Below, one piece after another: positions 1-64,000 of a stretch of 64,000 bases of DNA. The position numbers were made by a program, and so were the translations under genes. This DNA is from Desulfosudis oleivorans. Its GTDB lineage: Bacteria > Desulfobacterota > Desulfobacteria > Desulfobacterales > SURF-7. The number at the start of each line of letters is the position of its first letter. Position 1 is the stretch's first letter. The notes below the pieces were generated by a model. It did no database searches. It had not been told where the DNA came from and worked only from the letters and a program-made list of their open reading frames with translations. The stretch is from assembly GCA_020723305.1 (NCBI GenBank), contig DYJC01000006.1, positions 62,001-126,000 on the forward strand. The letters are read 5' to 3'.

Positions 1-1
1 G

Positions 2-484
2 ATATCCACTTTTGAGTGCAAGCAAGGCGGCATTATCGTTCAGGCGGAATTAAAAGACAATCGTTTGCAATCCTATTATAAATTTAATGGAGAAAAATCC
101 GCTCCCCACCTGGTTCATCACATGATCATCCGGATGCATGTGGAAGGAACGGAACTGACGATAAAGGCAATCGAGGCTGAAATGCCGGGAATCCCCCGGG
201 TGGATTGCATTGAAACCCGGAAAAGCCTGGATATCGTAAAAGGGATGAGTATTGCCCCGGGGTTTACTGCAAAGATCAAACAGATATTGGGGGGTGCCAG
301 CGGATGTTCGCACCTGACAACACTTCTTCTTGCAATGGCACCGGCCGCAGTACAGGGTTACTGGGCTCATTTTGCACGCAAACCCTTGCCAAAGAAATTC
401 TCCCCTGATATCATGAATCAATACCTGATCGATACCTGCTGGGTGTGGAGAAAAGAAGGAAAGCTGGCCAAGGAATTTCTATAG
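2..484 (+). CDS. DUF2889 family protein, 5' end outside window
   Basis: The frame is open from base 2 to the stop at 482-484, so the gene begins upstream of the window; the TTG at 65 is internal and not a credible start. The visible 160 residues match what I know of DUF2889 proteins: an early strand pattern with 'AELKDNR', a central 'IETRKSLDIVKGMSIAPGF' stretch, the conserved 'GCSHLTTLLLAMAP' segment and a C-terminal 'DTCWVWRKEGKL' segment. The function of the family is not known to me. No signal peptide can be judged because the N-terminus is missing. It is followed after 70 bases by the small membrane protein and glycosyltransferase pair on the same strand. Confidence 0.75.
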   Translation: MSTFECKQGGIIVQAELKDNRLQSYYKFNGEKSAPHLVHHMIIRMHVEGTELTIKAIEAEMPGIPRVDCIETRKSLDIVKGMSIAPGFTAKIKQILGGASGCSHLTTLLLAMAPAAVQGYWAHFARKPLPKKFSPDIMNQYLIDTCWVWRKEGKLAKEFL

Positions 485-554
485 GTGGAACGATGCAATT
501 CGTTACTTCCCCATACAATGAAATTCGGTCAATCGTAATGCCGGAGGAGACACC

Positions 555-776
555 ATGAGACCGACAAAAGAGATGATACTGGAGACCAAACAGCTTGTCA
601 GCGAAACCGACCGGAATATTCAGCAGATTATCAAAGAAAATGATCTTCAGTTACAAACCATCCGGAACCGGAAAGAGAGTGATGTAACCATCAACAGAAA
701 ACTCATCTACGGTTCCGCAATCCTGATCGCTCTTCTGCTGTCATATCCAATTTACCGTTTTTTCTTTTTCGAATGA
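555..776 (+). CDS. small membrane-anchored protein, 73 aa
   Basis: A short protein with a charged, probably helical N-terminal ~48 residues (many K, E, Q, R, with 'IQQIIKENDLQLQTIRNRK' suggesting a coiled coil) and one C-terminal hydrophobic segment, about residues 50-70, ending in 'YRFFFFE'. A strong ribosome binding site (GGAGGAG) lies 5-6 bases before the ATG. Its stop overlaps the start of the next gene as ATGA, so the two are probably translationally coupled. I do not recognise the family. The topology suggests a cytoplasmic helical domain on a membrane anchor that could hold the downstream glycosyltransferase at the membrane; this role is inference. Confidence 0.6.
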   Translation: MRPTKEMILETKQLVSETDRNIQQIIKENDLQLQTIRNRKESDVTINRKLIYGSAILIALLLSYPIYRFFFFE

Positions 777-1867
777 CCTCACCCAAAAAGCATATTGCGT
801 ATTTTATCTCCTCTCATGGTTTCGGGCACGCTGCACGTGCTTCTGCCGTGATGCAGGCAATGACCGAAAAAGATCCGGCGATCTGTTTCCACATTTTCAC
901 CAAAACCCCGAAATGGTTTTTCCAGGAATCTTTGTCCAACGATTTTGCTTATTTATCCACGCAAACCGATATCGGCCTTGCCCAGAAAACTCCTTTTCAT
1001 GCAGATCTGTCTTTAACCATTGAACAACTGGATGCCTTTTATCCCTTTCAGACCCGGCAGATTTCAGAACTGGCCCACCAATTAAAGCAGAAAAGAATCA
1101 GACTTGTTCTCTGTGACATATCCCCTCTTGGAATTGCCGTAGCAAAACAGGCAGAACTCCCGTCTGTTCTCATCGAAAACTTCACCTGGGACTGGATATA
1201 CAGAGAATACGAAAATGCTTTTCCTAAGATTAAACAACATATCCAATATCTGGAAACCCTGTTTCAGCAAGCCACCTTCCACATCCAGACCGAACCGATC
1301 TGTGACCGGAAGGATTCAACCATGAAAACCATGCCGGTAAGCAGAAAAAGCAGAAGTTCAAAAGAAGCAGTGCGGGAAAAATTGAAAATCAATACAGATG
1401 ATAAAATGATCCTGATTACTACCGGAGGGATAAAGCAGAAACTGTCTTTCCATAACCAACTGATATCCAGGGAACATATGATATTCGTGATCCCGGGAGG
1501 AAATAGTTATTTTGAAAAAAAAGGCAATCTTATTCAATTCCCCCACCACTCAGAATTCTTTCATCCGGATCTGGTCAATGCCGCAGATGCAGTAATCGGA
1601 AAAGCCGGATACAGCACCATTGCGGAAGTGTATCATGGCCGGATACCGTTTGGATTTGTTTGCCGGCCGGATTTCCGGGAATCGCACAAACTGGAGGAGT
1701 TCATACAAAGGGAGATGACCGGTCTGATGATCCAGGAACATGAATTTCAGGATGGAAGCTGGATTTCCAGACTTGATGAGCTTCTCACCCTGCCCTGCCC
1801 CCGGAAACCGGAACAGAACGGGGCAGACAGGATTGCGAATTTTGTTTTAACAAATGATTTTCTGTGA
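773..1867 (+). CDS. GT-B fold glycosyltransferase (MurG/GT28-like)
   Basis: 364 residues. The N-terminus 'YFISSHGFGHAARASAVMQ' is the glycine-rich first Rossmann loop seen in GT28/MGT-type enzymes and in the glycosyltransferase-like domain of arabinokinase-type proteins. The C-terminal half carries 'ILITTGG' (about residue 213) and the nucleotide-sugar-site segment 'ADAVIGKAGYSTIAEVYHG' (about residues 270-290), where the GKxGxxTxxE pattern resembles the GGxGSxxE region of MurG/UGT enzymes. No signal peptide or membrane span is evident, so it is probably cytoplasmic. Start is the ATG overlapping the stop of the small membrane protein. Donor and acceptor cannot be told from sequence. Confidence 0.75.
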   Translation: MTSPKKHIAYFISSHGFGHAARASAVMQAMTEKDPAICFHIFTKTPKWFFQESLSNDFAYLSTQTDIGLAQKTPFHADLSLTIEQLDAFYPFQTRQISELAHQLKQKRIRLVLCDISPLGIAVAKQAELPSVLIENFTWDWIYREYENAFPKIKQHIQYLETLFQQATFHIQTEPICDRKDSTMKTMPVSRKSRSSKEAVREKLKINTDDKMILITTGGIKQKLSFHNQLISREHMIFVIPGGNSYFEKKGNLIQFPHHSEFFHPDLVNAADAVIGKAGYSTIAEVYHGRIPFGFVCRPDFRESHKLEEFIQREMTGLMIQEHEFQDGSWISRLDELLTLPCPRKPEQNGADRIANFVLTNDFL

Positions 1868-1898
1868 TAGAGGCGAAACCGTCCACTCCGGCCCTTAT

Positions 1899-2042
1899 TC
1901 TGTTGATGGTTATATTCAAAAAGGGCCATTTATCAGTGGTTCAGCAATCATCATTCAAGAGCTGGATGGAAGTTTCAATCCGACCGGAGTTACCTATCAG
2001 ACAACAACAAACGATGATTTCGGGTCATTTGCTTTAGGCAAT
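1899..2042 (+). pseudogene. remnant of a secreted surface-protein domain
   Basis: A ~48-codon stretch reads 'VDGYIQKGPFISGSAIII' then 'ELDGSFNPTG' and 'TTNDDFGSFALGN'. This is the opening segment that I recognise from large delta-proteobacterial surface proteins ('G-x-V-Q-K-G-P-F-x-x-G-S-x-V-x-x-x-E-L'). Here it has no signal peptide, starts just behind the glycosyltransferase stop, and stops matching near 2042, where an antitoxin-like remnant begins on the other strand. It is therefore a fragment, not a working gene. Confidence 0.55.
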
Positions 2043-2244
2043 TATATTCAGTATATTCCTGATAGCGGCGTTCAGCCTCTGCGATCCATGCCGAATCGAT
2101 ATCGTTCAAGGCATCACCATCAAGAGAGCTAAGCAGCCTGTCGGCAAGAAATTCCCGCTCTTGTTGTGACAGGCTGAGTGCATCACGCTCAATTTTCTTT
2201 AACAAATCAGATATGTAAACCTCCAAATTATTATTTTCGTTCAT
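1990..2244 (-). pseudogene. truncated addiction-module antitoxin-like protein (TIGR02574-like)
   Basis: An 84-codon frame. Its first 64 residues have the pattern of the small putative addiction-module component family: 'LSLSQQEREFLADRLLSSLD' followed by 'WIAEAERRYQEY'. The usual ending, a short basic/GK-rich tail and acidic end, is absent. From about 2052 downwards the frame instead runs antisense through the surface-protein remnant, so the last ~20 residues are junk. No toxin gene follows. The start ATG at 2244 has only a weak GAG upstream. It might still be expressed as a truncated protein, but a broken copy left by a rearrangement is more likely. Confidence 0.5.
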
Positions 2245-2415
2245 ATTATCTCATGAACCCGATAAATAGAAATAGAAAAGAAGTGATTGGGGCCACTGAT
2301 GTTCGTTGGGTTTCACTCCTGGAACACCCTATGAAAGTTTCTTTACCCATATTGTTTGCCTTTGATTTGTCAAAATCATGTAGTGCTTCTTGCCATATTT
2401 ACAATCAAAATATTT

Positions 2416-2427
2416 TACCGTACGGGA
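2416..2427. promoter_or_regulatory. operator-like site 1 upstream of hipBA
   Basis: TACCGTACGGGA, a near-palindrome (core CCGTACGG) in AT-rich flanks. It matches the two downstream copies at 10 of 12 positions. Repeated inverted-repeat sites ahead of a HipB-type gene are the expected form of an autoregulatory operator. Confidence 0.5.
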
Positions 2428-2464
2428 AGATTTTTATTTACAAATAAAATTTCAATGATAATAT

Positions 2465-2476
2465 TCCCGTATGGGA
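2465..2476. promoter_or_regulatory. operator-like site 2 upstream of hipBA
   Basis: TCCCGTATGGGA, with TCCC/GGGA arms. It is identical to site 3 and lies 16 bases before the inserted repeat element, which now separates sites 1 and 2 from the gene. Confidence 0.5.
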
Positions 2477-2491
2477 TTATTTATATATTAG

Positions 2492-2613
2492 GAGCCAATT
2501 TCAAAACGATTATAAAGCGTCACACCGGCGAAAGTCAGTGCTCAGAAAAGAGCCGAAAAAACTGGATTTTCGTTTTCGTCGGAACGACAATAAGAGACTT
2601 TTGAAATTGGCTC
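2492..2613. repeat. short inverted-repeat element, copy A (122 bp)
   Basis: Begins GAGCCAATTTCAAAA and ends with the inverse complement TTTTGAAATTGGCTC. The interior has the GTCACACCGGCG and ...GTCGGAACGACAAT segments found in the other copies; it aligns end to end with the reverse complement of the copy at 60509-60629. It is too short to code for a transposase, so it would be a MITE-like, non-autonomous element. Its right end lies 2 bases before the AGGAG ribosome binding site of hipB. Confidence 0.8.
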
Positions 2614-2625
2614 ATAGGAGTAATT

Positions 2626-2871
2626 ATGTCAAATCAAAAAATCCCGTATGGGACTATTCTATCCTCAAAAGAGATCGGAAAAGCGATAAGGGCCAAACGC
2701 AAGGCAAATGACCTGACTCAGGCAGATGCAGCGGCACTGTGTGGTGTCGGAACCCGGTTTCTTGGAGAACTGGAACGGGGCAAAGAAACCGCCCAGATCG
2801 GTAAGGTCCTCCAGATACTTCACAGGTTGGGTCTGGAAATTCAAATCACCCCAAAAGGAGTAAGAAGGTGA
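2626..2871 (+). CDS. hipB: HipB-like antitoxin, XRE-family DNA-binding protein
   Basis: 81 residues, almost entirely one Cro/C1-type helix-turn-helix: 'IGKAIRAKRKANDLTQADAA' then 'CGVGTRFLGELERGKETAQI', followed by the short beta tail 'LHRLGLEIQITPKG' typical of HipB. AGGAG sits 5 bases before the ATG. The stop overlaps the GTG start of hipA (GTGA), the standard HipBA arrangement in which the antitoxin is made first, binds HipA and represses the operon. Codons 6-9 (IPYG) are encoded by a third copy of the operator-like repeat, so repressor binding may extend into the coding region. Confidence 0.85.
   Translation: MSNQKIPYGTILSSKEIGKAIRAKRKANDLTQADAAALCGVGTRFLGELERGKETAQIGKVLQILHRLGLEIQITPKGVRR
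2642..2653. promoter_or_regulatory. operator-like site 3 inside the hipB start
   Basis: TCCCGTATGGGA, identical to site 2, but lying within codons 6-9 of hipB. Two exact 12-mers plus a third close match in 240 bp are unlikely to be chance. Confidence 0.45.
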
Positions 2872-4124
2872 TATCTCAACTTGCAGTATATCTATGCAAT
2901 GATTTTGCAGGTATCTTATCATGCGACAAACAGCAGCGCTTTTCCTTTCAATACAATCCGGAATGGATTGCAAAGAAAGGTGTTCCGCTCCTCTCCCTTT
3001 CACTCCCCCTGCAGGAAGCGCCTTACCCTGATGAAAAAGCGCGTCCTTTTTTTACCAACCTTCTGCCGGAATCCACTGTTCGGGAGGCTGTTGCCAGGAA
3101 ATTGGGAGTTTCACTTCGAAATGAATTTGCTTTGCTCGAAGCACTTGGGGGCGAATGCGCCGGTGCAATCACCCTTCTTCCACCAGGATCGAGACCTGCA
3201 AAAAAAGCTGAATATCGTGAACTTTCACCTGAAAAATTTCATGAAATCATTCAAACGCTTCCTAAAAAACCATTTCTCGCCGGAGAGGACGGCATCCGCT
3301 TATCATTGGCCGGCGCTCAAAACAAGCTGCCTGTATATATGAAAGGGAAACGGATATTTCTACCGCTGGAATCATCGCCGAGTTCCCACATTATCAAACC
3401 CAATATCCAAGGTATCGAGGGCAGCGTTCGTAACGAGGCTTTTTGCATGGCACTCGCGGAAAGGATTGGCTTGACAGTACCCAAAGTGCATGTGATGGCG
3501 ATTCCAGATGAACTTTATGTGGTTGAACGATACGACCGTTTTTTCGATAACAAAGGCAAGATTCATCGCCTTCATCAGGAGGACTTCTGCCAGGCGATTG
3601 GCCTCATGTCTGAAACCAAATACGAAACAGAAGGCGGACCTTCCCTGGCTGACTGTTATTCTCTGATTGATCGCTTCTCATCCAACCCGGTTCTTGACAG
3701 AAAATCGCTTCTCGACTGGATCGTGTTCAATTATTTCATTCACAATGCAGATGCCCATGCCAAAAATCTCTCGCTGCTCCTGACTCCCAATGAAATCCGG
3801 CTTGCTCCATTTTACGACCTTATGTGCACAGGCGTATACGAAGGGATCAACAAAAAACTGGCGATGAGAATCGGCAATGAAAACCGGCCACAGTGGTTAC
3901 AAATCCGCCATTGGGAGCGTATGGCTGATCAGGTAGGCGTCGGGAGCAAATTTGTTTTAAGGACGATAAAGGCAATAGCAGAACAAATAGAGATCGCAGC
4001 AGATGAACTGGCATCAGAGCAGAAGGCGAAATGGGGTTCTGCATCCATTATAACTCACATCCAGAAAGTTATTTCCATACAGGTAAAGCATACGAAAACG
4101 ATGGGTTGTCACCGGCTACCATGA
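2868..4124 (+). CDS. hipA: HipA-like serine/threonine kinase toxin
   Basis: 418 residues, near the usual ~420-440 of HipA. The N-terminal subdomain (about residues 1-105, 'LLPESTVREAVARKLG') is followed by the kinase core: 'LSLAGAQNKLPVYM' (the loop that carries the autophosphorylated Ser in E. coli HipA), 'SSHIIKPNI' (ATP-binding Lys), 'VVERYDR', 'HQEDFCQA', the catalytic 'HNADAHAKNLSLL' and the metal-binding 'FYDLMC'. All key residues are present, so it looks active. E. coli HipA phosphorylates glutamyl-tRNA synthetase; the target here is unknown. Start is GTG, overlapping the hipB stop. It converges with pgi. Confidence 0.85.
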   Translation: MISQLAVYLCNDFAGILSCDKQQRFSFQYNPEWIAKKGVPLLSLSLPLQEAPYPDEKARPFFTNLLPESTVREAVARKLGVSLRNEFALLEALGGECAGAITLLPPGSRPAKKAEYRELSPEKFHEIIQTLPKKPFLAGEDGIRLSLAGAQNKLPVYMKGKRIFLPLESSPSSHIIKPNIQGIEGSVRNEAFCMALAERIGLTVPKVHVMAIPDELYVVERYDRFFDNKGKIHRLHQEDFCQAIGLMSETKYETEGGPSLADCYSLIDRFSSNPVLDRKSLLDWIVFNYFIHNADAHAKNLSLLLTPNEIRLAPFYDLMCTGVYEGINKKLAMRIGNENRPQWLQIRHWERMADQVGVGSKFVLRTIKAIAEQIEIAADELASEQKAKWGSASIITHIQKVISIQVKHTKTMGCHRLP

Positions 4125-4156
4125 TACTACCCAAAGCACCTCTTAGAACCGAACCT

Positions 4157-5815
4157 TTATTCCATTCTCATGGACTTATACATATTGATCAAACCGTTTG
4201 TCGACGGATCATGGGAGCTGATCTGTTTGTCATTTTCCAGCTCCGGCAATATCTTGTTGGCAAGCTGTTTTCCCAGTTCCACACCCCACTGATCAAAACT
4301 GAAGACATTCCAGATTATACCCTGGACAAAAATTTTATGCTCATACATCGCAATCAGGCTGCCCAGAATTTCCGGTGTCAATTTTTTGTATAATATGGAG
4401 TTGGTGGGTTTGTTTCCTTTAAAAATCTTGTATGGAGCAATTCCGGCTATTTGATTTTCTGTCAGGCCACCGGCCCGCAACTCTTTCAGAACCTCCGTTT
4501 CCGGCTTGCCATTCATCAACGCCTCTGTCTGTGCAAAAAAATTGGAAAGCAGCATATGATGATGATTGGTGAGATTATGCAGAGGCTGTGCCGGGGCCAG
4601 AAAATCAGCTGGAATCAGTTTCGTGCCCTGATGTATCAACTGGTAAAAAGCGTGCTGTCCATTGGTGCCCGGCTCTCCCCAGATAATCGGCCCGGTCTGA
4701 TAGGAGACCTCCTTTCCCTGCCGGTCCACATTCTTGCCGTTGCTCTCCATATTTCCCTGCTGCAGATAGGCAGGCAGTCTGTGCAGATATTGATCATAGG
4801 GCAGGATAACTTCGGTTTCCGCCTGAAAAAAATTATTGTACCAGATACCGATCAGCGCCAGGATGACCGGGATATTCTGCCGGAAAGGTTCATTCCTGAA
4901 ATGATCATCCATTTGATGGGCGCCTGTCAGCAGTTTGACAAAGTTCTCATATCCTGCATAGCAGGCAATGGATAATCCAATAGCTGACCATAAGGAATAC
5001 CGTCCGCCTACAAAATCCCAGAACCGGAACATATTGGCCGGATCAATTCCAAACTGGATCACCTTCTCCGAATTGGTCGAAATAGCGACAAAATGTTTTT
5101 CAATATAAGCCTCGTCCCGGGCTTTTTCCAGAAACCACTTCTTGGCTGTTTCCGCATTGGTAATGGTTTCCTGGGTTGTAAATGTTTTGGAGGCAATAAT
5201 AAAAAGCGTGGTTTCCGGATTGATCTTTTTCAGGGTTTCCGCAATATGGGTTCCATCAATATTGGAAACAAAATGAACGGAAAGCTTCTGATCATCTGCA
5301 TAAAATTTAAGCGCCTCGGTAACCATGACCGGTCCCAGATCCGATCCGCCGATTCCGATATTTACAATGTCGGTAATTGATTTGCCGGTATATCCTTTCC
5401 ATCTGCCGGACCGGACCTGTTCTGAAAACTGCTTCATCTGTTCAAGTACGGCATTCACATCCGGCATTACATCCTGATGATCACACAGGACTGCCTGGCT
5501 GGCCCGGTTCCGGAGAGCAGTGTGTAGAACCGCCCGGTCTTCGATTTCATTGATTTTTTCACCGGCAAACATTTTCTCAATCGCATCCTTCAGATCCACC
5601 TCTTCCGCCAGTGCCATCAGAAGATTCAAGGTTTCATCGGTAATCCTGTTTTTTGAATAATCCAAAAAAATATCCTGAAACCGGATCGAATACCGATCTG
5701 CCCGGTCCGGATCTTGTAAAAACAGATCTTTCAGATGAATAGAAGCGATCTGATGAAAATGGGCGTTGAGCTTTTCCCAACTCTTTGTAAGTGCAGGATT
5801 GATTTTTTTTAACAT
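4157..5815 (-). CDS. pgi: glucose-6-phosphate isomerase
   Basis: 552 residues, the usual length of bacterial Pgi. Interconverts glucose-6-phosphate and fructose-6-phosphate in the cytoplasm. Visible family features: '[13 protein letters not shown]', '[14 protein letters not shown]', '[12 protein letters not shown]', the signature '[13 protein letters not shown]', '[14 protein letters not shown]' (catalytic His) and the C-terminal '[13 protein letters not shown]' (catalytic Lys). I place the start at 5815 ('[13 protein letters not shown]', matching the usual Pgi N-terminus) with GGAG ~10 bases upstream; a longer frame to 5866 has no family support. A promoter-like site lies at 5911-5939. In an anaerobe it can serve glycolysis, gluconeogenesis or polysaccharide precursor supply. 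Confidence 0.95.
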
Positions 5816-5910
5816 GATGTTAGTCTCCGGTTTTATTCCATTTGACTTATGAATTGGTTTTGACAAATACTGGCTTCATGGAAGAAATGATTGTAAGAAT
5901 CATGATTTAC

Positions 5911-5939
5911 ACCATATACAAAATACGGCTGTTTTTCAA
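5911..5939 (-). promoter_or_regulatory. sigma-70-type promoter for pgi
   Basis: On the minus strand TTGAAA, 17 bases, then TATGGT. The -10 ends 95 bases before the pgi ATG. Confidence 0.45.
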
Positions 5940-6003
5940 TGATTAGTGATAAAATTCATCCATTATCGGTAAAAAAGTAAAAAACCCTTTTCCAATCGAT
6001 CCT

Positions 6004-6879
6004 ATGAAACCTTTACAGTACGCCATTCTTGTCAATCCTGCATCCGGAAAAACCAGCATTGACACAAAACGCATCCAGTTAAAAACGGCTGCAACCATCC
6101 TTCAGGCAAAAATATATGGTCTGGATACCAACTCACCGGAAGACTTCAAAAATTGTGCGATGGAACTTGCCTCCCGATGCGGTGTCCTGGTAGCCGCAGG
6201 TGGCGACGGAACATTTTCAAGTTTGATCAATGCACTCGACACAGCAATCACTCCGGTTGCATATCTCCCACTGGGTTCAGGCAATGCCCTCCAATATGCC
6301 CTGGGTTACCGGGGCAGCCTTGCGGATATTGCACAGCGCATCCAAAAGGGACGGGTTCGGGAATATGATCTGATCAACTGTAATCAGAACAGGCGCGCGT
6401 TCATGGTTTCGCTGGGTATCGAAGGCACAATCCTGAAGCTCAGGGAGCGGTTTCTTCAACAGGGACTTACTGGTTTTTACCCCTATCTCAAAGCGGTCTT
6501 TTTCTCTGTCCTGAAAGCCTATGCACCAGCATATGCTGTCATCCGAATGGACGATCAAATAAAAAAAATTCCAAATTTGCTCAGCCTGATGATCATGAAA
6601 CAACCCTATTATGGTTATGGAATGAATGTGGTGCCGAAAGCCGGATTCAATGATCACCGGCTTCATGTCTCATCAATCGATTTCAGCTATTCACGAATGA
6701 TCCTCGCCGGCTTGACTTCATTCACGATCGGCAATTGTGCGGGTCAATACCTGTCCTGTAAAAAGGTGTCTGTGCGGTTGAAAAAACCGTTATATTCCCA
6801 GATCGACGGAGATGTGGCATGGAAGGCTGAAAAATTTAACTTTGAGGTTCTTCCCGGCGTACTGAAAATCAAGTGCTGA
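6004..6879 (+). CDS. diacylglycerol kinase family lipid kinase
   Basis: 291 residues. The catalytic domain of the DAGK/YegS/sphingosine kinase family is clear: 'ILVNPASGKTS' at the N-terminus, the ATP-binding 'VAAGGDGTFSSLINAL' (GGDGT) around residue 65, and 'LPLGSGNALQYAL'. The C-terminal beta-rich lipid-binding half follows ('MVSLGIEGTILKL', 'PLYSQIDGD'). It should transfer phosphate from ATP to a lipid alcohol; the real substrate (diacylglycerol or another lipid) cannot be read from sequence. It is divergent from pgi, single, and has no clear ribosome binding site before the ATG at 6004. Confidence 0.85.
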   Translation: MKPLQYAILVNPASGKTSIDTKRIQLKTAATILQAKIYGLDTNSPEDFKNCAMELASRCGVLVAAGGDGTFSSLINALDTAITPVAYLPLGSGNALQYALGYRGSLADIAQRIQKGRVREYDLINCNQNRRAFMVSLGIEGTILKLRERFLQQGLTGFYPYLKAVFFSVLKAYAPAYAVIRMDDQIKKIPNLLSLMIMKQPYYGYGMNVVPKAGFNDHRLHVSSIDFSYSRMILAGLTSFTIGNCAGQYLSCKKVSVRLKKPLYSQIDGDVAWKAEKFNFEVLPGVLKIKC

Positions 6880-7166
6880 ATTGGTTTTTATGCTGCTGCT
6901 GCTGCTGTTCGTTTATTTACGGCAAGATGCTCACACAGATATATTTCAATGACATTTTCTCGGTATTTCTATATAATGTTCAGCAATCCATTCCTGATAA
7001 TATTCTATTAATATTTTTTATTATTCGTATTTTTTTGTTGATTTTTTATCTATTTTCGTATTTTATTTAAACTAAAATTTAATTTTATAAAACTATTTTC
7101 CGAATCATAGTATGGATTCCCTGGCCTTTACACCGAATGGATTTCCACTTACAAGGAGGCGTTGTC
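6880..7166. other. AT-rich intergenic region with a TGC repeat
   Basis: Between the lipid kinase and panB. Holds five tandem TGC units at 6891-6905 and a very AT-rich stretch at about 6950-7080. I see no gene or clear promoter; the only reading frame starts with a Cys run produced by the TGC repeat. Confidence 0.5.
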
Positions 7167-7955
7167 ATGAACTCACAAATTACCCTGACCAAGCTTTATC
7201 AGATGAAAAAAAAAGGTGAAAAAATTGTTGCGCTTACTGCTTATGACTATCCGTTTGCAAAAATGGTTGATGAATCCGGTGTTCACATGATCCTTGTGGG
7301 AGACTCCCTTGGAATGGTTGTGCAGGGAGAAACAAGCACCCTGCCGGTTACCATGGATGAAATGATCTATCACACACGGATTGTTGGAAAGGCAGTTAAA
7401 AATGCCATGGTGATCGGAGATATGCCCTTCCTTTCATACCAGGTAAGCATTGAAGATGCAGTATACAATGCCGGTCGATTCCTGAAGGAAACAGGCGCTG
7501 CAGCAGTCAAACTTGAGGGAGGCGCTGCTGTAAGCAACACGATCCGGGCCATTACAAAGGCATCCATACCGGTTCAGGCTCATATCGGTCTTACACCGCA
7601 ATCGGTTCATCAAATGGGGGGATTCAAGGTGCAGCGGGATGAGGAGCGTCTGCTTTCAGATGCCCGTGAAGTGGAAGCAGCAGGCGCCTTCTCCGTTGTC
7701 CTGGAAGGAATACCGGCAGATATTTCCAGAAAAATTACAGAAGCTATCTCCATTCCGACCATTGGAATCGGTGCGGGTCCGGATTGCGACGGCCAGATTC
7801 TGGTACTGCATGACCTGCTTGGCCTGCATGACCGGCATCTCCCAAAATTTGTAAAACAATATGCAAATCTTCGAAAGGCTGCAAAAAAAAGTATTTCATC
7901 CTATGTATCTGAGGTACAAAACGGAAAATTCCCATCTGAAGAACACTGTTATTGA
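7167..7955 (+). CDS. panB: 3-methyl-2-oxobutanoate hydroxymethyltransferase
   Basis: 262 residues, typical for PanB. First committed step of pantothenate (vitamin B5/coenzyme A) synthesis: transfers a hydroxymethyl group from methylene-tetrahydrofolate to 2-oxoisovalerate. Visible features: '[17 protein letters not shown]', the Mg-binding aspartates in 'LVGDSLGM' and '[10 protein letters not shown]', 'VKLEGG', '[14 protein letters not shown]', 'VLEGIPAD' and '[23 protein letters not shown]' in two parts. Start chosen at ATG 7167 with AAGGAGG 7-8 bases upstream; an upstream in-frame ATG at 7137 lacks a site and family match. No panC or panD is adjacent. Confidence 0.95.
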
Positions 7956-8142
7956 TTCATGACAGGAATGTTTGGTTGCCCAGTACATTACCTCTCAAAA
8001 AGATACACGGCAACCACTTCCCGAAAAATAATCAGATCGTTTTTATGAATACAAAGTCGATGAATCATTAAAATTTTCAATTAGACATAACTGCTTAGAT
8101 CCATTATTTGTTGATTTTTATCACCAATACCAGGAAGCAGCT

Positions 8143-8631
8143 ATGTCATATTTTCTTTATGTAATGATCCGGATAGGCTTGGGAACCATTTTTCTGTTTT
8201 CCGGGGCTACCAAGCTCATGGCACCCGTGTCCTTTGCTACCCTGATCAATGCATATGGTTTTATACCTGAAAACCTTACCCTTTCCTTTGCCGTTCTCCT
8301 TGCTGCGATTGAAATCATTTCCGGAATCGGCCTCCTGTTTGACATAAAAGGAAGCCTGACAGTAATTTTCGGATTACTGATTCTGTTCATGATGGTTTTA
8401 AGTTACGGCATCCATATGGGACTGGATGTGGACTGCGGCTGTTTTGGTCCGGAAGATCCGGAATCGGCTGCATTCCATGGTATTCGATCTGCCCTGTACA
8501 GAGATATTTTTTTTATAGCTAATGTCTTTTTTTTATATGCATACCGTTTTCGAAACAACGTGGCCCCAAAATCAATTCAACTGTTGTCCAAAAATATTAT
8601 CAAAGGAGATAAGAACAATGAAGCTGCGTAA
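8143..8631 (+). CDS. MauE/DoxX-like redox-associated membrane protein
   Basis: 162 residues with four predicted membrane spans (about 5-25, 45-66, 72-93, 122-140). 'LGTIFLFSGATKL' and the 'LDVDCGCFGPEDPES' loop are typical of MauE-like members of the DoxX superfamily; the CGC pair suggests a thiol redox role. AGGAAG lies 5-6 bases before the ATG. The next gene, a secreted rhodanese, starts inside this one (14-base overlap), so the two are almost certainly one operon and may act together on sulfur or thiol groups in the periplasm; that link is inference. Confidence 0.7.
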   Translation: MSYFLYVMIRIGLGTIFLFSGATKLMAPVSFATLINAYGFIPENLTLSFAVLLAAIEIISGIGLLFDIKGSLTVIFGLLILFMMVLSYGIHMGLDVDCGCFGPEDPESAAFHGIRSALYRDIFFIANVFFLYAYRFRNNVAPKSIQLLSKNIIKGDKNNEAA

Positions 8632-9148
8632 TTTATTCTGCTTACTGTCACTCGTGGGATTTATTCTGTCCGGATTTATCTGTCCGGCACAGGCAGAGGA
8701 TCAATTTGAAAAAGAGATTGAAAAAGAAAAAGAAGCGGTCAAACTGGTTCAGGAAGTTCAGAGAGGAGGTTATGGCATTGTTACAGCATCCGAGCTTAAA
8801 AATTGGATGGATACCCAAAAAGAGATGCTGCTTATCGATACCATGCCTTATGAGGAAAGCTATAAAAAGGCTCATCTTCCAGGAGCAAAACAGTTCCTGT
8901 TTCCCATTCCGGATATGAAAGAATGGAATACCGCTGAAACCAATGGAAAGACCGAGGAAGAGTATCGGAAACTCCTGGGGCCGGATCAAAATAAACTGAT
9001 CGTTATTTATTGCGGCTTTGTCAAGTGTACCCGAAGCCACAACGGGGCCTGGTGGGCCAAAAAACTGGGATATCAAAATGTGTACCGGTATCCGGGCGGA
9101 ATTTTTGCTTGGAAAGGAGCCAAATATCCGGTAGAAGAAGTCAAATAA
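8618..9148 (+). CDS. secreted rhodanese-like sulfurtransferase
   Basis: 176 residues from ATG 8618, which has AAAGGAGAT 8 bases upstream and begins a clear signal peptide ('LLSLVGFILSGFICPAQA'). The mature part opens with a charged helix (about residues 26-45) and then a single rhodanese domain: 'LLIDTMPYEESYKKAHLPGA', the active-site loop 'VIYCGFVKCTRS' with the catalytic Cys, and 'LGYQNVYRYPGGIFAWKG'. Rhodaneses move sulfane sulfur between thiol carriers; here it would act in the periplasm. It overlaps the upstream MauE-like membrane gene, which supports a shared redox/sulfur task. Confidence 0.8.
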   Translation: MKLRNLFCLLSLVGFILSGFICPAQAEDQFEKEIEKEKEAVKLVQEVQRGGYGIVTASELKNWMDTQKEMLLIDTMPYEESYKKAHLPGAKQFLFPIPDMKEWNTAETNGKTEEEYRKLLGPDQNKLIVIYCGFVKCTRSHNGAWWAKKLGYQNVYRYPGGIFAWKGAKYPVEEVK

Positions 9149-9173
9149 GATACATTTTTATTTCAACCATTCC

Positions 9174-9206
9174 GTCATTCCGGCTCTTCGCTCCGGCCGG
9201 AATGAC
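9174..9206. repeat. REP-like hairpin
   Basis: GTCATTCCGGC and its inverse complement GCCGGAATGAC flank an 11-base loop. The same core occurs inside the 121-143 bp elements at 37499, 48504 and 60509, so this may be a related stand-alone hairpin. It lies between two + strand genes and could weakly stop transcription or protect the upstream message. Confidence 0.6.
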
Positions 9207-9256
9207 ATATACATTTGCCGGGTTCATCATATAAAATAAAATTCAGTAAGGACCTG

Positions 9257-10018
9257 ATGGAGAATCATCAACCCAGAGATTGCATCATCCTATTCATGCG
9301 TGCCCCGGAGGTTGGAAAGGTTAAGACAAGACTTTCCAAAAAGTTATCTCCAAAAACCGTCCTTGACCTTTATCAATGTTTTGTTCTGGATATTCTCCAC
9401 ACTGCACAGAAAACAAAAATCGATATCCGGATCTTTTTTCATCCAGCAGGATTCGAAGCCGGTCTTTCACAATGGCTTGGAGATTCATATGATTTTCATC
9501 TGCAAGACGGAAAAGATTTGGGAATTCGGATGTCCAATGCTTTTATCCGGACTTTCTCTTCCGGATATGACCGGGCCATTCTGATTGGAACAGATTGTCC
9601 GGAAATGACGGTAGAAATCCTGGAGGAATCGTTCTGTGGAATGGATCAGGCTGGATGCGTCATTGGGCCCTCTGTTGATGGCGGGTACTACCTTATTGGG
9701 TTCAAAGCAGCGTCTTTCACGGAGAAACTGTTTCAGGATGTGGAATGGGGTACAGAGATAGTCTATCAGCAAACCCTTGATCGCTGCTGTCAAATGAATA
9801 TCCAGCCATATATCCTTCAAGCCCTGAACGACATCGATACATGGGATGACCTGCAACTGTTTTACCGGCTCCATCATGGTAAAGGTTTTTCCGACTCCCA
9901 TACAATCCAATATATGGCTGCAAATAAAATACCGGATATCCTCTTTGCAGGCAGCAGGCATAAACCAGCTAAACCGGATCCGGAAACACCGGCTTTTTTT
10001 TCATCAAAAAAGCGGTGA
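9257..10018 (+). CDS. DUF2064 / TIGR04282-type nucleotidyl/glycosyl transferase
   Basis: 253 residues with a GT-A-like fold: 'LFMRAPEVGKVKTRLSK' (the G-x-x-KTRL motif that replaces the usual GxGxRM of nucleotidyltransferases), 'DLGIRMSNAF', 'AILIGTDCPEMTVEIL' (the DxxP metal site), and 'IGPSVDGGYYLIGF'. Databases often label this family as an arsenosugar-synthesis glycosyltransferase, but most members have no proven role and no arsenic gene is near. Start taken at ATG 9257 with TAAGGA upstream. Its last 50 bases overlap the end of the convergent enoyl-CoA hydratase gene. Confidence 0.75.
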   Translation: MENHQPRDCIILFMRAPEVGKVKTRLSKKLSPKTVLDLYQCFVLDILHTAQKTKIDIRIFFHPAGFEAGLSQWLGDSYDFHLQDGKDLGIRMSNAFIRTFSSGYDRAILIGTDCPEMTVEILEESFCGMDQAGCVIGPSVDGGYYLIGFKAASFTEKLFQDVEWGTEIVYQQTLDRCCQMNIQPYILQALNDIDTWDDLQLFYRLHHGKGFSDSHTIQYMAANKIPDILFAGSRHKPAKPDPETPAFFSSKKR

Positions 10019-10781
10019 TTCCATGAAAACACTCTCCGGAAGCAATCAGTGAAATGGCCCGTTCAAATTCAAAAGCAAGATTATCTTCCAGTGTCAGGCC
10101 GGTGCTTTTCCGGATCACCTCAAGGGCATATTGCACAGAACGCGGGCCATTCTCAGCAATCATATCTGCCATGGATTTTGCTTCATCCAGAACACGACCG
10201 GGAGGACTGATCCGGTTGACCAGTCCAAGTTTTTCCGCCTCAATGGCCCCGATTTTCCTCGCGGTCAGAATGATATCCGCTGCTTTGGCCGGGCCAAGCA
10301 GACGTGCAAGGGTCGCTCCCCCTCCCCAGTCCGGCATCAAGCCCAGCTTTACCTCTGAAAAACAGATCACTGCATCCGGATCCATTACCCGGATGTCGCA
10401 TCGAACAGCCAGCTCAGCACCACCGCCATATGCCATTCCGTTCAATGCTGCGATAATGGGTATGGGAAGGTTGACAAAACCATCGATGATTCGTCTGAAC
10501 TCCTTCATACAGTCAACAACCGGCTTCTCATCCCGGGCTTCTATGGCTTTGGCCAATTTATCCACATAAGGGTTGTCCGGGTTGACATCAAAGCCGGCGC
10601 TGAATGCCTTTCCGGCGCCGGTAATCATCAGCACCCGGGGCAGATTTTTCCTCACTTCTGCCGTAATCTTTTCCAGGGATTCAAACATCCTGACATTAAA
10701 GGTATTGTGACGCTCGGAACGATTCAGTGTAACCGTTCCAAGATGACCTTCCCTGCTGTATTCCACACCATATTCAGTCAT
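9969..10781 (-). CDS. enoyl-CoA hydratase/isomerase family protein
   Basis: 270 residues, crotonase fold. 'GTVTLNRSERHNTFN' near the N-terminus, the CoA-binding/oxyanion segment 'ITGAGKAFSAGFDV', the second oxyanion glycine in 'LNGMAYGGGAELAVRCDIRV', and 'FSEVKLGLMPDWGGGATLARL'. The position of one catalytic Glu of hydratases is occupied in 'AYGGGAELA', and the second acidic position falls in a 'LMPDWGG' loop with Asp, so the exact reaction (hydration, isomerisation or other) is open. GGGAG lies ~7 bases before the ATG. It stands alone, divergent from korDABC, and could serve beta-oxidation or aromatic acid breakdown. Confidence 0.85.
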   Translation of the reverse strand: MTEYGVEYSREGHLGTVTLNRSERHNTFNVRMFESLEKITAEVRKNLPRVLMITGAGKAFSAGFDVNPDNPYVDKLAKAIEARDEKPVVDCMKEFRRIIDGFVNLPIPIIAALNGMAYGGGAELAVRCDIRVMDPDAVICFSEVKLGLMPDWGGGATLARLLGPAKAADIILTARKIGAIEAEKLGLVNRISPPGRVLDEAKSMADMIAENGPRSVQYALEVIRKSTGLTLEDNLAFEFERAISLIASGECFHGITAFLMKKKPVFPDPV

Positions 10782-10886
10782 AGAAATACTCCCTATTTTG
10801 TATTCGATTTTTTTTAATTAATACAGATATCGGTCATTTATTCAAGGTCTTTATTACAAAAAATAATCGAGAGACCATATTTTCCG

Positions 10887-10916
10887 TTGACAAGAAGCAT
10901 AAAGAATCGCTATCTG
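10887..10916 (+). promoter_or_regulatory. possible promoter for korDABC
   Basis: TTGACA, 18 bases, then TATCTG. The -35 is perfect but the -10 is weak. It lies about 68 bases before the korD start. Confidence 0.3.
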
Positions 10917-10983
10917 TTGCAGCTCGTTATTGGATCAAAAAAATTGAGACCGATAAAACGGTTGACGAAAAGGAAACCTTTAT

Positions 10984-11214
10984 ATGGTAAAAAAAGGAAA
11001 AATCGAGGTAAGAATTGAACATTGCAAAGGCTGCGGACTCTGTCTGACAACATGCAAACTGAATGCAATCGCACTTTCAACTGCTGATGTTACCAATTCC
11101 AGCGGTTATCCGTATGTAATAATGATCAATGAAAATTGTACCGGATGCACCATGTGCGCCATCATGTGTCCGGATCAGGCAATCGATGTGTATCGAGAAC
11201 AGGAGCATTCATAA
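10984..11214 (+). CDS. korD: 2-oxoacid:ferredoxin oxidoreductase, ferredoxin subunit
   Basis: 76 residues with two 4Fe-4S motifs, 'CKGCGLCLTTC' and 'CTGCTMCAIMCP', the classic 2[4Fe-4S] ferredoxin pattern. As first gene of the korDABC set it is the delta subunit that passes electrons from the TPP centre to free ferredoxin. The ATG is preceded by AAGGAAACC. The next gene starts directly after its stop. Confidence 0.9.
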   Translation: MVKKGKIEVRIEHCKGCGLCLTTCKLNAIALSTADVTNSSGYPYVIMINENCTGCTMCAIMCPDQAIDVYREQEHS

Positions 11215-12270
11215 ATGGGCGAAAAACAACTGATGAAAGGCAACGAGGCGATTGCTGAAGCTGCCATTCGTGCCGGCATGACCTGTTACTTTGGTTATCC
11301 GATAACACCGCAAAATGAAATACCTGCGTATATGGCAAAACACCTTACGATAAGAGGAGGCACTTTTATTCAGGCCGAATCTGAAATTGCCGCAATCAAC
11401 ATGGTTTACGGAGCTGCCTGCACAGGCGCGAGAGCCATGACATCTTCTTCCAGTCCCGGAATATCCCTGAAGCAGGAAGGGATATCCTATCTTGTCGGTG
11501 CCAGGCTCCCGGCTGTAATTGTAAATATTGCCCGAGGCGGTCCAGGTCTCGGAAACATTGCCCCTTCCCAGGCAGACTATTTTCAGGCTGTAAAGGGAGG
11601 CGGACATGGTGACTACCATATGGTTGTCTATACACCGGAGACGGTTCAGGAGGCCGCGGATTTAACCATGAAAGCGTTTGACGTTGCCGACGAATACCGG
11701 AATCCGGTTCTGATTCTGGGTGATGCGATTCTGGGCCAGATGATGGAACCGCTTGTCTTTAAAGAACCTTCCGGGAAAAAATTTGATAAGTCATCCTGGA
11801 CCCTCGGGAACCGGAAAGGAAGAAAATCCCACCTGATCAATTCTCTTTCCCTTACAGAAGGTGTGGTTGAACAATGGAACTGGGAATTGAAAAAAAAGTT
11901 TGATCTCATGGCCGAGAGAGAACTCATGGTTGAAGAATACATGGTTGAAGATGCGGATGTGATCTTTGTCGCTTATGGCACAACTGCGCGTATCTGCCGT
12001 TCCGTTGTTCACCAGACCCGGAAACAGGGAATGAAAACCGGTTTGATCAGACCCATAACCGTCTGGCCGTTTCCAACCGAAACCATTGCCGGACATGCAG
12101 AAAAAACAAAACATTTCTTTGTGGTTGAGATGAGCCTCGGGCAGATGATTGAGGATGTCAGGCTGGCGATTCTGGGTAATGCAAAAATCCATTTTCATGG
12201 CCGGCCCGGAGGCGGTATTCCTGCAGAAGCGGATATCCTGAAACAGTTAAAAGCAATCTTGCAATCATGA
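11215..12270 (+). CDS. korA: 2-oxoglutarate-type:ferredoxin oxidoreductase, alpha subunit
   Basis: 351 residues. Begins 'MKGNEAIAEAAIRAGMTCYFGYPITPQNE' (in two parts: 'GNEAIAEAAIRAG' and 'GYPITPQNE'), the pyrimidine-binding domain I signature of this enzyme family, followed by 'SEIAAINMVYGAACTGARAMTSSSSPG', again typical. The second domain is seen in 'VIFVAYGTTARICRSVV' and 'GLIRPITVWPFPTE'. With KorB it forms the TPP site; the complex oxidatively decarboxylates a 2-oxoacid (2-oxoglutarate by best resemblance) to acyl-CoA and reduced ferredoxin, or runs in the reductive direction. The ATG follows the korD stop directly. Confidence 0.9.
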   Translation: MGEKQLMKGNEAIAEAAIRAGMTCYFGYPITPQNEIPAYMAKHLTIRGGTFIQAESEIAAINMVYGAACTGARAMTSSSSPGISLKQEGISYLVGARLPAVIVNIARGGPGLGNIAPSQADYFQAVKGGGHGDYHMVVYTPETVQEAADLTMKAFDVADEYRNPVLILGDAILGQMMEPLVFKEPSGKKFDKSSWTLGNRKGRKSHLINSLSLTEGVVEQWNWELKKKFDLMAERELMVEEYMVEDADVIFVAYGTTARICRSVVHQTRKQGMKTGLIRPITVWPFPTETIAGHAEKTKHFFVVEMSLGQMIEDVRLAILGNAKIHFHGRPGGGIPAEADILKQLKAILQS

Positions 12271-12283
12271 GGAGTAAACAACC

Positions 12284-13048
12284 ATGAAAAAGGTTTATGA
12301 AAGAAACAATATTGCGTTTGATATGCCTTCCCCCTATTGTCCGGGCTGCGGGCATGGCGTCATCCACAGACTTGTGATCGATGCCATCAAGGAAGCCGGG
12401 CAGGAGGACAATACAATCTTTATGGCTCCTGTCGGCTGCTCCATTCTTGCCTATACGTATCTTGATCTTGATATCTGCCAGCCGGCACACGGGCGGACAC
12501 CGGCTGCTGCCACGGGCATTAAAAGAGCACTCCCTGACTCCCTGGTTGTATTATATCAGGGGGATGGTGACCTTGCAGCCATCGGAACGGCTGAAATCAT
12601 CCACGCGGCCAACAGGGGTGAGAATATAACAGCCATTTTTGTGAACAATGCCATATATGGGATGACCGGCGGCCAGATGGCGCCGACTACCCTGAAAGGT
12701 CAGAAGGCAACAACCTGTCCTTTTGGCAGAAGTCCGGAGGATGGGCAGGGATACCCGATCCGGGTTTGTGAACTCCTTCAATCGCTCGGCGGCGTTACCT
12801 ATGCAGCCAGGACATCCGTACATACCGCGCCCAACGTATTGAAAACCAAAAAAGCAATTCAAACAGGGATTGAAAACCAGATGGAGAAGAAAGGTTTTTC
12901 CATAATCGAAATTCTGTCTGCCTGTCCGGTTAACTGGGGACTGAGCCCGCAAAAATCAAATGAATTTATCGCCAATGAGATGATCGGTTACTTTCCCTTA
13001 GGGGATTTTAAAAAAGATGGAAAAATCATTCAACGATCGGATCATTGA
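12284..13048 (+). CDS. korB: 2-oxoacid:ferredoxin oxidoreductase, beta (TPP-binding) subunit
   Basis: 254 residues. 'PYCPGCGHGVIHRLV' near the start is the Cys-rich segment of the beta subunit; the thiamine diphosphate/Mg motif is 'YQGDGDLAAIGTAEIIHAAN' (GDGD...) with 'FVNNAIYGMTGGQM' completing the site. 'PFGRSPEDGQGYPIRVCELL' resembles 2-oxoglutarate-type members more than pyruvate-type ones. GAGGAG precedes the ATG; the gap from korA is 13 bases. Confidence 0.9.
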   Translation: MKKVYERNNIAFDMPSPYCPGCGHGVIHRLVIDAIKEAGQEDNTIFMAPVGCSILAYTYLDLDICQPAHGRTPAAATGIKRALPDSLVVLYQGDGDLAAIGTAEIIHAANRGENITAIFVNNAIYGMTGGQMAPTTLKGQKATTCPFGRSPEDGQGYPIRVCELLQSLGGVTYAARTSVHTAPNVLKTKKAIQTGIENQMEKKGFSIIEILSACPVNWGLSPQKSNEFIANEMIGYFPLGDFKKDGKIIQRSDH

Positions 13049-13082
13049 TCGTTCTCAACATTGATAAGGATAAACACACAGC

Positions 13083-13622
13083 ATGGAACACAAAATCATT
13101 TTTGCAGGATTTGGCGGTCAGGGAGTAATCTCCATGGGAACTCTGATGGCATATGCAGCAATGGCGGAAAATAAAAATGTCACTTTTTATCCGGCATATG
13201 GTATCGCCATGAGAGGCGGGACAGCAAACTGTTCGGTCATTATTTCCGATGATCCGGTTGCATCTCCGGTAATTGCCTTTCCCAATATTCTGGTAGTCAT
13301 GAATGAACCATCATTGGATTGCTTTACCGATAGGCTCCAGGAAGGAGGCACCCTTCTGGCCAACAGTTCATTGATCCGGAAAAAAGCTGCACGGAAAGAT
13401 ATCCGGTCATTTTATATACCGGTCAATGATATTGCAGAAGAGCTTGGTGACAGCAGGATGGCGAATATGGCAATGGTTGGATCTCTGCTGAAAATCATGA
13501 ATACGGTGACACTATCGACTGTCTTTCAGACAATGAAAAAGACATTTTCACCCAAGCTGTTAAAAGTAATCGATATCAACCAGGAAGCGATGAAAAAAGG
13601 ATTTCATGCGGTTCAGTTGTAA
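13083..13622 (+). CDS. korC: 2-oxoacid:ferredoxin oxidoreductase, gamma subunit
   Basis: 179 residues, single gamma domain. 'IIFAGFGGQGVISMGTLMAY' opens the protein (GxGGQG motif), followed by 'TFYPAYGIAMRGGTANCSV' and 'NILVVMNEPSLDCF'. In family members this domain helps bind CoA. It closes the korDABC operon, 34 bases after korB, and is followed by the convergent RNA methyltransferase gene. Confidence 0.9.
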   Translation: MEHKIIFAGFGGQGVISMGTLMAYAAMAENKNVTFYPAYGIAMRGGTANCSVIISDDPVASPVIAFPNILVVMNEPSLDCFTDRLQEGGTLLANSSLIRKKAARKDIRSFYIPVNDIAEELGDSRMANMAMVGSLLKIMNTVTLSTVFQTMKKTFSPKLLKVIDINQEAMKKGFHAVQL

Positions 13623-13659
13623 TGCAAACGATGATTTTCATTCCGCATATCATCAGTAG

Positions 13660-15057
13660 TTATTTCTTTTTTCTCAGCCTTGCAACCGATTCGATATGAT
13701 AGGTATGAGGAAACATATCAACCGGCTGAACTTCCATGATCTCATACGCATCCTGAATCATATTCAGATCTCTGGCAAGTGTTGCAGGATTGCAGGAAAC
13801 GTACACTATTTTTTCAGGCGCCATGCACAGAACCTGCGAAACAACGTCCTTATGCATGCCGACCCGGGGAGGATCAATAATCATCATATCCGGTTTTTCT
13901 TCCACTCCGGCAAGCAGATCCTTGATATCTCCCAATCGAAATGTACAATTATCGATCCCATTTTTCCGACAATTCTTTTCCGCATCCTGGACAGAACTCT
14001 CAACAATCTCAAGACCTGTAATTCTCCTGGCTGCTCCTGATAACCAGATCGGAATCGTACCCGTGCCGCTGTAAAGATCCAGGAGATGCTCAGACCCGGA
14101 CAATTCAGCATATTCTTTCACCTTGTCATACAGCAAAGCCGCACTCCGGGTATTGGTCTGGAAAAAAGAATTGGATGAAATTTCAAATTCATAACATCCC
14201 ATTCTGTCTTTTAAAATACTTTCTCCCTTGAGCAATATTTCATATTCACCTGTAGCAACACCGGCTTTTCGGGAAGTAATATTATTTACGACCGATACGA
14301 CCTGCGGATATTTCCGGATCAGAAGATCCGCCAGAGGTTCAACGATCCAAATATCCTCGGATGCGGTAATGATATTCACCATCCAGGTATTGTTAAAAAC
14401 AGAGTGGCGAAGCATCGCAAAACGCCAGAATCCCTCATGGCTTCGCAAACCATAGACCGGTGCATGAGAGTCTTTAATATACTGACGGATATCATTCAAT
14501 ATCGCGTTACCAAGATCCGGCTGAAGATGACACTTATCGATATCCAGCACTTTATAAAATGTACCGGGAACATGCAGTCCCAAAGCAAATCCATTCTCTT
14601 CATCCGCCGTCCCCATTTCAGACGGAAGCAGCCATCTTCTTTCAGAGCAGGAAAATTCCATTTTATTTCTGTATTCAAATATGGGATCTGAAGGAATTGC
14701 AGGATGAACCATCGTATTATCCAATTTCCCGATATGGGATAAGGATTCTGCAACATGACGGGTCTTGTATTCCAGCTGTTTTTCATAACGCAAAAACTGC
14801 CATTTACATCCACCACAAAACCCGCTGAATTTGCAGGGCGCATCCACACGATCCATAGATGGTTGAATCAGCTCAACCACCCTTGCTTCTGCAAATCGTT
14901 TTTTCTTTTTATGCACATGAACACGGACCTTGTCTCCTGGTACTGTCTGGTCTGTGAAAACGGTAAAACCATCCACCTTGGTGATTCCCTTTCCGCCAAA
15001 CGCAATATCCGTAATCTCCAGTTCATACATTTTCCCTTTTTTTATTTCCATTTGCAT
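13660..15057 (-). CDS. RlmD/RumA-type RNA (uracil-5-)-methyltransferase
   Basis: 465 residues. Order: TRAM RNA-binding domain (residues ~3-65, 'ITDIAFGGKGITKVDGF', 'VHVHKKKKRFAEARVVELI'), the Fe-S cysteines 'CKFSGFCGGCKWQF', a substrate-binding insert, then a Rossmann methyltransferase with 'LLDLYSGTGTIPIWLS', 'IIDPPRVGMHKDVV' and the catalytic 'VYVSCNPATLARDL' (nucleophilic Cys). It should form 5-methyluridine in rRNA (U1939 or U747 type) or tRNA; family members cannot be told apart safely by eye. Start is ATG 15057 or the ATG six bases later (15051), which has a better distance to GGAG. Confidence 0.85.
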   Translation of the reverse strand: MQMEIKKGKMYELEITDIAFGGKGITKVDGFTVFTDQTVPGDKVRVHVHKKKKRFAEARVVELIQPSMDRVDAPCKFSGFCGGCKWQFLRYEKQLEYKTRHVAESLSHIGKLDNTMVHPAIPSDPIFEYRNKMEFSCSERRWLLPSEMGTADEENGFALGLHVPGTFYKVLDIDKCHLQPDLGNAILNDIRQYIKDSHAPVYGLRSHEGFWRFAMLRHSVFNNTWMVNIITASEDIWIVEPLADLLIRKYPQVVSVVNNITSRKAGVATGEYEILLKGESILKDRMGCYEFEISSNSFFQTNTRSAALLYDKVKEYAELSGSEHLLDLYSGTGTIPIWLSGAARRITGLEIVESSVQDAEKNCRKNGIDNCTFRLGDIKDLLAGVEEKPDMMIIDPPRVGMHKDVVSQVLCMAPEKIVYVSCNPATLARDLNMIQDAYEIMEVQPVDMFPHTYHIESVARLRKKK

Positions 15058-15144
15058 CCTGCTCCAAGGATATCTGCCTGAAAAAGGTAATCAACAAAAA
15101 CATTATCCCAATGAATCCTTCAAAAGGATATGGGTATAATTACC

Positions 15145-15173
15145 ATGACACCATGTAAAAAGTTTTGTATACT
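15145..15173 (+). promoter_or_regulatory. sigma-70-type promoter for the alpha/beta hydrolase
   Basis: ATGACA, 17 bases, TATACT: each hexamer matches the consensus at five of six positions. Transcription would start near 15180, giving a leader of about 29 bases before the GTG at 15209. Confidence 0.55.
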
Positions 15174-15208
15174 GTATCAGTTCAAAATTTAAATCAAGGG
15201 TTAAGATC

Positions 15209-15958
15209 GTGCGTATTCGAAATCAGGCAAAAAAAATCATACCCATCTCTTTTATATCTCAAAGACTTACTTTACAAGGTTTTCTCCATCTTCCGGATAA
15301 GAAAAAACCGCCTGTTGTGATCGGATCTCATGGCCTTTTCAGCAGTGGTAATTCCCCCAAACAGATTGCCCTTGCCAAAAAATGTACGGATGCCGGAATG
15401 GCATATTTCCGGTTTGACCACAGAGGGTGTGGAAAAAGCGAGGGGGATTTCCAGCAGGTAACCTCTCTTGCCGGACGTGTCTCTGATTTGTCAGCTGCTG
15501 TAAAAGTGATACATGAACACCCTGAAACCGGTGACAAGATCGCAATATTCGGTAGCAGTCTGGGCGGAACAACCGGATTATCCTTGATCGATAGCCACAA
15601 AATTCATGCAATTGTGACCATCGCCGCGCCTCTTCGAAGTGAACCCATTTTCAATGCTGCAAAATCAACCGGAGATCTGCGCGGCCTCCCGCTTTCATTT
15701 TATGAAAAGCAGCTCCGGTTTGATATCACAGGCAACCTGTCCAACGTATCAAACATACTCATTTTTCACGGGGATTCCGATCAGACGGTACCGGTGGCAG
15801 ATGCGTATGAATTATATTCAAAGGCCTCTGAACCCAAAAAACTGATTATCCAGAAAGATGGAGATCATGCAATGGGTAATCTTCTTCATCAAATCCATTT
15901 TATGAAAACCGCATCCGAATGGTTTAAAAAATGGCTGCCCCCATCAGAATCAGTTTAA
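15209..15958 (+). CDS. alpha/beta hydrolase (S9/esterase-like)
   Basis: 249 residues. 'VVIGSHGLFSSGNSPKQIAL' gives the oxyanion HG motif, 'AYFRFDHRGCGKSEGDF' is typical of the family, the nucleophile elbow is 'IFGSSLGGTTG' (G-x-S-x-G), the acid is in 'LIFHGDSDQTVPV', and the His in 'KDGDHAMGNLL'. The triad is complete. No signal peptide, so cytoplasmic. Substrate unknown; the fold covers esterases, thioesterases and acyl-peptidases. GTG start at 15209 with AAGGG 8 bases upstream. Its end overlaps the end of the convergent activase gene by 9 bases. Confidence 0.75.
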   Translation: MRIRNQAKKIIPISFISQRLTLQGFLHLPDKKKPPVVIGSHGLFSSGNSPKQIALAKKCTDAGMAYFRFDHRGCGKSEGDFQQVTSLAGRVSDLSAAVKVIHEHPETGDKIAIFGSSLGGTTGLSLIDSHKIHAIVTIAAPLRSEPIFNAAKSTGDLRGLPLSFYEKQLRFDITGNLSNVSNILIFHGDSDQTVPVADAYELYSKASEPKKLIIQKDGDHAMGNLLHQIHFMKTASEWFKKWLPPSESV

Positions 15959-18900
15959 CCCGGCTTTCATCTTGTGATGGAAACGTTCCGCTCTCAGACA
16001 AAACGTCTCCAGTTTGGCACTGATCAGCTGTGGAAATGGTGATCCATCACTCTCAATGGCCAGAAACGGTAGATCATCCGTTCCGTCAAGCAGTTGCCTG
16101 AGTTTTTTATTTTTCGGATCTGTTGCCAGCTTATCTTTCGAGTTCATGACACGGTTCAAAATGGATTCAGACATCCGGTTTGGCATGCAACCAAACGGTC
16201 CCACTGCGATTACTCCACAGGTATTGGTCGCAATCTCTTCTATGGAACTGCCGACGGTTAAAATCGCCTCCCCTGCCAGTTTTGGAGATATATAGGCTGA
16301 TCCGGTCCGGACAATTTTTTCAATGTGAAAGGGTTCAAAATGAATCAACCCGGAATCGGATAAGACACGCTTCAGCCGCTTTTCATAATGGCTCATCAAG
16401 GTCTTTTTAATGAGAAACGTAACCCTGTCCTTAACAGACATCTGGTCATAAACCAGCTTTTTATCCACAAGATAGTCTGAATAGAGTATCCACTCGGCAA
16501 TGGGTGAACAGATGGATGAAAACCCTTTTTCCGCCAGGTATTCAGTCAGATACTGTCTTGACAGGCCATCGCGCCGGACAAATATCTCCCCGGCAATCAG
16601 GATGGTTGGAACGGTTTCCGGTGATCGGATCAGAGGGATTTTCTTTAGATCAGAACTGAATTCCGAAAGTTGTCTTTCGATATCCTTGAACTGGCCACGT
16701 TCCAGCTGCAACAATATCTTTTTCCATCCCTGCTCTAGAATCTCCAGTGCTTTTTCAGGATTCCTGGTATTAGCCAGAAGCATGGAACGGATATCCTCCA
16801 CTGCATCGGATATGACTACTGCCCACCAAACTCTGAGCTGGATATCGTTCCCAAGTCCGGCATAGCTGTTTTCCGAGGTCAGGGATAGAAGTGCGACATC
16901 CTCAAGTTCCATTCTTTTTATCAGGTCTTCCATGAAAACAAAGTACTGTCCGAACCGACAGGGCCCTGCTCCGGTCGGCATGAAGTATACCAGCTTTTCA
17001 TCCTGCTTTTTCTGATGAAAAACATAATCAAGGAGCGTTCCTGTCGTCAGTATCAAGGGAAGGCACTCCTTACAGGATGTGTTGGCACGTCCCAGTTTTA
17101 AAATCGCCTCATCAGACGGCGGATGAACAACGGCATGAAATCCCTTTGACCGGAATACGGCTGCAAACGATTCTGTTGAAAACCGGCCCATGGAAGGAAA
17201 TAGAAGTGTCACCTGCGGATCATTCATGGGTAGAATCTTTCCGGAAGATGTTCGCAAATCCGGAATCGGGGTGTTAAACAGTATTTGAGACGGTGTGAAC
17301 CCGGACTGTTTTTTAACGATATACTGTTTTGATATCAAATGGCGATAAGCTGCGACAATGTCGAGAAAGGCTTCAATTCGGGTTTCCAGACCTGCATCTG
17401 CCGTATGACTGTCCAGCTCAAGCGTAAGAGATGGTTTTTTGCCCATGATATTTCGAAAATATCCGATAATAAATGAGTCCGGACCACAGGAAAAATTGGT
17501 GATATAGGTACCAAAAAGTTGAGGATGTTTCTCCACATATCGAGTGGCTTTAAGGATCCGTTCCCCTGTCCCCCAATACATATGACGTTTTGCCTTTTCT
17601 TCCATACTGGGTAGAAAATCAAATGGAATGATCAAAACACCACGGGAAGCAAATTTATGAGGTATTCCCATGTTTGCTTCACCGGCAAATCCGCTATAAG
17701 ATCTTCCGAACAGGACAATCGCGGTCTTTTCCGGATCCTTTTCCAGCTGCGCAATCACATTTTTCCCAATCTCTTTCATTTCCGCCATGCATTGCTTCTG
17801 GTTCTTCACGGCGACGTGAAATGCTTTCTCAGCTTCCTTTCGATCAATCCCCATCTGACGAGCCACTTTCACAAGAACCGGCTGAATGGATTCAAGCCCG
17901 TCTTTTAAATCCAGATATGGAGCAAGCACTTTCAGATTTTGCTGTTTCATCTCATCCAGCTTATCCTGAAAAGTAGACTGTAAATAAAAAGTCTCTCCCT
18001 GGACAAACGGACAAACCTGAGAACTCAACTGCCCATTCCGGTTTGGGATTGCTTTCAAATGCGGCAGAAAAATAAAATCCAATCCTTCAGAATTCAAGAG
18101 GGAGCCAAAAAAACCATGAGCCAATTCCGCAGGATAACAGAAAGCCGATTCCCGCTGATCAATTCCAGCCTGGGAAACCGTTTCCGGAAGGACGACTTCA
18201 TATCCGAGCTCCTGAAAAAAAACCGCAAACAAGGGGTAATAGGTATTGATTAAAAAACTTCTATTGATTCCGACTTTTCCTCTTCTTTTTTCAACTGCTC
18301 CTTTCTGTTTTCCTGCATATTTTTCAAATACCAGCTGCTGGCGAATTTTTACAAGATCCAAGTTCTTTACATCAAACTTAATATTCTTTCGTATATTATA
18401 ATAGCGATTGCATGCACCGCCAAAAGGAAACTTCTTGTCCTCCAGATGGATCATGGCAATCTCGCAACGCCGGTCACACTCCTCCCCTCCCCCGTGACAA
18501 ATGAATGATTTTCCATAGGTCACTTCCCGTTCCGAAAGATCTTTTAAATCAAATCGATCAATTTTCATAAGACCTGTTTCGATACGCTTCCCGATTTCCA
18601 GGGCTGCCCCGAACGCACCCATCAGTCCGGGTTCCGGCGGGACAACAATCGGCTTTCCGACAAGGGATGCCATTGCAAGTGGCACAGCCTTGTTATAGCA
18701 GACACCTCCTTGCATAAATACTTTTTCACCAACCGGCCTGTTGGATTTCACACGATTTGAATAGTTCATGCATATTGAATAAACCAAACCAGCGATAATA
18801 TCTTCATGCTGCACACCTTCATGAATCGCGTTTTTGATATCGGAAGCAATAAAAGCAGCGCACTGATCATTAAAGTTAGGTGGATTCTTCCCTTTTATGG

Positions 18901-20374
18901 CAATATCGGCGATCTCTTCCATGTGAACATTGAGAGACTCAAGAGCAGATTCTTCCAGAAAGGAGCCTGTCCCTGCAGAGCAGGCCTCATTCATGGCATA
19001 GTCTGAAGATACCCCGCTTGTGATATAGGTATATTTGGCATCCTGCCCTCCGATCTCAAAAATCGTGTCCACATCCGGGTCAAAATATACAGCAGCCGTT
19101 GCATGGGCAATGATCTCATTCACTACACCTTCCGTCAACGCATGCAGCCCGGCAATCTGACGTCCGGACCCGCAGACACCCAATCCCTGGATATGAATCT
19201 CCGATGGATCGACGGATTTTTGAATGGTCTGTAAGATTGCCCGGTAGCATTCTCTGGAAGCGCCGACTGGATCACCATTGGTTCTGAGGTAAACGGAAGC
19301 GAGTATTGCATTATCTGATTTCCGCAAAAGAACCGCCTTGGTTGTTGTTGAACCAACATCCAAACCCAGAAGGCATAGATCATTTTTCCGGACAGTCGAT
19401 TTTTCAATGGTCTTAAAGGAAACCATATCCGTAAAATCAGACAATGGCGGAAGCGCCTCAAATACCCTGGCTCCTGTTTTCAGCAGTCCTTCTGTTCCGA
19501 TAAAAGGTTTAGAGCCGTTTTCAAGAGCCCAGAGCGCTGTCCCGAGCGCTTCAAAATAGGGTGCTTCTTTTGGGACAATCATCCCCGGAATCTCTTTTTT
19601 CAGATTTCGGATCATCATCTGATTCAGCGCAGTTCCTCCTGCGATCATGATATTTTCACGTTTGACTTTTTTTAAAAGCTCCAGGATCTTATCCGCCATC
19701 ATTTTGCATAGGCCGGCAGTGACCTTGATTTTCGGAACACCCTTGTTGGTGGCATGTGTACAGTCTGACTTGCAGAAAACGGAACACCGTCCGGATACAT
19801 GGTGCAGGTTTTCAATTTCCGACCAGTCTGATATCTCATTCAAGGAAAGATCCATTCTACGCAATTGCTGAACAAAAAACTCTCCGGTTCCGGAAGCACA
19901 TTTATTCCCGGTCAAGACATTTGAAATCTGTCCTTGTTTATCCAGCATGTAAACCATGAACGTCTCCCCTCCTGCGGATACTACAGCAGGGCAGGAAACA
20001 CCGGGCGGTTTCAGAAAGCGGTAAGCATACTCGACAGCTTCCGGCTCAGAAACAGCAGGCAGATTGACAAATCTCTGAAATTTTCGGCCGGTCACAGCGA
20101 TGCTGTCAAACTGATCCGGCTGAATATCATAAAATACGGAAAGAAGCGCTTTTTTAGGATTCCCACCATGCGGATACACTGCATGATGGGTAATCCTTGT
20201 TTCTTTTTCAGAATCATTCCCATTCCCGCCTGAACGTATCTCAACCTGGGCAACCGATACGGTTGATGCCCCCAGGCAGATTCCAAGTGCACGTTTATGC
20301 GCAAAGGATTCGTTTCTCAAGATCGAATCATCCATAATTATCTTTTTCCATCGTCCTGCTTTTTGGTTTAACAC
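15950..20374 (-). CDS. giant acyl-CoA dehydratase activase-related protein (two BadF/HgdC ATPase domains plus DUF2229)
   Basis: Up to 1474 residues from GTG 20374; ATG 20335 ('MDDSILRNESF') is an alternative, neither with a strong ribosome site. Two ASKHA ATPase domains in tandem: the first opens at 'LGICLGASTVSVAQV' with 'GNKCASGTGEFF' and 'IAGGTALNQMM'; the second opens at 'LGLDVGSTTTKAVLL' (about residue 340) with 'GGQDAKYTY', 'NEACSAGTGSFLE', the Cys of 'NDQCAAFIASDI' and 'FMQGGVCYNKAV'. The C-terminal ~750 residues are DUF2229-like ('LINTYYPLFAVFFQELG', 'FLPHLKAIPN', 'CPFVQGETFYL') with further Cys clusters ('TSCKECLPLIL', 'GPCRFGQY'). In HgdC and BadF/BcrA-type enzymes such domains use ATP to energise electrons for dehydratases or benzoyl-CoA reductase. 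No partner dehydratase is adjacent. Confidence 0.85.
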   Translation of the reverse strand: MLNQKAGRWKKIIMDDSILRNESFAHKRALGICLGASTVSVAQVEIRSGGNGNDSEKETRITHHAVYPHGGNPKKALLSVFYDIQPDQFDSIAVTGRKFQRFVNLPAVSEPEAVEYAYRFLKPPGVSCPAVVSAGGETFMVYMLDKQGQISNVLTGNKCASGTGEFFVQQLRRMDLSLNEISDWSEIENLHHVSGRCSVFCKSDCTHATNKGVPKIKVTAGLCKMMADKILELLKKVKRENIMIAGGTALNQMMIRNLKKEIPGMIVPKEAPYFEALGTALWALENGSKPFIGTEGLLKTGARVFEALPPLSDFTDMVSFKTIEKSTVRKNDLCLLGLDVGSTTTKAVLLRKSDNAILASVYLRTNGDPVGASRECYRAILQTIQKSVDPSEIHIQGLGVCGSGRQIAGLHALTEGVVNEIIAHATAAVYFDPDVDTIFEIGGQDAKYTYITSGVSSDYAMNEACSAGTGSFLEESALESLNVHMEEIADIAIKGKNPPNFNDQCAAFIASDIKNAIHEGVQHEDIIAGLVYSICMNYSNRVKSNRPVGEKVFMQGGVCYNKAVPLAMASLVGKPIVVPPEPGLMGAFGAALEIGKRIETGLMKIDRFDLKDLSEREVTYGKSFICHGGGEECDRRCEIAMIHLEDKKFPFGGACNRYYNIRKNIKFDVKNLDLVKIRQQLVFEKYAGKQKGAVEKRRGKVGINRSFLINTYYPLFAVFFQELGYEVVLPETVSQAGIDQRESAFCYPAELAHGFFGSLLNSEGLDFIFLPHLKAIPNRNGQLSSQVCPFVQGETFYLQSTFQDKLDEMKQQNLKVLAPYLDLKDGLESIQPVLVKVARQMGIDRKEAEKAFHVAVKNQKQCMAEMKEIGKNVIAQLEKDPEKTAIVLFGRSYSGFAGEANMGIPHKFASRGVLIIPFDFLPSMEEKAKRHMYWGTGERILKATRYVEKHPQLFGTYITNFSCGPDSFIIGYFRNIMGKKPSLTLELDSHTADAGLETRIEAFLDIVAAYRHLISKQYIVKKQSGFTPSQILFNTPIPDLRTSSGKILPMNDPQVTLLFPSMGRFSTESFAAVFRSKGFHAVVHPPSDEAILKLGRANTSCKECLPLILTTGTLLDYVFHQKKQDEKLVYFMPTGAGPCRFGQYFVFMEDLIKRMELEDVALLSLTSENSYAGLGNDIQLRVWWAVVISDAVEDIRSMLLANTRNPEKALEILEQGWKKILLQLERGQFKDIERQLSEFSSDLKKIPLIRSPETVPTILIAGEIFVRRDGLSRQYLTEYLAEKGFSSICSPIAEWILYSDYLVDKKLVYDQMSVKDRVTFLIKKTLMSHYEKRLKRVLSDSGLIHFEPFHIEKIVRTGSAYISPKLAGEAILTVGSSIEEIATNTCGVIAVGPFGCMPNRMSESILNRVMNSKDKLATDPKNKKLRQLLDGTDDLPFLAIESDGSPFPQLISAKLETFCLRAERFHHKMKAGLN

Positions 20375-20608
20375 AGATTCAAAACCTATCCTTATGAAAC
20401 AAGGAAGGTAACTTATATGTCTTTATTCATTTTACTTTTGAAGAAATGATGCATATGGCCGACATTTGATATTATACAACATTTTCACCAGCCATGAGCG
20501 ATCGTTTATGTAGATCGGGTAAATTTATCAGCTAATTTTTTTTTTTCAACATAAAAAAATGCTTCCTGCAAATGATGGACAAAGATGGTTTGAATTGAAT
20601 AACCGATG

Positions 20609-21253
20609 TCATCCTGATTTTACTGAGCTTTGGCGCAGACCGTACCAAAGCAGAAAATTGATCCCGGAGCATATGATAATCAACAAAGCGGTTGTAATCT
20701 TGAAAAAAATTCTAGGCATAATATAATAGGAAAAATCAAACCTGGTATTCAGCCATAACTTATTTTTAAACAGGATAGGATGAAAAACATCTCTCCAGAA
20801 GACACCGAATACCGGTAGAATTGTTAATAAGGAGAGAATGATAATCATATTTACCAGGGCAAAAGAAGACACTGTCCTGGCATGAAAACAGAGAATCAGG
20901 CCGAGAAGCGAAAAAACAAACAAAATAAACATTTTATCCGCCATAAGCCTTACTTCAAGAAGATGTGCCCCTTCTTTACCAGTCCAGAATACGGAAGTTA
21001 ACTCTCCCTGATGGCGGAAAAATCGACTCAGCTCTTGTATTCCCTTATCAATTCTTTCATATCCCATTTTTTCACAACGAGAATGCCAGTTACAACTGAT
21101 TCTGTACCACCCCGGAAGGTATAGAATCAGTGAAAACGGTAGGTACACTGTAAAGTAAAGAAGGGATAAAAATAAGATAATCCGGTTTATGATTCTAAAT
21201 AGGGAATTTATTATATCCTTATGGTTAAACCTTTTCTCCACAGATCTTTCCAA
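20609..21253 (-). CDS. DUF1461 / TIGR01906 integral membrane protein
   Basis: 214 residues, with about four membrane spans (residues ~20-48, ~108-128, ~132-155, ~185-205). 'TGKEGAHLLEVRLM' before the second span and 'DVFHPILFKNKLW' before the last match the conserved E-x-x-HL-x-DV and F-H-x-x-F-x-x-x-W patterns that I associate with DUF1461. Function of the family is unknown. It stands alone between the activase and a repeat fragment; no clear ribosome site was identified. Confidence 0.6.
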   Translation of the reverse strand: MERSVEKRFNHKDIINSLFRIINRIILFLSLLYFTVYLPFSLILYLPGWYRISCNWHSRCEKMGYERIDKGIQELSRFFRHQGELTSVFWTGKEGAHLLEVRLMADKMFILFVFSLLGLILCFHARTVSSFALVNMIIILSLLTILPVFGVFWRDVFHPILFKNKLWLNTRFDFSYYIMPRIFFKITTALLIIICSGINFLLWYGLRQSSVKSG

Positions 21254-21290
21254 TCAAGCTTTTGATGTTCCAAAAAAAAACAAATTCTGA

Positions 21291-21320
21291 GAGCCAATTT
21301 CAAAACGTACCTATCCTATT
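21291..21320. repeat. partial short inverted-repeat element, copy B
   Basis: Starts with the intact terminal repeat GAGCCAATTTCAAAACG and then degenerates; AAAGCGTGATGA repeated at about 21346 and 21364 recalls the AAAGCGTCACAC of full copies. No right-hand terminal repeat is present, so this is a decayed or truncated copy. Confidence 0.6.
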
Positions 21321-21473
21321 TGGCTATCGTTGTATTGTCAATTTTAAAGCGTGATGATGTTTAAAGCGTGATGAAAAAGAATGAGTTGCAAACAGAGATA
21401 ATAAAAAAACACAATGTGGATATAATGGAGTGATTATTCTGTAAAGTCAGGGTGGAATGACACAGGAGTGGAA

Positions 21474-22364
21474 TTAATGTTTGCTTTCTTCGGTCTTTTT
21501 TTCATTTTCCCCCTTTGTTTCAGCTTGAACTTCTTCATAGTGACTGAAAAATGCCTCAACACTTTTCCATTGAGATGTGACTGTGATGTTCTGGATTGAG
21601 ATGCTTTCAATCTGACCTTTTGCATAGGGATTAATGATCTGTAAAAGCATATCTCTAACGGCGCCCAGTTTGTCCATTGTATTGATTTCAGAATAAGTCA
21701 GAGAACTTAAATGAAAAATCATCGCTTCTTTCACCTTGGGATGTAATTTGGGCAAAGGAGCAACCACTTTTTCTTCACCTGGAGCAACCTCCTTTTCCTC
21801 ACTTGGCTTTAAGATAAGCTTTAATTCAATACAGAGATACCGTTCTTTGCTAACAGGCTTTTCCTTACTTAAATTCACGACAAAAGGCTTTACGGGCAAA
21901 ACGATTGCAGGTCTCTCTTTTCCTTCCGCCTGCTGCTTTATTATCTTTGCCCAGATTTCAATGGTACCATCGGGTTTCTTTATCTGCATCTTCGATTCAG
22001 TGATCTCGATAATCGTAAAAGAGATTGTCTCCCCGACAATCCATTCGTTTCCCACCTTTGCTTGCGTCGCCGTCACATTCAGTACGCCGCCCACAACTAC
22101 CCATGTACCTGAAAATTCTTCGTCCTCTGCTTTAGCCTTGGCTGATTGACCGCCTTCCTTTCGAACCTTTGATTGCCATGTTCCGTCTGCCAAGAATGTC
22201 AAGTCCTTATGTCCTTTGTCCTTTTTCATACGCCAAGTACCGATAAAACGGCCATCAGCAGGAGTATCCTCTTTACTGCATCCATAACCACCGGAAAAAA
22301 ACAAAACGCAGATAAAAAAATACAATATTTTTATACATATGGCAGAAGTTTTTGGATTCCTCAT
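21474..22364 (-). CDS. lipoprotein with lipocalin-like and FliL-like domains
   Basis: 296 residues. A hydrophobic signal segment ends in 'FFSGGYGC', a loose lipobox, so the mature protein is probably lipid-anchored. Residues ~38-145 hold a GTW...DGTW pattern ('FIGTWRMKKD', 'FLADGTWQSKV', 'FSGTWVVVGG') like lipocalin-type DUF domains. Residues ~160-265 read like FliL: 'PFVVNLSKEK', 'RYLCIELKLIL', 'LHPKVKEAMIFHLSSLTYSE', 'MDKLGAVRDMLLQIINPYA' and 'ISIQNITV'. The tail is highly charged. FliL normally sits at the flagellar motor as an inner-membrane protein; no flagellar gene is near and the anchor here is different, so a separate role is likely. Confidence 0.6.
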   Translation of the reverse strand: MRNPKTSAICIKILYFFICVLFFSGGYGCSKEDTPADGRFIGTWRMKKDKGHKDLTFLADGTWQSKVRKEGGQSAKAKAEDEEFSGTWVVVGGVLNVTATQAKVGNEWIVGETISFTIIEITESKMQIKKPDGTIEIWAKIIKQQAEGKERPAIVLPVKPFVVNLSKEKPVSKERYLCIELKLILKPSEEKEVAPGEEKVVAPLPKLHPKVKEAMIFHLSSLTYSEINTMDKLGAVRDMLLQIINPYAKGQIESISIQNITVTSQWKSVEAFFSHYEEVQAETKGENEKKTEESKH

Positions 22365-22667
22365 CTTACATCCTCAATACACGATGAATGGATGTCCGGT
22401 TAATGCAATACTATGGAATCAGGTGAATGGTTGTCAGTAGAGTTATCCCAAAATAAGGAACCTGGCTGAATAATCACAGGTAGACCGGAAATGTTGATGA
22501 AAAGATCTATGGTAATCTAAAGGTCATGATCTGTTTTCCGGTGTCAGTGATGTGAATATGGCATTATTTTTGGGATTTGAAAGCAGTTTATCATCTCATT
22601 ACAATATGGTCAACAAACTTCAAAACAAGATTTGAATACAATTGAAGATACTTAAAGTGAAACGCAT
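22365..22667. other. intergenic region without recognised gene
   Basis: About 300 bases between the lipoprotein start and the terminator of the HesB-like gene. No credible reading frame, RNA motif or repeat was seen. It must hold the promoter of the lipoprotein gene, but no convincing -35/-10 pair stands out. Confidence 0.5.
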
Positions 22668-22709
22668 AAAAAAGGAACAATATCCATTTTGAGTTATGAA
22701 TATTGTTCC
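22668..22709 (-). terminator. rho-independent terminator of the HesB-like selenoprotein gene
   Basis: A perfect 10-bp stem (GGAACAATAT / ATATTGTTCC, 22674-22709) followed on the minus strand by TTTTTT. It lies about 30 bases beyond the stop codon at 22740. Confidence 0.8.
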
Positions 22710-22739
22710 CATGAATTACATTGAATGAATCGAATATTT

Positions 22740-23048
22740 CTATCCGCAGGTGCCGGTTCCGCAACTCTTACACCCTGCACCAAGAACGATGCTGGAGGAG
22801 ATGCTGAATCCCATTTCCTTAAAATCCACTTTGATTGGGGTCGCTTTTTTTAAAAAATCTTTATCAACAAGATATTGAAATCCATCCACATCATAAACAT
22901 TATCTGAATCTTTTGGCTCATCCAGAGCCATAGCAAGAGATGGGCCGCCTCACCCACCTTCATTCAAAAAGATTCGAATCGGCATCACTGTTTTATCCTT
23001 GAAATAGTCAGCGATCTGTTTTGTCGCCATTTCAGTAACTTCAACCAT
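22740..23048 (-). CDS. HesB/IscA-like selenoprotein (in-frame UGA read as selenocysteine)
   Basis: 102 residues if UGA at 22950-22952 is read through. The part before it is 'MVEVTEMATKQIADYF' to 'IRIFLNEGG', then U33, then 'GGPSLAMALDEPKDSD' and so on to the Cys-rich end 'GAGCKSCGTGTCG'. The UGA falls exactly where HesB/IscA proteins have the first conserved Cys (GG-C-G...), and the family pattern continues without break on the far side. AGGAGG lies 7 bases before ATG 23048, a strong promoter is at 23126-23154 and a terminator follows, so the whole unit looks functional. HesB-like selenoproteins are a known bacterial selenoprotein family. Role: probably iron or Fe-S/thiol redox chemistry, unproven. 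Standard gene callers would start at ATG 22931 and lose the first 39 codons. Confidence 0.85.
22915..22946 (-). promoter_or_regulatory. candidate bacterial SECIS element
   Basis: Starting 4 bases after the UGA, GGC-C-CATC pairs with GATG-A-GCC (7 pairs, one C/A mismatch) around a 16-base loop containing GCTATGGC. Position directly downstream of UGA and within the coding region is as expected for the SelB-binding hairpin; the exact fold needs a program. Confidence 0.5.
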
Positions 23049-23076
23049 TGAATTTCCTCCTGTATAAAAAATATCA

Positions 23077-23104
23077 GTTACAGAAGGATGGAACCATCTG
23101 TAAC
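23077..23104 (-). promoter_or_regulatory. leader hairpin or operator before the HesB-like gene
   Basis: GTTACAGA and TCTGTAAC form an 8-bp inverted repeat around 12 bases; the middle also holds GATGGTTCCATC. It lies between the promoter and the ribosome site, so it could be an operator or an RNA hairpin in the leader. Confidence 0.45.
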
Positions 23105-23125
23105 CACTGATTACTCCTGTCGATA

Positions 23126-23154
23126 ATTTTAGTCATTGTTATTGATTTTGTCAA
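23126..23154 (-). promoter_or_regulatory. sigma-70-type promoter of the HesB-like selenoprotein gene
   Basis: On the minus strand TTGACA, 17 bases, TAAAAT: a perfect -35, a five-of-six -10 and ideal spacing. Transcription would start near 23119, 70 bases before the ATG. Confidence 0.7.
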
Positions 23155-23224
23155 TGATCAAAAGGAATAAAAGGATTTCAAAGACTCTCTTAATTTACTC
23201 TGCCAAACGAGCAGGAAATGGCTG

Positions 23225-23758
23225 TTAACCATTATTGCTGTGTGATGAAAAATAATCAGTGTAAACATCAAAGTATTCACGGGAAAATAAAATAAAAATA
23301 ACCTGCTTTATAGAAGGATGGTCTGTTAGAAACCGGATGGTTGTATTGACGGCAATTTCACATGCCTCCCGGATCGGATAACCATAAACACCGCAACTGA
23401 TTGCAGGGAATGCGATTGTTTTGATATTGTTTTCAATTGCAAGCCTCAAGCTGTTTTCATAACAATTTTGCAGCAGTTCAGGGCTGTTTCCACTTTTTCT
23501 ATAAACCGGCCCAACTGTATGAATAATGTATTTTGCTTTCAGTTCATAACCTTTTGTAATCCTGGCCTCGCCTGTAGGGCAACCACCAATTTTTCTGCAT
23601 TCGGACAAAAGTTCCGGACCTGCTTTTCGATGTATTGCCCCATCAACACCGCCGCCCCCTAAGAGAGATGTATTGGCTGCATTTACAATTGCATCAACCG
23701 TAAGGTCCGTTATATCACCTTGTTGAATTGCAATCCGGTTTAAAAGTTCTGGAATCAT
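23225..23758 (-). CDS. macro-domain protein, ADP-ribose / O-acetyl-ADP-ribose hydrolase
   Basis: 177 residues, one macro domain of the YmdB/MacroD type: 'IQQGDITDLTVDAIVNAANTSLLGGGGVDGAIHRKAG' in overlapping form (key pieces 'GDITDL', 'VDAIVNAAN', 'GGGGVDGAIH'), then 'CPTGEARITKGYELKA', 'IIHTVGPVY' and 'AFPAISCGVYGYP'. The NAAN and GGGVDGAI loops that bind ADP-ribose are intact, so deacylation of O-acetyl-ADP-ribose or removal of ADP-ribose from proteins is plausible. It follows the FmdB-like gene by 15 bases on the same strand, presumably one transcript. Confidence 0.9.
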   Translation of the reverse strand: MIPELLNRIAIQQGDITDLTVDAIVNAANTSLLGGGGVDGAIHRKAGPELLSECRKIGGCPTGEARITKGYELKAKYIIHTVGPVYRKSGNSPELLQNCYENSLRLAIENNIKTIAFPAISCGVYGYPIREACEIAVNTTIRFLTDHPSIKQVIFILFSREYFDVYTDYFSSHSNNG

Positions 23759-23773
23759 CGCTTTCTCCTGGCC

Positions 23774-24268
23774 TTATAAGTCATACAGGGTATCATCTTT
23801 TATGGGTGCTTTCCGGATGTGTGATTGAAGACCGCCTTTTTTGCCGGACAAGACAAATGGGTCCTCGCCTTCCAGCAAATCTCCCATTTCAGCTTCTATT
23901 GTTTCCGGATCATCCCCTTTTTCCATTCGGGCCAATGCTTCCTCCATACCGGATCCCAGTTCCATCCCTGTCATTTCCGTCAGTTTTCTCATCAGGTTTG
24001 CCGCCTGTTTTGGATCATTCTCATTGATATTCTCAGCTTCTCTGGCCAGCATCTGCATTGCTTTTTCCATCCTGCTTTCATCCACAGGAAGATCATCCAT
24101 ACCCTTTTCTTCACCTGCATTTCCGGTAAATGAAAAAACAGACATCTGCCGTTTCAATGTTGTTTTTTTACATTTGGGGCAAACTGGTTTTTTGTTTGTA
24201 TTGACTGACCTTGAAAAAAAATTGAATATTGTATTGCATTCCTCGCAGAAAAATTCATATATCGGCAT
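23774..24268 (-). CDS. FmdB-family zinc ribbon protein
   Basis: 164 residues. N-terminal FmdB-type zinc ribbon: 'MPIYEFFCEECNTIFNFF' and 'KPVCPKCKKTTLKRQ', with the two CxxC pairs. The rest (residues ~55-164) is an acidic, Met/Glu-rich helical tail ('ARMEKGDDPETIEAEMGDLL') ending in 'DDTLYDL'. Function of such proteins is not known beyond likely metal binding and regulation. Start at ATG 24268, with GAGGA 7 bases upstream, is preferred to the TTG two codons earlier. Confidence 0.75.
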   Translation of the reverse strand: MPIYEFFCEECNTIFNFFSRSVNTNKKPVCPKCKKTTLKRQMSVFSFTGNAGEEKGMDDLPVDESRMEKAMQMLAREAENINENDPKQAANLMRKLTEMTGMELGSGMEEALARMEKGDDPETIEAEMGDLLEGEDPFVLSGKKGGLQSHIRKAPIKDDTLYDL

Positions 24269-24448
24269 TCTCAATTCCTCATCAATAGGCTAAAGGTTCT
24301 TGATTTTATTCTCTCCTAACCAGGAGATACCATATCGAAAATGCTGATAATTGTAAAGAAAACCTTTGTTGACTTGCGATTTGACTTTTGGTATTGACGG
24401 CCATCAAAATAATTATGAAATAACCAAATTGGAAAAGGAAAAAATGAA

Positions 24449-24865
24449 ATGGAAAGAACCCTGTCAATTATAAAACCGGACGGTGTAAGCCATGGCCTGA
24501 TTGGAGAGGTTATAAAACGCCTTGAAAAAAACCATATTAAAATTATTGCCATAAAAATGATTCAGATGAATCAAAAACAGGCCCAGGGTTTTTATGCTGT
24601 GCATAAAGATAGACCTTTTTTTAACAGCCTGACCACCTTTATGACATCCGGTCCGGTCGTCGTAATGGTGCTGGAAGGCAATAATGTAATTTCAAAATAC
24701 AGGGATTTGATGGGAGCAACAAACTACAAGGAAGCTGCCGAAGGAACCATAAGAAAAGATTTTGCCACCGATATCGAAAAAAATGTTGTGCATGGTTCAG
24801 ACGCTCCGGAAACAGCCGCTTTTGAAATCGGTTATTTCTTCAACAGCTTTGAAATTATGAGTTGA
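24449..24865 (+). CDS. ndk: nucleoside diphosphate kinase
   Basis: 138 residues, standard Ndk length. '[20 protein letters not shown]' at the start, '[20 protein letters not shown]', '[17 protein letters not shown]' and the active-site '[12 protein letters not shown]' whose His carries the phosphate. Transfers the gamma phosphate among NTPs/NDPs and dNTPs/dNDPs in the cytoplasm. AAAGGAAAAAATGAA precedes the ATG. Stop and the next start overlap by one base (TGATG), so translation of the methyltransferase is coupled. Confidence 0.95.
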
Positions 24866-25629
24866 TGACTGAAAACAGAAATTTTGATAACATTACCATT
24901 GTGTTGTACAAGCCTCGATATCCTGAAAATATCGGAGCTGCGGTAAGAGCCGGATACAATATGGGCATCACAAATTTTTGTGTGATCCAGCCTGACGATT
25001 ATGATAAAAATAAAATCCTCAAAATGGCAACACATTCTCTGGCTGATGCGGTTGAGGGTATCCGGCAATATGATACTCTCAAAGAAGCACTCTCTCCGTT
25101 TCATTATATCGTCGGAACAACGGCAAGGCTGGGCAAGCATCGCTACAATCTGACCAACCCGTCGCAGATGGCAAAGAAAATTATTTCTCTGGCAGATCAA
25201 AATAAAATTGCTGTTCTTTTTGGACCGGAGGACCGGGGACTAACCAATGAGAATTTGCAGTATTGCCATAGTGTTGTAAATATTCCCACTGCGGCTTTTT
25301 CATCTCTGAACCTTGCCCAGGCGGTCATGGTCATCTGTTATGAGCTGTTTACAGCTCAAAAAATCGATACCCCATCACATATACCGCGGCTGGCCAGCCG
25401 CCACGAACTGGATGAAATGTATATCCAATTGCAGGACATACTTACTAAAATCAGTTTTTTAAATTATCACAACCCGGATCATTGGATGAATAATATCCGA
25501 TCCTTTTTCTCAAGGCTGGAATTACGGGCCAAGGAAGTAAGCATTATCAGAGGAATCTGCCGGCAGATTAACTGGTATGCAGAAAAAAAATTTAATGACG
25601 GTCTGAATCAAAAAAAACAAGCGTTATAG
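24865..25629 (+). CDS. SpoU/TrmJ-like RNA 2'-O-methyltransferase
   Basis: 254 residues. The three motifs of the SPOUT knot are present: 'LYKPRYPENIGAAVRAGYNM' (motif 1, N-x-G-A-x-R), 'AVLFGPEDRGLTNENL' (motif 2) and 'FSSLNLAQAVMVICYELF' (motif 3). The layout and C-terminal helical extension resemble TrmJ, which methylates ribose 32 of tRNA; another RNA target cannot be excluded. ATG 24865 overlaps the ndk stop and is preferred to a TTG one codon upstream. Confidence 0.85.
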   Translation: MTENRNFDNITIVLYKPRYPENIGAAVRAGYNMGITNFCVIQPDDYDKNKILKMATHSLADAVEGIRQYDTLKEALSPFHYIVGTTARLGKHRYNLTNPSQMAKKIISLADQNKIAVLFGPEDRGLTNENLQYCHSVVNIPTAAFSSLNLAQAVMVICYELFTAQKIDTPSHIPRLASRHELDEMYIQLQDILTKISFLNYHNPDHWMNNIRSFFSRLELRAKEVSIIRGICRQINWYAEKKFNDGLNQKKQAL

Positions 25630-25632
25630 TTT

Positions 25633-26988
25633 ATGAAAAAAAAATTAATTATACTTATATCATGCTTTGTGCTTATAACCATCCTGATTTTCATTAAGAT
25701 TTTTTTTGGCAATGATCTAAATCCCGATGAACGTCACAATTTTACCTCAGCACAATATTATTTTAATGAGTGGATGCCTCCGGCAATATGTGATCCTAAA
25801 GCAGACTCTACCTACAGTGAAATATGGGGGACATCACGATTGAATGATTTTGGTCTTGATTATTTTTTATCCGGTAAATTCGCGCGGATAGCTATGGTGA
25901 TAATAAAATCTGAATTTATTTCCGCACGATTGTTCAGTGGCCTTATTTTTTTCATCTTGGTAATTGTAATGATCAGTATGATCCGACGTGATGAACAACT
26001 GATCTATTTTTATATGATTTTATTTTTGACCCCGCAGGCATGGTTAATGTTTTCCTATACCAATAATGATGCTTTCCCTCTGTTTCTTTCATTCATAGCA
26101 GTGCCTTTATTTTTTACCAATTCCGGGATTATTGATTCAATCAATAAAAATAAGGATAATAAAATTTTACTTAAACTGATCACTGCCGGAATCGTTTTAG
26201 GAATACTCATGATTTCTAAAAGGAATTACTTAGTTTTTGTTTTATATACAGCAACCCTCATGATAGCGTATCTTTTCCGGTTTCCATCAGAAGATGATCA
26301 AATATCAGGCTCTATCTTTACATTACACTTTAATAAAAAATTATTAATACCTTATATCACTATTGGATGTGCTGCGGCGCTGGTGGCAGGCGGACAATTA
26401 GCACTTGATTATAGTGTTAATGGTCCAGATAGGGACGCTAAAATTGACCAATGTATTGAAAAAAAAGCCAAGTTTGAATTTAAGCTGTCGACAATCAAGA
26501 ATGCACCGGAAAAATCATATGATGGATATAGACTGAAAGACAAAGGTGTCTCTTTAACAAACGTAATTCATACCCGAAAATTTTTCATCCAATTGTTTGC
26601 CAGTTTTTTTGGGAGCGCGGGTTATATGACTGCCTATGCCTCGAAGTATTATTATTACGCGATGTTTTTATTTTTAATGATTTTCTCCGGTTATGTTGGT
26701 TATACAATAATGAAAAATGGCAGCAAACAGCATATTTTTTATTTACTCCTGACCGTAACATTTTTGATCATTATGCTGGTTATTTCTCTTTTGTTTTCAT
26801 GGATAGAGGACTTTCAGCCGCAGGGCAGATATTTATTTCCCGTTATCAGCATACTTGGTCTGTTTTTTTATAAAATAAGTGATTTAATAAACAAAAAGAT
26901 TTTTTATGCTTCCTATGGTATTTTTTTTGTTTGTTCGATTGTGGTGTATGTATTTTTGATATTACGGCTGGCATTACAACCAGCATAG
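25633..26988 (+). CDS. DUF2142-like polytopic membrane protein
   Basis: 451 residues with roughly ten membrane spans and a periplasmic loop after the first. 'DLNPDERHNFTSAQYYF' and 'DADSTYSEIWG'-like acidic residues near the start and 'FQPQGRYLFPVIS' near the end are the conserved blocks I associate with DUF2142, a GT-C-like family of presumed membrane glycosyltransferases. It follows the methyltransferase by 3 bases and is AT-rich relative to its neighbours. Substrate unknown. Confidence 0.65.
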   Translation: MKKKLIILISCFVLITILIFIKIFFGNDLNPDERHNFTSAQYYFNEWMPPAICDPKADSTYSEIWGTSRLNDFGLDYFLSGKFARIAMVIIKSEFISARLFSGLIFFILVIVMISMIRRDEQLIYFYMILFLTPQAWLMFSYTNNDAFPLFLSFIAVPLFFTNSGIIDSINKNKDNKILLKLITAGIVLGILMISKRNYLVFVLYTATLMIAYLFRFPSEDDQISGSIFTLHFNKKLLIPYITIGCAAALVAGGQLALDYSVNGPDRDAKIDQCIEKKAKFEFKLSTIKNAPEKSYDGYRLKDKGVSLTNVIHTRKFFIQLFASFFGSAGYMTAYASKYYYYAMFLFLMIFSGYVGYTIMKNGSKQHIFYLLLTVTFLIIMLVISLLFSWIEDFQPQGRYLFPVISILGLFFYKISDLINKKIFYASYGIFFVCSIVVYVFLILRLALQPA

Positions 26989-27047
26989 CAGAATAAGTGG
27001 AATTTTTGAAACATAATCTGAAACAAGCGAAATCAACGTTTGATATT

Positions 27048-27464
27048 TTATTTCTCAAGTTTTTTTTTCAACTGATCATTCAATTTAGCAAAAAGATCCT
27101 TTTGTTTCTTTTTGTGCTCAGCGCGAATGGCCTGGAATTTCTGTTCATTCATTTTCTGAGATTCCTGAAATTTTTTTACCTCTGAAGCAATGCTGCTCTC
27201 CGGCTCTTCCTGTTTAATCTCTTCAATTAAAAGATGATTGAGCAAATAAAGTTTTGTTCCAAAAGCCCCTTCAATAATATCAATGATGTTTCTATCTTTC
27301 ATTTTTTTGCACAGCAGAGAACCCTGCTCTGTTGAAAAGGAAAGCATACGGCTAATATCGTCAATTGAAGGCGGCGTATGATTCTGATGTTCGAAAAGCC
27401 GAATGGATGCTGCAACAAGGTGAGCATCAAAATATAAATTTTTTACTTTTTCACCCATAATCAT
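27048..27464 (-). CDS. winged-helix-like protein with coiled-coil tail, function unknown
   Basis: About 138 residues from ATG 27464; ATG 27458 is equally possible and a longer frame to 27512 has no support. Residues ~5-85 look like a winged helix-turn-helix: 'AHLVAASIRLFEHQNHTPPS', 'IDDISRMLSFSTEQGSLLCK', then 'MKDRNIIDIIEGAFGTKLYL'. The last ~55 residues are a charged coiled coil ending in '...LKKKLEK'. I cannot name the family. It is divergent from eno, so it could control eno or simply share the spacer. Confidence 0.6.
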   Translation of the reverse strand: MIMGEKVKNLYFDAHLVAASIRLFEHQNHTPPSIDDISRMLSFSTEQGSLLCKKMKDRNIIDIIEGAFGTKLYLLNHLLIEEIKQEEPESSIASEVKKFQESQKMNEQKFQAIRAEHKKKQKDLFAKLNDQLKKKLEK

Positions 27465-27583
27465 CACAAACCCATTTTCTATACAACTTCCAACTTGCAA
27501 TATATTGATCAACCGGAGTAGAATCCATGCTAAGTTGGATCATGCACAGGAAAAATTTACTGCATAATTAGCAATTCCATTGC

Positions 27584-27612
27584 TTGACATAAACCCAATT
27601 GAATAGTATCAG
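27584..27612 (+). promoter_or_regulatory. sigma-70-type promoter for eno
   Basis: TTGACA, 17 bases, TATCAG. Perfect -35 and spacing, -10 four of six. The leader to the eno ATG would be about 75 bases. Confidence 0.5.
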
Positions 27613-27675
27613 TTTACCTTAATTTGTCAATACCATGCCCTGTTTACAGACAATTCATTTGTATACAATAAATAA

Positions 27676-28971
<1,296 letters not shown>

Positions 28972-29015
28972 TGGTCGGCAGGCATTATCAAGACATGGGA
29001 TGTAACAATTATTAT

Positions 29016-29867
29016 ATGCTGGTCATTCTCCTGAAGAGAATTTTGCTGTTCCCCCTGTTTTTTCTGATCGTAATATGGTCTCCAGGGACGGCGGGTGCTT
29101 ATATCCTTGAAGTCCCGCATATTCTGGATCTTGCGATAAAAAAAATGGGGGCTCCAGCAACTATCTCCATAACACAGAATCTCATACTTCACGATAATCC
29201 GGATAACCCGGAAGTATTGAAAGAAACGATAAATTACAAACTTCCTGAACAGTTCCGGTCTGATATTATCACAGAGGATATGAGTAAAATTTATCTCTTT
29301 TCCCATAATAATGCCATTACTATCGTCAATAAGAAAGTATCATCAACTGTTGAAGATCTGAACCAATATTATAAAGATCCGCTTCTTTTCCAAAACCCTG
29401 AGTTGCTCAAAGATCGGTTGGTTTTCTTGGGTATAGATGTTGCTGTTTCCAGCCTTGGCCGGTTTAAAAACCAATTTTTTTATGTTATTGGAGCGGTCTA
29501 CCCGGATAAAACCCGACCGCAATTCTGGATAGAAAAGGAATCTTTTCTTCCAACTCGTTTCCTGATTCTGGATCAAACTGATCCGAATCGAAAAAAAAAT
29601 ATTGAATTCAGATATCTGAACTGGATGAAAACTGAGAATTCACATTATCCAATGCGGATCGAAACGTATATCGATGACACACTTCTCAGAACAATCGATG
29701 CTCTTTCGGTCAAATTGAACTCAGATTATGATGATGACTTTTTTAACATCCGTCATCTGCAAACTGCTTATCCGTCTAAAGCCTCTGACACATTTGAACA
29801 AAATCAACCAGATGAACTGAAAGATGTTCAGCAATCAATTGAGGATTTAAAAAGAAGATTTGACTGA
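29016..29867 (+). CDS. periplasmic LolA-like protein, function unknown
   Basis: About 283 residues from ATG 29016; a TTG at about 29042 is also possible. A signal segment 'LLFPLFFLIVIWSPGTAGA' leads to a mature part rich in beta strands with 'PQFWIEKESFLPTRFLI', a pattern typical of the unclosed beta barrel of LolA/outer-membrane lipoprotein-sorting proteins, and 'YPMRIETYIDD' after it. No lipobox. The C-terminus is a charged helix ('DVQQSIEDLKRRF'). It sits between eno and pyrG on the same strand. It could carry a lipid or lipoprotein; inference only. Confidence 0.6.
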   Translation: MLVILLKRILLFPLFFLIVIWSPGTAGAYILEVPHILDLAIKKMGAPATISITQNLILHDNPDNPEVLKETINYKLPEQFRSDIITEDMSKIYLFSHNNAITIVNKKVSSTVEDLNQYYKDPLLFQNPELLKDRLVFLGIDVAVSSLGRFKNQFFYVIGAVYPDKTRPQFWIEKESFLPTRFLILDQTDPNRKKNIEFRYLNWMKTENSHYPMRIETYIDDTLLRTIDALSVKLNSDYDDDFFNIRHLQTAYPSKASDTFEQNQPDELKDVQQSIEDLKRRFD

Positions 29868-31568
<1,701 letters not shown>

Positions 31569-31586
31569 AAAATTACCGGTCAAAAA

Positions 31587-31630
31587 ACATTGCACCCAAT
31601 CCTGATTACCAGGATCGGATGCAGTGTTTT
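31587..31630. terminator. bidirectional terminator between pyrG and the ComEA-like gene
   Basis: A long imperfect stem (ACATTGCA...ATCCTG / CAGGAT...TGCAGTGT, with one wobble and two mismatches) followed by TTTT on the + strand and TTTTTT on the minus strand. It can serve both convergent genes. Confidence 0.75.
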
Positions 31631-31664
31631 CATATGGAATTCAACCACCCGGTGTCTTGCTGAT

Positions 31665-31961
31665 CTATTTGACGGTAATTACATCCTTGTTTGCTTCCCA
31701 AATTTGTTTACCAATTCCTTTCACCTTTGTGATATCTTCCGGTTTTTCAAACGGACCATTTTTTTCACGATATGTGATAATTCGCTGCGCATATTGCTTT
31801 CCAACCCGATCCAGCTTGGTCAGTTCTTCAGCCGTTGCCTTATTGATGTTGATTTTATAGTTTGTTATTTTTTCAACTTCTTTGGCATACCCGGATACAG
31901 CAATACCCATCACGGTTAACAAAATTACGACTACAACACCCATTTTTTTTAACTTTAACAT
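31665..31961 (-). CDS. ComEA-like helix-hairpin-helix protein, secreted
   Basis: 98 residues from ATG 31961, which has GGAG 8 bases upstream. Signal peptide 'MGVVVVILLTVMGIAVSGYA' (residues ~7-26), then a pair of helix-hairpin-helix motifs: 'INKATAEELTKLDRVGKQYA' and 'FEKPEDITKVKGIGKQIWEA'. This is the DNA-binding domain of ComEA without its long linker, common as a small periplasmic protein outside true competence loci. It may bind DNA in the periplasm. No other competence gene is near. Confidence 0.8.
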   Translation of the reverse strand: MLKLKKMGVVVVILLTVMGIAVSGYAKEVEKITNYKININKATAEELTKLDRVGKQYAQRIITYREKNGPFEKPEDITKVKGIGKQIWEANKDVITVK

Positions 31962-32007
31962 TTTTCCATCTCCTTTTTTTTTAATTTTCAGCCAATGCAA
32001 CTCCTTT

Positions 32008-32022
32008 GAACCAATTTCAAAA
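32008..32022. repeat. possible solo terminal repeat of the short element
   Basis: GAACCAATTTCAAAA differs at one base from the 15-bp terminal repeat. No second end is visible, so this may be chance or the last trace of a copy. Confidence 0.25.
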
Positions 32023-32030
32023 AACAACAT

Positions 32031-32298
32031 ATGTAAAAAAAGATATTATCGTTAACAGAAGAAAGAACGATTTTTTTCTTTATTTGTTCAAATCTGAAAA
32101 AAAATTATGACTTCAAAAATTAGATATGGTTACATATTAAATTTATATTATTCATTATATGGCTGAAATTGAATATTGGTTCTTTGGCGTACTTCAACTA
32201 TTAGCTTTCGTTATTTCGTAAGTTAATATGGAGAAATCGAATAGCAACTATTCAGAATGGAGTCAAGAGAAAAAAACGCCTTTTATAAAAAAAAAGAA
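32031..32298. other. AT-rich intergenic region
   Basis: Between the ComEA-like gene and the terminator at 32299. No gene, repeat or RNA motif seen. It should contain the promoter for the ComEA-like gene but no clear hexamer pair stands out. Confidence 0.5.
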
Positions 32299-32326
32299 GC
32301 CTGCTTCAAAAACTTTTGAAGCAGGC
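32299..32326 (-). terminator. terminator of the FN3/Ig-like surface protein gene
   Basis: A perfect 13-bp stem, GCCTGCTTCAAAA / TTTTGAAGCAGGC, with a 2-base tip, followed on the minus strand by CTTC and a run of nine T. Confidence 0.85.
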
Positions 32327-32402
32327 CTCTTTTCTGAAGTAACGGTTTATTGTCCGATCTTCTGATCTATGCAAGCAGGCTATGTAATCAAAGTTGTACC
32401 CT

Positions 32403-34979
32403 TCATTTTTTTACAGTCATCACGGTATATTGATTTCCACTATGGCCATTGCCACCAAGGTTTACCTTCCCTGCATTGTAATCCTTTTTCAAAATCTTCA
32501 TCAAGGATTCTGTCTTCAATTTATTTCCTGTGTTGGTAAAACCCGATAACCAGGAAGGAATCGGATACCGATCGTCAAATGCAATGTAGACGGTCGCGGG
32601 AATATTGATATCGAACGACAGGAATGTACTATCGGTTCTTAACTTGTCATCGTTGGCTGTCTGAATGAACATCGACTTCAACAAGTAGGATGGAATTTCA
32701 CTGTAAACGTACGAACGGTCAATATAACAGGTAGAACCATTGGACAAAGCTGTTTTCACCGGATAAATTTTGCCCGATGCTGCTTTAAGATTGGATATCG
32801 TGAGATTCACAACAACCGGTTTTTTAACAACCATGACTGTATATTGATTTCCAGCATTGCCGTTACCGCCAAGCGTTATCTTCCCGGCAGTGTAGTCCTT
32901 TTTCAAAATCTTCATCAGGGATTCCGTCTTTAGTTTATTTCCGGTGTTGGTAAAACCAGACAGCCATGAAGGAATCGCATACCGATCATCAAATGCGACA
33001 TAGACGGTTACGGGGATATTGACCGTAAAGGATAAAAATGCGCTCTCGGTTCTCAGCTTGTCACTATTGGCGGTCTGAATATATGTCGATTGCAGCAGGT
33101 AGGAAGGAACTTCGCTGTACACATATGTGCGGTCAATATAACAAGTGGAACCATTGTTTAGGCCCTGTTTAATCCGATATGATTTTCCTGATACTGCTGT
33201 AAGATTTGTAATTACAAGATCCGTAGACGGGGGTGGAGTGATAATTGGTATTCTGTAAAAAACCGTCACCACCTGAATACCCGCATTACCCGCAGCATCG
33301 GATGCTGTAATAGTCAGGATATTATCCCCCTCGGCAAGAGAAACACCGGATATTGACCATGTTGCTGTTCCCGCAGCAATCCCGCTGCCACCTCTTGAAT
33401 TACTCCATTTCACCTGCTGAATTGCTCCTGAATTATCACTGGCAACACCTGAAATCGTAATCGTTTGCAACTCTGTTTCATACCTTGCAGTTGATCCAAA
33501 GACAGGTGTCTGAACCCGAATCTCAGGCTTCACGGTATCGGGTAGTGTATATTTTACTTTAAGGGTTGCAGTCCCCTTATTCCCGGCCTTATCCAGAGCA
33601 GCAATGATTATTGTATTATCTCCCTCAGTCAGTGAAATGGAAGGAGTGGACCAATTCGTGGTTCCGGAAGCATCCCCTCCCACCCCGGAATCAAAACCAG
33701 TAACATTCTGCCAGGAAACCCTGACAACACCTACATTATCGGTCGCACTTCCGGCCAAACTGATGGATGGCTTATCGGTTTCATAGGTAGAAGCATTTGC
33801 AGGAGAAATGATCACTATTTGAGGAACCGTGGTGTCCGGCAGACGATAAATTACCGATACAACCTGAGTACCCGCATTTCCTGCAGCATCAGTTGCTGTA
33901 ATGGTCAACAGATTCTCACCCTCTGATAGAGAAATACCGGATATTGACCAGGTTGTTGTGCCAAGAGCCAACCCGTTACCACCTCTTGAATTATTCCAGG
34001 ATACCTCTGTGATACCCTCATTGTCGGAAGCGGTTCCGGAAAGATTAATTGTGGAAACTGTTGTATCATATGTACCGCTTGTTGCTGGGGCTTGGATCAA
34101 GATTGTCGGTTTTTCCGTATCCTTCACGGATAATACAGTTGTCCATGTAACAGCTTCCGAATTTACACTTTCGCCAGAGTCATTATATGCACGTACAACA
34201 AAATAATAGGTCTTCCCTTCCTCAAGCGGCAATACTGAAAGTGCAACCTGTGTGGTATTTCCAGCATCCCAACGATCTGGATAGGAATCGGGTATTGTTC
34301 CATAATAAATCCGATAACCTAAAACAATCCCGCCACTTTGTGTCCATGACAAAACCGGACCCGATCCTGAAGATATGGTTGATGATCCAACTCCGGAAGG
34401 TGCTGTCAGCATAACGGTACTGGAATAGCCGCTTTCATTGCCGGACTGATCCACGGCACTGACGGCACAAAAATATTGAATCCCGGGTTCAAGACCGCTG
34501 AAAGTGTAACCGGTCGTTTTACCAACCGGTATAAACGGGTTATAACTCCCTGCCGATTTACCGAAATACACACGGTATTCTTTTAAATCCGTCTCCGTAT
34601 TTGCCTGCCATGACAGGGAACCTGCCTGATTGTTTGCTGACAAACCCTGCGGCTGGGCCGGGGGGGTATTGTCCGGTGCAGTATAGGTTATCTCATTGGA
34701 ATTTTCACTTTCGCCGGCAGCATTATACGCACGAACAATTAGATAATATGTAACCCCTTCCGTCAATGGCAGAGAAGACAAGGCATAACTATTTGTTGTG
34801 ATTTCAACATAATTTGTGTATTCCCCACTGACCTGGCTGTAATAAACACGATAACCGGTTACCACCTCTGCGCTTTGATCCCATGCCAATATCGATCCGG
34901 CAAAAGTATTCCGGGAAACCAGAAAAGTTAATAAAAGTATACCCAATCCAATAAAAAAATATCTTCGTTTCATTTCCAA
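32403..34979 (-). CDS. secreted multi-domain surface protein: FN3, Ig-like and PxWLS modules
   Basis: 858 residues. Signal peptide in the first ~28 ('FIGLGILLLTFLVSRNTFAG'). Three fibronectin type III domains follow (about 29-105, 106-195, 200-285; 'GYRVYYSQVSGEY', 'EYRVYFGKSAGSY', 'GYRIYYGTIPDSY'). Next come three ~97-residue Ig-like repeats (about 288-580) each with 'TASDNEGITEVSW'- or 'GNAGTQVVSVIYR'-type ends. The C-terminus is two ~130-residue copies of a module with 'CYIDRTYVYSEVPSYLL', 'IQTAN', 'VYVAFDDRY', 'IPSWLSGFTNTGN' and 'LGGNG'. All parts are adhesive or binding modules; no catalytic site seen. GGAGG lies ~7 bases before the ATG. Likely exported and cell-surface or extracellular. 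Confidence 0.8.
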   Translation of the reverse strand: MEMKRRYFFIGLGILLLTFLVSRNTFAGSILAWDQSAEVVTGYRVYYSQVSGEYTNYVEITTNSYALSSLPLTEGVTYYLIVRAYNAAGESENSNEITYTAPDNTPPAQPQGLSANNQAGSLSWQANTETDLKEYRVYFGKSAGSYNPFIPVGKTTGYTFSGLEPGIQYFCAVSAVDQSGNESGYSSTVMLTAPSGVGSSTISSGSGPVLSWTQSGGIVLGYRIYYGTIPDSYPDRWDAGNTTQVALSVLPLEEGKTYYFVVRAYNDSGESVNSEAVTWTTVLSVKDTEKPTILIQAPATSGTYDTTVSTINLSGTASDNEGITEVSWNNSRGGNGLALGTTTWSISGISLSEGENLLTITATDAAGNAGTQVVSVIYRLPDTTVPQIVIISPANASTYETDKPSISLAGSATDNVGVVRVSWQNVTGFDSGVGGDASGTTNWSTPSISLTEGDNTIIIAALDKAGNKGTATLKVKYTLPDTVKPEIRVQTPVFGSTARYETELQTITISGVASDNSGAIQQVKWSNSRGGSGIAAGTATWSISGVSLAEGDNILTITASDAAGNAGIQVVTVFYRIPIITPPPSTDLVITNLTAVSGKSYRIKQGLNNGSTCYIDRTYVYSEVPSYLLQSTYIQTANSDKLRTESAFLSFTVNIPVTVYVAFDDRYAIPSWLSGFTNTGNKLKTESLMKILKKDYTAGKITLGGNGNAGNQYTVMVVKKPVVVNLTISNLKAASGKIYPVKTALSNGSTCYIDRSYVYSEIPSYLLKSMFIQTANDDKLRTDSTFLSFDINIPATVYIAFDDRYPIPSWLSGFTNTGNKLKTESLMKILKKDYNAGKVNLGGNGHSGNQYTVMTVKK

Positions 34980-35600
34980 CCTCCGGGTACTAAAGTTAAA
35001 ACATTACCATAATAAAACAATAACAATATTGATATCAGACAAATACCTAAAGCTTTAGTAAATCTTTCAAGCAGAATGTGAGGTGGTGGTTTCGATCACG
35101 AGGTGAAAAGGAAGATCAGCGAAAAATTAATACCGAATAGTTTGGCAACACATATGCCATTTGTCTTGATCGGATCATTATATTGTTTCCAAAAATACGG
35201 TTCTGACGTTTTGAAAAATTTTATCTCTTGCAACAAGTTTACATTAAGAAATACTATGGATCTAAATGGTCTGAATTTTTACTTAAGATTGAACTACAGT
35301 AACGATTTGAGAAAATTTATTCATATTGAGATGAATTGCTCTACATTATAACTTTTTTTTCACAATATCAATAAAATCATATTTCTTAAAAAAACACAAC
35401 GTATTGAATATTTAGATAAAATTATTAAACATATCAAAAGGCACAATCTTTGCTAATGACACGGGGAACATATCGACATTCGTAAAGCGATTTTTATTGC
35501 CAAGCAAGGATTTTGTGTGTAACTAAATGTGACTTTCAGATTTATAATATACTAAAAACTTTGTAGCATCAACAACCAAATTATCAAATAAGGGGGATCA
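34980..35600. other. 620-bp AT-rich spacer between two divergent surface-protein genes
   Basis: Holds the promoters of both genes. A perfect TATAAT at 35543-35548 lies 52 bases before the PKD gene start, with no good -35. The only reading frame of note (35103-35351) has no ribosome site and no family resemblance. No RNA motif recognised. Confidence 0.5.
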
Positions 35601-37394
35601 ATGAAGAAAAGTATATCTGTTTTTGTGATGATTCTAACAATCGTATTTCTCAACTCTACCGTATTTGCACAAGTCTACAATAGAGTTGAAATTCCGGAAG
35701 GAGAATCTGCTTTTGCCGATGAAGTAATCTCCTATACAGATGACCCGGCTGTTGGAGATGCTTATGACAACCCCGACGACGCACTAGGTACGCCGGATTA
35801 CAATGAAGCGACAGAAAGCGGTCAGGTCAGCCTGGGTGACAATGGTTCAATTGTTCTGAAATTCACCGATAACGCACTGACTACCTCCGGCAACAGTGAT
35901 GACGATCTTTGGATTTTTGAGGTCGGTGAGGTGGAGCCCGGAGATATTGAAATCAGTAAAAACGGTTCAACCTGGATAAGTGTCGGCAGCATCGCAGGCT
36001 CAACATCAGGAATTGACATTGATGCATATCTTGGATCCGGTGTAGAATTATGGGGAAAATATTCCTACGTCCGGATAACAGATGCCGGAGGAGGGGTAAC
36101 AACCGGCCAGCCGTACCCAGGTGTTGATGTTGATGCGGTTGCTGCTATCAGTTCAGTCGCGCCCGTCGGAACGGAAGATTATCCTAAAGCAATACCCGGA
36201 GGAGTACAGGATGTTGCCGAAGGTGTGACCGTTACATTAAATGGAGCTTACTCCACGCCACCTAAAAATGGAAGTATTGTTTCCTGGTCATGGACCCAGT
36301 TGTCAGGAGGCACTCCTGTCACACTTACCAACTCATCAACTGCAATTGCGACTTTTACCGCGCCGGCGACTGCACCGGAAGCGCTTACTTTTCAACTTAC
36401 GGTAACCGGCAATAACGGCTATACAGATACGGATACAACGATAGTCAATATAGTCGACGGCCATCGAAAACCGACTGCCGGTATCAACCCGGAATCACAA
36501 ACCGTCGAGGAAGGAGCTACCGTAACACTGATTTCTAACTCAACTGACCCGGATGGTACAATCGCAGCTTACCAGTGGGCACAAAAATCCGGAACAGCCG
36601 TTACACTTTCCAGCTCAACTGCATCAACGGTTACCTTCACAGCGCCCAATGTCGGTGTCAGCGGTGAATCCCTTCAATTTAAACTTACGATAACAGATAA
36701 CGACGGGTTAAAAAATACTGCAACTGCTATTGTGATCGTTGTAAACGACACGAATACAAAACCAACTGCAGATGCAGGCCCTGATCAAACCGTAACACAA
36801 GAAGCTACCGTAACACTGAATGGAACCGGTTCATCAGACCCTGATTCAGGAGACACGATCACATACAGTTGGGCAAAGATTTCCGGCCCGAACGTTACTT
36901 TATCCAATGCTACAGCTGCTTCACCAACTTTCACCGCTCCCAGTTCTGCTGAAAATTATGCACTGGTGTTTCAGTTGACGGTTACCGACAATGGAGGCCT
37001 TAAGGGAACAGATACCGTCACTGTGAATGTCAATAAACCAGGCAGTAACAACACAGCTCCAACCGCAAATGCCGGAGCGGACCAGAATGTCGCAGCCGGT
37101 GCGAGCGTTACCCTTGACGGGTCAGCCTCCACCGATGCAGAAGACAATTCAATAACAAGCTTCTTCTGGCGTCAATTGTCCGGAACTCCAGTAGCATTGT
37201 CTGACCCAGCATCCGAACAGCCGACTTTTACTGCTCCAGCAGCAGGAAATGTATCGCTTGAATTTGAATTGACCGTGACAGATTCTGAAAATTTCTCAGG
37301 TACAGATAAATGTGTAATCACGGTTGCTCCCGCTGCGACTGGCGGATCAGATGATAGTGACTCCTGTTTTATTAACAGTATGTCCTGGAAATAA
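35601..37394 (+). CDS. secreted PKD-repeat surface protein
   Basis: 597 residues. Signal peptide 'VMILTIVFLNSTVFA' cut before QVYN. Residues ~25-190 form a domain seen in secreted proteins with 'DALGTPDYNE', 'GSIVLKFTDNAL', 'DLWIFEVGEVEPGDIEISK' and 'VDVDAVAAI', probably a beta sandwich with Ca-binding acidic residues. Four PKD/REJ-like repeats follow (about 200-285, 290-380, 386-475, 480-575), each with 'G-A-x-V-T-L-x-G' starts and 'T-F-T-A-P' and 'L-T-V-T-D' ends. The protein ends 'DDSDSCFINSMSWK', a short form of the Cys-Phe-Ile tail common in delta-proteobacterial surface proteins. AAGGGGG precedes the ATG. Confidence 0.75.
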   Translation: MKKSISVFVMILTIVFLNSTVFAQVYNRVEIPEGESAFADEVISYTDDPAVGDAYDNPDDALGTPDYNEATESGQVSLGDNGSIVLKFTDNALTTSGNSDDDLWIFEVGEVEPGDIEISKNGSTWISVGSIAGSTSGIDIDAYLGSGVELWGKYSYVRITDAGGGVTTGQPYPGVDVDAVAAISSVAPVGTEDYPKAIPGGVQDVAEGVTVTLNGAYSTPPKNGSIVSWSWTQLSGGTPVTLTNSSTAIATFTAPATAPEALTFQLTVTGNNGYTDTDTTIVNIVDGHRKPTAGINPESQTVEEGATVTLISNSTDPDGTIAAYQWAQKSGTAVTLSSSTASTVTFTAPNVGVSGESLQFKLTITDNDGLKNTATAIVIVVNDTNTKPTADAGPDQTVTQEATVTLNGTGSSDPDSGDTITYSWAKISGPNVTLSNATAASPTFTAPSSAENYALVFQLTVTDNGGLKGTDTVTVNVNKPGSNNTAPTANAGADQNVAAGASVTLDGSASTDAEDNSITSFFWRQLSGTPVALSDPASEQPTFTAPAAGNVSLEFELTVTDSENFSGTDKCVITVAPAATGGSDDSDSCFINSMSWK

Positions 37395-37456
37395 AACAAA
37401 TAGTCTGCCTCCTGGTTATTCGTAAACCGGATTAAGGCTATCTTTAATAAAAAAAA

Positions 37457-37490
37457 TCCCCACCAAGCTTTATGCTTAGTGGGGATTTTA
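37457..37490. terminator. bidirectional terminator
   Basis: TCCCCAC-C-AAGC / GCTT-A-GTGGGGA stem with TTTAT loop, followed by TTTTAATT on + and by nine T on minus. It separates the PKD gene from the end of the leftward polysaccharide operon. Confidence 0.85.
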
Positions 37491-37498
37491 ATTCTATA

Positions 37499-37574
37499 GA
37501 GCAAATTTTAAAAGTACATTATTGTCATTCCGGCTTGTGTTGGAATGACAACAACAGACCTTTGAAACAGGCTC
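37499..37574. repeat. short inverted-repeat element, copy E (76 bp, internally deleted)
   Basis: Left end GAGCAAATTTTAAAAG then TACATTATTGTCATTCCGG, the same as the left part of the copy at 60509. Right end CTTTGAAACAGGCTC. The central ~45 bases of the full element are missing. Confidence 0.65.
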
Positions 37575-37617
37575 TTATGGATTGGATATAAACCGTGTTG
37601 AATGAAAAATACCAGCT

Positions 37618-38832
37618 CTATTTGTTTGAATAGACTGAATCAGAATTAATCACTCCTATTATTTCTTTGTAAAGTCTGCAATATTGCTGAGCAATAGCAT
37701 CCCAGCTATATTTTTGAGCTTCATTTTGAACATTCCTGCTTATTTCTTTTGATAACTCCGGTGAATTGAATAATGCCGGAATCGCTTTGGCCAGACTGCC
37801 GGAATCGCCTGGAGGAACAAGCCGGCCTGTAACACCATTTTTAATAATATCCGTATTCCCGGAAATTGCTGTGCCGATCAACGGAACCCCCGCAGCCATG
37901 GCATCCAGCAAGGCGAGAGACAATCCTTCGGAACCCTGATTCACGCCTGCGGACACGTAAACTGAAGCCTGTTGATAAATGCCTGCCAGCCAATCAGTGG
38001 AATCCTCATTGCTGCCTTCATTTGGAAGAGAAAATTTATACTTGATCAACCCTGGTAAGCACACCTGTTTTTCAATTCCCAGTTCTGTAACCAGCGGTTT
38101 TAAAATTTCCGTACCCCTGCCGACAATAACAAGCCTTGCGTTTGGCTCATGCCTTAAAATTTCCGGCATTGAACGGATCAGGATATCCTGCCCCTTACGA
38201 GGATGGTAATTGCCGACATTTAAAATAATCCGTGCATTTTTTTCAATTCCCAGCCGGTGATAAATGTCCATAGATATAGATTTCGTAAATCGATTGATAT
38301 CAATACCATTGGGAATGCTATAGATACGTTCAGGAGGAGCGCCAACTTCAAGCAGAGAAGTCCTGACACTGTCGCTGATAGCTGTCAGAGCATCAGCATG
38401 TTTCACTGCATAACGAACCTGTGCATCCTTTTTCGGATCCAGTCTCAACCCATGATTGATTTCCGGGATCATGTGTATATCCGCACCATGAGGAGTAATC
38501 ACCAATGGATATCGGAAAAACTTCTTGAGCTTTGCAGCTACATATCCTGTCGGCGTTGTATTATGAGCATGGATGATATCACAGCCAAACAGCATGATAT
38601 CCATCAGAAGGCGTATCGTATTTACCTGGAACTCCAGCCTGCCACCCAAGGTCGGCCATCGGTGTACGGGATACGAAAAAGACGATTTGTTACGACTCCT
38701 CCATCCTGCAGGGCCCAAAACACGTACTTTATGCCCCATCCTTCTCATTGCGTCGGCAAGGTAATGGACAACAATTTCACGGCCGCCGATAGCGTCGGGC
38801 AAAAAACTATTTACATAGAGAACAATTTTCAA
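37618..38832 (-). CDS. GT4 family glycosyltransferase
   Basis: 404 residues, GT-B fold. 'YVNSFLPDAIGGREIVVHYL' is the N-terminal donor-independent loop (GG), 'IIHAHNTTPTG' and 'VITPHGADIHMIP' follow. The C-terminal GT4 domain has 'RIILNVGNYHPRKGQDILI', 'LVIVGRGTEI' and the E-x7-E segment 'YVSAGVNQGSEGLSLALLDA', where the second Glu-containing part is 'SEGLSLALLDAMAAGVP'. Retaining transfer of a hexose from a nucleotide sugar is expected. It is the last gene of the leftward polysaccharide run and ends before the terminator at 37457. Confidence 0.88.
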   Translation of the reverse strand: MKIVLYVNSFLPDAIGGREIVVHYLADAMRRMGHKVRVLGPAGWRSRNKSSFSYPVHRWPTLGGRLEFQVNTIRLLMDIMLFGCDIIHAHNTTPTGYVAAKLKKFFRYPLVITPHGADIHMIPEINHGLRLDPKKDAQVRYAVKHADALTAISDSVRTSLLEVGAPPERIYSIPNGIDINRFTKSISMDIYHRLGIEKNARIILNVGNYHPRKGQDILIRSMPEILRHEPNARLVIVGRGTEILKPLVTELGIEKQVCLPGLIKYKFSLPNEGSNEDSTDWLAGIYQQASVYVSAGVNQGSEGLSLALLDAMAAGVPLIGTAISGNTDIIKNGVTGRLVPPGDSGSLAKAIPALFNSPELSKEISRNVQNEAQKYSWDAIAQQYCRLYKEIIGVINSDSVYSNK

Positions 38833-38884
38833 AATAATGCTCCATGGCAGGACAATATGGTAAAAATATCACCCTGAAAGGGCG

Positions 38885-39883
38885 TTAATGGTTCCTTGTT
38901 TTTTTTGATAACCAGCTTGAAGTCTTCATTATACCGCAATCCAGCAGTGAATGACTTCCTTGATATTTGTTTGACCCGCTGAAAAATGCCGTTATGGCTC
39001 GATCATTTTTCACTTTTTCAGCATAGTATTGATAGGATATCGCTCCATCAGCATGAACCCCTCGTTTTACTTCACTGACAACACGTTCATTAAAATCTTG
39101 CAGGTATTTCATATGCAATATAGCACCACGGATATCAGTCTTATTTGCACCGTCTATATAATGTCTGCCATCAGCGAGGTACATATTTTTTGAATACTTG
39201 ATAAGAGGCACTTTAGACAGATTTTCATCCAGCATAAATACTCGTTTTCTCATATTCCCGGATATTCTTTCTGCACTGTATGTTCTCATTTTTTTGGGAT
39301 TGAATAGTTTTCTGTTTTCAGACTGATAATCTTTATCAAAATACGGACATACTTTTATCGGGTCATCCCCGCTGATGTATTTATTTTCAATAAAAGGTTT
39401 GTCAGAATACATATCCAATAGAAAACAAGGCAAGGCATCGTATCCCTTCTCATCCAGTGCCTTACATAATCTTTTTAAATCCATCTCTTCAATATGCGGA
39501 TATGTTATATACTCATCAAGATCAACAGCGACACACCAATTGCCCACGCCATATTTATTAAAGAGAATTTCATTCCAGTTACCGTAATTTCTGAAGGTTT
39601 CATTGGTAAAGAATAAATGGGACTTATTGTCCTTCAATATTATTTCTGTTGAATTATCGGTTGACCCGTTATCGATAAAAATAAATCTATCGACTCCTAA
39701 TTGTTTATAGTATTTTAAAAAAAAAGGTAATCGTAACGATTCATTTCTCAGCATGGCAAAAATTCGAATTTCGTCATGTGTTTTTGGGACAGGTTTGCCA
39801 TCGATCTTCTTCATACGGAAATTTGACCTCAGGAGCCTGTATTTCCATTGAAAAAATCTTTTTATTGCGTGAGGTCGAATCAT
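38885..39883 (-). CDS. GT2/GT92-like glycosyltransferase
   Basis: 332 residues. 'EIRIFAMLRNESLRLPFFLK' and 'FIFIDNGSTDNSTEIIL' mark a glycosyltransferase of the Glyco_tranf_2_4 type; 'NWCVAVDLDEYITYP' gives the DxD-like metal site. The middle ('FLLDMYSDKPFI') and later His-rich 'GAILHMKYLQDF' also match that family. No membrane span. It starts 2 bases after the stop of the upstream two-domain GT gene, so they are co-transcribed. Confidence 0.8.
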   Translation of the reverse strand: MIRPHAIKRFFQWKYRLLRSNFRMKKIDGKPVPKTHDEIRIFAMLRNESLRLPFFLKYYKQLGVDRFIFIDNGSTDNSTEIILKDNKSHLFFTNETFRNYGNWNEILFNKYGVGNWCVAVDLDEYITYPHIEEMDLKRLCKALDEKGYDALPCFLLDMYSDKPFIENKYISGDDPIKVCPYFDKDYQSENRKLFNPKKMRTYSAERISGNMRKRVFMLDENLSKVPLIKYSKNMYLADGRHYIDGANKTDIRGAILHMKYLQDFNERVVSEVKRGVHADGAISYQYYAEKVKNDRAITAFFSGSNKYQGSHSLLDCGIMKTSSWLSKKTRNH

Positions 39884-39885
39884 TT

Positions 39886-41625
39886 TTATTTTCTGGATGA
39901 AGATAATAAAAGCAGATTACGATATAATTCTTCTCGATAGTTATTAAATGTCCCCTCTCTCCACAAGGCAATGCCGTCCTGATCCGTGGATTTGCACTGA
40001 AAAATCTCTCCTACGTCATGGCAGGCCGGCTTACCTTGTCCCGACATACTCAAAATAATGTCATCCCCATATTGAAGGTCTTCCACCTTCTCTATTCCCA
40101 GTTGTTTCATGTTTTCAATAAACTTTGCCGCATGGTTTCCGGTTAAAAAATACGCTCTATTGATAATATCGAGACTTTCATTCCTCTTTCTAATACCATT
40201 ATGAAATTCAATTGAGCGATCTTGATGAATCGTAACTTTCTGTCCCCACACTCCATGGGGTATTGAAGGATTCAGACATAGTTGTTCATATACGGATTCT
40301 ATCTGCTCAGGATAAAGATAGATATCATCATCCAGAAAGATGTAATAATCATAAGAAAGATGCCTTGCAATTTCATAGCGGTACCCGGCCCTCCTTCTTG
40401 TTTTCTGGTTCAGCAGGGATAATCTGTCATCATCAATACATACCCACTCTTCTATTTTAAGATCTGGATTATTATTCGAAACAATAACCTTTTCTATAAA
40501 CGGGCATAATAATAGCGCCCTGACAATCCATTCTATATTTTTCGGCCTTGCATAACTGAGTACGATGGCACATGCTTTTGGATTATCGATCTTCCCTTTA
40601 TAGTTGTTACTTAGCAAGTACTTTTTAAACTGATAAAATTTTATATGATACCTTGTTAAATAATTCAGTTTCCGTGGAATATTTTTAACTTCGATTATCT
40701 TTTTGACATATTGTTTTAATGGCCGAAGATCACTGATGCGGAATGTTTCATATGGCGAATATGTAAATTCAAATTTTTTATAAACTTTACAATATGTAAT
40801 AAACCGTTGTACCGTGCCTTTAACATTCGCGGTTAAAAGATAGTTTTGGTTGCAAAAAAAAGGCAAGCCGGCTGCTCTTATTTTTTCTTTTTCTTCCGGT
40901 ATCAGACCACACATGATATCCAAAAGTTGGAGACTGTCTTCACACCACTTCATAACATTAGTTGCATTACCCATATTTGTGGAGTGACGTCTGAAAGAAG
41001 CCTTCACCGGTCTGCAATCTATTCGACCATATTGTGCGGCTAAAATGACTTCCGCAACAACATCCTGAAACAAATTGTGTCTTGACTTAAATCCGCCAAT
41101 ATTTTTTAATTGTACTGTGTTGAATAATGTGCTGCAAAGATACAGAGTGGTTTGATTTTTAAACCACCCTAAAAAAAAATCTAAGGTTGAAAAGCCTTCT
41201 ACCCTGTTTTCTTTCTCATATATAGCATTGCCATTCGCATCAATTACTCTCGTACCTGTCCGGATAATACCAATATTTTTATCGCCTTTGGCTTCCCGTA
41301 CACACGTTTCAATAAAATCATTATCGATCCGATCATCGTCATGCAGCAGTAGAAAATAATCTCCTTTTGCCTGGGTTAAGCAAAAATTAAAATTATCATT
41401 TGCTATTATATTTTTCTCTTGCCTGAAATACCGTATTCGTGAATCATTGAATGATTTAACTAGCTCCGGAGTATTATCTGTTGAACAATTATCGGAAACA
41501 ATGATTTCGATATTATCATAGGTCTGATTTGTTGCACAGGTAAGTGTTTCCTTTAGATATCCGCCGGCGCGGTTATAAGTCGGAATCCCTATGGTAATAA
41601 AAAGTGGTTGTATCTTGTTATTCAT
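39886..41625 (-). CDS. two-domain GT2 glycosyltransferase
   Basis: 579 residues with two GT-A domains. The first (about 1-290) is a standard GT2: 'ITIGIPTYNRAGGYLKETL', 'IEIIVSDNCSTDNTPELV', 'YFLLLHDDDRIDNDFIE' (DDD metal site). The second (about 345-575) opens 'ACAIVLSYARPKNIEWIV' and has 'YYIFLDDDIYLYPEQIE' as its metal site, with 'GVWGQKVTIH' and 'QYGDDIILSMSGQG' further on. Two different linkages could be made by one protein. It begins immediately after the asnB-like stop and ends 2 bases before the next GT, so is in an operon. Confidence 0.85.
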   Translation of the reverse strand: MNNKIQPLFITIGIPTYNRAGGYLKETLTCATNQTYDNIEIIVSDNCSTDNTPELVKSFNDSRIRYFRQEKNIIANDNFNFCLTQAKGDYFLLLHDDDRIDNDFIETCVREAKGDKNIGIIRTGTRVIDANGNAIYEKENRVEGFSTLDFFLGWFKNQTTLYLCSTLFNTVQLKNIGGFKSRHNLFQDVVAEVILAAQYGRIDCRPVKASFRRHSTNMGNATNVMKWCEDSLQLLDIMCGLIPEEKEKIRAAGLPFFCNQNYLLTANVKGTVQRFITYCKVYKKFEFTYSPYETFRISDLRPLKQYVKKIIEVKNIPRKLNYLTRYHIKFYQFKKYLLSNNYKGKIDNPKACAIVLSYARPKNIEWIVRALLLCPFIEKVIVSNNNPDLKIEEWVCIDDDRLSLLNQKTRRRAGYRYEIARHLSYDYYIFLDDDIYLYPEQIESVYEQLCLNPSIPHGVWGQKVTIHQDRSIEFHNGIRKRNESLDIINRAYFLTGNHAAKFIENMKQLGIEKVEDLQYGDDIILSMSGQGKPACHDVGEIFQCKSTDQDGIALWREGTFNNYREELYRNLLLLSSSRK

Positions 41626-43482
41626 CTATCTCCTTTGGTAATCCACGGCATAATGATCAGACCAGAGAGCAAGGCTGAGCAATGGCCATAACCCCCAGCC
41701 ATAATCGGCCCGTCCCTTTTCATGAGATTGAAACAAATCCCTCATGACTTTCTGATCCATCTCCAGTCCCAAAAAATTATCCCGTTTCAGCACTTTCTCT
41801 TCAAAAACCTCCCTGAGCGATGTCCGTAACCACTGTCCCATCGGGATGGCAAAACCCCGTTTTACCTGAGTCTGTTGCTTGATATGCTTTTCCAGGATAC
41901 GCCTTAATGGCATTTTACCAATGCCTCTCTCAATATCCAGGCATGACTGCCAGTCCACCTTGCTTGCAACTTCAATGACTTCGCGGTCCAACAACGGCAC
42001 CCGGACTTCCAATGAGTGATGCATGCTGGCGCGATCAACTTTCAGCAGCACCATTGTAAGATGAGATACAAATTCATTCCATCTCTGCCACTGGGCAGCA
42101 TGATTCACTTCCCATCCGTCAAAATTGAATTTATCAAAATCCGCAGGCCATTCCGGAAGAGTTGGAAAAATCTGAAGAAGAATATTTTCCGGCAAATGAG
42201 TATGGAGTCTGCACTGAACATGGCCCATGGTCTTGTATCGGGATAATGGGCTGCTGTTTCCAAACTTTAAGTACTTCTCAGCCCGCAAACGAATTTTCCT
42301 GCCGATAAGCGGCAGCCTGAAATCCTTTGAAGCCGTGATGAATTTTATGGCTCTTCCCGGATATCCCCAGAACAGCTCATCCCCTCCATCTCCGGAAAGC
42401 ATAACCTTATATTCACGGCCGGCAATTCGGGAAATCATCATGGTAGGGAAAATAGAATAGTCCCCAAACGGTTCGCCACAGGCATTCACCACATCCCCAA
42501 TCATGGAAAAAGCCTGATCCGGACTGAAATGCTTTACTGTCTGTTCAACTCCGATTTCCCTGGCATAGGATATCGCATCCTGGGATTCATCCGTAATATC
42601 CCCTTCCGTACCGAGAGTGAACGCATGAATGATTCCACTGCTGAGCAGCCGCATTTTGGCCATTACTAGAGGGGAGTCAATTCCACCGGATAAAAAACCG
42701 CCAACCGGAACATCGCTCACCAGTTGTCTCTTCACGGAAGCGGTAAGCGCTGCATCGATTGCCTCGACTGCCTCGTTTCCTCTCAGGGAGGGTTCACGAT
42801 AGCAGGGAAAAGAATAATAGGACCCTGTCTCTTTTTTCCCATCAGCAGAAAAGGCAACCCAGGAGCCAGGTTCCAGCATGTAAGAATGATTTAAAATTGC
42901 ATAAGGTGCCGGGATAAAGGCGAGCCGGAGATACATACCAAGGGCATCCATTGATATCCCGGATTTACTGCTCAGGGGATGGGAAAGTAATTGATCGTAT
43001 TGCGAAGCAAATACTACTCCCTGTTCCTTGTGAAGGTAATAAAGTGGTTTTATACCGGCATGATCGCGGGCGAGGATCAATCTTTTTGTGGTTGAATCAT
43101 AAAACGCAAGGGCAAACATCCCGTTAAATTTTTCCAATGCCTTATGCCCCCATTGGATAAGGGCGTACAGTACAACCTCGGTATCCCCATGAGAACGGAA
43201 CTGAACCCCATATGTTTTCAATTCCCGGCGCAGATCGGCAAAATTATAAACCTCGCCGTTGAAAACCAGAACATATCTTCCACTCGCATCCAACATGGGC
43301 TGATGCCCGTTTTCGCTGAGATCTAATATAGAGAGTCTTCTGAAAACGAAAGTACAATATGGATCATTATTCCATATGCCGGAGTCATCCGGTCCGCGAC
43401 GGGCCATCAGGGAACTGATTTTCTCCCAATCCGCTTCAGTTGGCTTGTTTGAAAATCGTAATTCTCCAGCTATGCCGCACAT
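41626..43482 (-). CDS. asparagine synthase-type amidotransferase
   Basis: 618 residues, glutamine-hydrolysing AsnB family. 'MCGIAGELRF' exposes the nucleophile Cys2; 'RRGPDDSGIW', 'RLSILDLSENGHQPM', 'LVFNGEVYNFADLR' and 'SHGDTEVVLYAL' complete the class II glutaminase. The synthetase half has 'PVGGFLSGGIDSPLVMAKM' (SGGxDS ATP loop) and 'EYKVMLSGDGGDELFWGYP'. In polysaccharide and exosortase loci such proteins are thought to amidate sugar acids rather than make free asparagine, and the position here among glycosyltransferases favours that. It is 158 bases downstream of the acyltransferase gene. Confidence 0.88.
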   Translation of the reverse strand: MCGIAGELRFSNKPTEADWEKISSLMARRGPDDSGIWNNDPYCTFVFRRLSILDLSENGHQPMLDASGRYVLVFNGEVYNFADLRRELKTYGVQFRSHGDTEVVLYALIQWGHKALEKFNGMFALAFYDSTTKRLILARDHAGIKPLYYLHKEQGVVFASQYDQLLSHPLSSKSGISMDALGMYLRLAFIPAPYAILNHSYMLEPGSWVAFSADGKKETGSYYSFPCYREPSLRGNEAVEAIDAALTASVKRQLVSDVPVGGFLSGGIDSPLVMAKMRLLSSGIIHAFTLGTEGDITDESQDAISYAREIGVEQTVKHFSPDQAFSMIGDVVNACGEPFGDYSIFPTMMISRIAGREYKVMLSGDGGDELFWGYPGRAIKFITASKDFRLPLIGRKIRLRAEKYLKFGNSSPLSRYKTMGHVQCRLHTHLPENILLQIFPTLPEWPADFDKFNFDGWEVNHAAQWQRWNEFVSHLTMVLLKVDRASMHHSLEVRVPLLDREVIEVASKVDWQSCLDIERGIGKMPLRRILEKHIKQQTQVKRGFAIPMGQWLRTSLREVFEEKVLKRDNFLGLEMDQKVMRDLFQSHEKGRADYGWGLWPLLSLALWSDHYAVDYQRR

Positions 43483-43640
43483 TCAAATAATTCCATTTTT
43501 TTTCATTATTATGGATTGTAAATGGATTCAGGAACCTGTTTTTTCTTTTTTTGGTAGCAGAGTATAAGTGACGGTAAATTATGTGTCAATATTATTATTT
43601 TAACCTGTTGGATGGCTGCCGAATCATTGGGTTCTGTTTT

Positions 43641-44300
43641 TCAAATCCAGTTCCGAACTGTTTCATCCCATCTTTTTATCACCTTAGCGGGGTTTCCGAC
43701 AGCAATACATCGTTCAGGAATACTTTCTGTTACGATACTGTTGGCCCCGATAATCGAAAATTCACCAATGGTAACCCCGGGCATTATCATTACATTCTGA
43801 CCAATCCAGCATCCCTTTTTTATGGTTATTGGAGCCACTCTGCTGATTTTCTGATATTTATAGGCAATATTTGCGGTATCATAACCATGCATTCCATCGT
43901 TGATATGGATATTGGATGCGAACATTACATCATCTTCAATGATGATTTCACTTTGGGCCGCAATTTGCAGACCGGCAGTAGATGTAACCCGGTTACCTAT
44001 TGAAATCTTTGGATGAAACGTTTGAACAGGAACTGGATTCTCATCGTTCTGCATTGTCTTTGATGGATAATGGGTTGTTGCTATCAGAAAACTTTCAGGC
44101 CCCAAGGAAACATTATCTCCAATAAACATATATTCCGGCTGTATGATTCTTCTTGGCAGTTCAATCACAAGATTTTTCGGATCATTGGCAAATTTTGGAA
44201 GACTTTCCTTGGCTATTTGACTGCTACACCTTTGAAGTTCTACACCAAGCCGGATAACTGCTTTTCGAACCAGCCTTCTGATTGTTCCTTTATAATCCAT
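43641..44300 (-). CDS. hexapeptide-repeat acyltransferase (CatB/Maa-like)
   Basis: 219 residues. Left-handed beta-helix signature from about residue 60 on: 'PEYMFIGDNVSLGPESFLIA', 'KISIGNRVTSTAGLQIAAQ', 'IIIEDDVMFASNIHINDGMH' (active-site His in the NDxxH region), 'ITIKKGCWIGQNVMIMPGVT', 'IGEFSIIGANSIVTESIP' and 'RCIAVGNPAKVIKRW'. Acetyl-CoA-dependent O- or N-acetylation of a sugar is likely. Its ATG at 44300 is directly behind the stop of the giant SGNH gene, and the duplicated DNA tract ends at exactly this point. Confidence 0.88.
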   Translation of the reverse strand: MDYKGTIRRLVRKAVIRLGVELQRCSSQIAKESLPKFANDPKNLVIELPRRIIQPEYMFIGDNVSLGPESFLIATTHYPSKTMQNDENPVPVQTFHPKISIGNRVTSTAGLQIAAQSEIIIEDDVMFASNIHINDGMHGYDTANIAYKYQKISRVAPITIKKGCWIGQNVMIMPGVTIGEFSIIGANSIVTESIPERCIAVGNPAKVIKRWDETVRNWI

Positions 44301-46536
44301 TTTAATTTTCTTTCACAATCACGACATAGTTTGCATCCGCGCCGTTTGCCCCGGCGGCCAGATTCCCTCCCAGGGTCACGCTGCCGGCCGGAAAATCCTT
44401 CCGGTACAAACGATGGAGCGGTGCTGACGGATTCGTGGTCGATAGATTCACTCCGGTATCCGTATACCCCGACATCCAGTTCGGACGAGTCGCAGCTCCC
44501 CCATCATAGGCAATATACAACCGGATATTACGATCTGTCGTAAAGCTTATATAATTGTCATCTGTATTGTTCCGGTCACTGTTTGCGGTGTTGATCCAGA
44601 TCCCATCCTCAAGGATCACCGGTATCGATGTTACCGTATAATCCGGAACATCCGTGTAATAAGCATTCCCAGCCTCCAGTATGTTCTGCTTATAATTAAG
44701 AGGAAGAAGACCATAGAGAATATACGGCATGTCAATGTCCGCAACTGGTAAGCTGTTGTACCACAGGTGCGCCATTACAACAAATCCCAGTCCGTTCGGA
44801 TGGACATCATCAACGAACAGATTTGAAAAATTGTCATCCCCATTCAGAAAAAAGGAAAAAAAGTCCGGCCCGATTTGTATGCCGGTCAATTCAGTCGTAA
44901 TCACCGTGTTGTATTCCTGAATAAGCTGATTCTGAGCAGAATTCAAGGGGTCTGCAACATCAAAAGAAGGCGGCACCAGCCCGACGATGGGAACAGCTCC
45001 TGCTGCAATCACCTTGTTGATCAGCGACTGCATGTTCCCTTTATACGTTCCATTGCAGGATGAACCCGAACAGCCCAGACCGCTCTGTACCGGCAGCATC
45101 TTCCCTGCATCGTTCGTACCTAAAAGAATCAATACCTTGTTAACACCATCCTGACGATCCAGAATCGTAGCAATCCGGTAAATGTTTGCATTATACGTGT
45201 CATCACCGGGTATCCCTTCATTGTAAACAATGGCCGGAATATTTAAATTCGTTGTAATCAGATCGGTCAAATTGGCTTCGTATCCCTGTATGGAGATGAT
45301 CTCCCCGTTAATAGAACGATTATCCAGAGAAAAATTATCATCCGATCCGTTGGTAATGCTGTCTCCGACAGCAACTACATAATCTCCCTGAGCAGCAACC
45401 TTTACATTGGTATCGGATGCAACAGACGTTCCGTTATCATATAATACTGCCTCCAGAGAATAATTGCCACGAGGTATACTGAAACACTCGGAAGAAAAAA
45501 CACCTCTCGGGCTTTCCGTGACAGACTCACACTCTGTTCCATTCAAAAAGAATTTCACTGCTCTGTTCGCAGGCATGTTATACGCTATGGCAGACAGGAT
45601 CAGGTTGCTTGATGTTGTAACCGAATGTGCAAGAGGCGTTGCCAGCACGATCTTCGGATCACTCAAAGGAGTATCAATGGATATATTGTCAAACGAGGCT
45701 TCTTCCTGGGTATATAATGCAACACTCCCTGTGGACAGGCTCGTATCATATACGCCGAATAAAGAATCACCATCCACTGTAATATGAATCAAACTGCCGA
45801 TCAAAACAATCTCCACATGGATGGTTTGTCCTTTGGTATACCCTCTTGCATTGGTCGCAATCGGATAAAATACCCCTCCAACCTTTTTTTCCAATCGGGT
45901 AAATCCGTATCGGGCATTGAAGGACAATCGATAATAATTGTTGTTATCTGAATATCGGAACATCACGCCAATATCATTCCCCTTTTGACCAAGTGGTGTT
46001 AAATCTGCATTGAATCGGTAGTTCGCAAGACCCAACCCTTCCGGCAAATATGTGTATAATCCAGTGTGATGAGCTTTGTCATAAGTACTCCCGCCAAAAG
46101 CGGCTGTCTGGCGATATTGATTGCTGATAACCTGCCAGGTAGCACTTTTGCCTGAATCACTGACCAGGGTCCATCCATTGGCATTGCCATCGCTGAAATC
46201 ATCAACAATCGGTATGGATACGGTATTGTTCGCAACTGTAAAATTGGAAGATACAACTATGGTATTCCCTGAATCCATTGCAATTGAGGCTTTGATCTGG
46301 TGCGATCCGTCAATAAGCTGCATTGTGTCAAAAGGCGCTGTCGCAACGGTTTCAACAGGTGCTGTTCCAACACATGTTGGACAACTGCTGGTTTTCAACA
46401 AAATCACCTTGTCGATGATAAAACCATCCTCACGCATCCATACATTGACCGTATGCTTACCAATCGAAGGAATCGTAACCGTCGCAACCGGGCCATCCAT
46501 GGTACTCTGACTCCAGGTCCAGGAAGGTAAAAAACC
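44300..46536. repeat. 2.24-kb direct repeat, left copy
   Basis: Matches 54836-57072 with a constant offset of 10,536 bases and no difference that I could find by eye; translations in other frames also agree. The left boundary lies 2 bases past the stop codon of the gene. On the right the two copies diverge abruptly at 46537/57073 but stay homologous and in register to at least ~47,290/57,826, with further identical patches such as 46872-46953. Confidence 0.9.
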
Positions 46537-48456
46537 ATACATGCGGTCACTGCTCGATACAGCAGCACCATTCAAACCAATATGAACTGAATCATCTGCT
46601 TCAGAAAGACCAGTACCGCGAACCCAGACATAATAGGTTCCGGTTTGAGAAAAGTCTACCTGATAATCCATTCTCGGACTGGTTATGAGATAATCTATAT
46701 TCTGGTTGGTGCCGTTATTGGGCGTGGACTGCATAGCACCGCTGCCTGAATATCCCACAGGAAAAACAAGTGTCCAGTCATGACCACCCTGGCTTACCTT
46801 GCTCCAATAATTTTCTGCTTCAATCGATATAAGACTTCCGGATTCCATATAATAGCCTTGTTGCGCTTCAACAAAATCAAACGGAGGAGACTCATCCACG
46901 GAAAAAGGCACACCGGCCATTGCCGGATCGTCAAGATAAAAACGAACTTGGGATGCATCGGTATCCGGCGTGGAAAAAGCATAAATATCTCCGGACACGG
47001 TTCTACCATTCAGCGGCAATGGATTGGATCGGGACGGAGAAGTACTCACCTGAAGCTGATAACCGGTAACTGTCAATGAAACAGCGACCGTGTCCTCCGT
47101 ATACCCGGGTGCTGCAGCCGTTATTGTCGCGCTGTAAACGCCTTCTGCTAAACCCGTTGCATCCACCGATACCGTTACACTGCCGGGAGTGCTCCCGGTC
47201 ACCGGCAAAACCGTCAGCCATGATGCATCATCCGTAATATTATAACCTGGTGTTGTCGAATTGCTCGTGTCAAGACCGACTGTCTGTGATCCGGTGCTGT
47301 CTCCTTGATTAATAGTAAAAGATAAAGTCTCCGGATTCATTATCAGCGCTGGTATTGCCGTGACAGTCAAAGTTACTTCAACTGTATCGTTCTCATATCC
47401 GGATGCTGATGCTGTAATGGTTGCTGTATAAACACCGGGATCAAGACCTTTGATATCAACAGCAACTTGTAGATTTGAGGGGGTTGAACCTGATGCAGGT
47501 GTTATCGTTAACCAGCTTGCTTCACTGCGGATCGTATAAAATGCATTCGTAGTGTTATTTGTGTTGAGATCAAGAGTCTGGGGTTGGGTAGTACCCCCTT
47601 GCTGACAAGTGAATTCTATCTTATTTTTCGTAAATACCAATTCAGGCGTTTCTGTTACGGTAAGTGAGATATCTACCTGATCTGTAACATATCCTGATGA
47701 TATGCCGGTAATCGTTGCCTTGTAGACTCCTGGTGAAAGTCCATTACCATTAACTGAAAGCGTTACATCCTCCGGCGTATTTCCGGTTTCCGAAATAACA
47801 CTCAGCCATGAAGCGTCAACGCTTATATGATAACCTGTCGTTGTTGTATTATTTGTATCAATACGTAAACCTTGAAAACTTGAGGTTTTCCCTTCCTGAA
47901 CACTTACAGCAAAGGTTTCCTGGCTGAATGATAACTCTCGGATAACAAATGATCCGTCTTCTGCGAAGCTGCCTACCTTTGTTGCGTTACCGGAAATCGT
48001 TTCACCACATTCTCCGGCATACGCATTGGTTGCAATGCCGCTGATTTTGACTGTGCTGTAATCAGAAGAAAAATCAAAGACCAGTTCCATTATCCCTCTG
48101 TTTCCATCCTTTTTAATTAAAACAGTATGATCTGAAACAGAAATAGAAATATTTTCATCATTTAATGGATAGGAAACTTCGTTGCTGTCCTGAGGGAGAT
48201 AAATATAATTTTCTTCTCCTTCCCTGCTCTGGTTATTACCAATAAATAGCAATCTGGTTTTCGAACCACATGTTCCGATTCCTACTGTTTCTTCATATGC
48301 TCCATAAAAAACAGAGTTATCCAAGAATCCTGCGGGCGTTCCTGTATCATTTTCTCCTCCGCTGTTTCCTCCACTACAACCAGATAGGAAAAACAGGGTT
48401 ACAACCAGAACCGGAAAAATTTTAAAATATTTTTTTTTCATGCTGAACTTGTACAT
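44302..48456 (-). CDS. giant secreted SGNH-hydrolase lipoprotein with BACON-like repeats (copy 1)
   Basis: 1384 residues (or 1379 from ATG 48441). Signal segment ends in lipobox 'FFLSGCSGG', so lipid-anchored. Order: N-terminal unknown domain (~25-165), three BACON-like ~95-residue repeats (~165-460, 'ASWLSVISETGNTP', 'ASWLTITPASGSTP', 'ASWLTVLPVTGSTP'), a carbohydrate-binding-like region with 'ISIEAENYWSKV' and 'YYVWVRGTG' (~480-700, GH115-C/CBM-like), a laminin-G/DUF1080-like region ('FRYSDNNNYYRLSFNARYG', ~760-930), then an SGNH hydrolase with 'VAVGDSITNGSDD' (Ser near 1032), 'ILLGTNDAGK' and 'FVDDVHPNGLGF', and last a PxWMS module. The SGNH triad is complete, so it may deacetylate or de-esterify polysaccharide outside the cell. 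Confidence 0.85.
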   Translation of the reverse strand: MYKFSMKKKYFKIFPVLVVTLFFLSGCSGGNSGGENDTGTPAGFLDNSVFYGAYEETVGIGTCGSKTRLLFIGNNQSREGEENYIYLPQDSNEVSYPLNDENISISVSDHTVLIKKDGNRGIMELVFDFSSDYSTVKISGIATNAYAGECGETISGNATKVGSFAEDGSFVIRELSFSQETFAVSVQEGKTSSFQGLRIDTNNTTTTGYHISVDASWLSVISETGNTPEDVTLSVNGNGLSPGVYKATITGISSGYVTDQVDISLTVTETPELVFTKNKIEFTCQQGGTTQPQTLDLNTNNTTNAFYTIRSEASWLTITPASGSTPSNLQVAVDIKGLDPGVYTATITASASGYENDTVEVTLTVTAIPALIMNPETLSFTINQGDSTGSQTVGLDTSNSTTPGYNITDDASWLTVLPVTGSTPGSVTVSVDATGLAEGVYSATITAAAPGYTEDTVAVSLTVTGYQLQVSTSPSRSNPLPLNGRTVSGDIYAFSTPDTDASQVRFYLDDPAMAGVPFSVDESPPFDFVEAQQGYYMESGSLISIEAENYWSKVSQGGHDWTLVFPVGYSGSGAMQSTPNNGTNQNIDYLITSPRMDYQVDFSQTGTYYVWVRGTGLSEADDSVHIGLNGAAVSSSDRMYGFLPSWTWSQSTMDGPVATVTIPSIGKHTVNVWMREDGFIIDKVILLKTSSCPTCVGTAPVETVATAPFDTMQLIDGSHQIKASIAMDSGNTIVVSSNFTVANNTVSIPIVDDFSDGNANGWTLVSDSGKSATWQVISNQYRQTAAFGGSTYDKAHHTGLYTYLPEGLGLANYRFNADLTPLGQKGNDIGVMFRYSDNNNYYRLSFNARYGFTRLEKKVGGVFYPIATNARGYTKGQTIHVEIVLIGSLIHITVDGDSLFGVYDTSLSTGSVALYTQEEASFDNISIDTPLSDPKIVLATPLAHSVTTSSNLILSAIAYNMPANRAVKFFLNGTECESVTESPRGVFSSECFSIPRGNYSLEAVLYDNGTSVASDTNVKVAAQGDYVVAVGDSITNGSDDNFSLDNRSINGEIISIQGYEANLTDLITTNLNIPAIVYNEGIPGDDTYNANIYRIATILDRQDGVNKVLILLGTNDAGKMLPVQSGLGCSGSSCNGTYKGNMQSLINKVIAAGAVPIVGLVPPSFDVADPLNSAQNQLIQEYNTVITTELTGIQIGPDFFSFFLNGDDNFSNLFVDDVHPNGLGFVVMAHLWYNSLPVADIDMPYILYGLLPLNYKQNILEAGNAYYTDVPDYTVTSIPVILEDGIWINTANSDRNNTDDNYISFTTDRNIRLYIAYDGGAATRPNWMSGYTDTGVNLSTTNPSAPLHRLYRKDFPAGSVTLGGNLAAGANGADANYVVIVKEN

Positions 48457-48503
48457 TCTTTCACTTCTGTCCGATTATCGTTGAGTAAAAAATAAGATAT
48501 TCT

Positions 48504-48646
48504 GAGCCAATTTCAAAAGTCTCTTGTTGTAGTTCCGGCGAAAAATAGACACGTTGTGAAGCATAGCGCTATCCAGTATTTTCGGCTCTTTTCTGGGCAC
48601 CGACTTTCGCCGGTGTGACGCTTTTTAATCGTTTTGAAATTAGCTC
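48504..48646. repeat. short inverted-repeat element, copy C (143 bp)
   Basis: GAGCCAATTTCAAAAG at the left, TTTTGAAATTAGCTC at the right (one change). The interior contains CCAGTATTTTCGGCTC and GACTTTCGCCGGTGTGACGC, shared with the copy at 60509. The right end overlaps the stop codon of the YdjC-like gene. Confidence 0.8.
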
Positions 48647-49502
48647 AAATGACAAAAGAGCTTTCGACCATCTGTTTATAAGAAGAAAGTTTAATATTAT
48701 TTTCAGCCAGAAAGCTTCTTACGTCCTTATGCGTCAATGCCTCAAGCTCTTTTTTCCATTGGTAATCCCAATGCAGATAGCGGCTATCCGGATCATCGAC
48801 ACCAGGGTGACATATGAGCTCACAAAAACCTTCGCGCGGAATATCCTGTAAAATTCTTTTTAAGTACTCATATGTTAAATTACCGGAATAATAAAACCCT
48901 ACAAAATAGTTTGGTGAGATCAAACCGGAAAGAACGTTGTATCGACAAAACCTGTTTAGAACCATCAATTGGATAAGCCTTAAAAACATACTGGATTTTT
49001 TCAGCATATACCTTCTTGGTCTTTCATAGGGAATGCGGATTGCCGGAATGTTATGCTTCCGGGCAAGAGCAACGGCTATTTTAAAAATTCCCGGCAGCAT
49101 GTGTATGTGCTGATGGCTGTCCATATGACTTATGGAAATACCGGAATCTTTTATTTTAAGAATTTGCACCTCAAACTCAAACAAGACCTCATCCAAGTTG
49201 ATTTTTCCAAGAAAATAGTCTTTTGTGAAATTTGTCGCATTTTTCTTGAAACTACCCTCAGCAGTCAGCAAGGATGGTATTCGGCTTTTGTCCGCCACCG
49301 GTTGTTCCTCAAGCAGTGTTAAATGGACGCCTGCATCCAGATCCTGAATCGTTTTATAAATCCCTACAGCATGATCAAATGCCCTCCCATTGGCAATGAT
49401 GGAAGTGGATGTCAGAATGCCATGAGTGAATGCATTATAGATTCCTTCATTCACTTTTTCAGAAATTCCAAAGTCATCTGCATTTACGATAAGATTAAGC
49501 AT
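48645..49502 (-). CDS. YdjC/ChbG-family carbohydrate deacetylase
   Basis: 285 residues from ATG 49502 (GGGA 8 bases upstream; the frame extends further but only to a TTG). 'LIVNADDFGISEKVNEGIY' (metal Asp pair), 'DAGVHLTLLEEQPV' (His), 'SHMDSHQHIHMLPG' (metal His) and 'CELICHPGVDD' are the family motifs, all intact. Such enzymes remove acetyl groups from N-acetylated sugars or glycolipids; HpnK of hopanoid synthesis is related. The stop TGA is made from a T plus the first two bases of the neighbouring repeat element read on this strand. Confidence 0.88.
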   Translation of the reverse strand: MLNLIVNADDFGISEKVNEGIYNAFTHGILTSTSIIANGRAFDHAVGIYKTIQDLDAGVHLTLLEEQPVADKSRIPSLLTAEGSFKKNATNFTKDYFLGKINLDEVLFEFEVQILKIKDSGISISHMDSHQHIHMLPGIFKIAVALARKHNIPAIRIPYERPRRYMLKKSSMFLRLIQLMVLNRFCRYNVLSGLISPNYFVGFYYSGNLTYEYLKRILQDIPREGFCELICHPGVDDPDSRYLHWDYQWKKELEALTHKDVRSFLAENNIKLSSYKQMVESSFVI

Positions 49503-49582
49503 ACTTTTTTCCCGGAGTGAAGCATTTGCACAATTCAAAAAAGTAGAATATCAGCCAAAAAATAATTTACCTTTAATCGATT

Positions 49583-50587
49583 TCAATTTTCCTGTTCTTT
49601 GGTGAGGTAATCTCCTGAAAAGAAAAATTTGTATCGCAGGGGACTTAAAGCAAAGCATACCAAGGCGAAAACCAGATCGAAAAAAAACATATAGGCGTGG
49701 ATAAGGATAGCGGCTGATAATGCCAGATTTTTTTCAACACCAAAAATCACAAGGCTCAGTTGGCAGAAATAATGAAATACGCCAACCGCAGCCGGTGCAG
49801 ATGGCAACATTATGCTCAGCGCAGATATGACCATAACCATAAATCCATTCGCAAGGCCGATGGAAATGCCAACCGATTTGATCAAGCATACGAAAAAAAG
49901 TCCCTCAATAATGAAAATGCCGATAGACAGGAATATAATGGAAAAAAAGTGCCGGGGATGAATGCCGCTAGTGAAAGCATCCAGAACATCCCGAACCGGT
50001 TTATAAATGAACCGCAGTTTGTATCTTTCCGAAAGGTTTGCCACAACTCGTAAAACAGGCCTTACGAATATCAGAAATAAGACACCGGTGGCAAAGACAA
50101 CTGCCAGGAAGTAATAGTTAACTGCCAATGCTTCCATCAACCGTATGGAGCTGAGTTTGAAAAAAAATAGTGCCAGCATCACAAAAAGCACCAGTTCCCA
50201 CACTCGTTCCAGCACAATTGAATAGAAGCAGACCTGAAACTTCTGATGATTTATTCTGGATAAATAGGCCGGTCTTATCAAATCGCCCAATCTCCCAGGG
50301 AGTATATTACTGAAAAAATAGCCAAGTGCTATCCCGGATAAACGAGATCCGAAAGTAAATATGCCATTTTGCGGCAGAAAAAATTTCCAGCGATAAGCCC
50401 GCAGGTTGAAAGAAATGATCATCAGCAGGCTGGATGAAACCAGTAAAAACAGATCCACATTCATAATGGCCTGATATAAAGCAGTCCATTGAAATTGTCG
50501 AAAAGCCAAAAACCCAAAAAAAAAGGAAATGACAATACCACTTAGTACAACAATTTTTTTTGTTTTATTGTTTTGATTGTTGCGCAT
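49583..50587 (-). CDS. flippase-like membrane protein (lysylphosphatidylglycerol synthase TM family)
   Basis: 334 residues from ATG 50587 (AGG about 7 bases upstream); a GTG at 50608 would overlap the previous stop. Eight or so membrane spans. 'LGYFFSNILPGRLGDLIRPA' is the strongly conserved block of the UPF0104/LPG-synthase TM/AglD family, followed by 'VLERVWELVLFVMLALFF', and 'LPSAPAAVGVFHYFCQL' near the end. Relatives move polyprenyl- or glycerolipid-linked sugars across the membrane. Its place between a FemAB-like and a YdjC-like gene fits lipid-linked sugar handling. Confidence 0.85.
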   Translation of the reverse strand: MRNNQNNKTKKIVVLSGIVISFFFGFLAFRQFQWTALYQAIMNVDLFLLVSSSLLMIISFNLRAYRWKFFLPQNGIFTFGSRLSGIALGYFFSNILPGRLGDLIRPAYLSRINHQKFQVCFYSIVLERVWELVLFVMLALFFFKLSSIRLMEALAVNYYFLAVVFATGVLFLIFVRPVLRVVANLSERYKLRFIYKPVRDVLDAFTSGIHPRHFFSIIFLSIGIFIIEGLFFVCLIKSVGISIGLANGFMVMVISALSIMLPSAPAAVGVFHYFCQLSLVIFGVEKNLALSAAILIHAYMFFFDLVFALVCFALSPLRYKFFFSGDYLTKEQEN

Positions 50588-50594
50588 CAAAAAC

Positions 50595-51656
50595 CTATAG
50601 AATGCCACTGATCAGATGAGGGCCAATGATTTGAAGCAGGAATAAAGGCAGACTCTGCCAGGTTTTTATCAGGATTCTGTACTTCGGGTTATTCTGATTG
50701 AGCTTCGGCAGTTGTTGGCCTTTTGGCAGGTAATACCAGTAGGACAGCGGGCGCCGTTCCGGTCGCCACTTCATTTTCCACACATCGTTTCCTGATTCGA
50801 TCAGACTTCGTCCCATATCAATAACACTCAATCCCCTGTTATAGCACTCCTGTATAAAGAGCCATTGAGAATAATCACCAACATTTAAGTGCCGGTATTT
50901 GAGCAAAGAGTTGGCATGAATGCTGTAAACTTTTTTCTTGTTTTGAATACCCAGCTTGCAATATGCAGGATTGTTATTTTCATCATAAACCACGCCAATG
51001 AGCGCGCTTTCCTGGAACCTTTTTAATACTGCATCCAAGTAAGCAAATGAATGATAAGGCGAACCCAATTCCCTCATGGACCGGCTGATCACATACCAAA
51101 AATCGGGTAATAAGTCATGCTTTCCGAACTTGATATAAAATTGATGTTTTTCTGCATCAATTATTTTTTTTCTTACCTTGGTGCGGAGATGATTCTTAAA
51201 AAAATGATTTGGATCTGATTCCAGCGGAATGTGATATATTGCATAGGAGTTGTCATTTTGCCAGTCTCTTGGGAGACTGAAAGAATCAAAATCATTGAGA
51301 TGACGAAGGACAACATATCCGGCTTTTATTTTATGACAAAGTTCTTCAGCCTTGGACAGGAGACAACTTGCTGCACTTGTTGAGATTGCGTGAAAACCAC
51401 CGTAACTTGCAAAAGGTGCAGTAGACAAATATGTCCCAAAAACAGGATGCTTTGCTAAAGTAAGTGCCAGAGATCCGGAAACCTTGCCATTTTCATAAGC
51501 AAGGTACCAATAGTGACGGAGTCCATAAATCTGCTCAACGACTTCTCTCCATGCAAAAGAGTCAACAAACGTGGCATTATCCTGTAATGAGATGAACTGA
51601 TTGTATTCATTTAGATTATCGGCTGTTACTTCTGAAATTGTCGTTGTCATGGACAC
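50595..51656 (-). CDS. FemAB/GNAT-type transferase (PEP-CTERM-associated type)
   Basis: 353 residues. 'NATFVDSFAWREVVEQIYGL', 'YLSTAPFASYGGFHAI', 'RKKIIDAEKHQFYIKFGKHD', 'VYSIHANSLLKYRHLNVGDY' and 'VIDMGRSLIESGNDVWKMKW' match the FemAB-related proteins annotated in exosortase/PEP-CTERM loci (TIGR03019-like), where two GNAT folds transfer an acyl or aminoacyl group. No exosortase gene is visible in this window. It sits 49 bases behind the GtrB-like glycosyltransferase in the leftward run. Confidence 0.75.
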   Translation of the reverse strand: MSMTTTISEVTADNLNEYNQFISLQDNATFVDSFAWREVVEQIYGLRHYWYLAYENGKVSGSLALTLAKHPVFGTYLSTAPFASYGGFHAISTSAASCLLSKAEELCHKIKAGYVVLRHLNDFDSFSLPRDWQNDNSYAIYHIPLESDPNHFFKNHLRTKVRKKIIDAEKHQFYIKFGKHDLLPDFWYVISRSMRELGSPYHSFAYLDAVLKRFQESALIGVVYDENNNPAYCKLGIQNKKKVYSIHANSLLKYRHLNVGDYSQWLFIQECYNRGLSVIDMGRSLIESGNDVWKMKWRPERRPLSYWYYLPKGQQLPKLNQNNPKYRILIKTWQSLPLFLLQIIGPHLISGIL

Positions 51657-51705
51657 CTGGAATATAGATAGTTAAAAATCGGATTGTTTGGTTGAAATTG
51701 GGCTA

Positions 51706-52677
51706 TTAAAAGCTCCCGGAGAGAGGTTTATTTGCAGGAGCTACGGATTCCGTTCGTTCACTGACGATAAACCGCTCCCGGCCCTGAACCTGAATCAAGA
51801 TGCGGCCAATATATTCTCCTATTATCCCCAATAGGATAAAAAGAAAACCGAAAAGCAGTGAAAGAACGCCGATGATGGATGCCCAGCCAGGAACAGCAGC
51901 ATTTGTAAATAGTTTGATATAGACAGCGTAAAACAGACGATAAAATGCATAGGAACTCGATAATAGGCCTAATATTATTCCAAACCGTAATGGAATGATG
52001 GAAAAACTAGTTATTCCCGCCCATGCGAGTCTAATCATTTTCATAAAACTGTATTTTGTTTTTCCGGAAAAACGATCTTTACTGGTATATTCAATAATAC
52101 TGCTTTCAAACCCTACCCATTCAATCAAACCCCTCAAAAAAAGTGAAACCTCCCTGTTTTGAATAATATGTTCAACCACCAGCCGGTCCAGCAGCCTGAA
52201 ATCAGCCATTCCGTCTGACAATTCAACACCGCATAAAAAGGAGAACACCTTATAAAAAAAATGGGAAGTAATTCGTTTAAAAAAGGATATTCTCTCATTA
52301 TCTTTCCTTACTGTTTTAACAATTTTATATCCTTCCTGCCATTTTTCCACCATGACCGGGATCAGCTCGGGAGGATGCTGAAGATCCGCATCCATAGTGA
52401 TCACCGAATCCCCTTTCGCAGCGCTCAACCCAGCAAGCAATGCGTATTGATGTCCGAAATTTCTTGAAAATCTCATTCCGACTACCCGATGGTCTTCGTT
52501 GTGAAGCTTTCTGATCAACTGCCATGTATTATCTTTGCTGCCATCATCCACAAAGATCAATTCCAGAAAAGTTTGATGATCGATGTTTTTCATGACTTCA
52601 TCGTATAATTTTTGAATATTGCCTTCTTCATTATACGCCGGTACGACAATCGAGATGGATTGAATTTTATTTGTCAT
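51706..52677 (-). CDS. GtrB/DPM1-like polyprenyl-phosphate glycosyltransferase
   Basis: 323 residues. GT2 catalytic domain: 'ISIVVPAYNEEGNIQKLYDE', 'LIFVDDGSKDNTWQLI', 'RNFGHQYALLAGLSAAKGD', 'VITMDADLQHPPELIPVM' (DAD metal site). Two C-terminal membrane spans (about 225-250 and 265-290), the usual layout of GtrB-type enzymes that load glucose or another hexose on undecaprenyl phosphate. ATG 52677 with GGGACG upstream is preferred to GTG 52689. It directly follows the GT39-like gene, which could use the lipid-linked sugar it makes. Confidence 0.9.
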   Translation of the reverse strand: MTNKIQSISIVVPAYNEEGNIQKLYDEVMKNIDHQTFLELIFVDDGSKDNTWQLIRKLHNEDHRVVGMRFSRNFGHQYALLAGLSAAKGDSVITMDADLQHPPELIPVMVEKWQEGYKIVKTVRKDNERISFFKRITSHFFYKVFSFLCGVELSDGMADFRLLDRLVVEHIIQNREVSLFLRGLIEWVGFESSIIEYTSKDRFSGKTKYSFMKMIRLAWAGITSFSIIPLRFGIILGLLSSSYAFYRLFYAVYIKLFTNAAVPGWASIIGVLSLLFGFLFILLGIIGEYIGRILIQVQGRERFIVSERTESVAPANKPLSGSF

Positions 52678-52692
52678 GAGTCGTCCCACAGC

Positions 52693-54339
52693 TTAATCAA
52701 TTTTGTCAATTAAAAAGAGGGTTGTCTTGTTGCCGTTATAATCAACCCCTTCATATATAGATGTAAAACCTGACGGTGTGCTGTTTTCAAACTGTTTGTA
52801 AAAAGGATATCCTTTCTTCTTGACCTGCATATGGTTCAGATAGAAAAAATTTATATTGTTCAGATGGCAGAATGTGATAAAAGCATCCAGATCGACAAAA
52901 GGCAGGTAAAATTGATATCCCTTTGAAAAATAGGCAAGATATCCGCGCTCTGAGGCGATGTTAGGTGGTTGTTTTAAATCCCTTGCCGATATGTTTTTTA
53001 TAATTGCAATGGGCTCCTTAAGCTCCTTGAAGCTGTATTCAGCATTGTGGTTCGGCGGATTTAAAACCCTGCGAAGAGGAACTGCCCATGCCAAAAGACA
53101 GATACATGCCACTATCATGGTAATAAACCCCGGGTCCTTTAAAAAACTCCTTATCGGATATTGGCTTGAAATTTCTTTGCTAAGATAACCCATGCCTCTG
53201 CCGCCGACTAAAAACATAATGGGAGCAATGCTGATAATGTGCCTGATCGCGACATTGTGAAGCAGAGGCCCAATCAAATTAAAACCGATGAAGCTCAAAA
53301 TTAAAAAAATAGTAAAGTGCAGTCTATCCCGATACATGGCCAGCAGTCCGAAGCCGAACAGGATCATGGCAAATGGCCCGATGAGCTCTCCAAGGCGTTC
53401 ACGATACAAGGTATCAAATTCATTGGCGACAGTTTTGACATACTGGAAAAGATTTGTACCGGATTGATAATTTTTTAGGGCTTTTGGGTTTTTTGACAAA
53501 TACTCAATGTTCAAGTACTTCGGACTATAGGTAAGACCAAATAGCTTTTCGATTTCACTCTCACTTCCGGGCATATTAATGATAATGGAATAGACCTGTC
53601 TGCCGTTTAAAGCAAATTTACCCATCTGGTTGCTGACCTTGTATACCTGTGGGGATATGACAGCCGTGAAGACAGCAAGATAAATAAAAACCCATTGAAG
53701 CAATTGTTTTAGCGGAAGTTGTTTTTTCCCTTCATACAGATAATAGCTGATCTGCCAGAAAGGAACCACCGCCAAAAAAAATATCCCTTCAATGCGATTC
53801 AAAAAGGAAGCACCAAATATCATACCGAGCAAACAGGCGCTCCAGAATGTAGGATTTTTATACTGCTTCCAGAAAATAAAAAAACCAAGATAGATCGTCG
53901 CAACATAGGATGGTTCCGTGAGAACAGAAAAGGATAAATAAATCAGGACAGGACTGAAGCAAAGCAGAAAAAGCCCGAACAGAACTTCGGTCACTGATAA
54001 AAAACGAAAGCCCAGAAGACCCAGAGTTATGAAAAGCAGAATACTGAAGGCAAGAGATGCCATACGCCCACCGGTTTCCACGGACCAGCCCGGAAGACTG
54101 AAAACAGCACCCCAGAAAGGATAAAATGGGCAAGTATCCGGGTCAGATAAATATTTTGCAAAATTCAGATGCAAAAATCCATCAATATTACGAAGATAAA
54201 CAATGCTGTCTGTATCCTCCAATAACGTAGTATTGTGCCAGCAGGCTGCTCTCAACCCCGTATATACGAAAAGCATGAGAATAAAACAGGCAATCGCTCT
54301 ACGTTCCATCTTCATGGGTTTGAATGATAAGATATTCAT
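52693..54339 (-). CDS. GT39/ArnT-like membrane glycosyltransferase
   Basis: 548 residues, about 11 membrane spans then a ~100-residue periplasmic domain. 'TTLLEDTDSIVYLRNIDGFL' contains the acidic pair after the first span that is catalytic in GT-C enzymes; 'SFLNRIEGIFFLAVVPFW' and 'HIISIAPIMFLVGGRGMG' also fit the PMT_2 family. It would transfer a sugar from a polyprenyl-phosphate donor, matching the GtrB-like gene next to it. No signal that fixes the acceptor. Confidence 0.8.
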   Translation of the reverse strand: MNILSFKPMKMERRAIACFILMLFVYTGLRAACWHNTTLLEDTDSIVYLRNIDGFLHLNFAKYLSDPDTCPFYPFWGAVFSLPGWSVETGGRMASLAFSILLFITLGLLGFRFLSVTEVLFGLFLLCFSPVLIYLSFSVLTEPSYVATIYLGFFIFWKQYKNPTFWSACLLGMIFGASFLNRIEGIFFLAVVPFWQISYYLYEGKKQLPLKQLLQWVFIYLAVFTAVISPQVYKVSNQMGKFALNGRQVYSIIINMPGSESEIEKLFGLTYSPKYLNIEYLSKNPKALKNYQSGTNLFQYVKTVANEFDTLYRERLGELIGPFAMILFGFGLLAMYRDRLHFTIFLILSFIGFNLIGPLLHNVAIRHIISIAPIMFLVGGRGMGYLSKEISSQYPIRSFLKDPGFITMIVACICLLAWAVPLRRVLNPPNHNAEYSFKELKEPIAIIKNISARDLKQPPNIASERGYLAYFSKGYQFYLPFVDLDAFITFCHLNNINFFYLNHMQVKKKGYPFYKQFENSTPSGFTSIYEGVDYNGNKTTLFLIDKID

Positions 54340-54342
54340 GTG

Positions 54343-54816
54343 CTACTGTTTTTCAGCATCCTCGATCTTCATCGGCTGTCCAGAACCTAACTTACCGTAA
54401 TTTCTGTTAATATAAATCAGAAAACCACTTCCAATGCCGTCACCTTTCATAACTCTTACCGCAATCATCAATTTTTGTTTGGAATTCATTCTGTAATCCA
54501 TAATCTCATATTCCGCATTCACATACTGTTTTCTTAAAAATTCAGAATATCCGGGATTTGAATCCAGTTTTTCAATCTGCGAATACAATTTCCCGGTAGA
54601 TATGTTTTTCAATCCAACCATATCCCCGGAAAACAATAAATCAAAATATTGAGCAACCAGGGTATCAACAGCCACCTTCTCCGATGCTGAGAGATTCGTC
54701 TTCACACCGGCTTCCATTTTTTCCCGAACTGCTTCTGCAGGCCAGGAAAAAAATAGAACCCCCAATAAGGAATACAGAAAAATTAATTTGTGTTTTATTG
54801 TTATTTTTAAAATCAT
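54343..54816 (-). CDS. periplasmic protein of unknown function
   Basis: 157 residues. Signal peptide 'LIFLYSLLGVLFFSWPAEA' and a mature part of ~125 residues: helical N-terminus, then 'LLFSGDMVGLKNISTGKLYS', 'YVNAEYEIMDYRMNSKQKLM', 'RVMKGDGIGSGFLIYINRNY'. The layout recalls NTF2-like small periplasmic proteins, but I cannot assign the family. It lies between the second giant SGNH gene and the GT39-like gene, 3 bases from the latter, so is probably co-transcribed. Confidence 0.65.
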   Translation of the reverse strand: MILKITIKHKLIFLYSLLGVLFFSWPAEAVREKMEAGVKTNLSASEKVAVDTLVAQYFDLLFSGDMVGLKNISTGKLYSQIEKLDSNPGYSEFLRKQYVNAEYEIMDYRMNSKQKLMIAVRVMKGDGIGSGFLIYINRNYGKLGSGQPMKIEDAEKQ

Positions 54817-54835
54817 TTTTGAATTCCTCTTGCTG

Positions 54836-57072
54836 TTTTAATTTTCTTTCACAATCACGACATAGTTTGCATCCGCGCCGTTTGCCCCGGCGGCCAGATT
54901 CCCTCCCAGGGTCACGCTGCCGGCCGGAAAATCCTTCCGGTACAAACGATGGAGCGGTGCTGACGGATTCGTGGTCGATAGATTCACTCCGGTATCCGTA
55001 TACCCCGACATCCAGTTCGGACGAGTCGCAGCTCCCCCATCATAGGCAATATACAACCGGATATTACGATCTGTCGTAAAGCTTATATAATTGTCATCTG
55101 TATTGTTCCGGTCACTGTTTGCGGTGTTGATCCAGATCCCATCCTCAAGGATCACCGGTATCGATGTTACCGTATAATCCGGAACATCCGTGTAATAAGC
55201 ATTCCCAGCCTCCAGTATGTTCTGCTTATAATTAAGAGGAAGAAGACCATAGAGAATATACGGCATGTCAATGTCCGCAACTGGTAAGCTGTTGTACCAC
55301 AGGTGCGCCATTACAACAAATCCCAGTCCGTTCGGATGGACATCATCAACGAACAGATTTGAAAAATTGTCATCCCCATTCAGAAAAAAGGAAAAAAAGT
55401 CCGGCCCGATTTGTATGCCGGTCAATTCAGTCGTAATCACCGTGTTGTATTCCTGAATAAGCTGATTCTGAGCAGAATTCAAGGGGTCTGCAACATCAAA
55501 AGAAGGCGGCACCAGCCCGACGATGGGAACAGCTCCTGCTGCAATCACCTTGTTGATCAGCGACTGCATGTTCCCTTTATACGTTCCATTGCAGGATGAA
55601 CCCGAACAGCCCAGACCGCTCTGTACCGGCAGCATCTTCCCTGCATCGTTCGTACCTAAAAGAATCAATACCTTGTTAACACCATCCTGACGATCCAGAA
55701 TCGTAGCAATCCGGTAAATGTTTGCATTATACGTGTCATCACCGGGTATCCCTTCATTGTAAACAATGGCCGGAATATTTAAATTCGTTGTAATCAGATC
55801 GGTCAAATTGGCTTCGTATCCCTGTATGGAGATGATCTCCCCGTTAATAGAACGATTATCCAGAGAAAAATTATCATCCGATCCGTTGGTAATGCTGTCT
55901 CCGACAGCAACTACATAATCTCCCTGAGCAGCAACCTTTACATTGGTATCGGATGCAACAGACGTTCCGTTATCATATAATACTGCCTCCAGAGAATAAT
56001 TGCCACGAGGTATACTGAAACACTCGGAAGAAAAAACACCTCTCGGGCTTTCCGTGACAGACTCACACTCTGTTCCATTCAAAAAGAATTTCACTGCTCT
56101 GTTCGCAGGCATGTTATACGCTATGGCAGACAGGATCAGGTTGCTTGATGTTGTAACCGAATGTGCAAGAGGCGTTGCCAGCACGATCTTCGGATCACTC
56201 AAAGGAGTATCAATGGATATATTGTCAAACGAGGCTTCTTCCTGGGTATATAATGCAACACTCCCTGTGGACAGGCTCGTATCATATACGCCGAATAAAG
56301 AATCACCATCCACTGTAATATGAATCAAACTGCCGATCAAAACAATCTCCACATGGATGGTTTGTCCTTTGGTATACCCTCTTGCATTGGTCGCAATCGG
56401 ATAAAATACCCCTCCAACCTTTTTTTCCAATCGGGTAAATCCGTATCGGGCATTGAAGGACAATCGATAATAATTGTTGTTATCTGAATATCGGAACATC
56501 ACGCCAATATCATTCCCCTTTTGACCAAGTGGTGTTAAATCTGCATTGAATCGGTAGTTCGCAAGACCCAACCCTTCCGGCAAATATGTGTATAATCCAG
56601 TGTGATGAGCTTTGTCATAAGTACTCCCGCCAAAAGCGGCTGTCTGGCGATATTGATTGCTGATAACCTGCCAGGTAGCACTTTTGCCTGAATCACTGAC
56701 CAGGGTCCATCCATTGGCATTGCCATCGCTGAAATCATCAACAATCGGTATGGATACGGTATTGTTCGCAACTGTAAAATTGGAAGATACAACTATGGTA
56801 TTCCCTGAATCCATTGCAATTGAGGCTTTGATCTGGTGCGATCCGTCAATAAGCTGCATTGTGTCAAAAGGCGCTGTCGCAACGGTTTCAACAGGTGCTG
56901 TTCCAACACATGTTGGACAACTGCTGGTTTTCAACAAAATCACCTTGTCGATGATAAAACCATCCTCACGCATCCATACATTGACCGTATGCTTACCAAT
57001 CGAAGGAATCGTAACCGTCGCAACCGGGCCATCCATGGTACTCTGACTCCAGGTCCAGGAAGGTAAAAAACC
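54836..57072. repeat. 2.24-kb direct repeat, right copy
   Basis: Counterpart of 44300-46536 in the same orientation; see that entry. Both boundaries match: 2 bases past the stop on one side, and within the sugar-binding region (coding '...SWTWSQ' side) on the other. Confidence 0.9.
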
Positions 57073-59157
57073 GGACATCCGGTCACTGGTGGATACGGCA
57101 TTACTGTTTAAACCCACATGAACCGAATCATCATTGTCGGTGGGCCCTACCCCGCGAACCCAGACATAATAAGTGCCGGTCTGCATAAATTCCACCCGGT
57201 AATCCATTCGAGGACTGTTCGTCACAAAACCGCTGTTCCGGTTGACACCGATACTGGGGGATGCTTCCATAGAAGCATCTCCTGAAGATCCGGCAGGATA
57301 TACCTTTACCCAGTCATGACCACCCTGGGATAGCTTGCTCCAGTAATTCTCTGCTTCAATCGATACGATACCTCCGGATTCCATAAAATAGCCCTGCTCC
57401 GCTTCTGCAAAATCAAACGGAGGAGACTCATCCACGGAAAAAGGCACACCGGCCATTGCCGGATCGTCAAGATAAAAACGAACTTGGGAAACATTGGTGT
57501 CCGGGGTGGAGAAAACATAAATATCACCGGACACGGTTCTGCCGTCAAGCGGTGATGGATTTGATCGATTTTGGGAAGTACTCACCTGTAACCGGTAATC
57601 GGTAACAATCAACGATACGGTGACTGTGTCCTCCGCGTATCCCGGTGCCGTAGCCGTTATCGTCCCATTATAATTGCCTTTTGCTAAACCCGTTGCATCC
57701 ACAGATACCGTTACACTGCCGGGAGTGCTCCCGTTCACCGGCAAAACCGTCAACCACGATGCATTATCCGAAATACTATAACCGGCTATTGTCGAATTGC
57801 TCGTGTCAAGACTGACTGTCTGCGGTACTGTAGCAACACCCTGGTTGGCTGTAAAAAATAAGGTATCCGGAGTGAATATCAATTCTTGTGAAGAAACTAT
57901 CGGTTGAATAACAACAATATAATTGCTGAAAACATTTTTCGCCCCGGAAGCCAGATTGCCTCCTATGACAACAGTAGCACCTGCCGTAAAATTCTTTTGA
58001 TATACTTTAAAATAGCCCATCTCTTCCGATACGCCGATTGTCATGCCGGTTGCACTATACGCGCTTGACAACCATGCGGGCAGACCGGTGGCCCTGGAAT
58101 CATATCCGATATATACTGCCGAATCCTGGGAAATCGTAAACGTTAAAAATGAAGCGGAAGTATTTGTCTTGTCAGCATTTCTGGTCTTGATCCATTTTTC
58201 AGTTCCGGTTGACAATCCAGAAGGAATGGATGTAACCACAAAGGTTCTGTCCAGATAGTATTGTTGGCCGACTGCCATACTTGCAATTGCGTAATTTGAA
58301 GGAGTCAGTATGACAGCAATTTCACCTGGGGTATTGTTTACCGTCAGATTTACCTGAACAGTATCATTGATATATCCGCTCGCAGCAGCGGTAATGGTTG
58401 CAGTATAATTTCCAGGAGTAAGTCCATTGGCACTAACCGATACAGTCAGACTCGCCGGTGTGTTCCCGCTTACCGGGGTCACACTCAGCCAGGACGCATT
58501 ATCACTTATGCTGTAGCTTGCAACACCTGCATTCGTTGTTCCCAGGCTGATGCTTTGAGATCCGGTGCCTCCCCCTTGATTCACGGCAAAAGATAAAATG
58601 TCAGGAGAAAATATCAATTCCGGAGCAGGCACTATTGGTTGAATAACTACAATATAATTGCTGAAAACATTTGCAGCCCCGGCAGCCAGATTGCCCCCCA
58701 TGGATATAACACTGCCTGCGGAAAAAGTCTTTTGATATACATTAAAATGTCCCATTCCGTCTGATACGCCGATAGTCATATCTGTCGAACTATATGTACC
58801 TGACAGCCAGACAGGCAACCCGGTGGCTCTGGAATCGTATCCAACATAAACGATTGAATCCTGGGAAATGGAAAACGTCAGAAATGAAGCCGAAGTCTTT
58901 GATTTGTCGGCATTCCTCGTCTTGATCCACTTCTCGGCCCCGACCGACAATCCGGAAGGAATGGATGTAATCACATAGGTTCTGTCCAGATAGTATTGTT
59001 GACCGACTGCCATGCTTGCAAGTGCGTAGTTTGAAGGCGTTAAAATCTGATCTGCATGAGCTGCTTTTGTGAAATTTAGAAACAAACATACCGCAGTGAT
59101 TGCAAGTAAAAATGTTGTTGCATTCAGCCTTGTTTTACAATTCATATTTTTCTTCAT
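54838..59157 (-). CDS. giant secreted SGNH-hydrolase protein with BACON-like and PxWLS modules (copy 2)
   Basis: 1439 residues from ATG 59157 (AGGGG 9 bases upstream). Signal peptide 'ATTFLLAITAVCLFLNFTKA', no lipobox, so probably released. Order: PxWLS module ('YYLDRTYVITSIPSGL', 'LPVWLSGTYSS'), BACON-like repeat, second PxWLS module, second BACON-like repeat, then the same carbohydrate-binding, laminin-G-like, SGNH and C-terminal PxWMS regions as copy 1. The last ~745 residues are identical to copy 1; the N-terminal halves differ in architecture and anchoring. The SGNH residues GDS, GTND and D-x-x-H are intact. A lipoprotein and a soluble version with the same enzyme end may act in two places. 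Confidence 0.85.
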   Translation of the reverse strand: MKKNMNCKTRLNATTFLLAITAVCLFLNFTKAAHADQILTPSNYALASMAVGQQYYLDRTYVITSIPSGLSVGAEKWIKTRNADKSKTSASFLTFSISQDSIVYVGYDSRATGLPVWLSGTYSSTDMTIGVSDGMGHFNVYQKTFSAGSVISMGGNLAAGAANVFSNYIVVIQPIVPAPELIFSPDILSFAVNQGGGTGSQSISLGTTNAGVASYSISDNASWLSVTPVSGNTPASLTVSVSANGLTPGNYTATITAAASGYINDTVQVNLTVNNTPGEIAVILTPSNYAIASMAVGQQYYLDRTFVVTSIPSGLSTGTEKWIKTRNADKTNTSASFLTFTISQDSAVYIGYDSRATGLPAWLSSAYSATGMTIGVSEEMGYFKVYQKNFTAGATVVIGGNLASGAKNVFSNYIVVIQPIVSSQELIFTPDTLFFTANQGVATVPQTVSLDTSNSTIAGYSISDNASWLTVLPVNGSTPGSVTVSVDATGLAKGNYNGTITATAPGYAEDTVTVSLIVTDYRLQVSTSQNRSNPSPLDGRTVSGDIYVFSTPDTNVSQVRFYLDDPAMAGVPFSVDESPPFDFAEAEQGYFMESGGIVSIEAENYWSKLSQGGHDWVKVYPAGSSGDASMEASPSIGVNRNSGFVTNSPRMDYRVEFMQTGTYYVWVRGVGPTDNDDSVHVGLNSNAVSTSDRMSGFLPSWTWSQSTMDGPVATVTIPSIGKHTVNVWMREDGFIIDKVILLKTSSCPTCVGTAPVETVATAPFDTMQLIDGSHQIKASIAMDSGNTIVVSSNFTVANNTVSIPIVDDFSDGNANGWTLVSDSGKSATWQVISNQYRQTAAFGGSTYDKAHHTGLYTYLPEGLGLANYRFNADLTPLGQKGNDIGVMFRYSDNNNYYRLSFNARYGFTRLEKKVGGVFYPIATNARGYTKGQTIHVEIVLIGSLIHITVDGDSLFGVYDTSLSTGSVALYTQEEASFDNISIDTPLSDPKIVLATPLAHSVTTSSNLILSAIAYNMPANRAVKFFLNGTECESVTESPRGVFSSECFSIPRGNYSLEAVLYDNGTSVASDTNVKVAAQGDYVVAVGDSITNGSDDNFSLDNRSINGEIISIQGYEANLTDLITTNLNIPAIVYNEGIPGDDTYNANIYRIATILDRQDGVNKVLILLGTNDAGKMLPVQSGLGCSGSSCNGTYKGNMQSLINKVIAAGAVPIVGLVPPSFDVADPLNSAQNQLIQEYNTVITTELTGIQIGPDFFSFFLNGDDNFSNLFVDDVHPNGLGFVVMAHLWYNSLPVADIDMPYILYGLLPLNYKQNILEAGNAYYTDVPDYTVTSIPVILEDGIWINTANSDRNNTDDNYISFTTDRNIRLYIAYDGGAATRPNWMSGYTDTGVNLSTTNPSAPLHRLYRKDFPAGSVTLGGNLAAGANGADANYVVIVKEN

Positions 59158-59273
59158 CTTGATAACCCCTGATGCCTGATAGGCATTAATAGTGCTACGC
59201 AAAACCTTACAATACTTTTTTATATAATGAATTCAAATAAATTGCAAATTTTATGAAACAGTAAAGATTTATT

Positions 59274-60482
59274 TTAATTCTTTATATCCGCACGTGATGA
59301 ATACTGTTCTATAATCGTTTGAATGATCTGTTTATATTCTTCTGCAAATTTCTCTCTCGTATGATTATTTCTTGCATATTCCCACGCAGTTCTTGCCATA
59401 ACCTTCAATTTTTCTTCAGGGTATGCGGAAACCCTTTGAACTGTTTCCTGAATTTCCAGTATTGAACATTGTCGAAGAATAAAACCAAAACCATCCACAT
59501 CCACACCGCTTTCATAGCTGATGATAGGAATCAGACCTGCCTGCAAACAGTTTATAACAGCGCCGGCCTGTGCTTCGGCGCAGGATGGATAAACCAGACC
59601 GATACATTTGCCGGTAAGATCAATAAAAGCCTCACTGCCGATGTCCAGCCAGCCATATGTATGAATATTCGGCGTCTCATACAGTTCTTTATAATAGGCT
59701 TTTTCAAACCTTTGATCCTGTTCTACCGGGCCGCAAACCGTAAGGTGATGATCCGGCATTCCGGCAAAAGCCTCCAATACCAGATCCAGGCCCTTGTGCA
59801 CCAGCCCATCGCTTCCGAGCCACATATAATTTTTTCGACATTCATCAAACTTTTTATTATCAGGCCATGGCAAAGAAACAACTGCTGGATTGCTGGTTTG
59901 AAAAAAAGGTTTTTTTGCAAAAGCGTATGTGTCAACAGTAAATTGGTTCCCTTTTATCGTTGCTATATCTGCATGCTCGATGGCCCAATTGGGCTGAATC
60001 CATTTTAAACTGGTCATTGTTATTCCACGTCTCTGCTGTAATTCCAGATTTCTCTTGTAAGCGGCTGTGTTATTGAACAGGAAATGAGATGTCTCCAAAT
60101 GCACTATTTTAATGCAATCCGGATTCAATCTTTTCCCGATCTGCAGAAAAGAAGAACGGGCGGAAACGAAAAAAGAATATTTTTTTTGGGGAATAAATGA
60201 AAAATTACGGAAATCGATAACATCGACAGCATAACCTAACTCCTGAAATGTTTTTCCGATCTGCAAAGATTCCCAATCATGTGTGTGTTTTGTGGATACC
60301 GCCTCCCCAGGTTTCAATAAAAATGGATCCAGTATGTATGCCAGCAACACATTTCCATTATATCCGTTACGGGGGTTCAAGGAAACCATTCGTTCGGAAT
60401 AGGAAGGTTGTGAATATTTTGAAATTTCATACCCAAATGAACGGGTTATGCGTTTGAGAATTTTTATGAAAAAATGATTCAT
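59274..60482 (-). CDS. glycosyltransferase (GT-B, group 1-like)
   Basis: 402 residues from ATG 60482. 'VLLAYILDPFLLKPGEAVST' and 'GYAVDVIDFRNFSF' form the N-terminal half, 'NYMWLGSDGLVHKGLDLVLE' and 'HLTVCGPVEQDQRFEKAYY' the start of the C-terminal donor domain, 'IGLVYPSCAEAQAGAVINCL' the Glu-containing donor site. The frame runs on upstream to 60572, but those extra 30 codons translate the short repeat element ('LDSGFRRND') and are not gene. Ribosome site is weak. Likely part of the leftward polysaccharide run, though repeat copy D lies between it and the PIG-L gene. Confidence 0.75.
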   Translation of the reverse strand: MNHFFIKILKRITRSFGYEISKYSQPSYSERMVSLNPRNGYNGNVLLAYILDPFLLKPGEAVSTKHTHDWESLQIGKTFQELGYAVDVIDFRNFSFIPQKKYSFFVSARSSFLQIGKRLNPDCIKIVHLETSHFLFNNTAAYKRNLELQQRRGITMTSLKWIQPNWAIEHADIATIKGNQFTVDTYAFAKKPFFQTSNPAVVSLPWPDNKKFDECRKNYMWLGSDGLVHKGLDLVLEAFAGMPDHHLTVCGPVEQDQRFEKAYYKELYETPNIHTYGWLDIGSEAFIDLTGKCIGLVYPSCAEAQAGAVINCLQAGLIPIISYESGVDVDGFGFILRQCSILEIQETVQRVSAYPEEKLKVMARTAWEYARNNHTREKFAEEYKQIIQTIIEQYSSRADIKN

Positions 60483-60508
60483 CTTATAACCGTCAATTGT
60501 ATCCTGTT

Positions 60509-60629
60509 GAGCCAATTTCAAAAGTACATTATTGTCATTCCGGCGAAAGCCGGAATCCAGTATTTTCGCCACTTTCTGGACACCGGCTTTCGCCGGTGTG
60601 ACGCTTTTTGATAGTTTTGAAATTGGCTC
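60509..60629. repeat. short inverted-repeat element, copy D (121 bp)
   Basis: The best-preserved copy: perfect 15-bp ends GAGCCAATTTCAAAA / TTTTGAAATTGGCTC, and two internal hairpins, ATTCCGGCGAAAGCCGGAAT and ACACCGGCTTTCGCCGGTGT. Same orientation as copies C and E, opposite to A. Confidence 0.85.
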
Positions 60630-60642
60630 TGTTGCCTATCAA

Positions 60643-61431
60643 TTACTTTATCAGGCCTGACAGCTTGTTAAACAGTCTTCTATATATATTCTTTTTTGGA
60701 GGGTGAGCCGGCAACTTGGGAATCTTGATCGTAATCATGTTTAACGGAAATACTGTTCCTAACAGACTGTCTTTTTCCTCTTCAAGGCTGTCCTTTATGA
60801 ATGATTCTTCGTCAGGCCACTGATACCCTTCATACCATGTCCAGCATCCATTCTTTTTATATATCATAGCGATATCATTTGCGATATCTATATTTGTTTT
60901 AAACCTTACCGGTTTGGAATAAAAATCGGAAGCATATTTTGACATGAGTAGAAGCGATTTATTACTGCAATAATTGGAGAACCATAGCGAAAATCCCATT
61001 TCAGATTGAAGGCTTTTCACGGCGCGATATAGTTGGATATGATCTTCATGACCATACTCTCCCCATGGATTATGGGTAAATATATTTTGATAACCGGATA
61101 ATCTGGTTTTTAATTCACTTCGCAACCTGGGAAAATTAGCAATATATTTATCCGGTGAAATTCGATGATTTGCGATTTCAATACCAATATCCGTAACAAC
61201 TGGATTTTTCCAATCAGCGCCATCCAATGTTTCGGATGCATCCAAGCCCAAACAGGTCATATTCTGCAATGGGTATTGCTTCAGACTTTCAATTCTTCCT
61301 TCAGTCCAGTCCGGTCTGGACTTATGCCCTACAAAACAGATAACGATATGCTCAACATTTGTAATAAGGGAACTGAACCATAAAATTTCATCATCCGGAT
61401 GAGCAGCGACAATAACCGACTTTTCAAACAA
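60643..61431 (-). CDS. PIG-L family deacetylase
   Basis: 262 residues. 'VIVAAHPDDEILWFSSLI' holds the zinc-binding AHPDDE motif, and 'THNPWGEYGHEDHIQLYRAV' the third zinc His (HxDH). A Rossmann-like LmbE/PIG-L domain fills most of the protein; 'GADWKNPV' and later parts vary. It should remove an N-acetyl group from a sugar or a related amide. It starts one base after the stop of the GNAT-type gene, so the two are coupled. Confidence 0.88.
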   Translation of the reverse strand: MFEKSVIVAAHPDDEILWFSSLITNVEHIVICFVGHKSRPDWTEGRIESLKQYPLQNMTCLGLDASETLDGADWKNPVVTDIGIEIANHRISPDKYIANFPRLRSELKTRLSGYQNIFTHNPWGEYGHEDHIQLYRAVKSLQSEMGFSLWFSNYCSNKSLLLMSKYASDFYSKPVRFKTNIDIANDIAMIYKKNGCWTWYEGYQWPDEESFIKDSLEEEKDSLLGTVFPLNMITIKIPKLPAHPPKKNIYRRLFNKLSGLIK

Positions 61432-62517
61432 TTATAGCTCCTTTTGCTTTGAAATAGATTTTTTTAGGATAGAGTGTATTTTTATGAAAGTCTTCTTCAT
61501 TATTGAAGCTGGAGTATTCTTTATGATCTGCGTGTTTGAGTTAAACCGATCCTTGGCTCCGAATGTATATTTGTACTCCTCGGTTCCTCTTCCGAAATCA
61601 TAATATTTAAAACCGTTTTCAATTGCATATTTAACACTTTCAGAAAAAATAACCGTTCCCGGTCTCACTTTTGAATAATTGTCATCAAAGCCGGTATTGC
61701 ATCCGACAAATGTGCTGTTTTTTCTGTCGAGAAAGGCAGAGTAGGCGGCAATTGGTTTAACGCCGTCCCATAAAATGTTCAACCATAAATAATTATTTTG
61801 AAAGCTGCGTGTCAGGATTTCACGAAACCGATCCACCATTAACCGGTATTGAGGCTGCCTTCTTTTTTCATAAAGATTGAGGAGAATTTCAATGGAATCC
61901 TTCAAATTATCCTTTGTTATGGATGTTGATCTGAAATCTATGTCCCGTTGAATCCTTCGAATGTAATAATTGATATCCTTATGGGCTCTTTTTGAAATGG
62001 TCTCAAGACAATACCGGTCCCAGGTTTCCGGCAGCTCAATATAAGGGCATTCAGTTTGTTTTAAGGTTTTGATCAAATAATTTTTTGACGTAAACAAATT
62101 TGTGAAAAACGCAAAGCGTGGATCTGAAATTTCGTTTAGCGAGAGGCTGTCCCAGCGAATTTTTTTCTTAAAAAATAAAGCAAAAGCAGACAATGCCGTT
62201 TCACTTTCATCCGGTATACAAACAAACCCGGAATGATCTGCCCAAGCACTGCCGGAAGAAACAAAATCAGTTGATGAAAAAAATCTATTTGCTTTATGAG
62301 TGCGGAAACCAAGCGGTAAAAAGGCAACAGGTGGAGTGGAACTCTCTTTTCGGGCTGTTAGCACTATCCATTGAAATGGCGTAACTTCACACCAACTTCT
62401 AACCCAGGACCAGGACAAAAAAAAAGATGCGTTTTCGTCTTTTTCGTAGATTGAATCCCAGTCTTTTTTTACATCATCTATCTGTTTGAGATTTGATAAA
62501 ACATCAATTATCATCAT
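61432..62517 (-). CDS. GNAT-fold transferase (BioF2/CelD/FemAB-like)
   Basis: 361 residues. 'ASFFLSWSWVRSWCEV', 'VLTARKESSTPPVAFLPLGF', 'KRAHKDINYYIRRIQRDI', 'LLNLYEKRRQPQYRLM' and 'NGFKYYDFGRGTEEYKYTFG' match the acetyltransferase domain common in polysaccharide clusters (Acetyltransf_6/BioF2-like). It likely transfers an acyl or aminoacyl group onto a sugar. Distinct from the FemAB-like protein at 50595, so two such transferases serve the locus. It lies between the exporter ATPase and the PIG-L gene. Confidence 0.78.
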   Translation of the reverse strand: MMIIDVLSNLKQIDDVKKDWDSIYEKDENASFFLSWSWVRSWCEVTPFQWIVLTARKESSTPPVAFLPLGFRTHKANRFFSSTDFVSSGSAWADHSGFVCIPDESETALSAFALFFKKKIRWDSLSLNEISDPRFAFFTNLFTSKNYLIKTLKQTECPYIELPETWDRYCLETISKRAHKDINYYIRRIQRDIDFRSTSITKDNLKDSIEILLNLYEKRRQPQYRLMVDRFREILTRSFQNNYLWLNILWDGVKPIAAYSAFLDRKNSTFVGCNTGFDDNYSKVRPGTVIFSESVKYAIENGFKYYDFGRGTEEYKYTFGAKDRFNSNTQIIKNTPASIMKKTFIKIHSILKKSISKQKEL

Positions 62518-62549
62518 TTTGTCCGTAACATATTAACAGGTTAGATCAG

Positions 62550-63875
62550 CTATGTTCTTGACTGGTATTGTGTTGTCCAGTTTAAAAAAGGTCTGACAAC
62601 GCCTCCGAATTTATATGGCCAGTCTCCCCGGGCTGCATCACCCTCAAAGCTGTCAACCACATTAAAAGACACAATGTTTGGCTCGAAAAACTGCTTGATA
62701 TAAGGATCTACTGTTGTCAGGCTTACATGCACAAAGTGAGTGCCTTCAGAAAGGTAATTCCCCGGTATTGCGACAGTACTGACATATCTGCCGACTGGTC
62801 TTGGTTTTCGCCGCCATTCAGGGTCAAGGTCATCTGTAGCGAAAAGTTCTAGTCCGCTGTCATTAAAAAATTGAAGCCCCGGCAAAAGGATACTCCCGGA
62901 TTCCAGCACTTCAAATTCAAGCTCAAGTAATATATCCTTTCGTATATCCATATCCGTCTTGACTATACCATCGGCGTTTTTTACCCTGACTGCCCAGAGA
63001 CGTGCAATTTTATCTCCAGGAGCTTTGGCTGGATCAGACCATACTTTCTCAGCGCTTGATCCTCCTTCAGGGCATAAATATCTGCTGATCACCTTATGTG
63101 ACTCATCATCAATTTGCACACGCCCTTCATCCAGAAGGATCACCCTTTCACACAATCTTGAAACAGCCAGCATATTATGGGAAACAAAAAAAACAGTTCT
63201 TCCTTCCTGTCCCACATCCTCCATTTTATTGAGGCATTTCTGTTGAAATTTCGCATCACCAACAGCAAGAACTTCATCGATAAGCAATATCTCTGGATCG
63301 AGATGAGCAGCAACAGAAAAGGCAAGCCTCACCCGCATCCCGCTTGAGTATCTCTTTACAGGAGTATCAATAAATTTTTCAACCTCGGAAAAATCAACAA
63401 TCTGATCAAACTTCCGATCGATTTCAGTCTTTCTCATTCCCAAAATGGTTCCGTTCAGATAGATATTTTCCCTTCCGGTAAGATCCGGATGAAAACCTGT
63501 GCCCACTTCCAGAAGGCTGGAAACCCTTCCTCGTATTTCTGCTCTTCCACCTGTCGGATCAGTAACCTTTGAAAGTATTTTAAGAAGTGTGGATTTACCT
63601 GCCCCGTTTCTCCCTATTATACCAATCACCTCTCCACATTTAACTTCAAACGAAACGCCTCTTAACGGCCAGATAATGCTTGATGAGCTGTTGTTTGAAT
63701 CATTATCCTTTTCATCAAAAACATAAAGCGATCTGTATTTACGATAATTCTGTATCGGACTTTTGATAAAATCAATCGCCGTTCTCAGAAGACTATCATG
63801 CATGTCGTCTTTAAGTCCGATGCGGTATCTTTTGCTTATATTATCCACCAAAATAGCTGTATTTGAATCACTCAT
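62550..63875 (-). CDS. wzt: polysaccharide/O-antigen ABC exporter ATPase with sugar-binding C-terminal domain
   Basis: 441 residues. N-terminal ABC domain: Walker A '[17 protein letters not shown]', '[20 protein letters not shown]', signature '[16 protein letters not shown]', Walker B '[16 protein letters not shown]', switch His in '[13 protein letters not shown]'. From about residue 285 a Wzt-type carbohydrate-binding beta sandwich ('[20 protein letters not shown]', '[20 protein letters not shown]') that in relatives recognises the capped end of the glycan. With the Wzm permease it exports a finished lipid-linked polysaccharide. It heads the leftward run after Wzm. Confidence 0.9.
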
Positions 63876-63926
63876 TCGTTTTTCCCATCTTATTTATTCT
63901 TTATCAATATTCAGCGGCGTTTCTTA

Positions 63927-63998
63927 CTAGATAACGTCAACAAAAACTCGTTCCATACGTTTAAAATAAAGCGAACCGGTCAGAAGCAGCAATATAGA
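63927..63998 (-). CDS. ABC-2 type permease (Wzm), C-terminal end only
   Basis: Twenty-three codons and a TAG, open to the window edge: 'SILLLLTGSLYFKRMERVFV' then 'DVI'. 'G-x-x-Y-F-x-R-x-E-x-x-F-x-D-V' is the usual end of O-antigen/polysaccharide ABC-2 permeases, and Wzm normally precedes Wzt. The rest lies beyond the window. Confidence 0.75.
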   Translation of the reverse strand, partial: SILLLLTGSLYFKRMERVFVDVI

Positions 63999-64000
63999 GG

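Follow-up and report, generated by a model that had tools for sequence, protein, structure and literature searches.

A HesB-like gene with an in-frame UGA in Desulfosudis oleivorans, very probably encoding a SECIS-dependent selenoprotein of the IscA fold

In the 64,000-nt stretch of DNA from Desulfosudis oleivorans which was analysed here and is called the window, a HesB-like gene was identified on the minus strand that is interrupted by a single UGA codon. The gene is assigned with high confidence as a SECIS-dependent selenoprotein of the HesB-like (IscA/HesB Se) family. A sequence-only reading had proposed a selenoprotein with UGA at the position of the catalytic Cys, and this proposal is supported by the family match, the Sec machinery of the genome, the selection acting on the gene and the conservation of a hairpin following the UGA. 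The assignment as a SECIS-directed selenoprotein, rather than a pseudogene or a sequencing error, was made because the codons forming the hairpin are frozen in genes with UGA and not in related genes with Cys. The gene adds a member to a known selenoprotein family: HesB-like selenoproteins had been catalogued by 2006 in PMC1794560, Table 3 of which names Desulfovibrio, Syntrophobacter and Geobacter among others, so that the family was rightly described as an established one, and its function in Methanococcus maripaludis was still called unclear in a 2024 account (PMC11097638).

The reading frame begins with ATG at 23048-23046 and ends with TAG at 22742-22740 of the minus strand, and the TGA at 22952-22950 is its sole interruption between 23048 and 22740. 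The layout of 102 codons with one TGA between ATG and TAG had been given with exact coordinates (Table 1). In the mechanical list of open reading frames, the same frame holds just a 63-codon fragment downstream of the TGA, and naive calling therefore truncates the gene, as had been foreseen. The promoter, ribosome site and terminator which had been described as bracketing the unit were all located at their claimed places, the promoter and the terminator as consensus matches only; in the region 22500-23300, five promoter-like sites were counted versus a mean of 2.8 in shuffled sequences, and one terminator-like site versus 0.4. A GGAG 5' of the start was present in 37 of 38 loci (own locus included; counted by eye), the exception being locus L047, with AGGAAA in its place.

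Table 1. Features of the HesB-like gene and its surroundings, in positions of the window
Feature	Position	Strand	Basis
Promoter-like (sigma-70-like) site, TTGACA-17-TAAAAT, 11/12 consensus match	23126..23154	-	Consensus scan only
Shine-Dalgarno AGGAGG	23056..23061	-	Sequence; 7 nt 5' of ATG
Predicted hesB-like selenoprotein gene	22740..23048	-	102 codons + TAG; open when TGA is read as Sec
In-frame UGA, codon 33, predicted Sec in GG-U-GGP	22950..22952	-	Recurrence of TGA at the site in relatives
Predicted apical hairpin of bacterial SECIS, 6-bp stem, loop UGGAU at 22924-22920	22914..22930	-	Conservation in UGA genes
Codons of the Cys-rich tail, C93-x2-C96-x4-C101	22746..22772	-	Conservation in 22 aligned sequences
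Terminator-like hairpin with T run	22673..22710	-	Consensus scan only

For family scoring, Sec was entered as Cys. The protein matched NF038090 (IscA_HesB_Se, IscA/HesB family protein) with 121.1 bits (E 2e-35) over profile positions 1-100 of 101, well above the curated cut-off of 85, which bears out the earlier HesB/IscA-like family call. The score for TIGR01911 (HesB_rel_seleno) was 33.4 bits and below that family's own cut-off of 66.35, so that the gene was assigned to the NF038090 branch. The cut-offs of the canonical equivalogs were also missed, with 31.2 of 150.6 bits for IscA, 25 of 136.2 for SufA and 25.3 of 117 for ErpA, and the Pfam A-type family PF01521 stayed just under its gathering threshold (24.5 versus 26.3 bits). 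Sec33 aligns with the Cys of GGCSG in Aquifex AQ_1857 (PDB 1nwb), a protein with the IscA fold, and with the Cys of natural Cys relatives, which places the TGA at the first HesB/IscA Cys as had been proposed. The alignment, which also served as input for the fold prediction, comprised 22 sequences, namely the window and 21 plus-strand relatives out of 38 loci; in it, C96 and C101 never vary, and C93 is conserved in at least 90%. The resulting AlphaFold2 model has a mean pLDDT of 79.4, with residues 92-102 below 50. The five best Foldseek matches of the model are all IscA or SufA, and comparison to IscA 1r94 gave an E of 1.1e-6 and a TM score of 0.70, revealing the IscA fold.

The genome containing the window has a size of 5.4 Mb and is 97.9% complete. 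A threshold of E 0.001 was too loose for the selenocysteine machinery, giving selB, selD and tRNA-Sec matches in 14/14 control genomes; because such weaker matches are common in the controls, only those above the cut-offs were counted. By this measure, all four components whose presence was to be checked were found: selA (623 bits, cut-off 268, exceeded in one of 14 control genomes), selB (382 bits, cut-off 242, two of 14), selD (376 bits, cut-off 125, two of 14) and tRNA-Sec (73.3 bits, cut-off 47, five of 14). The last is located outside the window, and ARAGORN identified no tRNA anywhere in the 64,000 nt. The selD gene (L018 from 1486, contig C41 of G000) itself contains an in-frame TGA near its start, M-T-E-I-P-L-T-E-K-V-R-A-S-G-U-A-A-K, on account of which the selenophosphate synthetase of the same genome is probably also a selenoprotein. 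Since selA is present in 169 of the 170 class genomes that are at least 95% complete, the Sec machinery cannot separate genomes with the hesB-like gene from those without it. In the host's taxonomic family, selA is present in 12/12 genomes.

The gene with its in-frame TGA was identified in all 12 searched genomes of the host's taxonomic family, which together gave 13 matches, 12 of them with TGA; one genome has a second, uninterrupted copy. Within the class, NF038090 matched above its cut-off in 324/389 genomes and at E 0.001 in 334/389, while the control genomes gave eight of 14 at E 0.001 and 0/14 above the cut-off. Near-complete class genomes contained a match at E 0.001 in 185 of 201 cases and none in the other 16, so that the gene is not indispensable in the class. 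Across 80 named loci, the best of 110 relatives, the residue site is occupied by UGA in 70 and by Cys in 10, with nothing else occurring. The ratio is not a frequency estimate, because only the best loci were kept and one search pattern of two was written with Cys at this position. Strains of Desulfosarcina, Desulfoluna and Desulfonema are among the relatives. Both forms exist in Desulfoluna limicola ASN36 (L116 with Sec, L120 with Cys). An uninterrupted (Cys) and a TGA-containing copy (L044:1323-1643 and contig C403 of G239, 1781-2071) lie close to each other on one strand of a single contig and form a natural Sec/Cys pair. A tree of 100 rows, 14 of them with Cys, forces at least five changes of the Sec/Cys label, the tree being weak, with few columns, many unresolved forks and a bootstrap that has not settled. 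It was used solely to conclude that Sec and Cys have been swapped repeatedly in this family; for HesB-like proteins two Sec-to-Cys events are given in Table 1 of PMC1794560.

Protein-level selection acts on both sides of the TGA. Downstream of it, dN/dS was 0.03-0.09 in five of six comparisons with near relatives (the sixth not being computable), values which are rough in the three of these five with dS above 1; upstream, dN/dS was 0-0.08 in four of six near-relative comparisons.

The hairpin which had been reported to follow the UGA was found at 22930-22914; it begins 19 nt 3' of the TGA, and its loop is 25 nt from the UGA. Codon freezing was calculated as the fraction of identical codons over pairs sharing the amino acid, with the expectation taken from pooled codon usage. 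In 34 UGA genes, the values for Ala+8 and Leu+9 were 1.0 and 1.0 versus 0.27 and 0.23 expected, and for Asp+10 and Glu+11 0.89 each versus 0.58 and 0.52. The hairpin is not the only place with such a signal: Lys+13 (0.81 versus 0.48) and Gly+1 (0.57 versus 0.29) were raised to a similar extent; a few other codons (+31, +34) exceeded expectation by about 0.2, and most were near it. Pooling of both sets gave 84 distinct UGA sequences, of which 82 use GCT for Ala+8 and 83 use CTG for Leu+9, whereas the 13 distinct Cys relatives have GCT at +8 in two cases and CTG at +9 in seven. A stem with at least five of its six pairs can be formed by 81/84 distinct UGA genes versus 0/13 Cys genes. These sequences are related and their counts are not independent events, with the Cys relatives, which lie inside the same tree, providing a useful control. 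In register, 90.3% of the pairing cells are paired; shifting the 3' arm by 1-3 columns lowers this to 56.3% or less. Because the stem is nearly invariant, it shows next to no two-sided covariation. The codon signature GCT CTG GAT/C GAG after the UGA separates the sampled UGA genes from their Cys relatives.

The significance of the hairpin rests on this conservation, since the folding energy of the window's own copy was unremarkable compared to synonymous recodings (z -0.66, p 0.24). For the 48-nt region, the mean z was -1.11 over 34 UGA genes, with p<0.05 in six of them, and +0.12 over four Cys genes; the folding-energy test was too weak, and codon freezing together with the contrast of UGA and Cys genes was used instead. 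A scan of the window with Rfam gave 0 families, so that no library model stands behind the SECIS. As in other bacterial selenoprotein genes, a conserved stem-loop with a G in the loop is present 3' of the UGA.

A lone stop within a frame that is open elsewhere is also what a pseudogene or a sequencing or assembly error usually looks like; a nonsense mutation of recent origin, or a TGC/TGT wrongly called as TGA, would then be followed by a relic frame. This explanation is highly improbable, because the same TGA recurs in 12/12 genomes of the taxonomic family and at 70 of the 80 named loci kept as the best out of 110, because dN/dS remains at 0.03-0.09 downstream of it and because UGA genes, unlike Cys genes, have frozen codons in the hairpin. 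The sequence-only reading had named a genome without Sec machinery, a TGA produced by error and homologues lacking both Cys and Sec as observations that would speak against it; none of them came true, the recurrence in 12/12 genomes making an error untenable. Equally little credence is given to a UGA acting as a true stop between two polypeptides. The 63-codon open reading frame does begin with an ATG, at 22931 (residue 40), but this start would fall within the strand that the model of the IscA fold places at residues 37-42, no Shine-Dalgarno sequence was seen ahead of it by eye, and the Cys relatives encode one unbroken protein.

Some bacterial lineages recode UGA, and the codon could be read as another residue, such as Trp, or by general readthrough without selenocysteine. 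However, the non-UGA relatives of both sets (10 and four) have Cys at the site and never Trp, and the genome contains a dedicated Sec machinery. In addition, UGA is the terminator of 11/34 and 32/70 UGA genes in the two sets, which share some genomes, showing that UGA is not generally recoded; decoding as another residue is therefore very unlikely.

For the preferred selenoprotein reading, it is inferred from the sequences that Sec is actually inserted at codon 33 in D. oleivorans. SelB and tRNA-Sec would decode the UGA as selenocysteine, guided by the mRNA hairpin with its loop 25 nt from the UGA. The product is predicted to be a protein of IscA-like fold, in which Sec replaces the first Cys of the motif and which ends in a flexible tail with three Cys residues.

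Upstream of the gene, genes for a macro-domain and a zinc-ribbon protein (Pfam Macro, Zn_ribbon_8) are located at 23225-24274 on the minus strand. They recur upstream in 24 and 27, respectively, of 81 loci; these are the window and 80 others, the best of 110 relatives, and many of them sit on short contigs. Downstream, the most frequent three families were seen at 16, 16 and 15 of the 81 loci, and no functional partner is claimed because none of them is found beside the window's gene. At 20609-22364 on the same strand, the genes that follow gave Pfam matches to Lit (lipoprotein intramolecular transacylase, 36 bits) and to FliL (41 bits) downstream of the hesB-like gene; the product of the FliL-matching gene begins with what resembles a signal peptide, which ends in GC, and might be a lipoprotein.

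The Fe-S assembly set of the genome appears reduced, as far as searches with PF01521, SUFBD_core and NifU_N show. PF01521 had no match at E 0.001 (nine of 14 control genomes match), SUFBD_core for SufB/D had none (14/14 controls match), and NifU_N identified one NifU-type scaffold protein. In the class, PF01521 matches 14/389 genomes, and ten of these 14 matches contain an in-frame TGA and look like the same selenoprotein family. In the 97.9% complete genome, these sequence searches detected no A-type-like protein other than the selenoprotein, which suggests, without proving, a role as a carrier. The selenoprotein is tentatively considered, at slightly less than an even chance, as a putative A-type-carrier-like protein that may bind a metal or an Fe-S cluster via Sec33 and the Cys residues of the tail. 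Against this stand the PF01521 score below the cut-off, the non-canonical CxxC-x4-C tail, the lack of an NF038090 match in 16 of 201 near-complete class genomes and the tolerance of M. maripaludis to disruption of its HesB-like gene, as described in PMC11097638.

Sharing the selenoprotein reading, a selenol-thiol oxidoreductase is the chief alternative function, in which Sec33 would form a selenenylsulfide with a tail Cys instead of carrying a cluster or metal. This is possible, if on the doubtful side. It is favoured by the conserved Cys tail and by the statement in a 2026 review that most uncharacterised selenoproteins are probably redox proteins (PMC13188914); the fold is, however, that of IscA/SufA, and the motif is UxGP and not UxxC or CxxU. 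A Sec-Cys redox pair had been suggested from the Cys-rich C-terminus. The invariance of C96 and C101 and the conservation of C93 are compatible with such a pair and go no further, and the model does not help to place it, with the pLDDT of the tail at residues 92-102 being too low. A further-reaching proposal, regarded as unlikely, starts from the missing PF01521 and SufB/D matches and the one NifU-type scaffold and holds that the selenoprotein took the place of the canonical A-type carrier in Desulfobacteraceae-type bacteria. Sec33 and the tail Cys residues would then make up a carrier site with selenium as a ligand of an Fe-S cluster or of iron, and the Cys paralogues known from some relatives would be a selenium-sparing backup; if this were true, Fe-S delivery would be dependent on selenium. 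The question of function has become more testable, with the family common in the class (324/389), matches to canonical A-type carriers rare there and a codon signature at hand that tells the sampled UGA genes from their Cys relatives.

Compared to the canonical A-type carriers IscA, SufA and ErpA, the window's protein shares the fold, its top Foldseek matches including 1r94, 1x0g, 1s98 and 2d2a, at an identity of 19-24% among the top six. Canonical A-type proteins have a CxC tail. They also have Cys at the first motif site, where the window's protein has Sec in combination with its CxxC-x4-C tail. For HesB-like selenoproteins, a UxGP motif is described in PMC13188914, with which the GG-U-GGP of the window's protein agrees. 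Another HesB-like selenoprotein is MMJJ_08070 of M. maripaludis, which is archaeal and is likened here by its published description only (PMC11097638). According to that description, a disruption mutant still fixes nitrogen (quoted there as an unpublished observation), and the protein was identified as a selenoprotein by mutagenesis and 75Se labelling.
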